The notes below the pieces were generated by a model. That model saw only the letters and a list, made by a program, of their open reading frames with translations. It was not told the origin of the DNA and ran no database searches. Below are positions 1 to 34,339 of a DNA stretch of 34,339 nucleotides, piece after piece (the stretch's first letter is position 1; each line of letters opens with the position of its first letter). Origin of the DNA: Flavobacteriales bacterium (lineage in GTDB: Bacteria; Bacteroidota; Bacteroidia; Flavobacteriales; UBA1820); NCBI GenBank assembly GCA_017620815.1, contig JAGAUI010000019.1, forward strand, positions 1-34,339. The letters run 5' to 3'. Position numbers and translations under genes: made by a program.

Positions 1-1576
1 GGGAGGCACTTATAAGAACTACTCCATGTTTGGCTTTCTCGCCATATGAGGCGGTGTAGTCATCATTTAAGATGATGATATCATCTATCATATCTACCTC
101 TATACCACGCATATGGGAGAATTCGCTGTCGTTGATGATATACAGCTGACAACGTTCTCCATTTACCTTTATGTATCCATCATCATATTCCAAGTTTTTA
201 CCCTGTGCAGCTATAAAGCTTTTCATATCTCCATTCTGACGGGCAGCTGCTACTGCTAGGTCGGCACTGGCGACGGGGGTAGTGTTACCCATGCCTCGTG
301 TGGTTACGACCACTGCACCATACTGAGCTTTTGCTCCATAAAGTGGGACGGCATTCTCTTTTACAACTTTCACGCTATACACACTATGTGGCTCTATGCT
401 CTCCAGATTACTCTCTTCCATCGCAACTCCATCAACGAGTATAAGTGCTGCAACAGATACAGACTCTCCTGTAGATGAAGATGTTTCTTCATCATCCTCT
501 TCTTTATTCCCTCCAGATGAACCATTAAGACTGGTGTTTGAATGGCGAGTAAATGCTACACTTCCATCTTTATATATTGTAGCAGGGAAACGCGACATTA
601 TTGAAGCCCAATCACCATCTCCTGCACCGGGGTAATATGTGGTCATGTCATCACTGAACCAACCGCGTAGGTCATTCTGGCGTAACATAACTATAAGATT
701 TACAGGTTTACTTGTGTTGGCTTTAGTTATGCGGACGGTAGTGCCTTCTACATAGTCCATCACACAACGTAAGTATTTATCTTTTTTTGTGATATGTATG
801 GCATAGTTACCATTCTCATCACTTACGGTCTCTTCTCCAGACGATGTGCGTATCCTCATCCCAGGGACTACACGTCCCCATCCATCTTTTACCACACCGC
901 GTATCGTGTCTTTCCCTACAGAAATATCTGCTTTTTCCACGCTTTTATTTGCCTCGTGGTGGGCTTTGGTTACTATTACAACTGCTCCACTAAGTCCTTG
1001 AGTCCCATAAGCAGACCCATCTTTAAGCACCTTTATGCTGTATATCTGGTGTGGTTCTATACCTATCAATCTATCTCCAACGCTTCCATCAATATCTATA
1101 CATGCACGCCTAGCATCAAAAAGTGCAGAATTTCCCGCAAGTCTAATTTCAACATATGTGCCATCATATTTTACTTCTGGAAAACGGTTTTTAAAAATAT
1201 CACTTATACTTGCATCAGCTTCCCCTGGGTAGTATGTATCACCTATTAAGTAACCAGTAATAGCAGGGTCATTTGTTTCATCCAGTTCAAAAGCTATGGG
1301 GTTGGCAGCTATCGCGGCACTTAATTCTTTTTCCATCACGGTGTATTTGTTCATTATGAGGCGTAGTTCTGTATCCTTGGGAGTAGCGGTAAGTGTATAG
1401 ACTCCGCCTGCCTTGGTTATAGCAGCCGCCTTGCTTTTGTTGGTGCGTATGGTAGCTCCTACCACAGGGTTGCCTTTTGCGTCTATAACCACACCTTTTA
1501 CCTCATAGTTCTGTGCTGCTGCTCCTAGGGATAGCCCCGCTATCGCCAGTAGGAAAAATAATTTAAGTGCTTTCAT
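1..1576 (-). CDS. Secreted multi-module CarboxypepD_reg / TonB-plug-like protein (C-terminus beyond window edge)
   Basis: Open from an ATG at 1574-1576 to the left edge: 525 codons, no stop. Residues 1-22 form a signal peptide ending GAAAQ. Residues 24-95 look like a carboxypeptidase-regulatory-like beta-sandwich (VKGVVIDAKGNPVVGATI). A plug-like module follows, with YYPG at 115-118 and GAVVIVTK at 197-204. A second sandwich plus plug pair covers about 222-428 (YYPG at 314-317, GAVVVTTRG at 420-428), and a third plug-like half runs from about 440 to GVVLIS at 518-523. These resemble the N-terminal modules of SusC/TonB-dependent receptors, but within the visible part the modules repeat instead of leading into a beta-barrel. 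Residues 350-372 are a low-complexity Gly/Ser/acidic linker. It resembles the proteins at 10764-11414 and 34205-34339. Role unknown; an outer-membrane or periplasmic scaffold is a guess. Confidence 0.8.
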   Translation of the reverse strand, partial: MKALKLFFLLAIAGLSLGAAAQNYEVKGVVIDAKGNPVVGATIRTNKSKAAAITKAGGVYTLTATPKDTELRLIMNKYTVMEKELSAAIAANPIAFELDETNDPAITGYLIGDTYYPGEADASISDIFKNRFPEVKYDGTYVEIRLAGNSALFDARRACIDIDGSVGDRLIGIEPHQIYSIKVLKDGSAYGTQGLSGAVVIVTKAHHEANKSVEKADISVGKDTIRGVVKDGWGRVVPGMRIRTSSGEETVSDENGNYAIHITKKDKYLRCVMDYVEGTTVRITKANTSKPVNLIVMLRQNDLRGWFSDDMTTYYPGAGDGDWASIMSRFPATIYKDGSVAFTRHSNTSLNGSSGGNKEEDDEETSSSTGESVSVAALILVDGVAMEESNLESIEPHSVYSVKVVKENAVPLYGAKAQYGAVVVTTRGMGNTTPVASADLAVAAARQNGDMKSFIAAQGKNLEYDDGYIKVNGERCQLYIINDSEFSHMRGIEVDMIDDIIILNDDYTASYGEKAKHGVVLISAS

Positions 1577-1599
1577 GATTGTTTAGTTTTAATTTATTA

Positions 1600-1625
1600 A
1601 AGCCCCGAATAGCCATTCGGGGCTT
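1600..1625 (-). terminator. Hairpin terminator after the small secreted protein gene
   Basis: Arms AAGCCCCGAAT (1600-1610) and ATTCGGGGCTT (1615-1625) pair perfectly over 11 bp around a 4-nt loop. It sits just after the stop of the 1633-2016 gene and 24 nt before the start of the next minus-strand gene. The U tract is weak, so it may be leaky, letting some transcription continue into the plug-type gene. Confidence 0.65.
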
Positions 1626-1632
1626 ATTTTAA

Positions 1633-2016
1633 TTATTGATAATGATATTCTACGCCATAATCATCACATAGGGAATAATAAGCCGAACATAAAGATGGCC
1701 CCCCTACGAAATTTTCCATTACCGTTCCTTCTCTACTTTCTAAAAAAGTGTAACGATAATCGTTGTTAATATATGGCAATTCTATAGGGAATGTTGTTAT
1801 ATCATATAACACCTCTCCCGTTAATTTATGCTCAAGGCGATATGCATAAGCTGTACAGAAAACCTCTGGTGGAGATGATACAGTTTCGGTGTTGTCTGCT
1901 ACTTCTTCTGTAGAAAAAGTAGTAAGTGTTGTAGATTTGTTGGTGGTGGCATATAAAAGCACACCTACGCATAGCAGTAGAACTGCTGTTGCTGTAAAAA
2001 TGAATTTGTTTTTCAT
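1633..2016 (-). CDS. Hypothetical secreted or membrane-anchored protein, 127 aa
   Basis: I do not recognise the family. Residues 5-23 form one hydrophobic segment after MKNK, so the protein is exported or anchored by its N-terminus. A Thr/Ser/acidic linker (about 26-50) leads to an approximately 75-residue domain with three Cys residues (positions 54, 110 and 117) that might form disulfides, and many aromatic residues (Y/F). It stands alone on the minus strand with a hairpin terminator after it and a TAGATTTG box upstream at 2074-2081. Start chosen because the signal sequence begins exactly there. Confidence 0.6.
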   Translation of the reverse strand: MKNKFIFTATAVLLLCVGVLLYATTNKSTTLTTFSTEEVADNTETVSSPPEVFCTAYAYRLEHKLTGEVLYDITTFPIELPYINNDYRYTFLESREGTVMENFVGGPSLCSAYYSLCDDYGVEYHYQ

Positions 2017-2073
2017 TTTACTTGAGTATTTAAATGGTTAATATTATATTATTGTGAGAATTTAATCTCGCAA

Positions 2074-2081
2074 CAAATCTA
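2074..2081 (-). promoter_or_regulatory. Candidate -7 promoter box for the 1633-2016 gene
   Basis: The minus strand reads TAGATTTG, matching the Bacteroides -7 consensus TAnnTTTG, about 58 nt before the ATG. No clear -33 TTTG at the expected 19-21 nt spacing, so this is a half-site call. Confidence 0.35.
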
Positions 2082-2241
2082 CTACAACTTTTTAAATATT
2101 TAAAACTATTTTAAATATTTTTGTAGGCGTTTTTAAACATAAATATAATTATTAATCATAGGAATGTTAATCACCTTTTCGTGCTACTAAATTAGTAAAA
2201 ATAGTAACTAAAACATAATAATAGTTAAAAATAATTTTTAC

Positions 2242-2249
2242 TACATTTG
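2242..2249 (+). promoter_or_regulatory. Candidate -7 promoter box for the GH18/WG pair
   Basis: TACATTTG matches the Bacteroides -7 consensus and lies 48 nt before the ATG of the GH18 gene. The rest of 2017-2241 is AT-rich with no gene; I see nothing else in it beyond the opposing promoter box. Confidence 0.45.
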
Positions 2250-2296
2250 TAGAGAACATACAAGCATTTTTATAAACCAATATAAACACATATCTT

Positions 2297-3454
2297 ATGT
2301 ACAGAATTCTATTTAAAACCATCTCGTTAGCATTATTTATTGCTGTGCTATCATCTTGCAGTGAAAATAAGAAAGTTCCCGCTGAAAAATCACCAGTTAT
2401 CATAGCTTATGTAGGCGGTTATCGCGGCGAAGTGGATGCCAGCCGTATCTCTCCAGAAAAAATAACACATATAAACTATGCGTTTGTAAACCTTATAGAT
2501 GGTCGTGCCACCCTTACCAATGAAAAGACCGACACCATAAACTTCCGCACTCTCAATGCCCTTAAAGAAGTAAATCCCGACCTCAAGATACTTATATCTA
2601 TAGGTGGTTGGACTTGGAGTGGTCTGTTTTCAGATGCCGTACTTACTGCAGAAGGACGCAAACTATTTGCATCTACATCGGCCGATATAGTAGGCAAATA
2701 CGACCTTGACGGTGTGGATATAGACTGGGAATACCCTGGATTTGGAGGTATGGAAGGAAATATCTTCCGCCCCGAAGACAAAGAAAACTTCACACTTATG
2801 TTTGAAGCCCTACGCGAGAGCCTTGATTCGCTAGAAGGTGTTACTGGCAAAAAATACCTACTTACAACAGCTGTAGGAGGATTTGAAAAATTTGTAGAAC
2901 ATACAGAAATGGATAAATGTGCCCCATATCTAGACTATGTAAACCTAATGACTTATGACTACTATCCAGAAAAAATAGCACGTCACCACACCAATATGTA
3001 CCCTTCTCAACAATACGAATGCCTCTATAGCGGTCAATATGCCGTAGAATCATTCATGCGTGCTGGCGTCCCTGCCGAAAAACTGGTAGTGGGTATATCA
3101 TTTGGCTCTAGAGCATTTAAAGTAAAAGATGATGCTACCAAAGGTCTAGGAGATACCGTTGTAGCTCAGACTCGTGCAGGAGGAGGATTTACACGTATCA
3201 AAGACAGTCTGGAAAACCGCAAAGGATTTGTAAAATACTGGGACAGCACAGCTCGTGCTCCTTACCTATTCCACGAGGAAAACAAAGTCTTTGTTACATA
3301 TGACGATGAACAGTCTGTAACAGAAAAATGTCTTTACACACTGGAAAACGGACTGGCAGGTGTTATGTTCTGGGAGTATATGTCTGACCCTAAAGAATAT
3401 CTGCTAGATGCCATAAACGAGGCTTACGGTCGTAATACCACTAGCAAAGAATAA
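2297..3454 (+). CDS. Glycoside hydrolase family 18 (chitinase-like) lipoprotein
   Basis: A 385-aa GH18 TIM-barrel enzyme. The N-terminus is a lipoprotein signal with lipobox LSSC (Cys21), so it should be lipid-anchored in the envelope. Core motifs are present: SIGGW at 101-105 on strand 3 and the catalytic DGVDIDWE at 138-145, where E145 is the acid/base residue; MTYDYY at about 218-223 fits the strand-6 substrate-positioning Tyr motif. GH18 enzymes hydrolyse beta-1,4-linked GlcNAc in chitin or peptidoglycan-like or N-glycan substrates using the substrate N-acetyl group; the exact substrate cannot be told here. No carbohydrate-binding module. First gene of a pair with the WG-repeat gene 19 nt downstream. 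There is no SusC/SusD pair next to it, so it is not part of a classical polysaccharide utilisation locus in this window. Confidence 0.92.
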   Translation: MYRILFKTISLALFIAVLSSCSENKKVPAEKSPVIIAYVGGYRGEVDASRISPEKITHINYAFVNLIDGRATLTNEKTDTINFRTLNALKEVNPDLKILISIGGWTWSGLFSDAVLTAEGRKLFASTSADIVGKYDLDGVDIDWEYPGFGGMEGNIFRPEDKENFTLMFEALRESLDSLEGVTGKKYLLTTAVGGFEKFVEHTEMDKCAPYLDYVNLMTYDYYPEKIARHHTNMYPSQQYECLYSGQYAVESFMRAGVPAEKLVVGISFGSRAFKVKDDATKGLGDTVVAQTRAGGGFTRIKDSLENRKGFVKYWDSTARAPYLFHEENKVFVTYDDEQSVTEKCLYTLENGLAGVMFWEYMSDPKEYLLDAINEAYGRNTTSKE

Positions 3455-3473
3455 AAACATCAAAATCCATAAG

Positions 3474-4514
3474 ATGGATAAAATAACATATTTCATATTT
3501 TTATATGTAAGCATATTGCTTACATCTTTTGACATTAAGGTTAATGCTCAAAATGATGATGCTTTATTCCCGGTAAAAGTAGATGGGAAATGTGGCTATA
3601 TAGACAAGAAAGGGGAAATAGCTATAGAACCTCAATTTGAGTATGCCTGGGCTTTTTCGGAAGGATTGGCCATTGTACGAGATAATAAAACTAAACGTCT
3701 TGGAGTCATAAATAAAGATGGAAAATATGTTATTAACCCTCATTTCCAATGGTTGGAGAACTTCAATGAAGGTCTAGCAAAAGCCATTACACTCAATAGT
3801 GAATTTGGTTTTATAAACACAAAAGGTACAATGGTGATATCTATCGATAGCCCATTCATTAATTCTTTTAATGAAGGATTGACAACTATAATAAAATTGA
3901 ATGGAGAGAAAGAAAGATATGGCTACATAGACAAAAAAGGAGATATAGTCATTGACACAGTTTTTGATTGGGCTGAAAATTTTTCGGAAGGTCTAGCAGC
4001 AGTGTTTATAACCGACAAATATGGTTATATAGATAAGAAAGGAAGAATAGTCATAGAGCCTCAATTTGGTCATGCAGAAAAATTCCACGAAGGTATAGCT
4101 CGTGTAAAAATAGGCAACTACCATACTGGAAAATATGATTACATCAACAAAAAAGGCAAAATCATCATTCCCGCCCAATCTTATTATGCTGGTGACTTCC
4201 ACGAAGGATTGGCGGTTATATGGAAAGATGACCATTTGGTATATATTAACAAAAAAGGGAAAACCGTCATATCTCATCAAATAGTCAAAGCTAGAGATTT
4301 CCACGAAGGCCTAGCTGCAGTAAAAATAGGAGAACAAAAAACTGGGAAATGGGGTTATATTGACAAGAAAGGGAAAATTGTTATTAGCCCACAGTTTGAT
4401 AATGCAGAAGACTTTTCTAATGGATTAGCCAGAGTAGGCATGGGAGAAATAAGTAAGGAAAAATGGGGGTATATCAATCGCAAAGGTGAATGGGTGTGGA
4501 AACCAACCGACTAA
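3474..4514 (+). CDS. Secreted WG-repeat protein
   Basis: 346 aa. A signal peptide ends near VNA-Q (residues 24-26). The mature protein consists almost entirely of nine repeats of about 35 residues, each carrying a GYIDKKGxIVIxPQF-type core followed by an F(S/H/N)EGLA turn. That is the WG beta-propeller-like repeat, common in Bacteroidota and Firmicutes exported proteins and usually of unknown function. The repeats are nearly identical in places (YGYIDKKG occurs repeatedly), suggesting recent internal duplication. Starts 19 nt after the GH18 gene with no terminator between, so probably cotranscribed; a binding role next to the hydrolase is inference. Confidence 0.85.
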   Translation: MDKITYFIFLYVSILLTSFDIKVNAQNDDALFPVKVDGKCGYIDKKGEIAIEPQFEYAWAFSEGLAIVRDNKTKRLGVINKDGKYVINPHFQWLENFNEGLAKAITLNSEFGFINTKGTMVISIDSPFINSFNEGLTTIIKLNGEKERYGYIDKKGDIVIDTVFDWAENFSEGLAAVFITDKYGYIDKKGRIVIEPQFGHAEKFHEGIARVKIGNYHTGKYDYINKKGKIIIPAQSYYAGDFHEGLAVIWKDDHLVYINKKGKTVISHQIVKARDFHEGLAAVKIGEQKTGKWGYIDKKGKIVISPQFDNAEDFSNGLARVGMGEISKEKWGYINRKGEWVWKPTD

Positions 4515-4535
4515 AACACCTACCATTACCCATAA

Positions 4536-4566
4536 AAAAAACGGCAGCCTGCGGCTGCCGTTTTTT
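4536..4566. terminator. Bidirectional intrinsic terminator
   Basis: CGGCAGCC (4542-4549), loop TGC, GGCTGCCG (4553-4560), flanked by an A tract before and a T tract after, so it can terminate on both strands. It lies between the convergent WG-repeat gene and the end of the aromatic operon. Confidence 0.9.
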
Positions 4567-4580
4567 CAGTGTTTATCTCA

Positions 4581-5102
4581 CTACACTCCGTATTTGATGA
4601 TTTTCATCACCTCTTCCAGCGTAGATGCAGGGCGGAACATAGCTGTTTTTTTATGAGAGTCCATCTGTACACCTGCCAGTTTCTGTGCCCACCCTTCAAA
4701 TTCTGTGTAACATATTACAGGCTTATCCACCTGCCAAGCATATGCTACTTCTGAAAGAGTACCTGCTCCACCAGCCACAGCTATTACTATATCGGCCGCA
4801 TTGACTATTAACTGGTTACGAGCCCAACCTAGCCCAGTAGGTATTACCACATCTACATATTCGTTGGCTTCTTCTTTATCATTGCCAGCCAGAATACCTA
4901 CCGTCGTACCATAGTTGTAGTTTTCTGCCATATGGGCTCCTTTGCATACAGCTTCCATAAACCCATACACTCCCCCACATACAATGGTATATCCCGCCAT
5001 AGCTAACGCCTCGCCTAGCCTCATACCAAAATTATATACATCTACATTACATCTGGCTTGGTTGGGGCCTATCACGCTTACGGTCTTACGTCTATTTTTC
5101 AT
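4581..5102 (-). CDS. SLOG-fold protein, TIGR00725 / LOG-like family
   Basis: 173 aa, Rossmann-like. VSVIGPNQ near the N-terminus, CGGVYGFMEAVCKGA around residues 41-55, GWARNQLIV and the Gly-rich AGGAGTLSEVAYAW resemble the nucleotide-phosphate binding loops of lysine-decarboxylase-like/LOG and DprA-type SLOG proteins. LOG enzymes hydrolyse nucleoside-5'-monophosphates to base plus ribose-5-phosphate; TIGR00725 members have no established reaction. Last gene of the aromatic operon, 14 nt after the DAHP synthase gene, with the terminator 15 nt after its stop. A functional connection to aromatic synthesis is suggested only by position. Confidence 0.8.
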   Translation of the reverse strand: MKNRRKTVSVIGPNQARCNVDVYNFGMRLGEALAMAGYTIVCGGVYGFMEAVCKGAHMAENYNYGTTVGILAGNDKEEANEYVDVVIPTGLGWARNQLIVNAADIVIAVAGGAGTLSEVAYAWQVDKPVICYTEFEGWAQKLAGVQMDSHKKTAMFRPASTLEEVMKIIKYGV

Positions 5103-5116
5103 ATAAAATCAAAAAC

Positions 5117-6202
5117 TTATTTTTCTGTCATCACAGCATTCTGACGTTCTATGGATTCTGTATGTATCGCCTCAAATACCGCACGTACAAATGCTTCAGA
5201 AAGGTTCTGTTTCTGCCCATCGGCTACGGTTTTGGCTAGCACATCCTTCCAACGCGTATTCTGAAGGATAGCCAGATTGGCTTCTTTTTTCACCTCACCT
5301 ATCTGCTGTGCTACATTCATACGAGCACCTAGTATAGATATTATCTGGTTATCTATCTCGTCTATCTGCTGACGCAAAGCCGCAAGACGTATTGCAGCTT
5401 CTCCATCGGCACTAGCCCTACGCAAATAAAGGTCTTCGGTCATTTTTTTAACAGCATCGGGTACCAACTGTTGTGAAGCATCACTCCACGCACATTCAGG
5501 GTTGCAGTGACTCTCTATCATCAGTCCGTCAAAATGTAGGTTAAGAGCCATCTGTGAGACAGGCATCACTAGCTCACGACAACCCGATATATGTGAAGGA
5601 TCACATATTATAGGTAGTTCTGGATGACGACGACGTAGTTCAATAGGTATCTGCCACTGTGGGACATTACGATATTTGGTCTTGGCATAGGATGAAAAAC
5701 CACGGTGAATAGCTCCTATTTTCTTTATTCCACAAGCATTAAGACGTTCTATTGCTCCCATCCATAGGTCAAGGTCTGGATTCATAGGGTTTTTGACAAG
5801 CACCACTTTATCTGTATCACGCAACGCCTCGGCCAATTCCTGCATAGTAAATGGGCTGGCTGTGGTACGAGCTCCTATCCATAGCACATCTATATCATAT
5901 TTGAGGGCTAGACGTACATGTTCTGCATTGGCTACTTCGGTACCTACCTTAAGTCCCAATTCTTTTTTTACACGAGAGAGCCATTTAAGAGCCTCTTCTC
6001 CCATTCCTTCAAAACTACCGGGACGTGTACGAGGTTTCCAAACACCCGCACGATAAACATGTATATTTCTATGTATAAGTCCACGGGCTGTTTCCATTAC
6101 TTGGTCTTCTGTTTCGGCACTGCATGGGCCTGCTATACCTAGAGGTATATTCTCATTTCCCAATCCCCACTCAATCATAGGGAGTATATCAAATGTCTTC
6201 AT
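5117..6202 (-). CDS. Bifunctional DAHP synthase / chorismate mutase
   Basis: 361 aa. Residues about 15-260 are a type I-beta 3-deoxy-7-phosphoheptulonate synthase: GIAGPCSAE at 22-30, VWKPRTRPGSFEG at 53-65 and CDPSHISG at 200-207 are its phosphoenolpyruvate, phosphate and metal-site motifs. Residues about 273-350 are an AroQ-type chorismate mutase (LRQQIDEIDNQIISIL, then RMNVAQQIGEVKK). The fusion performs the first step of the shikimate pathway and the chorismate-to-prephenate step. In this family the mutase domain can confer feedback inhibition by prephenate or chorismate. Lies 13 nt after the prephenate dehydrogenase gene, which uses its product. Bacteroidota commonly carry this domain order. 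Confidence 0.95.
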   Translation of the reverse strand: MKTFDILPMIEWGLGNENIPLGIAGPCSAETEDQVMETARGLIHRNIHVYRAGVWKPRTRPGSFEGMGEEALKWLSRVKKELGLKVGTEVANAEHVRLALKYDIDVLWIGARTTASPFTMQELAEALRDTDKVVLVKNPMNPDLDLWMGAIERLNACGIKKIGAIHRGFSSYAKTKYRNVPQWQIPIELRRRHPELPIICDPSHISGCRELVMPVSQMALNLHFDGLMIESHCNPECAWSDASQQLVPDAVKKMTEDLYLRRASADGEAAIRLAALRQQIDEIDNQIISILGARMNVAQQIGEVKKEANLAILQNTRWKDVLAKTVADGQKQNLSEAFVRAVFEAIHTESIERQNAVMTEK

Positions 6203-6215
6203 CGCTTTTTATGTT

Positions 6216-7097
6216 TTATCGTTTGTTTTTTGATTTCTTTTCTTTTTCTTCTAGAACGCCACGTACACGATTGGCTTGTGATATGAGCGTACGTACTACG
6301 TCTGCATTGGCAGATTTTATGGCGTGTTTAAAGAGTATCACGTTTTCTATATATTCGTCCAGGACGTCTATTATAGCTTCGCGGTTTTCTGTGAATATAG
6401 GTACCCACATATCGGGAGAACTTTTGGCAAGACGAGCCGTCGATGCAAAACCACCGCCTGCTAGATGCATTATATTCTCCTGACTACGTTCCTTGTTAAG
6501 TACCGTAAGAGCAAGTGCATATGAGGATATATGTGAAATATGCGACACATATGCAACACTCTCATCGTGTGCTGCAGGAGTCATCTTTACTATTTCTGCA
6601 CCCAGTGTTTCATACATAGTCTCTATGACTTTTACTTTTTCAACATCGGCATCTGGATATGGCAACACTATCACCGTATGACCATAGAAAAGGTCATCAA
6701 GAGATGCCATTGGTCCAGAATTTTCTGTACCTGCCATAGGGTGTGTAGGCACAAATCTACTATGCGAAGGATGTGAAGACACCATATCAACTATATTCTT
6801 TTTGGTACTGCACACATCTATCACTATGGTCTCTTCCCCACTTTTATCCAGAGCTTCTCTCACTATCTCTCCAGATACATCTACAGGTGCAGCGACGACT
6901 ACTATGCTCGCTTTACAAGCACGCTCCATATCCACCACTTCGTCTATGTATCCTGCCTCTAGAGCCATACGAGAGTGGTCTGCATTCATATCCAGCCCTA
7001 TCACACGAGACGTGAAACCACATTTTTTCACCCCTCGTGCTAGTGATGTACCTATAAGACCTAGTCCTATTATGCTTACCTCTTTTACCATCATCAC
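6216..7097 (-). CDS. tyrA: Prephenate dehydrogenase
   Basis: 293 aa. An N-terminal NAD(P)-binding Rossmann motif IIGLGLIGTSLA (9-20) and the prephenate dehydrogenase signature VPTHPMAGTENSGP in the centre identify the enzyme that oxidatively decarboxylates prephenate to 4-hydroxyphenylpyruvate, the tyrosine precursor. The all-alpha dimerisation domain with HISHISSYALA follows. No C-terminal ACT domain, so allosteric control by Tyr is not evident; control may lie in the operon leader. The N-terminus reads MMM; the first ATG sits 2 nt after the stop of pheA, suggesting translational coupling. Confidence 0.93.
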   Translation of the reverse strand: MMMVKEVSIIGLGLIGTSLARGVKKCGFTSRVIGLDMNADHSRMALEAGYIDEVVDMERACKASIVVVAAPVDVSGEIVREALDKSGEETIVIDVCSTKKNIVDMVSSHPSHSRFVPTHPMAGTENSGPMASLDDLFYGHTVIVLPYPDADVEKVKVIETMYETLGAEIVKMTPAAHDESVAYVSHISHISSYALALTVLNKERSQENIMHLAGGGFASTARLAKSSPDMWVPIFTENREAIIDVLDEYIENVILFKHAIKSANADVVRTLISQANRVRGVLEEKEKKSKNKR

Positions 7098-7099
7098 AT

Positions 7100-7930
7100 T
7101 TAGTCTATATTATGTTTATAAATGCCTAGTATTTCCATCTCTTGGACTTGATGTGAAACGACTTCCATACAGCTATCAAATGTAGCAAGCGAAGGGAACA
7201 TCACATCTGCATGAAAAGCATACTCCCAAGGACGTTCCATAATGGCAACGCTTTGAATTTTGGTAAGGTTAAGCCCGTGCATAGCAAATACCGAAAGTAT
7301 CTTGGCTAGGCTACCAGACTCATGCCGTGCTACAAAACGTATAGAAGCTTTATCGGCATTTTCTACTTGTGGAGTATTTTTATGCCCTATCACAAAAAAA
7401 CGAGTGTAGTTATCATTCATAGTCTGGATATTACGAGCCAAAATATCCATATCAAAAAGTCTGGCACATAATTCTGATGCTATAGCTCCCATGTGTCTCA
7501 TCTTGCGTGAGGCAACCTTACGTGCCGAACGTGCCGTATCATCACTCTCCAGCAGGCGTATCTCTGGATGATGTGAAAGGAAATTATCACATTGAAGGAG
7601 TGCCATAGGGTGTGATTCTACTTCGGTGAGGTCTTCTATCTTAACTCCACGAGAGGCTAGAAGGCAGTGATTTATACGCACATAAACTTCGCCTATTATC
7701 TTCTGATCATAAAGACCTAGAAGTTTATGATTCTGAAGCAAAGACCCTGCTATGGAATTTTCTATAGCCATAACTCCATAGTCTGCCTCTCCTTTTTCCA
7801 ATGCCTCGGGGACTTGCTTGAATGTAGCACACTCTACAAATTCTGCATCTTGTCCAAAGAATTTTTCTACCGCCACATGATGGTAAGAACCCCTTATGCC
7901 TTGAATGGCAACCGTAATGTTTTTTTCCAT
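7100..7930 (-). CDS. pheA: Prephenate dehydratase
   Basis: 276 aa from the ATG at 7930 (an in-frame ATG at 7942 would add 4 residues). Numbering from 7942: VAIQGIRGSYHH at 11-22, ENSIAGS at 61-67, the catalytic TRF (Thr180-Arg181-Phe182), and a C-terminal ACT domain from about 200 (ESGSLAKILSVFAMHGLNLTKI) that usually binds Phe for feedback inhibition. Converts prephenate to phenylpyruvate in Phe synthesis. The ATG at 7942 is immediately after the U tract of the leader terminator, so its initiation region would lie in the terminator stem; I prefer 7930. First structural gene of the aromatic operon and the direct target of the attenuator at 7944-8079. Confidence 0.93.
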   Translation of the reverse strand: MEKNITVAIQGIRGSYHHVAVEKFFGQDAEFVECATFKQVPEALEKGEADYGVMAIENSIAGSLLQNHKLLGLYDQKIIGEVYVRINHCLLASRGVKIEDLTEVESHPMALLQCDNFLSHHPEIRLLESDDTARSARKVASRKMRHMGAIASELCARLFDMDILARNIQTMNDNYTRFFVIGHKNTPQVENADKASIRFVARHESGSLAKILSVFAMHGLNLTKIQSVAIMERPWEYAFHADVMFPSLATFDSCMEVVSHQVQEMEILGIYKHNID

Positions 7931-7943
7931 AATCTCTATCATT

Positions 7944-7978
7944 AAAAAGACCGCTCTCAGGCATCTGGGAGCGGTCTT
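7944..7978 (-). terminator. Conditional (attenuator) terminator before pheA
   Basis: In RNA sense: arm AAGACCGCUC (7978-7969), inner loop of 12 nt with a 3-bp extension, arm GAGCGGUCUU (7956-7947), then UUU, giving five consecutive U. A strong intrinsic terminator only 13 nt before the chosen pheA start and 20 nt after the leader ORF stop. Its first arm can alternatively pair with the upstream segment at 8013-8020. Confidence 0.88.
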
Positions 7979-7998
7979 GTTTATCTTTTTTATCTATA

Positions 7999-8079
7999 CT
8001 AGATACACACACGACCGCTCTGGTCTCCATAATAGAAACCAAAGTAATAAAACAGTCCAAATGTGCATATTTGCTTCAT
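7999..8079 (-). CDS. Phe/Tyr-rich leader peptide, 26 aa
   Basis: Starts ATG 8079-8077, stops TAG 8001-7999. Residues 7-17 read FGLFYYFGFYY: four Phe and four Tyr codons in eleven. The remainder (MKQICT before, GDQSGRVCI after) is unremarkable, and the GDQSGR codons also encode the antiterminator segment. Too short for usual gene callers. Placement between luxS and pheA, aromatic codon content matched to the pathway below, and overlap with a terminator/antiterminator pair make a regulatory leader peptide by far the best explanation. GAGG lies only 1 nt before the ATG, too close to be a good ribosome-binding site, but Bacteroidota often initiate without one. Confidence 0.85.
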   Translation of the reverse strand: MKQICTFGLFYYFGFYYGDQSGRVCI

Positions 8080-8207
8080 ACCTCGTTTTAATGTTTTTAT
8101 GTTTTTTCCTTACGAGAGGCAATATTCGGAATAAAAAATGTATCTCACAACATTTTTATTAAAAAATTTATCATTTGCCCTATCATATCTGTATTTTAAT
8201 GGCATAT

Positions 8208-8672
8208 CTACCTATCTTCCCCATAGATAGATGTAGAAATTCCCTCATCAAGTACCTTATGAGCATACTCTTTGGCTCCAAATAGCGAAAGGTCGCGGTA
8301 GTTACCACACTGAATAGCATTGGCTGCTGGGACTTCTTCGGCCTTCATCACATCTTGCAATGATAAAACCAAAGCGTCTCTTACCTCCTCTACGCTGTTA
8401 TCCCCCCACAGTGACAAGTAAAAACCCGTCCTGCATCCCATAGGCGAAAGGTCTATGACCCCGTCTATATGCTCTCTTATATGATGTGCCAGCAGGTGTT
8501 CTATGGCGTGAAGAGCAACCGTAGGGATACTCTCTACATTTGGTTGGGTGAAACGGAGGTCATATTTGCTTACTTTATCACCCTTTTCTCCTTCCAGAGT
8601 GCAACATTTCCTCACATATGGAGCAACTACTTTTCTATGGTCAAGTGTAAAACTCTCTACTTTTTCTTCCAT
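8208..8672 (-). CDS. luxS: S-ribosylhomocysteine lyase (autoinducer-2 synthase)
   Basis: 154 aa, full family length. Metal-binding HAIEH at 55-59 with the distal Cys122 (QCG) and the catalytic Cys80 in GCRTGFY are all present. LuxS cleaves S-ribosylhomocysteine to homocysteine and DPD, the precursor of autoinducer-2, as part of the activated methyl cycle in the cytoplasm. Monocistronic by appearance; divergent from the symporter at 8777, with about 104 bp between. A TATATTTA box on the minus strand at 8699-8706 is a near match to the -7 consensus. Confidence 0.96.
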   Translation of the reverse strand: MEEKVESFTLDHRKVVAPYVRKCCTLEGEKGDKVSKYDLRFTQPNVESIPTVALHAIEHLLAHHIREHIDGVIDLSPMGCRTGFYLSLWGDNSVEEVRDALVLSLQDVMKAEEVPAANAIQCGNYRDLSLFGAKEYAHKVLDEGISTSIYGEDR

Positions 8673-8728
8673 TTTTTTTACGTCTTATTTTTATGGTGTA
8701 AATATACGACAGACTATCTTAAAATCAC

Positions 8729-8736
8729 TAAATTTG
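8729..8736 (+). promoter_or_regulatory. Candidate -7 promoter box for the symporter
   Basis: TAAATTTG matches TAnnTTTG, 40 nt before the symporter ATG. No convincing -33 element at the expected spacing. Confidence 0.45.
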
Positions 8737-8776
8737 CGACATATTATATTTATCCAGATAAAACACACAAAACAAA

Positions 8777-9958
8777 ATGTTTAAAATAAAACTAAATCTT
8801 CTCACCAAAATCCTCATAGCCATAGTTCTAGGCATACTACTAGGCAGTATGATGCCTATGTGGGCAGCACGCGGATTTGCTACATTTAAATCCTTATTCA
8901 GTCAGTTTCTAGGATTTATCATTCCTCTTATTATACTATCTATGGTAGCCTCATCTATAGGAGGACTAGGTCGCAATGCTGGACGAATGTTACTACTCAC
9001 GGTAGGTGTAGCATATGCTTCAACCATATTTTCGGGATATTTTACATATGGGATATGTGATACCCTACTCCCAAATTTACTATCGGGAGAGGCGATGGCA
9101 CAAGCACCTGAAAACAGCGAAGTATTTGCTCCATATTTTACACTTTCTATACCTCCTGCTATGAGTGTCATTACAGCTCTGGTTCTTGCATTTGTAGTGG
9201 GGATAGGTCTTATCTATGTTCAGAACAACACCCTCAAATGTGCAGTAGATGATTTTGCAGAAATAATAACTCGTGTAATTTCATCGGTTATAATACCTTG
9301 CTTGCCACTTTATATATTTACCATATTTATGGAGATGGCTGCTTCAAACTACATAAGCGTAGTAATGGGTCTATTTACCAAGGTCATAATAGTCATCATA
9401 GTGATGCACGTTGTGATACTCCTACTGCTATTCTCTATAGCAGGTATTATAACTCATCGCAATCCTCTGTCTATCCTTAAAACTATGTTGCCCGCATACA
9501 TGACTGCACTAGGCACTTCGTCATCGGCAGCTACTATACCCGTTACCCTCCAACAAACCATTAAAAACGGTGTAAGCAGTTCTACCGCAGGTATGGTGGT
9601 ACCTCTATGTGCTACTATACATATGCCCGGTAGTGTGATGAAGGTCGTTAGTTGCTCTATGGCTATAATGATACTCACAGGAGGAACTTATGACATATCT
9701 CTTTATACGGCATTCATATTTATGCTTGCATTTACGGCAATAGCAGCTCCCGGCGTACCCGGAGGCATGATTATGGCTTCGTTGGGTGTGCTACAGAGTG
9801 TGCTGGGATTTGACCAGACAGCCTGCGGACTGATGATAGCTGTATATGTAGCTCTGGATAGTTTTGGCACGGCTTGTAACGTAACAGGTGACGGAGCAAT
9901 AGCTCTGGTGGTGGACAAATATGCCAGAAAAAAAGAAAACATAGTAGTAGAAAACTAG
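8777..9958 (+). CDS. Dicarboxylate/amino acid:cation symporter (DAACS/SLC1 family)
   Basis: 393 aa, integral membrane. Hydrophobic segments throughout, the serine-rich re-entrant loop GTSSSAATIPVT (246-257) and the substrate/Na+ site NVTGDG (368-373) in the last helices define the DAACS family, which imports glutamate, aspartate, C4-dicarboxylates, serine or threonine with Na+ or H+. The re-entrant loop context (TSSSAATIPV followed by CATIHMPG) fits the general fold; the specific substrate is not decidable by eye. Single-gene unit with its own promoter box and a strong terminator after it. Confidence 0.93.
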   Translation: MFKIKLNLLTKILIAIVLGILLGSMMPMWAARGFATFKSLFSQFLGFIIPLIILSMVASSIGGLGRNAGRMLLLTVGVAYASTIFSGYFTYGICDTLLPNLLSGEAMAQAPENSEVFAPYFTLSIPPAMSVITALVLAFVVGIGLIYVQNNTLKCAVDDFAEIITRVISSVIIPCLPLYIFTIFMEMAASNYISVVMGLFTKVIIVIIVMHVVILLLLFSIAGIITHRNPLSILKTMLPAYMTALGTSSSAATIPVTLQQTIKNGVSSSTAGMVVPLCATIHMPGSVMKVVSCSMAIMILTGGTYDISLYTAFIFMLAFTAIAAPGVPGGMIMASLGVLQSVLGFDQTACGLMIAVYVALDSFGTACNVTGDGAIALVVDKYARKKENIVVEN

Positions 9959-9971
9959 ACACATATATAGT

Positions 9972-10014
9972 CTTGTGAAAAAGCGGCGGCCCTAGGCCGC
10001 CGCTTTTTCACAAG
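9972..10014. terminator. Bidirectional terminator, 20-bp perfect stem
   Basis: Arms 9972-9991 and 9995-10014 are perfect reverse complements around loop CTA. A GC core (GCGGCGGCC) is flanked by A and T tracts, making it effective on both strands between the convergent symporter and ruvC genes. Confidence 0.93.
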
Positions 10015-10035
10015 AGGTTATTTACAGTGTGTCTT

Positions 10036-10668
10036 TTATCTCTTTTTAATACTGGCTAATGCTCTAGCTAGCCCATCATCAGATTTTTTTACTGCTGCTG
10101 TTCCTCCAGCCACTCTAGAGGAATTCTGTTTTACAAATGCCTCCCAACCACCATGCACATTACGGCGTGGAGCTCCTTCGCTAGTGGTGTTAAAGAAATG
10201 ACATACTGCCAACGAAAGAGCATCGGTAGAGTCTAGATGTTCTGGCATATCCTTATACCCTAGAAGATGTGCCAACATACCAGCTACCTGCTCTTTGGAT
10301 GCATTACCATTACCCGTTACAGCCATCTTGGCTTTTTTGGGCATGTACTCGCTTATGGGTATTTGACGTGATATAGCAGCTGCCATGGCTACACCTTGGG
10401 CTCGTCCTAGTTTAAGCATAGCTTGTACGTTTTTACCATAAAACGGAGCTTCAAGGGCTATCTCATCGGGGAGGAATGTATCTATCATTCTTATGGTGGC
10501 ACGGTATATCTTGTCTAATTTGAGGAATTGGTTTTCCATACCATGGAGATTTAGTTCGTCCATGGCCACAAATGACATAGATTTGCCCACAACCTTTATC
10601 ACTCCAAAACCCATGATATTGGTACCTGGGTCTATACCCATTATTATACGTTCTTTGGGTTGAGACAT
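10036..10668 (-). CDS. ruvC: Holliday junction resolvase RuvC
   Basis: 210 aa. GIDPGTNIMGFGVI with D13, E73 in ALEAPFYGKN, and D146/D149 in HLDSTDALSLAVCHF match the four acidic residues of RuvC's RNase H-like active site. It resolves Holliday junctions made by RuvAB in recombination repair. About 40 residues longer than E. coli RuvC because of a basic, Ser/Ala-rich C-terminal tail (about 165-210), a common Bacteroidota extension. Upstream, CAAAAGTA at 10697-10704 reads TACTTTTG on the minus strand, a promoter -7 candidate. Confidence 0.96.
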   Translation of the reverse strand: MSQPKERIIMGIDPGTNIMGFGVIKVVGKSMSFVAMDELNLHGMENQFLKLDKIYRATIRMIDTFLPDEIALEAPFYGKNVQAMLKLGRAQGVAMAAAISRQIPISEYMPKKAKMAVTGNGNASKEQVAGMLAHLLGYKDMPEHLDSTDALSLAVCHFFNTTSEGAPRRNVHGGWEAFVKQNSSRVAGGTAAVKKSDDGLARALASIKKR

Positions 10669-10696
10669 TTATTCTACATTTAATGTTATTATGTAA

Positions 10697-10704
10697 CAAA
10701 AGTA
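10697..10704 (-). promoter_or_regulatory. Candidate -7 promoter box for ruvC
   Basis: TACTTTTG on the minus strand, 29 nt before the ruvC ATG. The 95-bp space to the divergent plug-type gene must also hold that gene's promoter; TACTTTTA at 10718-10725 on the plus strand is an imperfect candidate. Confidence 0.45.
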
Positions 10705-10763
10705 CAGATTTTTTAAGTACTTTTACCCCTTGAAAAATCATTTTTAAAATTAAAACATATACT

Positions 10764-11414
10764 ATGTACAAGATATTAACCCTTATTTTATCTCTTATAA
10801 CTAGCTTATCTCTCTACTCCCAAGAGAAAATAATCAATGGTGTAGTTCTCAATGCTGAAAGAGAACCCGTTAAAGGTGCTATAGTTAAAACATCTCGTTC
10901 ACGCGCTAGTGTCAAGACAGGGAAAGACGGCTCTTTTTCTATTCCCGTTACGCCCAAAGACAAAGAACTACGAATGATTCTGCATGGAAAGACTATAATG
11001 TCCCTACCTACCAATGTAGATTCTACATCAGTAGTATTTGCTATGGACCCATCCAACGACCCATCCATACGAGGATACCTTAAAGGTGATACTTACTACC
11101 CCGGCAGTGTTGACCTAGAATGGAAAGATGTCATCAATTCATATTTCCCCGGAGTAATCTACAACGAAGGACAAGGAACGGTATCAATAGCACGTTTTCA
11201 GACCAACACTCTTTCTACCATAGGAGATTTCACCTGCCAATACTATGAACTAGATGGTTCTCCAGTGCCAAATCTAGATGTTATAGAACTGCCATCGGTT
11301 TATAGTGTACGCATAATCAAAGACATGGCACAGAGCCTTATTTATGGCGCTGCCGGGCAATTCGGAGCAGTTATTATCACTACTCGCGGAATGCAAAAAG
11401 AAACAGAAGAATAA
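10764..11414 (+). CDS. Secreted CarboxypepD_reg / TonB-plug-like protein without a barrel
   Basis: 216 aa, complete. Signal peptide 1-19 (cleavage before QEK). Residues 22-95 form one regulatory-like beta-sandwich (INGVVLNAEREPVKGAIV). GDTYYPG at 108-114 opens a plug-like half that ends GAVIITTRG at 201-209, and the protein stops seven residues later. In SusC-type receptors that motif would be followed by about 800 residues of barrel; here nothing follows. Same architecture as the repeats in the 1-1576 protein (compare DPSIRGYLKGDTYYPG with DPAITGYLIGDTYYPG). First gene of a likely unit with thyA (17 nt downstream). Function unknown. Confidence 0.8.
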   Translation: MYKILTLILSLITSLSLYSQEKIINGVVLNAEREPVKGAIVKTSRSRASVKTGKDGSFSIPVTPKDKELRMILHGKTIMSLPTNVDSTSVVFAMDPSNDPSIRGYLKGDTYYPGSVDLEWKDVINSYFPGVIYNEGQGTVSIARFQTNTLSTIGDFTCQYYELDGSPVPNLDVIELPSVYSVRIIKDMAQSLIYGAAGQFGAVIITTRGMQKETEE

Positions 11415-11431
11415 CTTAAAACATATATCAA

Positions 11432-12226
11432 GTGGAACAATATCTATCACTAGCATCACACGTTCTTAAAAACGGAACAGAAAAATCAGACCGTACTGGC
11501 ACTGGAACACGTTCTGTGTTTGGATACCAGATGAGATTTGATTTAAGGGAAGGTTTTCCTCTACTTACCACCAAAAAACTCCACCTCAAATCCATCATAC
11601 ACGAACTCCTATGGTTCTTAAAAGGCGACACCAATATCAAATACCTCACAGACAACGGTGTGCGTATATGGAACGAATGGGCCGATAGCAATGGAGATTT
11701 AGGGCCTGTGTATGGAGCCCAATGGCGTAGTTGGAAGGCAGCAGACGGACGTGTGATAGACCAGATAAAAGACGTGATAGAACAGATAAAAACATCTCCA
11801 GACTCACGTCGTATGATAGTTTCGGCTTGGAATGTGGGAGAGCTAGATAAAATGGCTCTTATGCCTTGTCACGCATTCTTCCAGTTCTATGTAGCCGATG
11901 GACGACTATCCTGCCAGCTATACCAACGCAGTGCCGATATTTTCTTAGGTGTACCTTTTAATATCGCCTCTTATGCCCTGCTCACCATGATGATAGCACA
12001 GGTATGTGGTCTTAAAGCTGGTGATTTTGTTCACACACTGGGAGATGCACATATCTATTCAAACCACATAGAACAGATAGAACTACAACTATCCCGTGAA
12101 CCACGTCCTCTACCTGTGATGAAAATAAATCCCGACGTCAAGGATATATTTGATTTCAAATACGAAGACTTCACTCTAGAAGGTTATGACCCTCACCCAC
12201 ATATAAAAGGTGTAGTAGCTGTATAA
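11432..12226 (+). CDS. thyA: Thymidylate synthase ThyA (GTG start)
   Basis: 264 aa, the E. coli length. Catalytic Cys146 in MPCH, Arg166/Asp169 in [13 protein letters not shown], and SDRTGTGT near the N-terminus are all at canonical positions. Makes dTMP from dUMP using 5,10-methylene-tetrahydrofolate and releases dihydrofolate, which the next gene's product recycles. The start is GTG at 11432: it aligns with the conserved (M)xQYL beginning of ThyA, and no in-frame ATG lies near. folA begins 2 nt after the stop. Confidence 0.97.
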
Positions 12227-12228
12227 TT

Positions 12229-12771
12229 ATGGACAGAAAAAAGATATCTCTCATAGTAGCCATCGGTGAAAACGGCGAGATAGGAGCTGGCAATGACCTT
12301 CTATGGCATCTACCCAATGACCTCAAATACTTCAAGACTCTCACTATGGGACATCCTATGATTATGGGGCGTCGTACATTTGAATCCATAGGCAGGGCTT
12401 TACCGGGGAGGGTGAGTGTAGTCATTTCGTCTGATGTTGCCTATCGTGAAAAGGTCAAGGGGATAGAGCGTTGCATGGGAGCAAAATCTCTAGAAGAAGC
12501 ATTGGAGGTATGTGGAGATATTCCTTGTGATGTATTGCCACATAGAGATAGTCCATTTATAACAGGTGGCGGGCAGATATATCGTCTATCGATGGAGAAA
12601 AACTTACCCGATGTGATATACCTCACCCGTGTACACTCATCATTCCCTACAGCCGATACTTTTTTCCCTATAGAGGCTTTGGAGAACTATAAATGTGTGT
12701 GGAGTGAAAAGCACAACGCAGACGATAAAAACCCTTATTCATATACTTATGAGCGTCTAGAACGCATATGA
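12229..12771 (+). CDS. folA: Dihydrofolate reductase
   Basis: 180 aa. ISLIVAIGENGEIGAGNDLLWHLPNDL (6-32) gives the substrate loop with the acidic Asp31 equivalent to E. coli Asp27; MGRRTFESIG and FITGGGQIY are the NADPH-site motifs. Reduces the dihydrofolate made by ThyA to tetrahydrofolate; target of trimethoprim. Two nucleotides separate it from thyA, so the pair is almost certainly cotranscribed and coupled. Confidence 0.97.
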   Translation: MDRKKISLIVAIGENGEIGAGNDLLWHLPNDLKYFKTLTMGHPMIMGRRTFESIGRALPGRVSVVISSDVAYREKVKGIERCMGAKSLEEALEVCGDIPCDVLPHRDSPFITGGGQIYRLSMEKNLPDVIYLTRVHSSFPTADTFFPIEALENYKCVWSEKHNADDKNPYSYTYERLERI

Positions 12772-12777
12772 TACCTT

Positions 12778-13449
12778 ATGAAATCATCTAGCAAAAAGGA
12801 ATTGGAGAGGGAGAATAGGCTTTTGAAGCTATTGCTATCTACTATTACTCACGACATAGTAGGCCCTCTAGGTTTTACTGCCAATGTCCTTCAAGCCAGT
12901 GCCGATAATCCTTCTAGAGAATTGCTCAATGAGCTATCATTTGCATTGAGGACGTCCTATGATAAATCCAGCGAGATACTTTCCTTTCTACGCAATGGAT
13001 GGGGAAAAGACATATTTGAAAAAGAGGAGATAGAGATAAATAATATAGTAGATAGCGTCATTAAGGCAGTAAATGTACTCTATCCGCACTCTATTTTTAA
13101 CAGAGAAGATAGTCATTCTGTAAACATAAAGACATCTAAGATAGCTCTTTACACTGCACTAGAAAATATATTTACCAATGCTGCAAAATACACCTCAAGA
13201 AAAGAAACTATAACTATTTCTATTACCCAGACAAATGACATAAGCTCCATCTACACCAAAGCCCCCTGCATAGAGGAGGCTTGTATTTCTGTGATAGACA
13301 CTCTCAACGATAAAGAGCCATTAAAGAGAAATTCCCGTACATCCATAGGCTTGCAAATATCACACGCCCTACTTTCTATGTGTGATGCACAACTGTCTTT
13401 CTCCTATGAAAATGGATGCTTTATATCGCGTATAGATATACCTAGATAG
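12778..13449 (+). CDS. Minimal soluble histidine-kinase-like protein with degenerate ATP site
   Basis: 223 aa, no signal peptide, membrane segment or sensor domain. A short N-terminal basic/coiled segment leads directly to an H-box (STITHDIVGPLG, His25) and a dimerisation helix; an HATPase-like part follows with N-box ALENIFTNAAKYT (Asn130, Asn134). The G1 box, normally DxGxG, reads VIDTLNDKE: Asp174 is kept, both glycines are lost. A shortened lid ends in TSIGLQISHAL (G2-like). Either a kinase with unusual ATP binding or a phosphotransfer/scaffold derivative. Starts 6 nt after folA. No response regulator is adjacent; the nearest is 7.4 kb away at 20829-22037. Confidence 0.75.
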   Translation: MKSSSKKELERENRLLKLLLSTITHDIVGPLGFTANVLQASADNPSRELLNELSFALRTSYDKSSEILSFLRNGWGKDIFEKEEIEINNIVDSVIKAVNVLYPHSIFNREDSHSVNIKTSKIALYTALENIFTNAAKYTSRKETITISITQTNDISSIYTKAPCIEEACISVIDTLNDKEPLKRNSRTSIGLQISHALLSMCDAQLSFSYENGCFISRIDIPR

Positions 13450-13459
13450 ACAAGATAGA

Positions 13460-13657
13460 TTATTTATCTTCTTTTTTATCTTCAACCTGAGCAGTATCTG
13501 AACTATCGTCTTTGGCAGCTTTTTTGAATTCTTTTATACCTCCACCTAGATTACGCATCAACTGTGGGATTTTGGCACCTCCAAATAGTAGAAGGATAAC
13601 TAGAATGATGAGGACTATCTGCATAGGGCCTATTGCCCCTAGTATAAATGGTTCCAT
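13460..13657 (-). CDS. tatA: Sec-independent translocase subunit TatA/E
   Basis: 65 aa. One hydrophobic helix (about 12-26), the [23 protein letters not shown] hinge and amphipathic helix typical of TatA, and an acidic/basic disordered tail. TatA oligomerises in the inner membrane to let folded twin-arginine substrates through. tatC is not in the window, so it is an orphan here. The TATATTTG box at 13680-13687 provides its own promoter. It converges with the histidine-kinase-like gene with only 10 bp between stops and no clear hairpin. Confidence 0.92.
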
Positions 13658-13679
13658 AATGTATTATTTTATTTATGGG

Positions 13680-13687
13680 CAAATATA
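13680..13687 (-). promoter_or_regulatory. Candidate -7 promoter box for tatA
   Basis: TATATTTG on the minus strand, 22 nt before the tatA ATG and downstream of uvrB, so tatA need not depend on uvrB transcription. Confidence 0.5.
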
Positions 13688-13739
13688 ACGAAAAGCTGTT
13701 AAACTACACGATTATTTTCGGCATATTTATCACATAAAA

Positions 13740-15767
13740 CTATTTTTCATTCAGTAGAGACTTAAGACGTTCTATCTCATCCCGCCAACGTGCTGCTGTA
13801 AGAAAATCGAGTTCTCGTGCTGCTTTTTCCATTTCTCTACGAGCGGCAGCTATACGTTTTTTAAGTTCATCGGGAGATAGGAATTTTTCGTCATTGGCAT
13901 AGGCGGCAGCTACTGTCTGTGGATGAGAGAGATTTGGCGAAGGCGTAATAAGACCTTCGGCACGTTGGATTTTGGAGAGGAGAGTATTTTCAGAAATAGC
14001 TTTGTTAAGAGCCCGAGGTGTTATACCGTGTTTCTCATTATACTTCATCTGGATACTACGGCGGCGATTGGTTTCATCTATCGTACGCCGCATACTTTCG
14101 GTTATCACATCTCCATACATTATAGCACGGCCATTTATATGTCGTGCTGCACGTCCTACAGTCTGTGTAAGCGAACGATGTGAACGTAAAAATCCTTCCT
14201 TGTCGGCATCTAGGATAGCCACTAGAGATACTTCTGGAAGGTCAAGACCTTCTCGCAATAGATTCACTCCTATAAGCACATCAAAAAGACCTTCCCTCAA
14301 ATCCTGCATTATCTGCACGCGTTCCATTGTATCCACATCTGAATGTATATAGCGACATCTCACACCTACCCTAGAGAGATATTTAGCTAGTTCTTCGGCC
14401 ATACGTTTGGTAAGAGTAGTTACCAATACTCTCTCGTCCAGTTCTTCACGTTTACGTATTTCTGCTAGCAGGTCATCTACTTGGTTTTGAGTAGGACGCA
14501 CCTCTATGACTGGGTCAAGCAGTCCTGTAGGTCGTATCACCTGTTCCACATAAGAGCCTTCAGAACGTTCCAATTCATATTCGGCAGGAGTAGCCGAAAC
14601 ATATATCGTCTGCCCTATGAGACTCTCAAACTCATCAAATGTAAGCGGACGATTATCCTTGGCAGCAGGCAGACGGAATCCATATTCCACTAGATTTTCC
14701 TTACGCGAAGCATCACCGCCATACATAGCGTGGACTTGGGAGACGGTAACGTGGCTCTCATCTATGACCATGAGAAAATCACGAGGAAAATAATCTATAA
14801 GACAGAAAGGTCGCGTACCGGGAGCTCTTCCGTCCAGATACCTAGAATAGTTTTCTATTCCAGAACAATAACCCAATTCGCGTATCATTTCAAGGTCAAA
14901 TTCTGTACGTTCCTTAAGGCGTTTGGCTTCCAGCATTTGTCCTCTCTCTTCAAAATACTTTACTCTCTCGCCTAGGTCTATCTCTATGTTCCGTATAGCC
15001 GATGAAAGAGATTCTTTCCCTGTCATAAAGATATTGGCTGGGTAAAGGCGTATGCGGTCATAGGACGTCTCATGGGAGTTATTGATAGGATTGATACCTT
15101 CTATCTCCTCTATCTCATCACCATAGAAATGGACTCGTATAGCACTATCTGAATATGCAGGATATACATCCACCGTATCTCCCTTCACACGGAATGTACC
15201 ACGAGTAAACAGCGAAGTGGTACGTGTGTACATACTTCCAGATAGTCGTCTTAAAAATGCTGTACGAGGTATCATATCTCCTACTGCTATGTCTATCACT
15301 CCCTTTTCAAATTCGGTGGGATTACCTATACCATACAGGCACGACACACTCGCCACAACTATGATATCTCGTCTTCCAGATAGCAAAGATGATACAGTGG
15401 ACAACCTCAATTTTTCTATATCTTCGTTTATGGAGAGGTCTTTTTCTATGTATGTACCACTAGAAGGAATATAGGCTTCGGGTTGGTAATAGTCATAATA
15501 TGACACAAAATACTCTACTGCATTATCTGGAAAGAAGTTTTTAAACTCTTCATAGAGCTGTGCCGCCAGAGTTTTATTATGTGCCAGAACGAGTGTAGGT
15601 CGCGAAGTATTCTTTATCACATTGGCTATGGTGAATGTCTTACCACTACCCGTCACTCCAAGCAATACCTGCGACTGCTCACCATGCTCTACACCATCGG
15701 TAAGAGCCTTGATAGCTTCGGGTTGGTCGCCAGTGGGACTGTATGGGCTATGTAAGACAAAATCCAT
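13740..15767 (-). CDS. uvrB: Excinuclease ABC subunit B
   Basis: 675 aa, full length. Walker A GVTGSGKT at 37-44, the damage-probing beta-hairpin (SYYDYYQPEAYIP, about 89-101), helicase motifs VIDESH and QTVGRAARH, and a C-terminal UVR motif (EKAARELDFLTAARWRDEI) for UvrC contact. UvrB is the damage-verification helicase of nucleotide excision repair. It begins 10 nt after the second EamA transporter gene, so it may be expressed from their promoter; a dedicated promoter is not visible. Confidence 0.98.
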   Translation of the reverse strand: MDFVLHSPYSPTGDQPEAIKALTDGVEHGEQSQVLLGVTGSGKTFTIANVIKNTSRPTLVLAHNKTLAAQLYEEFKNFFPDNAVEYFVSYYDYYQPEAYIPSSGTYIEKDLSINEDIEKLRLSTVSSLLSGRRDIIVVASVSCLYGIGNPTEFEKGVIDIAVGDMIPRTAFLRRLSGSMYTRTTSLFTRGTFRVKGDTVDVYPAYSDSAIRVHFYGDEIEEIEGINPINNSHETSYDRIRLYPANIFMTGKESLSSAIRNIEIDLGERVKYFEERGQMLEAKRLKERTEFDLEMIRELGYCSGIENYSRYLDGRAPGTRPFCLIDYFPRDFLMVIDESHVTVSQVHAMYGGDASRKENLVEYGFRLPAAKDNRPLTFDEFESLIGQTIYVSATPAEYELERSEGSYVEQVIRPTGLLDPVIEVRPTQNQVDDLLAEIRKREELDERVLVTTLTKRMAEELAKYLSRVGVRCRYIHSDVDTMERVQIMQDLREGLFDVLIGVNLLREGLDLPEVSLVAILDADKEGFLRSHRSLTQTVGRAARHINGRAIMYGDVITESMRRTIDETNRRRSIQMKYNEKHGITPRALNKAISENTLLSKIQRAEGLITPSPNLSHPQTVAAAYANDEKFLSPDELKKRIAAARREMEKAARELDFLTAARWRDEIERLKSLLNEK

Positions 15768-15777
15768 AGTTATGCTT

Positions 15778-16740
15778 TTATTTTTCTACTGATTCTTTTT
15801 TTTCTTTCTTAAACATTCTAGAAAAAAAGCCAATAAGTGGAGAACGATAAAACAGAACCAATGATATAGTAAGCACCACTACTCCTGTTACCGAATACAC
15901 ATTTGGTTTATCACTCTCTATCATCGCCCAACTTATAAACGTACCAAAGATAGGCATTATAAACTTCCACATATTGAGTTCTGAAACTTTAACCTCCTCA
16001 CGTGCCAGTAGCGAATACCACGTCATGATAGCTATCACAGTAAAAGCAACTACTGCTATAGTAGCAACAAGAAACTGGACATTTGATATGGGGAGTGGTT
16101 TTACACCTCCATCTACCGCTATTGATATGATAAAGAGCATAAATCCTCCTATGGTAAGTTGTGAAGATGTAAGCACACGACTCTTGACACGGGTAAAATC
16201 TACTTTGGATACGGTGATATTGGCATACGAGGCCGATACGCAATTCACCAGCACCATTGCTATACCCACCACAGCACTCAATCCAGCTACATGAATATCT
16301 CTCACACTAGGATAGCTCACTATTACCACACCTATAACGGCCAGTATGACACTCAGTACCTTCATAGGAGTGAAGCGTTCGTTTTTCATCATAAAATGTG
16401 CCATCACAAACACAAAAAACGGTTGGGCACTCACTATAAGAGCTGCTAGTGATGGAGCGATAAGGCTCTGCCCTAGATAATACGCCCCATATAAAAGTGT
16501 AGTAGAGAAAAATGCCACTTTTAAAACCAACCATATATTTTCTTTTACGTGTTTTATGTATTCGCGACCAAATCCTCCCCAAGGCAGTAGCAACAGTCCT
16601 GCTATAAGGTGAGTATATCCTGCATACTGGAAAGGATACTCAAAATAAGTAAGTCCTACTTTGGTAGGGACAAATATGATAGACCATAATAGACAGCACA
16701 TTATAGCTAGAATAGGTGTCGAAGACAGTATTTTCTTCAT
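15778..16740 (-). CDS. EamA-family (DMT superfamily) transporter, second of tandem pair
   Basis: 320 aa, about ten hydrophobic helices, made of two EamA repeats (about 10-145 and 160-300). The end is basic and Lys-rich (FKKEKKESVEK). EamA proteins export or exchange small metabolites; substrate unknown. Its start overlaps the stop of the upstream paralogue by 4 nt (ATGA-type overlap at 16737-16740). Both share the motif REEVKVSELNMWKF or RENVKVSELNMWKF before the last helices, so they arose by tandem duplication. Confidence 0.88.
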   Translation of the reverse strand: MKKILSSTPILAIMCCLLWSIIFVPTKVGLTYFEYPFQYAGYTHLIAGLLLLPWGGFGREYIKHVKENIWLVLKVAFFSTTLLYGAYYLGQSLIAPSLAALIVSAQPFFVFVMAHFMMKNERFTPMKVLSVILAVIGVVIVSYPSVRDIHVAGLSAVVGIAMVLVNCVSASYANITVSKVDFTRVKSRVLTSSQLTIGGFMLFIISIAVDGGVKPLPISNVQFLVATIAVVAFTVIAIMTWYSLLAREEVKVSELNMWKFIMPIFGTFISWAMIESDKPNVYSVTGVVVLTISLVLFYRSPLIGFFSRMFKKEKKESVEK

Positions 16741-17684
16741 TCTAAAACAGTATTATTTTTATGAGTTAATATCTTTTTTATAGCAGGGAAATTGAGCATC
16801 ACTAGAGATGATGTAAGTATTACCAGTCCAGCTAGTGATGTAAGTGTAGGGCTCTCGTTTTTCATAAATATCCAAGCCTCTATAGAGCCTATCACCGGGA
16901 TAAGGAATTTCCACATATTGAGTTCAGAGACCTTGACATTCTCACGCGAGAGAAGTACAAACCACAACGATATAGCCACTGCCGATATAAACACCAGTCC
17001 CGCAAGCGAAGCCCACCACTGCCATTGAGAAGGAAGACCATGAAACCCTTCCCATGAGTATGACACACATAGCAATGTAGCTCCTCCCACTATGAGTTGT
17101 GAAGATGAAAACACCAAAGGCTTTATATCGTGGGTATGTACACGGGATATAATGACATTTGATATACCAGAAGAGATATTATTCCCTATGAGAAAGAGTA
17201 TGCCTATAACAGGCGTCCATCCTATGATAGATATTTCGTCTATCTTACCCATAGCCACTACTACAAGCCCTGTAAGTCCCAGCAAGATAGAGAGAGCCTT
17301 ACGGGTATTCATCTTGTCATTACGTCCCATAAAATGAGCAAATATAGCCACAAACAGCGGTTGTCCTCCCACTATAAGAGCTCCTATGGCTGCATCTACC
17401 CTCATCTGTCCCATATAGAAAAACGAATACAATAGTGATGTATGAAATATAGAAACTATGATAACGGTAGATAGGTTCTCCCTTACCTCTCGCAAGTATT
17501 CTTTTATTCCCTCCCCCGCAAATAAAGCTATTATCACGCCTGCCAGCAAGAATCGGTATCCCGCAAATTCGATAGGACGAGGCATTATCTCAAGACCTAC
17601 CTTAAGCAGGACAAAAGGCGAAGCCCACAGCACACAACATAGTGTGGCCAGAAAAGTGGTAGATGTAAAAAATTTCTTCATCAT
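16737..17684 (-). CDS. EamA-family (DMT superfamily) transporter, first of tandem pair
   Basis: 315 aa, two EamA repeats and about ten membrane helices. Close to the neighbouring gene product over the whole length (TLLYG/SLLYS in helix 3-4, ALIVGGQPLFVAIFAHFM against ALIVSAQPFFVFVMAHFM). The pair may act as a heterodimer, as some paired small DMT proteins do, although at 10 helices each could work alone; this is inference. Promoter candidate TAATTTTG at 17704-17711. Confidence 0.88.
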   Translation of the reverse strand: MMKKFFTSTTFLATLCCVLWASPFVLLKVGLEIMPRPIEFAGYRFLLAGVIIALFAGEGIKEYLREVRENLSTVIIVSIFHTSLLYSFFYMGQMRVDAAIGALIVGGQPLFVAIFAHFMGRNDKMNTRKALSILLGLTGLVVVAMGKIDEISIIGWTPVIGILFLIGNNISSGISNVIISRVHTHDIKPLVFSSSQLIVGGATLLCVSYSWEGFHGLPSQWQWWASLAGLVFISAVAISLWFVLLSRENVKVSELNMWKFLIPVIGSIEAWIFMKNESPTLTSLAGLVILTSSLVMLNFPAIKKILTHKNNTVLE

Positions 17685-17703
17685 CTGTCTTCTTACGAGT
17701 GGA

Positions 17704-17711
17704 CAAAATTA
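17704..17711 (-). promoter_or_regulatory. Candidate -7 promoter box for the EamA-EamA-uvrB unit
   Basis: TAATTTTG on the minus strand, 19 nt before the first transporter ATG. No good -33 match. Confidence 0.4.
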
Positions 17712-17723
17712 CAAAATATGACT

Positions 17724-17731
17724 TATATTTG
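17724..17731 (+). promoter_or_regulatory. Candidate -7 promoter box for the thioredoxin-like lipoprotein
   Basis: TATATTTG, 20 nt before the ATG at 17752. With the opposing box at 17704-17711 it packs two divergent promoters into 67 bp. Confidence 0.45.
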
Positions 17732-17751
17732 TTCCTAACAAAAGATACTTT

Positions 17752-18591
17752 ATGAAAGCTTTATCATTTATACTACCATTATTGCTTACTATATGTGCTT
17801 GCTCTTCCAGCACACACGAGCATTGCACTCCTTCCAACGGTTTTTGGAAGGATTATGACTTCTGTGACACGACGATGATTACAGATGCTTCTCTAGATGT
17901 AGAACGCCATTTTGTAGAATACATTAACCATATCTACTACATGGAGAAAGACTCGCTTAAAAACGAGTTTGATGAGTTTATACGTTATATATCCTCATGT
18001 GATAAGAGCGAGAGATATTTTTCTGAACTTATAGAAAAGTATTTGTATCAGCCACGCAACACTTCTCACATAGAAGATATGTATCTTACATATCTAGAAT
18101 GTTACATATCATCTCCATGTATAAGTGAAGAAAAAAAGATACGCCCACAGATGCACATTGAAGAGATAGCCAAAAACGCCATAGGTAGCACCGCTACAGA
18201 CTTTGTCTATACATTATCAAATGGAGAAAAACATCAATTGCTCCATATCAAGACACCACTTACTCTACTCTATTTTAACAACCCTCTATGTGAAGAGTGT
18301 AGTTCTACTCTAGAAGAGATGAAAAACAGTTCTATTCTCAATGAGATGATAAATAAAGGAGAGATAAGTGTACTTTCTGTTTATGTAGATGATGCTCCAG
18401 AAGAATGGCGAGAAAATCTATCCCATTACCCTTCCAATTGGGTGGTAGCGATAGATGAAGGTCGTCACATAGATAACGAACGCCTATACAGCATACGTAT
18501 CATTCCATCTATCTACCTAATAGGAAATGATAAAGAAGTGATACTTAAAAACACTACTTGGAAAGAGGTAGAAAAAAAATTAGAAAAATAG
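17752..18591 (+). CDS. Thioredoxin-like (redoxin) lipoprotein with N-terminal DUF5106-like region
   Basis: 279 aa. Lipoprotein signal with probable acylated Cys17 (ICAC). Residues about 40-140 are helical and resemble the DUF5106-type region preceding thioredoxin folds in Bacteroidota. Residues 144-279 form a TlpA-like thioredoxin fold (GSTATDFVYTLSNG, then LLYFNNPLCEECSS) with the redox pair Cys180-Glu-Glu-Cys183, in place of the usual WCxxC; the cis-Pro is in RIIPSIYL. Probably a membrane-anchored periplasmic thiol-disulfide protein. The CEEC pair and Asn-Asn-Pro preceding it are unlike classical CGPC or CxxC reductases, so redox direction is uncertain. Single-gene unit, ending at a strong terminator. 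Confidence 0.82.
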   Translation: MKALSFILPLLLTICACSSSTHEHCTPSNGFWKDYDFCDTTMITDASLDVERHFVEYINHIYYMEKDSLKNEFDEFIRYISSCDKSERYFSELIEKYLYQPRNTSHIEDMYLTYLECYISSPCISEEKKIRPQMHIEEIAKNAIGSTATDFVYTLSNGEKHQLLHIKTPLTLLYFNNPLCEECSSTLEEMKNSSILNEMINKGEISVLSVYVDDAPEEWRENLSHYPSNWVVAIDEGRHIDNERLYSIRIIPSIYLIGNDKEVILKNTTWKEVEKKLEK

Positions 18592-18598
18592 ATGTACT

Positions 18599-18645
18599 CT
18601 ATAAAAATAGAGCGGCGGGCATAGCCCGCCGCTCTATTTTTATAG
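18599..18645. terminator. Bidirectional terminator, 22-bp perfect stem
   Basis: Arms 18599-18620 and 18624-18645 are perfect reverse complements around loop ATA, with core GAGCGGCGGGC and A/T tracts on both sides. Lies between the convergent thioredoxin-like gene and kdsA. Confidence 0.93.
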
Positions 18646-18654
18646 TCATGTCAA

Positions 18655-19479
18655 TTATAGATTATCAACTGCTTTTTTAAGGCTGGTAAGACGACTCATA
18701 AGACCTTCCAGAAGGTCTAGATGTAGCATATTTGCACCATCGGAAAGAGCATGTGAAGGGTCTGGATGTGTTTCTATAAATATACCATCGGCTCCTGCTG
18801 CTATGGCACAACGAGCTATAGTTTCTATCATATCTGGACGGCCACCTGTCACGCCAGTAGATTGGTTGGGACGTTGAAGGCTGTGTGTTATATCCATTAT
18901 TACTGGAGCATAATTCTTCATTTCTGGGATACCTGTGTAATCCACTATCAAATCCCCATAGCCAAACATAGTCCCACGGTCTGTAATAAGAGCCTTATCG
19001 CTACCAGTATCCTTTACCTTCTGTACAGCAAACTGCATAGCACTAGGAGCCATAAACTGACCCTTTTTAAGGTTTACTACCTTACCTGTACGTGCGGCAG
19101 CAACCACGAGGTCTGTCTGACGGACTAGAAACGCTGGTATCTGCAATATATCTACATATTCAGCGGCCATTTCAGCTTCGTGAGCCTCGTGAATATCTGT
19201 AACGGTAGGAATATCAAATTCGCGTCCTACTTTTTCCAGTATTTTAAGAGCTTTTTCATCTCCTATACCTGTAAAAGAGTCTATACGCGAACGATTGGCT
19301 TTGCGGTAAGAACCTTTGAAGACATATGGTATGCCTAGACGGTCTGTGATAGAGACTACCTTTTCGGCTATACGCATAGCTATATCCTCTCCCTCTATGG
19401 CACAAGGTCCAGCGAGAAGGAAAAAATTATCACTTTCGGCATTGTGTATGCGAGGAAGTGTTGCGATGATTTTATTCAT
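18655..19479 (-). CDS. kdsA: 3-deoxy-8-phosphooctulonate (KDO-8-P) synthase
   Basis: 274 aa. LLAGPCAIEG near the N-terminus, FKGSYRKANRSR and the C-terminal IETHPDPSHALSDGANM are KDO8P synthase motifs (related to but distinct from the DAHP synthase in the aromatic operon: KANRS here, KPRT there). Condenses phosphoenolpyruvate with arabinose-5-phosphate for the KDO of lipopolysaccharide. Lies 11 nt after the NlpC/P60 gene, so the two envelope genes form an operon ended by the 18599-18645 terminator. Confidence 0.96.
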   Translation of the reverse strand: MNKIIATLPRIHNAESDNFFLLAGPCAIEGEDIAMRIAEKVVSITDRLGIPYVFKGSYRKANRSRIDSFTGIGDEKALKILEKVGREFDIPTVTDIHEAHEAEMAAEYVDILQIPAFLVRQTDLVVAAARTGKVVNLKKGQFMAPSAMQFAVQKVKDTGSDKALITDRGTMFGYGDLIVDYTGIPEMKNYAPVIMDITHSLQRPNQSTGVTGGRPDMIETIARCAIAAGADGIFIETHPDPSHALSDGANMLHLDLLEGLMSRLTSLKKAVDNL

Positions 19480-19490
19480 ATGTGTTTATT

Positions 19491-20171
19491 TTAATTCAAT
19501 TCTGTTTTATTTTCATCTACTGCAGATTTCTTTATACGTGCAGCAGCATAATAATATCTTCCCCAATATCCAGTCGTCAGCGAGCTAATACCCACACCCG
19601 TAGAACGATTGGCCGATAGGAATTTGCCTCCACCCAGATACACCCCCACATGGAATATATACCCTCTACGGCGGAAAAACACCAAATCTCCCTCTTTTAA
19701 TAGAGATATGTCGCTTTTGGCACCTTCTATCTTTTCTACCAGAGGAGAATTATACATCTCACGCGATGAACGTGGAAGCATCACTTGTGAGACATCGGAA
19801 TGTAGTGTCCTAGTAAGAGCAGAACAGTCTATACCTTTTTTTGAATGACCACCATAACGATACTTCGTCCCTATCCATACGTCTATAAACTCATATATCT
19901 TTTCATTGTTAAGTGCCTCTGGTGCTACACCCATCCTTGCTGCATATTTAAGGATAAGTTCAGATGGAGGTGTAACATCTGGTGCAAATACCACATAACG
20001 TTCGTCATAGACTATAATCGTATCTATCTCTCTGGCATTTTTTATATCAAAAGGCGATGTGAGTATCATACCTTTGGTATGGGTAGTGTCTGGATATTCT
20101 TTTATCTCACATAGAGCCATTAGAGGCATTAGTGAGAGGTATATTCCCATGACACATTTAAGCACATTCAT
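19491..20171 (-). CDS. Secreted NlpC/P60 cell-wall hydrolase
   Basis: 226 aa. Signal peptide about 1-21. The C-terminal NlpC/P60 domain has the catalytic Cys116 in GIDCSALT and His174 in FHVGVYLG. The third polar catalytic position, His in many members (FIHAS), reads FLSAN here, so Ser186 or Asn188 would have to serve. The family cleaves gamma-D-Glu-meso-DAP or related peptide bonds of peptidoglycan. A preceding region (about 25-95) with no recognised SH3 or LysM repeats is present. First gene of the kdsA operon; TATATTTG at 20212-20219 is the candidate promoter. Confidence 0.88.
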   Translation of the reverse strand: MNVLKCVMGIYLSLMPLMALCEIKEYPDTTHTKGMILTSPFDIKNAREIDTIIVYDERYVVFAPDVTPPSELILKYAARMGVAPEALNNEKIYEFIDVWIGTKYRYGGHSKKGIDCSALTRTLHSDVSQVMLPRSSREMYNSPLVEKIEGAKSDISLLKEGDLVFFRRRGYIFHVGVYLGGGKFLSANRSTGVGISSLTTGYWGRYYYAAARIKKSAVDENKTELN

Positions 20172-20211
20172 TCCCTATAATGATATAACTTTACATATAA
20201 CAATAGATGTG

Positions 20212-20219
20212 CAAATATA
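20212..20219 (-). promoter_or_regulatory. Candidate -7 promoter box for the NlpC/P60-kdsA operon
   Basis: TATATTTG on the minus strand, 40 nt before the ATG at 20171. Confidence 0.5.
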
Positions 20220-20231
20220 ATATTTTTTCCT

Positions 20232-20239
20232 TACTTTTG
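20232..20239 (+). promoter_or_regulatory. Candidate -7 promoter box for the YqgE/AlgH gene
   Basis: TACTTTTG, 19 nt before the ATG at 20259. Together with the opposing box at 20212-20219 it forms a compact divergent promoter pair. Confidence 0.5.
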
Positions 20240-20258
20240 GCAGACTTAATTACATACT

Positions 20259-20822
20259 ATGAGCATCACAAACAATGAAATATCACAAGGAAGTGTACTT
20301 TTATCATCACCGTGGATAGATGATGATACATTTGCTCATACAGCTATATACCTCACACGACACGATATGTCATCTAGTGTAGGTCTTATACTTAACCGTC
20401 CTACCAATAGTTATCTACATCACTACATAAAAGATGTTCCCAAAGACATCCCTCTGTATAACGGAGGTCCTGTCTCCAAAAGCCAATTATATTTCCTTCA
20501 TGACGCACCATATCTCATACCATTTAGCACTCATGTATGCGGGAAGATATATTGGGGAGGGGATTTTGGGCAGGTTAAAAGGATATTAAACATGGGAATG
20601 ATAGATACAAGCCGCATACGTTTTTTCCTGGGATATAGCGGTTGGGATGCAAGTCAAATGGATAAAGAGATACAGGAAAACACATGGCTTCGCTATGAGG
20701 GAGATTTTAATCCCATTACCACTCCCTCTTCCAATCTTTACTCTACACTACTATGTGGAGAAGACGTAAGTGATGACATATGGAAAATGTCATGTATATC
20801 TTCTTCCTATGAGGAACAATAA
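20259..20822 (+). CDS. YqgE/AlgH family protein (UPF0301)
   Basis: 187 aa. The start GSVLLSSPWIDDDTFAHTAIYL followed by VGLILNRPTN is the diagnostic N-terminus of the family, and GGPV / LGYSGWDASQMDKEI the rest. Conserved in many Gram-negatives; despite the AlgH name the molecular function is not established. Cytoplasmic, single gene. Converges with the NtrC-like gene with 6 bp between stops and no hairpin. Confidence 0.9.
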   Translation: MSITNNEISQGSVLLSSPWIDDDTFAHTAIYLTRHDMSSSVGLILNRPTNSYLHHYIKDVPKDIPLYNGGPVSKSQLYFLHDAPYLIPFSTHVCGKIYWGGDFGQVKRILNMGMIDTSRIRFFLGYSGWDASQMDKEIQENTWLRYEGDFNPITTPSSNLYSTLLCGEDVSDDIWKMSCISSSYEEQ

Positions 20823-20828
20823 CATTTT

Positions 20829-22037
20829 TTACTCTACTTGGCTGGCATATAACGCCACGTCATCGGCCGATATTTCATCACCCATAGAGAGGATAGAGAG
20901 ACGTTCTATCACATTCTGCAACTGACGTATATTACCGCTCCACTTTTTACTTTCCAATGCCTCTATCGCTGCATCAGATATGCTTTTATTCGGCAAATTA
21001 TTCTCATCTATTGCCTTGTGGATAAAATATGATGATAGCAGTTTTATATCTTCACGTCTTTCACGAAGAGGTGGTACTCTCAACTCTATGACCGATAGAC
21101 GATGATACAGGTCTTCACGGAAACGTCCCTGTTTTATCATTTCTTTCAAGTCTTGGTTGGTAGCGGCAATGATACGCACATTTACATCTATGTCTTTGTC
21201 TCCACCTACACGTGTTATACGACCTTCCTGTATCACTCGCAATACTTTGGCCTGTGCAGCGAGCGACATATCTCCAACTTCATCTAGAAATAGTGTTCCT
21301 CCATCGGCCTGTTCAAAACGGCCTTTGTGCATTTTAAGAGCTGTAGTAAACGCTCCCTTTTCATGACCAAAGAGTTCGCTTTCTATAAGTTCGCTAGGGA
21401 TAGCGGCACAGTTCACCTCTACTAGTGGTTTATCCTTTCTAGATGATAAAGCATGTATAGATTTAGCTACCAATTCCTTACCAGTACCATTTTCTCCCAT
21501 TACCAGTACTCTGGCATCGGTAGGAGATAGTCGGCGTATCATATCTTGCATAGAGCGTATAGCACTGCTCTGTCCTATCATACCCATAGAAGAAAAGAAA
21601 TCATCATCCACTCTAGGAGTATCATGACGGGAAGATTTAATCTGAGGTGGGGTTACGGTAGTATCATTACTTGCTCTGGAGAGAGCATAACGTATAGCAC
21701 CTACTAGACGAGGCAAATCTGGTGGTTTACACATATAGTCCACAGCTCCCTTTTTAAGACAATCCACTGCCGTATCTATATCTCCATGACCAGACAACAT
21801 TACAAATGTTACACCCCTTTGTTCCTTCATAGCAGTAGATAAGACCTCTACACCATCTGGTGCAGGCATCTTAATATCACATAGGCATACAGAAATATCA
21901 TTTGAGCGGATGATATCCAGAGCCTCTTTACCACAAGATGCTTGTAAGAACTCCACATCTTCAAACGAAGATGATAGTATATCTACGAGCACTCGCCTTA
22001 CAGATGATTCGTCTTCTACTATGAGGATTTTTGCCAT
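20829..22037 (-). CDS. NtrC-like response regulator lacking a DNA-binding domain
   Basis: 402 aa. Receiver domain 1-118 with phosphoacceptor Asp54 and Lys104-type KPPD; AAA+ domain about 150-375 with Walker A GENGTGKE (181-188), Walker B TLFLDE (248-253) and an arginine-finger region. The sigma54-contacting loop is GAFTTA (228-233) instead of GAFTGA. The protein ends in ISADDVALYASQVE, just after the AAA+ lid, so the usual Fis-type helix-turn-helix (about 50 residues) is absent. I recall similar GAFTxA, HTH-less members in Bacteroidales, so this may be a lineage form. It may act by protein contact, without site-specific DNA binding, or may not work with sigma54. Last gene of the long minus-strand run; no kinase beside it. 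Confidence 0.88.
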   Translation of the reverse strand: MAKILIVEDESSVRRVLVDILSSSFEDVEFLQASCGKEALDIIRSNDISVCLCDIKMPAPDGVEVLSTAMKEQRGVTFVMLSGHGDIDTAVDCLKKGAVDYMCKPPDLPRLVGAIRYALSRASNDTTVTPPQIKSSRHDTPRVDDDFFSSMGMIGQSSAIRSMQDMIRRLSPTDARVLVMGENGTGKELVAKSIHALSSRKDKPLVEVNCAAIPSELIESELFGHEKGAFTTALKMHKGRFEQADGGTLFLDEVGDMSLAAQAKVLRVIQEGRITRVGGDKDIDVNVRIIAATNQDLKEMIKQGRFREDLYHRLSVIELRVPPLRERREDIKLLSSYFIHKAIDENNLPNKSISDAAIEALESKKWSGNIRQLQNVIERLSILSMGDEISADDVALYASQVE

Positions 22038-22049
22038 AGTGAGGATATG

Positions 22050-22457
22050 TTATTGGTTTATTTTGTAGTATCTCAATCCCGTAGTAAGAGGAGTATCTCC
22101 TATCTTTTCAAGTCTTACTCTACCCATAGATACAGGTGTTGTAATCTCTCCTGTATGTAGTCCCTCATATGTATCAAAATCTACTTTTTTTCTATTTTCA
22201 AGAGTGGTAAATATATCGTTTTTCTCTATCACCTCTTTCCAATCATCTGAAACAGCGAGTGTAAAGACTTTGCTCTTACTACCGCTACCATAGGAGAAAC
22301 AACCCATAGTAACACCCTTCATTTCTTTTCCTTCTTCCCACAATGCTCTCAATGTGCTTATAAGCGACATAAATATAGAGCCTGTGTACATATTACCTAT
22401 AAGTGTAGAGGCTCTCTCACCACGCTCTATTCGCTCATTTACAAACGCAAGATACAT
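22050..22457 (-). pseudogene. HMG-CoA synthase, C-terminal part after an in-frame stop
   Basis: 135 codons from an internal ATG, in the same frame as the upstream part and separated by one TAA (22497-22499) plus 13 sense codons (AAT to CCT) that continue the protein. It carries the family's GNMYTGSIFMSLIS motif (the GN(M/L)YT substrate-site loop) and the FSYGSG motif typical near the C-terminus. Alone it lacks the thiolase-fold active site, so it cannot be an enzyme unless it assembles with the N-terminal part or the stop is read through. Confidence 0.82.
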
Positions 22458-22496
22458 AGGGACTTTGGAGGCGGCTTTTATGAAGTCTTTTTTATT

Positions 22497-23489
22497 TTAT
22501 GCCGTAAGAGCATAACCCACCTCATTTTCTAGTTCTGGAAGATGTCCCGCATCTTTTATCCATTCCACCCAATTACCAACTATCATTCTACGGCCTTGGT
22601 AGGCATATGGCTGATGGAAAAGGATATATGGCCAGTCTTTAAGAACATCTGTAGGTACAAGCTTTGAGAAATCTGCAAGAGCCTCGTCTATACGGGCACA
22701 ATAACAGTCATTGGATAGCGGGCCATCAAATACAGGTTCGTCACGATGCAGCAATACATTTACATCACGGTGTCCCCAGAAGTCATCTTCTGTAAGTCTT
22801 GATAGAATGTCTTCGGCTTTGACATCTACACCAGCTGCTTCTAAAACAGATTTTATAAGACTTTTTTTATCATAACTATGATGAGGTTTATAAAAATCCC
22901 CCACACTCTGCATACCTACTCCCACCGCATCACTCACCACACACAGACGTGGATTTTCTGTGAGTAGCATAGCCACTGCACCTGCACCCTGTGTGTATTC
23001 GCCGCTAGAAGAAAGAGCATATTTGGCGTTGTCTGCTACTACCACTATCGCACGGCGTCCTTCACCTGCTCTCACATAATCCAGACAGTTCATCATAGCA
23101 TCCACGCCACCCACACAAGCAAACGTCATATCCAGAACATCACAATTTTTCATGCAACGCTCACCATATTTATCCTTCATGGCAGTTTCAACTATCTCAC
23201 TCACATATGTAGATGTGGGTTTGGCAGCATCCAAGGCACTTTCTGTACCCATATATAGACGTCCTATGCTACGAGGGTCTATATTTTCATTCTCCATAAG
23301 TTTTATCACAGCTTCAGCTGCCATAGTAGCAGCATCTTCTCCTGCATCACATATAGCCATAGCTGTGAGTCCTAGTCCCTTTTGCAGTTTGGCTGGGACG
23401 ATATCCCTCTTAAGTGCCAATGTTTCTATATCTAGATATATTCCTGGCACATAATATGCTATGCTATCAATTCCTACTTTTTTTCCCAT
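22497..23489 (-). pseudogene. Hydroxymethylglutaryl-CoA synthase, N-terminal part, ends at in-frame ochre stop
   Basis: 330 aa. Thiolase-fold HMG-CoA synthase: general-base Glu83 in MGTESALDAAK, nucleophile Cys125 in TFACVGG and His292 in LFHQPYAYQGRRM are all intact. The reading frame is closed by TAA at 22497-22499, right after EVGYALTA, then continues without frame change into the 22050-22457 part; with readthrough the product would be 479 aa, near the normal family length. The enzyme condenses acetyl-CoA with acetoacetyl-CoA to HMG-CoA for the mevalonate route. No decay other than the one stop is visible, so this is a very recent nonsense change, a sequencing error at an A-rich stretch, or a true split. 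18 nt after the CapA-like gene. Confidence 0.85.
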
Positions 23490-23507
23490 GTTTTATCTAT
23501 AAGTATT

Positions 23508-24608
23508 TCAGTTGTCGTAGTGTTTTATATTTACTCTTGTAGTTTCAAATAATCTTTTTATACGGTCATTAAAAACCCGTGCCCTGTATAGTTCTGATGG
23601 TGAAAGAGGCAAGTCCCCACACAGCACTTTACCAAGGGGCAAGATAGTAAATTTTTCGGTATTTTCCATACTATCATTACCATGTCTTACCCAGTGTAAC
23701 ATATAATGGCTCCCCACTATCTTTACATCACCTCTCTTATCTCTTTCAAATGTCACATTTACAGCCATTCCACCCTGTGTAGATATGGTTCTCTGTCCCG
23801 AAAGATAATTCCCCAACGAATACATCACCACGTGTCTTATCTCTCCGTCTTTATCTCCTATCTCATAGATAGGCTGTACAACGTGAGGATGATGTCCCAT
23901 TATAATATCTACACCTTCTCTTATGAGCAGTCCAGCATATAATGTCTGGGAAGTAGAAGGTATGCTGTCATACTCCACTCCCCAATGCATAGAAGCAATG
24001 ATGACATCGGCACCTTTATCACGAGCTATGGCTATATCTTCTTTAATCCTTACACTATCTCTATAATTAACCACCACAGGTGCTGCACTAGGGATATTGG
24101 TAGCGTATGTGTATGATAGAAAAGCAAATTTTATGCCCTTTTCCTCTATCATCATCACACGATTTTTTTCATACTCCAGCGTATCCTTCCAAGCTCCCGT
24201 ATGTACCACACCTGCACTATCCAGTATGTCTATTGTCTGTCTTACACCCTTGCCATAGTGGTCATAGATATGATTATTGGCAGTGAGGAAAACATCTACA
24301 CCTGCATCAATAGCAGCATCCAGATATGCCACAGGAGCCTTAAAACGAGGATAACCCATATATGTAGAATATCCTATAGTCGTTTCAAGATTTCCTACTG
24401 TGATATCGGCACTAGAGATATAATCTTTCACATACCTCCACGATGGGCGGAAATCATACTCATCATCAATGACTCGTGCTGCTTCCATCTGTGAGGAATG
24501 TTGCATCATATCTCCTATGAAAAGCACATCTACACGGGTATTTTTCTGGGCGTGGGCGTAGCCCACGCCCAGAAAAAATACCGCCAATAGTATATGCAAT
24601 CTTCTCAT
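23508..24608 (-). CDS. CapA-family (PGA_cap) metallophosphatase-like secreted protein
   Basis: 366 aa. Signal peptide 1-20 (AHA before QKN). Then LFIGDMMQH, VGNLETTIG, ANNHIYDHYGKGV and MGHHPHVVQP, the metal-binding motifs of the calcineurin-like CapA fold. CapA proteins occur in poly-gamma-glutamate capsule loci, but most members outside such loci have no known substrate, and capB/capC are absent here. The signal-peptide codons 11-23 contain a perfect 17-bp inverted repeat (24541-24577). Confidence 0.88.
   Translation of the reverse strand: MRRLHILLAVFFLGVGYAHAQKNTRVDVLFIGDMMQHSSQMEAARVIDDEYDFRPSWRYVKDYISSADITVGNLETTIGYSTYMGYPRFKAPVAYLDAAIDAGVDVFLTANNHIYDHYGKGVRQTIDILDSAGVVHTGAWKDTLEYEKNRVMMIEEKGIKFAFLSYTYATNIPSAAPVVVNYRDSVRIKEDIAIARDKGADVIIASMHWGVEYDSIPSTSQTLYAGLLIREGVDIIMGHHPHVVQPIYEIGDKDGEIRHVVMYSLGNYLSGQRTISTQGGMAVNVTFERDKRGDVKIVGSHYMLHWVRHGNDSMENTEKFTILPLGKVLCGDLPLSPSELYRARVFNDRIKRLFETTRVNIKHYDN
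24541..24577. repeat. 17-bp perfect inverted repeat inside the CapA signal-peptide codons
   Basis: TTTTTCTGGGCGTGGGC (24541-24557), loop GTA, GCCCACGCCCAGAAAAA (24561-24577). T tract first and A tract last on both strands, opposite to the terminators in this window, so it is not an intrinsic terminator. Starts 31 nt after the first base of the start codon. Confidence 0.85.
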
Positions 24609-24628
24609 AGCTCACATGCCTATGATTA

Positions 24629-25720
24629 TTATACGTTAAAGCGGAAGTGCATTATATCACCATCTGCCACTACATATTCTTTACCCTCTACACGCATCTT
24701 ACCAGCCTCACGCACTTTTACTTCGCTACCATAATTTATGTAGTCTTCATAAGATATGACTTCGGCACGTATAAAACCTTTTTCAAAATCTGTGTGTATC
24801 ACACCTGCTGCTTGAGGAGCTTTGGCACCTACCGGTATAGTCCACGCACGCACCTCTTTCTCGCCTGCAGTAAAATATGTCTGAAGGCTCAATAGTTTAT
24901 ATGCACTGCGTATAAGGCGTGATACTCCCGGTTCTGTAAGACCTATCTCGTCTAGGAACATCTTACGTTCTTCATATGTATCTAGTTCTGTAATATCGGC
25001 TTCGGTGGCAGCTGCTAGGACTAGAACTTCGGCATTTTCATCACGTACAGCCTCACGCACAGCATCCACATAAGCATTTCCCGTTACTGCCGATGATTCA
25101 TCTACGTTACATACATAGAGTATAGGTTTGGCTGTAAGGAGCTGCAACTGACGCAATATCTCACTTTCATCTTCATTCATTTCAACCGTACGAGCTGGAC
25201 GGAACTCCTCTAGAGATGCTTTTACCCTGTCTAGAAGGTCGGCTACAGCGGCAGCCTCACGATTACCTACCTTGGCAGCTTTGCGTTCTTTTTCCAGACG
25301 TTTTTCCACCGTTTCTAGGTCTTTGAGGCACAGCTCCATATCTATCGTTTCTTTATCCCGCACAGGGTTTACGCTACCTTCTACGTGAGTGATATTGTCA
25401 TTATCAAAACAACGTAAAACGTGTATTATGGCATTTGTTTCGCGTATATTTCCCAAGAATTGGTTTCCAAGTCCTTCACCTTTGGATGCTCCACGCACCA
25501 ATCCTGCTATATCCACTATATCTACCGTAGCTGGTTGTACTCGTTGTGGGTTTACTAGTTCGGCTAGACGTTCTAGACGTTCATCGGGTACGTTTACCAC
25601 TCCCACGTTTGGTTCTATGGTACAGAACGGGAAATTGGCAGATTGAGCCTTGGCGTTTGACAAGCAATTAAAAAGTGTGGATTTACCTACGTTTGGTAGG
25701 CCTACTATACCGCATTTCAT
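24629..25720 (-). CDS. ychF: Ribosome-associated ATPase YchF/OLA1
   Basis: 363 aa. G1 GLPNVGKST at 7-15, G3 [20 protein letters not shown], and NVDE in place of NKxD, the change that makes YchF prefer ATP over GTP. The C-terminal TGS domain begins about residue 280 ([17 protein letters not shown]). Binds ribosomes and is linked to stress responses and translation fidelity. 38 nt after mlaF. Confidence 0.97.
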
Positions 25721-25758
25721 CTCTTGTAAGTGTAAATATGTTTTATGTTATACTTTTT

Positions 25759-26520
25759 TTATTTTCTCAGTTTACTATCTTTCAAAGCCTTGAGTATAGG
25801 TGACGAATACACAAAATCAACTATATCGGCAGTCTGTGCTTCTAGGATTTCAGAAGACGTCCCTTCCCAAGCCTTACGTCCATTTTTCAAAAATATGATT
25901 TTTTCTCCTATCTCCATCACAGAATTCATATCGTGAGTATTTATGATGGTAGTAATACCGTATTCGTGAGTGATTTCACTTATGAGTTGGTCTATGACGA
26001 TAGATGTCTTTGGGTCTAGGCCAGAATTGGGTTCATCACAGAAGAGGTATTTGGGGTTCATAATGATACCACGAGCTATGGCTACACGTTTTTTCATACC
26101 ACCCGAAAGTTCGGCAGGAGTCTTGCGTTGTACATCGGGGAGGTTCACACGTCGTAACGCCCAATCCACTCTATCCCTCATCTCGCTACGTCCCATAGAT
26201 GAAAACATCATAAGAGGAAACATCACGTTCTCCTCCACATCCATAGAGTCAAAAAGTGCCCCACCCTGAAACACCATACCTATCTCGTGTCTCAAGACGT
26301 TTTTTTCTTCTTCGTTCATATCGTTATATGAGGCACCTCCATAGAGTATATTACCCTTGTCTGGGTGGATAAGTCCCGTAAGGCTTTTAAGGAAAACCGT
26401 TTTACCCGCACCACTCTGCCCTATGATAAGGTTTGTCTTACCAGCATCAAATGTAGCCGATATATCTTTAAGAACCTCTTTACCGTCAAATGATTTACAT
26501 ATATTAAGAGCCTGTAACAT
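25759..26520 (-). CDS. mlaF: MlaF-like ABC transporter ATPase (lipid transport)
   Basis: 253 aa. Walker A GQSGAGKT, signature LSGGMKKRVAIARG and Walker B YLFCDEPNSGLDP, with the Met-Lys-Lys after SGG typical of the Mkl/MlaF/Ttg2A subfamily. Powers phospholipid transport across the envelope with the permease encoded one base upstream. The substrate-binding MCE protein (MlaD) is not next to it in the window; the next gene is ychF. Confidence 0.92.
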   Translation of the reverse strand: MLQALNICKSFDGKEVLKDISATFDAGKTNLIIGQSGAGKTVFLKSLTGLIHPDKGNILYGGASYNDMNEEEKNVLRHEIGMVFQGGALFDSMDVEENVMFPLMMFSSMGRSEMRDRVDWALRRVNLPDVQRKTPAELSGGMKKRVAIARGIIMNPKYLFCDEPNSGLDPKTSIVIDQLISEITHEYGITTIINTHDMNSVMEIGEKIIFLKNGRKAWEGTSSEILEAQTADIVDFVYSSPILKALKDSKLRK

Positions 26521-26521
26521 A

Positions 26522-27283
26522 CTATCCTAAAAGTGTTTGAGTGAGTACATAGTTAAGTATAATGATAATGGTAGAGCTGCATACCACAGCATTGGTAGAG
26601 GCTTTACCCACATCCAATGCTCCGCCGTTTATATAGTATCCGAAATATGCAGGTATGGTCACCAGTACAAATGCAAATACTTCAGATTTTATCATGGCAT
26701 ACGTTACATAAAACGTATCAAACGGCATTCGTAATCCATATATAAATTCTGCCGAAGTACACGTACCCGATGTTATTGCCGCTACCCATCCTCCAAATAT
26801 AGCCGTAACGATAGATGTCATTATAAGTATAGGCATAAATGAAAGCATAGCAGCTATTTTGGGAAGAAGGAGGTAATTGGCAGAATTGACACCCATCACA
26901 TCCAGTGCCTCTATCTGTTCGGTAACACGCATAGTACCTATACTGGATGCCACAAACGAACCTATCTTACCACATAATATAATGGCTATAATGGTAGGAG
27001 AAAATTCCAACACCACCGTCTCACGTGTAGCATAGGCGGTGTAGTATTTTGGGATAATGGCACTACCATCCAGATTAAGAGCCATCTGCAAGGCTACTAC
27101 TGCTCCCACAAAAAAAGATAGGAACGTTACTATACCCATAGAATTAAATCCTAAATCATCTATCTCTTGCATGTATAACTTCCAGAATACCCTCCAGCTC
27201 TGCGGACGAGTAAATGCTCTGCGTAACAGGATAAAATATCTACCTGCCTTGATAAAAAACTTAACTACAAATTCTGGTAACAT
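26522..27283 (-). CDS. mlaE: MlaE-like ABC transporter permease
   Basis: 253 aa, about five to six hydrophobic segments, an amphipathic N-terminal segment (RAFTRPQSWRVFWKLYMQEI), GxxxV..QMAL, and the conserved RVTEQIEALDVMGVN motif of MlaE/YrbE permeases. Partner of the ATPase gene starting 1 nt after its stop; MlaE dimers form the inner-membrane core of the Mla lipid transporter. Confidence 0.92.
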   Translation of the reverse strand: MLPEFVVKFFIKAGRYFILLRRAFTRPQSWRVFWKLYMQEIDDLGFNSMGIVTFLSFFVGAVVALQMALNLDGSAIIPKYYTAYATRETVVLEFSPTIIAIILCGKIGSFVASSIGTMRVTEQIEALDVMGVNSANYLLLPKIAAMLSFMPILIMTSIVTAIFGGWVAAITSGTCTSAEFIYGLRMPFDTFYVTYAMIKSEVFAFVLVTIPAYFGYYINGGALDVGKASTNAVVCSSTIIIILNYVLTQTLLG

Positions 27284-27317
27284 ATCTACTTAATGTATAT
27301 TCTTATATTTTTTATGC

Positions 27318-28547
27318 TTATTGCTTTTTCATAAGAGCCATATAAAATCCATCATATCCATCTACGCTAGCATAGATAGAATGCTGTTCTATAAGGGAGA
27401 AATCACTGTTTTCCTTTAAGAAACGCTCCACTTGCAGGTGATTTTCTCTAGGCAGGATAGAACATGTAGCATACACCATTCTACCACCAGACTTAAGGAT
27501 TTTACTATATGTGGATAGTATATGATATTGTGTAGCGGTTATCTCGTCTAGAAATTCTGGGCGTAATTTCCATTTGGCATCGGGATTACGCCGCAATATG
27601 CCCATACCGCTGCATGGTACGTCTAGCAATAGACAGTCTGCTGTTCCGGCCATACGTTTGATAGTCTTGCTACTCTCTATCACGCGAGTAGAGACATTTG
27701 ATATACCTGCTCGGCGTGCTCTTCTTTTTAATTCTTCCAGTTTGTGAGGATAGATATCCATCGCTATGATAGAGCCTTTGTTCTCCATAAGAGATGATAG
27801 ATGCAGAGTCTTTCCTCCTGCTCCCGCACAAGCATCCACTACTCTCATTCCAGCCTGTGGAGACAGAAGAGCTGCCACACGTTGGGAGGAAGCGTCCTGC
27901 ACTTCAAACGCTCCACTGCGGAAAGCATCTGTATCCCATACGTTTTTACGTTCTTCCATCTCTAGAGCATAGGGCAATCCCTCTACTTCTCTGGTTCTTA
28001 CCCCCTCTTTTTCCAAAGCCTCCTTGAGAGCCTCTCTAGTAGTTTTAAGAGCATTGGCACGGATGATTACCTGTGCCTGACGGTTAAGAGCCTCTATTTC
28101 CTTATCCCACACATTAGGCAGTTCGCGTGCTCCTATCTCGTCCATCCAGTCTGGTATGCTCTCTCTTATAGCTCTTATGTGTTTTACCTCTTCATATTTC
28201 TTTTCTACATAAGACACATCTATATCTTCAAATTCACTCCACGGTGGCAGGCTTCCTCCTTCTCTTAAAATATACACCCCCATCATACGCCATATATCTT
28301 CCATAGATGAAATGCTAGTGATATCACATAGAACCTCCAGCAGACGGCGATAACGCACTATTCCATAGACTGTTTCGGCTATAAAGGCACGGTCTCCACT
28401 ACCACGACGGCGGTCGGCTTTAAGGGTACGTTCTATGACCTTATCAGCATAGCCCCTTTCGGCAAATATCTCCCAGAGAGCATTTACTACAGCTTCGCTT
28501 TGATTGCGATATATACGTCTTATGTTCTTATTCTCTATCCTAGACAC
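27318..28547 (-). CDS. RsmB/NOP-family rRNA (cytosine-C5) methyltransferase
   Basis: 409 aa. An N-terminal NusB/RsmB-like helical region (1-about 140), then a Rossmann methyltransferase with SAM site VVDACAGAGGKTLHLSS, the two catalytic Cys motifs LLDVPCSGMG and VYATCSILPREN, and an NxDxKW motif. Likely methylates C967 or an equivalent cytosine of 16S rRNA, although other NOP members modify other sites. 26 nt after ndk. Confidence 0.9.
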   Translation of the reverse strand: MSRIENKNIRRIYRNQSEAVVNALWEIFAERGYADKVIERTLKADRRRGSGDRAFIAETVYGIVRYRRLLEVLCDITSISSMEDIWRMMGVYILREGGSLPPWSEFEDIDVSYVEKKYEEVKHIRAIRESIPDWMDEIGARELPNVWDKEIEALNRQAQVIIRANALKTTREALKEALEKEGVRTREVEGLPYALEMEERKNVWDTDAFRSGAFEVQDASSQRVAALLSPQAGMRVVDACAGAGGKTLHLSSLMENKGSIIAMDIYPHKLEELKRRARRAGISNVSTRVIESSKTIKRMAGTADCLLLDVPCSGMGILRRNPDAKWKLRPEFLDEITATQYHILSTYSKILKSGGRMVYATCSILPRENHLQVERFLKENSDFSLIEQHSIYASVDGYDGFYMALMKKQ

Positions 28548-28573
28548 TTCTATACTCTATATTTACTTTCTGT

Positions 28574-28996
28574 TTATATCATTTCGCTATCAGAAAAAAA
28601 GAAACTGCACTCACGCTGTGATGAAACAATAGAATCAGACGCATGGACTGCATTCTGTGTTACATCTTTTCCATACAATGCTCGCAATGTTCCACTTTCT
28701 GCACGTTGAGGGGATGTATGCCCTACCAATCTTCTATAATCCTCCACGGCATCTTCCTTTTCAAGTACAGCTACCACCACTGGTGATGCCGTCATATAGC
28801 CTATAAGTTCATGATAGAACGGTTTATGTATGTGTTCTACATAGAAACATTCGGCTTGACGGGTGGATAGTTGCATCATTTTAAGAGCTACTATCTTAAA
28901 TCCAGCACATTCTATTTTTTCCAATATAGCCCCTGTGTGGGCATTGCGTACAGCATCGGGTTTGATGATGGTGAGTGTACGTTCCATGTGTGCCAT
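28574..28996 (-). CDS. ndk: Nucleoside diphosphate kinase
   Basis: 140 aa, or 137 from the Met at codon 4, which aligns with the usual family start (MERTLTIIKPDAV). Catalytic His in NAVHASDS, with the TSPQRAESGTLRALYG loop. Equilibrates nucleoside tri- and diphosphates by phospho-His transfer. The C-terminus SFFFSDSEMI is a little shorter and more acidic than in E. coli. 45 nt after lnt. Confidence 0.96.
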   Translation of the reverse strand: MAHMERTLTIIKPDAVRNAHTGAILEKIECAGFKIVALKMMQLSTRQAECFYVEHIHKPFYHELIGYMTASPVVVAVLEKEDAVEDYRRLVGHTSPQRAESGTLRALYGKDVTQNAVHASDSIVSSQRECSFFFSDSEMI

Positions 28997-29041
28997 AGGT
29001 TTATCTATTTATAATCCTGCTTTTGCCTCCCAATATAGCTA

Positions 29042-30637
29042 TTATTTTCTCTTCCTAGATGGTATTAAGGAAATAATGAACCAAAATAAGGCAATATATG
29101 GCATAGGTCGTGCTATATAATCCCCATAACGCACATAAAACGTTTCAGGAGCATTTACTATGTTTATCTTTCCTACCAATGCTTTTCTAGAGTTATAGTA
29201 TTGTGAGGCGGTGATATCACCTTTTGCATCTATAAAGGCAGAAATACCTGTATTGGCACTGCGAATGATAGGCGTACGAGTCTCTATAGCTCGCAAACGA
29301 GCAAATGATAGATGCTGACGATGACCTTCGGTATCTCCCCACCATGCGTCATTTGTGATTATACATATCACATTGGCACCGTTTTTTATGTACCCGTTTA
29401 CAAACTCTCCAAATACACTTTCATAACATATAACAGGTGCTATGCGTAAACTATCATCGTGTGAAGAGAAGACTTCTCTTTCCTCTTGTGTAACCACAGA
29501 ACCCACCATACCTCCGAAATCCATCACCGTATTGCCTAGCAGAGGTTCCATTATATTGCGATATGGGAAGGACTCTACACCTGGGACAAGTTTGGATTTC
29601 TGGTATAGTTCATAAGATGAAGGCGTTACCTGCACAGCCACATTATAAAGGTCGTACCACATCCCCCTTCCCGAACGATGAGCTGTAGGAGTAGGACACT
29701 GCTCGCTGAAATATCTTTTAAGGTATGACGCACCAGTTACTATGGTAAGACTATCGTGCTTTACAGCATAATCTTTAAGACGTTCATACACAGGAAAATC
29801 ATATGGGCGTGTAAAATCTTTGTAGTCTGGAAGGAAGGTCTCTGGAGCAACCACTAGTCGTGTGGAAGGTAGTATGACACTATCGGCCATATCTATTATG
29901 AGGTCTGCTGCTGCATCGTCATTCATAGAGTATTTTTCCTCATATGGGTCTATGTTTGGTTGGAGGGCAATGGCTTCCATACTATATGATGTAGAAGGCA
30001 CCATAGACCCTATTGCCAGCGATACAATCATAGGCAGTAATATCACCCCAAGAGGAGCAGCACACTTTTTATACAATTTTTCTCCTCTTACACCTTTGTC
30101 ATATTCTACCCATACATAAAATACAAGTGCTCCCGATAACAATATCCATAAACTACCCCCCAATGTTCCTGTGTATTCATACCACTGGATAAGTGATGGA
30201 TAATTGGCAAAGGCATTACCTAAATTTAGCCACGGCCAAGCGAGTTCCCACTCTAGATGCATCTTTTCAAACGAAAGCCATAGTGCTATCCAGAATATCA
30301 CACCCACTACATATCCTTTCCTTCTAGATACAAAGTATGAGAGGAGCATTATAAGCGTCATAGCCACCGTATTAAATCCAAAGGCTATGAAAAATCCGCC
30401 CCAAGTAGCATTTACCAGCCACCAAGTAGCCATAGCATTCCACATAGAGAAAAACAAAAGACACATAGCCCCTGCTAGCAGGTATGAGTGGCGATAATTA
30501 TCCTTATGTAGTTTATACATAGTGAACCACAGTGGAGCAAATGCCACAAATGTAAAAAATGGTGTACTCCACGATATCCAGCCAAGTGCCATCGCAAGTC
30601 CAGCTATAGTAGCATATACTATAAATGTTCCTATCAT
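29042..30637 (-). CDS. lnt: Apolipoprotein N-acyltransferase
   Basis: 531 aa. About seven N-terminal membrane helices (to about 215), then a periplasmic nitrilase-fold domain with catalytic Glu (VVAPETFLP), Lys (YQKSKLVPGVESFP) and Cys (PVICYESVFGEF), then a final helix with a basic end. Adds the third acyl chain to lipoproteins in the inner membrane, consistent with the several lipobox proteins encoded in this window. Starts 5 nt after the O-methyltransferase stop. Confidence 0.95.
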   Translation of the reverse strand: MIGTFIVYATIAGLAMALGWISWSTPFFTFVAFAPLWFTMYKLHKDNYRHSYLLAGAMCLLFFSMWNAMATWWLVNATWGGFFIAFGFNTVAMTLIMLLSYFVSRRKGYVVGVIFWIALWLSFEKMHLEWELAWPWLNLGNAFANYPSLIQWYEYTGTLGGSLWILLSGALVFYVWVEYDKGVRGEKLYKKCAAPLGVILLPMIVSLAIGSMVPSTSYSMEAIALQPNIDPYEEKYSMNDDAAADLIIDMADSVILPSTRLVVAPETFLPDYKDFTRPYDFPVYERLKDYAVKHDSLTIVTGASYLKRYFSEQCPTPTAHRSGRGMWYDLYNVAVQVTPSSYELYQKSKLVPGVESFPYRNIMEPLLGNTVMDFGGMVGSVVTQEEREVFSSHDDSLRIAPVICYESVFGEFVNGYIKNGANVICIITNDAWWGDTEGHRQHLSFARLRAIETRTPIIRSANTGISAFIDAKGDITASQYYNSRKALVGKINIVNAPETFYVRYGDYIARPMPYIALFWFIISLIPSRKRK

Positions 30638-30642
30638 ATTTT

Positions 30643-31293
30643 TTATTTTTTACGAGAAATAGTAAGTCCATCACGCACTGGTAGAAGTACCGTCTCCAGT
30701 TCCTCATGATGAGCCAATATATCATTATACTTCATTATCACAGCCGTATCGCGGTCACGTGGGTCTAGAATCTCTACTACTTTGCCGCTCCATAGCACAT
30801 TGTCTGAAAGCAGGATTCCGTCTTTGGAGAGACGAGGTAATAAGAGGTCTAAATAATTAACATAATTTTTTTTATCGGCATCTAGAAATATGAGGTCAAA
30901 ATCTCCTTCAAGAGTAGGTATCACTTCCATAGCATCCCCCACTATCATCTTTATTTTTCCAGCATACTCACTACGATTAAAAAAAGACACTGCTAGGTCT
31001 TCCAGTTCTTCGTTGCGGTCTATGGTTATAAGTTCGCCACTTTCTGCCAGACCTTCTGCTAGACACAGTGCCGAATACCCTGTAAACGTTCCCAATTCCA
31101 GCACTCTTTTTGGACGCAATAGATGTGATATCATAGATAGAATACGCCCCTGAAATGCATCTGATATCATACGAGGATTGGGTAGTCGCAACCAAGTAGT
31201 ACGCACAAGTTCTTCCAGCAATTCTCCTTGTGGAGAACTGTGTGATGTAGCGTATTCTTCTAGCTTACTATATTGGTTATCAGAAAAATGCAT
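30643..31293 (-). CDS. SAM-dependent O-methyltransferase (COMT/CCoAOMT-like)
   Basis: 216 aa. LELGTFTGYSALCLAEGL binds SAM; DLIFLDADKKNYVNYLDLLLP and LLSDNVLWSGKV are metal and catalytic-site motifs of the catechol/caffeoyl-CoA O-methyltransferase family. The bacterial substrate is unknown. Between the M16 peptidase gene (18 nt upstream) and lnt (5 nt downstream). Confidence 0.9.
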   Translation of the reverse strand: MHFSDNQYSKLEEYATSHSSPQGELLEELVRTTWLRLPNPRMISDAFQGRILSMISHLLRPKRVLELGTFTGYSALCLAEGLAESGELITIDRNEELEDLAVSFFNRSEYAGKIKMIVGDAMEVIPTLEGDFDLIFLDADKKNYVNYLDLLLPRLSKDGILLSDNVLWSGKVVEILDPRDRDTAVIMKYNDILAHHEELETVLLPVRDGLTISRKK

Positions 31294-31311
31294 ACTTTTT
31301 CTTTCTTTTTA

Positions 31312-32589
31312 TCATATTTTATCACTCTTAAATGTGAGCATAGTTATCTTATCCTTTTCATAGACATCTCTAGCTACACGCATGATGTCTTCTGGCGTGA
31401 TTCTCTCCAATTTTTTACGCAGCTCTTCATAACTATCACAACGTCCATTTCTCATATATGAACGTCCCAATGCGATGAGTTGATTGAGTTCATTTTCAGA
31501 TGCTATTGCCATCTGTCCCATAAGCTGACGGCGAGCCTTTGAGAGTGTGCGTTCACTTACCGGTATAGTACACAATCCTTTAAGTATCTCATATGTAAGG
31601 TGCAATGCTTTCTCATAGGAATCTTCTTCGGTGGCGATGTAGATACCTGCAGTACCAGCATCGTTATATGCTGTGTAAAAAGACTCTACACTATAGACCA
31701 GTGCATGACGCTCTCTCAATGACATATTGAGCAAAGATGTCATAGAAGGCCCTCCCAACATATTGTTAAGCAGCACAAGTGTCGTATAATCCATACTATC
31801 ACTATATGGATATGCTCTTGATAAAAGCATGATGTGGCGTTGGTGGGTGTCCATCACGCGTTCTATTTGGACAGCAGGAACGGGGGCTGGAGTGAGTCTT
31901 TCTCTACTAGGTCTTTTTTTACATATATATTCCATATATGGAGCCAATCTCTTCTCTATCACCCCACATACTTTGGCAGTAGAGTAATTTCCACTCACAC
32001 ATACTATCATATCATCTAGTGAGAAATTTCTATCCCAGAACTTCAATATATCTTCACGAGTAAATGTCGTTATTGAAGAGGCTGTACCTAGAATGGTACG
32101 TCCTAGAGGTGATGAAGGATATAGCAGTTCTTCTGCCTGTTCATATATAAGTTCATCTGGGGCTTCGCGGTAGGCGTTTATTTCGTCTATTATGACACCT
32201 TTTTCCTTTTCTAGTTCTTTATCAGGATACACAGAATCAAATGCTATACTAGCAAATAACTCCACTGCCCTATCCAGATATTCGGTCATAAATGAAGAAT
32301 GTAGGCATATGTTTTCTTTGGTAGTAAAGGCATTTATTTCACCCCCTACACTCTCCATACGTGATAGCACACGGGAAGAAGACCTCTTACTGGTCCCCTT
32401 AAATAAACAATGCTCTATAAAATGAGCCATACCGTGTTCATTGGGCAGTTCATCACGGGACCCCATCCCAAAAAGAAATGCTACGTGAGTGATATTGGCA
32501 TCGGTTTTACGATGCAATACCTTTACTCCGCTATCCAGTACGAGATAGTGTGTACGGCTCTCTTTTATGTTTTTGGCAGTTTTATCCAT
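31312..32589 (-). CDS. M16 family zinc metallopeptidase
   Basis: 425 aa from the ATG at 32589. The inverted zinc motif HFIEH (56-60) and the second acidic motif KGVIIDEINAYREAPDE identify an active pitrilysin/MPP-like subunit; one M16 N-half and one inactive C-half. Soluble, no signal peptide. An ATG at 32637 would add 16 residues, but the promoter (-33 TTTG at 32624-32627, -7 TACCTTTG at 32597-32604) lies in that extension and would start the mRNA at about the ATG of 32589, so I choose 32589, with an almost leaderless transcript. First gene of the long minus-strand run. Confidence 0.9.
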   Translation of the reverse strand: MDKTAKNIKESRTHYLVLDSGVKVLHRKTDANITHVAFLFGMGSRDELPNEHGMAHFIEHCLFKGTSKRSSSRVLSRMESVGGEINAFTTKENICLHSSFMTEYLDRAVELFASIAFDSVYPDKELEKEKGVIIDEINAYREAPDELIYEQAEELLYPSSPLGRTILGTASSITTFTREDILKFWDRNFSLDDMIVCVSGNYSTAKVCGVIEKRLAPYMEYICKKRPSRERLTPAPVPAVQIERVMDTHQRHIMLLSRAYPYSDSMDYTTLVLLNNMLGGPSMTSLLNMSLRERHALVYSVESFYTAYNDAGTAGIYIATEEDSYEKALHLTYEILKGLCTIPVSERTLSKARRQLMGQMAIASENELNQLIALGRSYMRNGRCDSYEELRKKLERITPEDIMRVARDVYEKDKITMLTFKSDKI

Positions 32590-32596
32590 AATCCTA

Positions 32597-32627
32597 CAAA
32601 GGTACGACTTAATGAGCTTTTGCCAAA
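32597..32627 (-). promoter_or_regulatory. Full Bacteroides-type promoter for the M16-to-NtrC run
   Basis: Minus strand: TTTG (32627-32624), 19-nt spacer, TACCTTTG (32604-32597). Both boxes and the spacing match the Bacteroides -33/-7 consensus. One of the best promoters in the window and the only clear one for the genes from 32589 down to 20829. Confidence 0.7.
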
Positions 32628-32639
32628 ATTTATACATAC

Positions 32640-32672
32640 AAAAATCCCGCAGACGCAGTCTGCGGGATTTTT
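32640..32672 (-). terminator. Terminator after the META-domain lipoprotein gene
   Basis: AAAAATCCCGCAGAC (32640-32654), loop GCA, GTCTGCGGGATTTTT (32658-32672): 15-bp perfect stem with tracts on both sides. It separates the META gene from the promoter of the M16 gene. Confidence 0.9.
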
Positions 32673-32686
32673 CACCGTCATTTCTA

Positions 32687-33184
32687 TTATTTTTCTTCTA
32701 ATGCATTATATGCACGTTCCACTGCAGTTTCTGGAGCTTCTTCTTGAGACTCCTGCTCTACAACAGGTTGTTCTGCCGATTTAACGCAATGTAATTTCTG
32801 TCCCCCAGCAGTGATAAGTGTCATAGCATCTCCTTTAATCGTAAACTCAACTATGTATGGCAATTGTTCAGATATAAGACGCTCCTGTGAGTCTGACTCT
32901 GGACAGAACATACGTGTCATACCCATATTTTCTGCTATGGCTATAGTATTACCTTCTAGCGTGTATTCACCGAAATAACGATTACAACCAGTAGTGCCGT
33001 GGAAACGACCATCAGATGTAAAGGTAATATCTGGACGGCTACTTTCCATTGTTTTATAATCACCTATTGCCATGATGTCATATTTCACATCTACAGGCAA
33101 TTTACCTGCTCCTGTGCATGAAGATACACCTATGCAGAAAGACATGAGTACTACTAGACTAGTAAAGAATTTGAACATTTTCAT
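32687..33184 (-). CDS. META-domain (HslJ-like) lipoprotein
   Basis: 165 aa. Lipobox VSSC gives an acylated Cys at about residue 23. One META domain follows (ITFTSDGRFHGTTGCNRYFGEY, then MTRMFCPES), with the paired Cys expected to form a disulfide. The domain occurs in the heat-inducible HslJ, implicated in novobiocin resistance; function here unknown. An acidic Glu-rich tail (VVEQESQEEAPETAVERAY) is added at the C-terminus. Single gene with its own promoter box and terminator. Confidence 0.88.
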   Translation of the reverse strand: MKMFKFFTSLVVLMSFCIGVSSCTGAGKLPVDVKYDIMAIGDYKTMESSRPDITFTSDGRFHGTTGCNRYFGEYTLEGNTIAIAENMGMTRMFCPESDSQERLISEQLPYIVEFTIKGDAMTLITAGGQKLHCVKSAEQPVVEQESQEEAPETAVERAYNALEEK

Positions 33185-33212
33185 AAGGTATTTTATTATT
33201 CTGGTTTATCCT

Positions 33213-33245
33213 TTTGCAAATGTACAGTATTTTTGGATATTTTTG
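33213..33245 (+). promoter_or_regulatory. Full Bacteroides-type promoter for recR
   Basis: TTTG (33213-33216), 21-nt spacer, TATTTTTG (33238-33245). A second TATTTTTG is at 33228-33235. The start of transcription would be near 33251, downstream of the longer possible ATG at 33214, which supports the start at 33277. Confidence 0.65.
33217..33224 (-). promoter_or_regulatory. Candidate -7 promoter box for the META lipoprotein gene
   Basis: TACATTTG on the minus strand, 32 nt before the ATG at 33184. It directly abuts the -33 TTTG of the recR promoter (TTTTGCAAA is shared), so the two divergent promoters overlap. Confidence 0.5.
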
Positions 33246-33276
33246 CATAGATATTACGACATACTTTATATCACAG

Positions 33277-33891
33277 ATGGAATACCCTTCACGCGTCCTT
33301 TCCAGAGCAGTAGAACAGATATCTACCCTTCCCGGCATAGGACAGAAAACAGCTTTGCGAATGGCTCTACATCTTTTAAGAAGAGATAGCCAAGACATAT
33401 TATCACTAGCTAGTGCCATAGAATCATTGGCACGGGAGATACATTATTGCCCTACTTGCCACAATATATGTGATGAAGGCGAATGTGATATATGTGCCGA
33501 CAAAAACCGCGACAGCAGCACTATATGTGTGGTAGAGGACATACGCGATGTGATAGCCATAGAGCAGACAGGGTTATATCGTGGGGTGTATCATGTATTA
33601 GGAGGGAAAATATCCCCTATGGAAGGCATAGGTCCTGCCGATATAGAAATAGAAAGCCTTACTAGAAGGATAGCAGAAAACACCATAAACGAAATCATAT
33701 TTGCATTATCATCTACTATAGAGGGCGACACTACTGCATACTACATATACCGCACTCTTCCCAAAAGTATAGATATAAAAGTAACCTCCATTGCCCGAGG
33801 AGTATCCATAGGCGAGGAAATACAATATGCCGACCAAATGACTCTAGCTAGGTCTATACGCAATCGTATCCCTTACGAAAACACATTATAA
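33277..33891 (+). CDS. recR: Recombination mediator RecR
   Basis: 204 aa from ATG 33277. A helix-hairpin-helix (ISTLPGIGQKTALRMA), a Cys4 zinc finger (CPTCHNICDEGECDIC), and a Toprim domain (CVVEDIRDVIAIEQTGLYRGVYHVLGG) in RecR order. Works with RecO/RecF to load RecA on gapped DNA. The ORF could begin at 33214, but the added 21 residues are unlike RecR and would precede the transcript start. Confidence 0.96.
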   Translation: MEYPSRVLSRAVEQISTLPGIGQKTALRMALHLLRRDSQDILSLASAIESLAREIHYCPTCHNICDEGECDICADKNRDSSTICVVEDIRDVIAIEQTGLYRGVYHVLGGKISPMEGIGPADIEIESLTRRIAENTINEIIFALSSTIEGDTTAYYIYRTLPKSIDIKVTSIARGVSIGEEIQYADQMTLARSIRNRIPYENTL

Positions 33892-33892
33892 C

Positions 33893-33956
33893 ATATTTAA
33901 AAGGCTCGCCGCGGGGAATCCCCGGTGGTGCAGCCACCACGGGCGATTTTAAATAT
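33893..33956. ncRNA. Three-way-junction structured element downstream of recR
   Basis: An outer stem of ATATTTAAAA (33893-33902) with TTTTAAATAT (33947-33956) plus CGCC (33907-33910) with GGCG (33942-33945) encloses two adjacent perfect hairpins: CGGGG-aat-CCCCG (33912-33924) and GTGGTG-cagc-CACCAC (33925-33940). Begins 1 nt after the recR stop. May be the recR 3' end/terminator or part of a dispersed repeat; function unknown. Confidence 0.5.
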
Positions 33957-34160
33957 TCTCAATGAGAAAAAAAGTGTCCCCTTTGTTTTTCCCGAAGAAT
34001 TTGGTAAAAAATTGGAAAAAGAGCCGAGACTTTGCTTTGCACAGCAAAGCTGGTTTTCGAGGCTCCAAATTTTTTGGCAATTTCAGAGGAAATAGAAAAA
34101 AAACGGAGGTGAATTTTTCTTTGGTTCTTTCTTTTGTTTGGTAGACAAAAGAAAGAATGA
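33957..34160. other. Gene-free stretch with two further inverted repeats
   Basis: Contains GCTTTGC-aca-GCAAAGC (34034-34050) nested within GAGCC (34021-34025)/GGCTC (34061-34065), and a 13-bp perfect hairpin TTCTTTCTTTTGT / ACAAAAGAAAGAA (34125-34137, 34145-34157). A 60-codon open frame (33962-34144) crosses these structures and is unlikely to be a gene. The whole looks like an unannotated repeat or RNA. Confidence 0.45.
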
Positions 34161-34167
34161 ATATAAA

Positions 34168-34194
34168 AAAAACTCGCCCATCGGGCGAGTTTTT
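34168..34194. terminator. Bidirectional terminator at right end
   Basis: AAAAACTCGCCC (34168-34179), loop ATC, GGGCGAGTTTTT (34183-34194): 12-bp perfect stem with tracts on both sides. Terminates the minus-strand gene whose stop is at 34205. Confidence 0.9.
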
Positions 34195-34204
34195 ATTTTA
34201 AGTA

Positions 34205-34339
34205 TTATTTTTTCTTACTCTTCTGTTGTTTCTTGTATTCCTTTTCACTGACGGTGTTACCCTCTTCATCCAGTATCTGTTTGTCCTTACGAGAGGCAGT
34301 AATAAGAACAACACCGTTTTTGGCTCGTGGGCCATACGA
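34205..34339 (-). CDS. C-terminal end of a third plug-type secreted protein (N-terminus beyond window edge)
   Basis: The last 44 codons are visible, stop TAA at 34205-34207. It starts SYGPRAKNGVVLITASRKDK, matching SYGEKAKHGVVLISAS at the cut end of the 1-1576 protein, and ends in a Lys/Gln-rich tail (YKKQQKSKKK) with no barrel after the plug motif. Too short to judge more. Confidence 0.7.
   Translation of the reverse strand, partial: SYGPRAKNGVVLITASRKDKQILDEEGNTVSEKEYKKQQKSKKK

Follow-up and report, generated by a model that had tools for sequence, protein, structure and literature searches.

A Predicted Phe/Tyr Leader-Peptide Attenuator Upstream of pheA in the Class Bacteroidia

Introduction

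Transcription attenuation by a translated leader peptide is textbook material for the Proteobacteria. The Phe attenuators of the gammaproteobacteria (pheL-pheA and pheM-pheST; RF01859) combine a short ORF rich in Phe codons, an overlapping antiterminator, an intrinsic terminator and prephenate dehydratase downstream. A survey by Lopatovskaya et al. from 2010 reportedly may also touch on the Bacteroidota. A 2010 attenuator survey listed no cases beyond the Proteobacteria and Actinobacteria, its own Firmicutes case aside (PMC2965389). The "Bacteroidete tryptophan peptide leader RNA" (Bacteroid-trp, RF01692) was described in the same year (Weinberg et al., 2010; PMC2864571), and short ORFs reminiscent of leader peptides have been noted in Bacteroides thetaiotaomicron (PMC7366714). 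According to its main text, a 2021 transcriptome of Flavobacterium psychrophilum offered strong hints that amino-acid operons are preceded by leader-peptide attenuators, and showed a structured pheA 5' element that, like the hisG element, is conserved in the Flavobacteriaceae and matches no Rfam family (PMC9723704).

The locus considered here resembles the gammaproteobacterial Phe attenuators in all four of the features above, but uses Tyr codons as often as Phe codons, stands before an operon that also contains tyrA and a DAHP synthase/chorismate mutase fusion, and belongs to a different phylum, in which the leaders of the class Bacteroidia are almost devoid of Shine-Dalgarno sequences. With Bacteroid-trp it shares phylum and logic, whereas that element senses Trp and controls trp genes, and its model finds no match in the pheA leader. 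The pheA 5' element of F. psychrophilum concerns the same gene in the same order, and is probably the same element, although neither the sequence of a leader nor its codon content or distribution appears in the main text of that report (PMC9723704).

Materials and Methods

The window, by which is meant the whole stretch of DNA analyzed (34,339 nucleotides), comes from a gut Flavobacteriales MAG, and not from the Bacteroidales, the order to which an earlier note on this DNA had turned. The pheA gene and its upstream DNA were collected from relatives at four taxonomic levels (genus, order, class and phylum); compared families are cited by number (f2, f16 and so on) and loci by L number. A complete device was defined as a Phe/Tyr-rich ORF, a terminator, and pairing of the 3' codons of the ORF with the 5' arm of that terminator. 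To model ribosome position, the A site was placed at each codon in turn, the RNA was hidden up to 13 nt past the first base of that codon, and the RNA folded was the portion emerged before the second arm of the terminator.

Anatomy of the Leader Region

The features of the region and of the operon behind it are as follows, in the order of transcription.

8208-8672, minus strand: luxS, upstream of the leader ORF
8119-8150, minus strand: TTGTGAGA-N-TTCCGAATATTGC, a promoter-like block some 40 nt upstream of the leader ATG; candidate leader promoter
7999-8079, minus strand: leader ORF MKQICTFGLFYYFGFYYGDQSGRVCI, ending in a stop codon; 26 codons, with 4 Phe and 4 Tyr putative regulatory codons in residues 7-17
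8062-8070, minus strand: segment 1, AUAUGCACA, in leader codons 4-6; pairs with UGUGUGUAU (8003-8011) at the leader 3' end
8013-8020, minus strand: segment 2, GAGCGGUC, the antiterminator half within codons 20-23; complementary to 7969-7976
7969-7978, minus strand: segment 3, terminator 5' arm, AAGACCGCUC
7947-7956, minus strand: segment 4, terminator 3' arm, GAGCGGUCUU
7944-7948, minus strand: terminator U-tract UUUUU, its 5' end partly paired
7100-7930, minus strand: pheA, prephenate dehydratase (PF00800, E 6e-58); first in-frame ATG at 7942
6216-7097, minus strand: tyrA, prephenate dehydrogenase (NF006307, 302 bits, above cut-off; PF02153/PF20463)
5117-6202, minus strand: DAHP synthase/chorismate mutase fusion, DAHPS-CM (PF00793 and PF01817)

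The Phe codons of the leader are residues 7, 10, 13 and 15, and the Tyr codons are residues 11, 12, 16 and 17. Segment 2 begins after a gap of 8 nt from the last Tyr codon, and a further 20 nt separate the end of the ORF from the terminator hairpin (7978-7947), in whose first arm the stretch GACCGCUC (7976-7969) is complementary to segment 2. Present together are a short ORF with a run of end-product codons, evident from both sequence and conservation, an intrinsic terminator between this ORF and pheA, and, in silico, a suitably placed antiterminator that shares the terminator 5' arm and is mutually exclusive with the terminator; the genes downstream serve the biosynthesis of the amino acids presumed to be sensed. 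Much of this had been read in the earlier note, every coordinate of which proved right to the base when re-derived from the window sequence: the 26-codon ORF with its 4 Phe and 4 Tyr codons, the complementary segment, the 8-nt geometry and the 10-bp terminator with five U were all recovered, and Pfam matches bore out pheA, tyrA and DAHPS/CM downstream. The competing 1:2 hairpin had not been noticed there.

The pheA start is more likely at 7930 than at 7942, judging from a genus relative (L003) that has no ATG at the latter position; the candidate ATG at 7942 abuts the terminator U-tract. The promoter-like block is kept, as read by eye, in the three genus loci L001-L003, and in the window it is a poor, imperfect match to the Bacteroidota consensus. 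Of 118 leaders, 56 have the -7 box of the Bacteroidota, TANNTTTG, against 8% expected from shuffling, mostly 4-50 nt upstream of the leader ATG, which places the leader first among the ORFs of its transcript. All but one of these leaders (117/118) start with ATG, and a Shine-Dalgarno-like sequence is nearly absent before them, a scarcity that is usual in the Bacteroidota.

Conservation and Covariation

The leader ORF is the sole ORF of 14-45 codons with 8 Phe or Tyr residues in 12 on either strand of the window, and when the 270-nt upstream region was shuffled with dinucleotides preserved, none of 2000 shuffles gave an ATG ORF with even 7 or more in 12 codons. Leaders with at least 7 in 12 are present in 91 of 115 relatives, compared with frequencies of 0.6% in shuffles and 0.4% elsewhere in those loci, and both Phe and Tyr occur in 117 of 118 leaders. 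Between L001 and L002, codons 1-17 differ by two synonymous and no nonsynonymous changes, so that the Phe/Tyr run of L002 is altered only synonymously, whereas six nonsynonymous changes lie past codon 17; the run in L003 differs through an in-frame insertion. The PheA protein itself is 93% identical in a Flavobacteriales MAG from water-buffalo caecum.

Segment 2 varies in sequence among loci (GAGCGGUC in the window; GCGGGAUUG, ACGGGACUG, CAGGAUUGU and UCGAGACGUU elsewhere) and yet pairs best with the terminator arm of its own locus. The mean pairing energy with the own arm is -12.5 kcal/mol, compared with -7.8 for the arms of other loci, -5.5 after shuffling and -2.4 for the leader 5' end, and none of 10000 permutations matched the own-locus value. 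In a set of 66 mutually dissimilar leaders the difference persists (own -14.0 vs other -8.8 kcal/mol; 0/20000 permutations); these permutation tests treat related loci as exchangeable, in which respect they are conservative, and are independent of the alignment used for the covariation counts. Those counts come from a plain MAFFT alignment of 46 loci that was not fitted to structure, and gave 33 double-changed cells for the 2:3 helix (12 in shuffles, 10-18 in other registers) and 56 for the 3:4 terminator helix (17.5 in shuffles), values that understate the pairing for L001-L003, as the genus of the window is five columns out of register in this alignment. The pairing of segment 1 with segment 2 differs far less between own and other loci (-9.8 vs -8.9 kcal/mol; 1/10000 permutations), and a 1:2 protector hairpin is only modestly supported by these comparisons.

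The position of segment 2 is also similar among loci, starting a median of 9 nt (10-90%: 6-13) past the last aromatic codon in the 118 leaders, a spacing that is partly selected, since the search for segment 2 began past that codon, which does not apply to the covariation. The Phe/Tyr codons are conserved, unlike the RNA that lies beyond the pairing segments.

Folding and Ribosome Position

The terminator stem of the window, of 10 bp with an inner 3 bp, has a folding energy of -20.6 kcal/mol (z -6.7) and is followed by the five U, and the antiterminator hairpin (8020-7969) is of similar stability (-19.2 kcal/mol, z -6.1). The fold of the whole leader has a z of -6.2, with 0 of 200 shuffles as good, and its MFE includes the pairing of 8070-8062 with 8011-8003, which completes a set of 1:2, 2:3 and 3:4 pairings like that of the classical attenuators.

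In the codon-by-codon model, the predicted probability of the 2:3 pairing in the window is 0.66-0.81 with the ribosome at the Phe/Tyr codons 7-16 and 0.50 at Tyr17, and falls to 0.25 or less after Tyr17 and to 0.00 at the stop codon. Over the 118 leaders the mean is 0.76 for stalls at Phe/Tyr codons compared with 0.12 at the stop, and the switch point of the model is directly past the last aromatic codon. Once the full terminator has emerged, however, equilibrium favors 3:4 in the window even with a stalled ribosome (2:3 probability at most 0.09), and read-through would therefore have to depend on kinetic trapping of 2:3, as it does in classical attenuators. With no ribosome in the model, 2:3 still forms in most loci (mean 0.68), which leaves the default state of an untranslated leader uncertain, and termination in that state is not claimed.

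Distribution Among Relatives

The complete device was found in 128 of 168 pheA upstream regions from the class Bacteroidia, as opposed to 2 of 1008 shuffles, and spans 25 families, in keeping with the earlier suggestion of a widespread mechanism. Nearly all families of the class with this type of pheA have Phe/Tyr-rich leaders 60-330 nt upstream of the gene, examples being MKQICTFFNSFYYFGFYYGMQSGLLYVHR (same genus), MIQFANIYFSFFYNFFFFGNESGKLYV (f2), MASNRFYFSNNFYFFFSRSQDCAMVI (f3), MTSTRAYFWFYFGYYFFFYGRKPEVLLLKVNG (f18) and MNSFSYSYFFFFYFYFFRR (f128); in f15 and f78 the device has a shorter leader with five aromatic residues. Leader and terminator tend to occur together, with both present in 130 of the 168 loci and neither in 26, while the ORF alone is present in 4 and the terminator alone in 8 (Fisher P 2e-19, which is nominal since the loci are related and this test, unlike the permutations, is not conservative in that respect). 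A hairpin kept without any Phe/Tyr-rich ORF, which the earlier note had named as grounds for abandoning its attenuator reading, is thus not the pattern seen, as five of the eight terminator-only loci have a shorter, five-aromatic leader; that reading is instead supported by the relatives, in which both parts co-occur and the terminator and antiterminator arms covary as it had anticipated.

The device is missing in f16, whose genomes are of 600 kb, in most of f6, and in f75, f24, f116 and a few others. In L014-L017 (f16), L025-L030 (f6) and L144-L146 (f75) pheA is kept and leader and terminator are both absent, except that L025 retains a terminator-like hairpin alone. Reduced, endosymbiont-like genomes seem to have lost the control element. 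Outside the class, the device was present in 5 of 27 loci, all from other classes of the phylum (L172-L176). The PheA proteins of these five most resemble those of the Bacteroidia (E below 1e-62), suggesting a joint transfer of the gene and its attenuator.

In some loci two Phe/Tyr-rich leader ORFs, each with a terminator, stand in series upstream of pheA. This arrangement occurs in all three genomes of f23 (L132, L133 and L134), and also in L024, L128, L152 and L156. To our knowledge, few or no tandem leader-peptide attenuators have been described.

Other Amino-Acid Leaders and Rfam Searches

Other amino-acid operons of the genome to which the window belongs are preceded by leaders of a comparable kind. 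A His-rich leader, MKNILLHHTHHIYIIATTAK, lies before hisG (L214, 1209-1271, plus strand); it is followed by a terminator, its final codons hold an antiterminator segment, and leaders with HHHH are found upstream of hisG in many relatives. A Leu/Ile/Val-rich leader, MNLIIDTLLITVLLLLVVPVVR, precedes ilvD (L248, 1041-1109, minus strand), again with a terminator and a complementary antiterminator in its 3' codons, and has counterparts in the genus relatives L241 and L245. Leaders with WWW occur upstream of trpE in relatives; the antiterminators found for these by a simple search are weak. In L217 and L218 the WWW leader ORFs before trpE are matched by RF01692 at 71 and 67 bits, confirming this known family as a trp leader in the two relatives.

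The window itself has no match to RF01692 (gathering threshold 49 bits), and its leader contains no Trp. Nor is it matched by the Phe_leader model RF01859 (threshold 55 bits), for which the best relatives reach about 31.5 bits (E 0.14); these weak scores were dropped as evidence of homology, as the model also scores an unrelated AT-rich palindrome in L217.

Discussion

Taken from sequence and comparison, the ORF, the terminator, the alternative pairing with its covariation and spacing, the co-occurrence of the parts and the operon behind them make it very probable that transcription of the pheA-tyrA-DAHPS/CM operon is attenuated here by a ribosome-mediated switch that senses charged tRNA-Phe and tRNA-Tyr. 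That the ribosome stalls and is coupled to RNA polymerase, that transcription terminates here and which way the operon responds are inferred; events would run as follows. The leader ORF would be transcribed first, and when Phe or Tyr is short, the ribosome would stall at one of the eight regulatory codons in residues 7-17. This would leave segment 2 (8020-8013) free to pair with segment 3 (7976-7969) upon its emergence, and formation of 2:3 would pre-empt the 3:4 terminator, allowing RNA polymerase to continue into pheA. With Phe and Tyr plentiful, the ribosome would instead reach the UAG and cover segment 2, so that 3:4 would form and transcription would end at about 7944. The 1:2 hairpin, in which leader codons 4-6 pair with the 3' end of the leader, may favor the terminated state if the leader is untranslated.

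A different use of the same hairpin would be translational, hiding the pheA start region until the leader ribosome opens it, either instead of termination or besides it. In the window the hairpin and U-tract do end 1-14 nt upstream of possible pheA ATGs, which suits such a role, but we consider it unlikely, given that the stem is followed by a U-tract in relatives (at least 5 T in 6 was the search criterion; almost universal by eye) and that the spacing between the terminator and the point where PheA homology begins is so variable (median 26 nt, 10-90%: 14-77) that occlusion would not tolerate it. It is also unlikely that the peptide has a function in trans besides attenuation. The argument for this is one of precedent, peTrpL of Sinorhizobium being a leader peptide reported to act in trans (PMC7298713), while in the present case the peptide outside the Phe/Tyr run is not kept between families and is explained by RNA pairing.

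Structured 5' regions upstream of amino-acid operons are often sensors in their own right, and the RNA could on this basis bind a small molecule, an uncharged tRNA directly in the manner of a T-box, or a protein, with the ORF incidental. This is very unlikely, as no Rfam family, T-box leaders and riboswitches included, matched the window at threshold, and 11 relatives gave no match even at E <=1, weak leader-peptide families excepted; it would also have to accommodate Phe/Tyr codons that are conserved where the RNA outside the pairing segments is not, and the His-, Trp- and Leu/Ile/Val-rich ORFs borne by his, trp and ilv operons. That the hairpin is an ordinary luxS terminator and the ORF a chance reading frame is scarcely credible. 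In L001 and L002 luxS does stand before the device in like orientation, but it is not upstream of the device in L003; chance does not account for such an ORF, gains and losses of leader and hairpin coincide, and segment 2 within the ORF covaries with the hairpin. In several relatives (L003, L005, L105 and others) the longest frame upstream points away, so that no gene on that side can own the terminator, which refutes this reading.

With attenuation as the preferred reading, the question of novelty can be narrowed. The earlier note knew of no described case in the Bacteroidota and supposed the mechanism overlooked, and this holds in part: RF01692 and the F. psychrophilum report, as far as its main text goes (PMC9723704), are precedents, and attenuation of this kind is itself known; what appears new in this well-supported case is its spread through the phylum, the sensing of Phe together with Tyr, and the tandem arrangement. 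The pheA attenuator has no Rfam family, and, in the openly accessible literature, the sole related report found amounts to a passing sentence.

More broadly, attenuation is likely to be an old and general means of amino-acid control across the Bacteroidota, comprising mixed Phe/Tyr leaders at pheA in 25 or more families of the class, leaders rich in His, Leu/Ile/Val and Trp at hisG, ilvD and trpE, respectively, and sometimes tandem units. If this is true, attenuation works in bacteria almost without Shine-Dalgarno sequences, ribosomes would have to trail RNA polymerase closely, and transcription-translation coupling in the Bacteroidota would become directly testable, with the leader as a ready reporter for the coupling of ribosome and RNA polymerase in such bacteria. 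The tandem double attenuators would offer a natural case of how two serial stop signals shape a response. For annotation, the gain is a new RNA element, and with it numerous small genes that have so far gone unannotated. Present in most of the sampled families of the class Bacteroidia that have this pheA, and with strong covariation, the attenuator may explain how aromatic amino-acid synthesis could be controlled in gut and environmental Bacteroidota.
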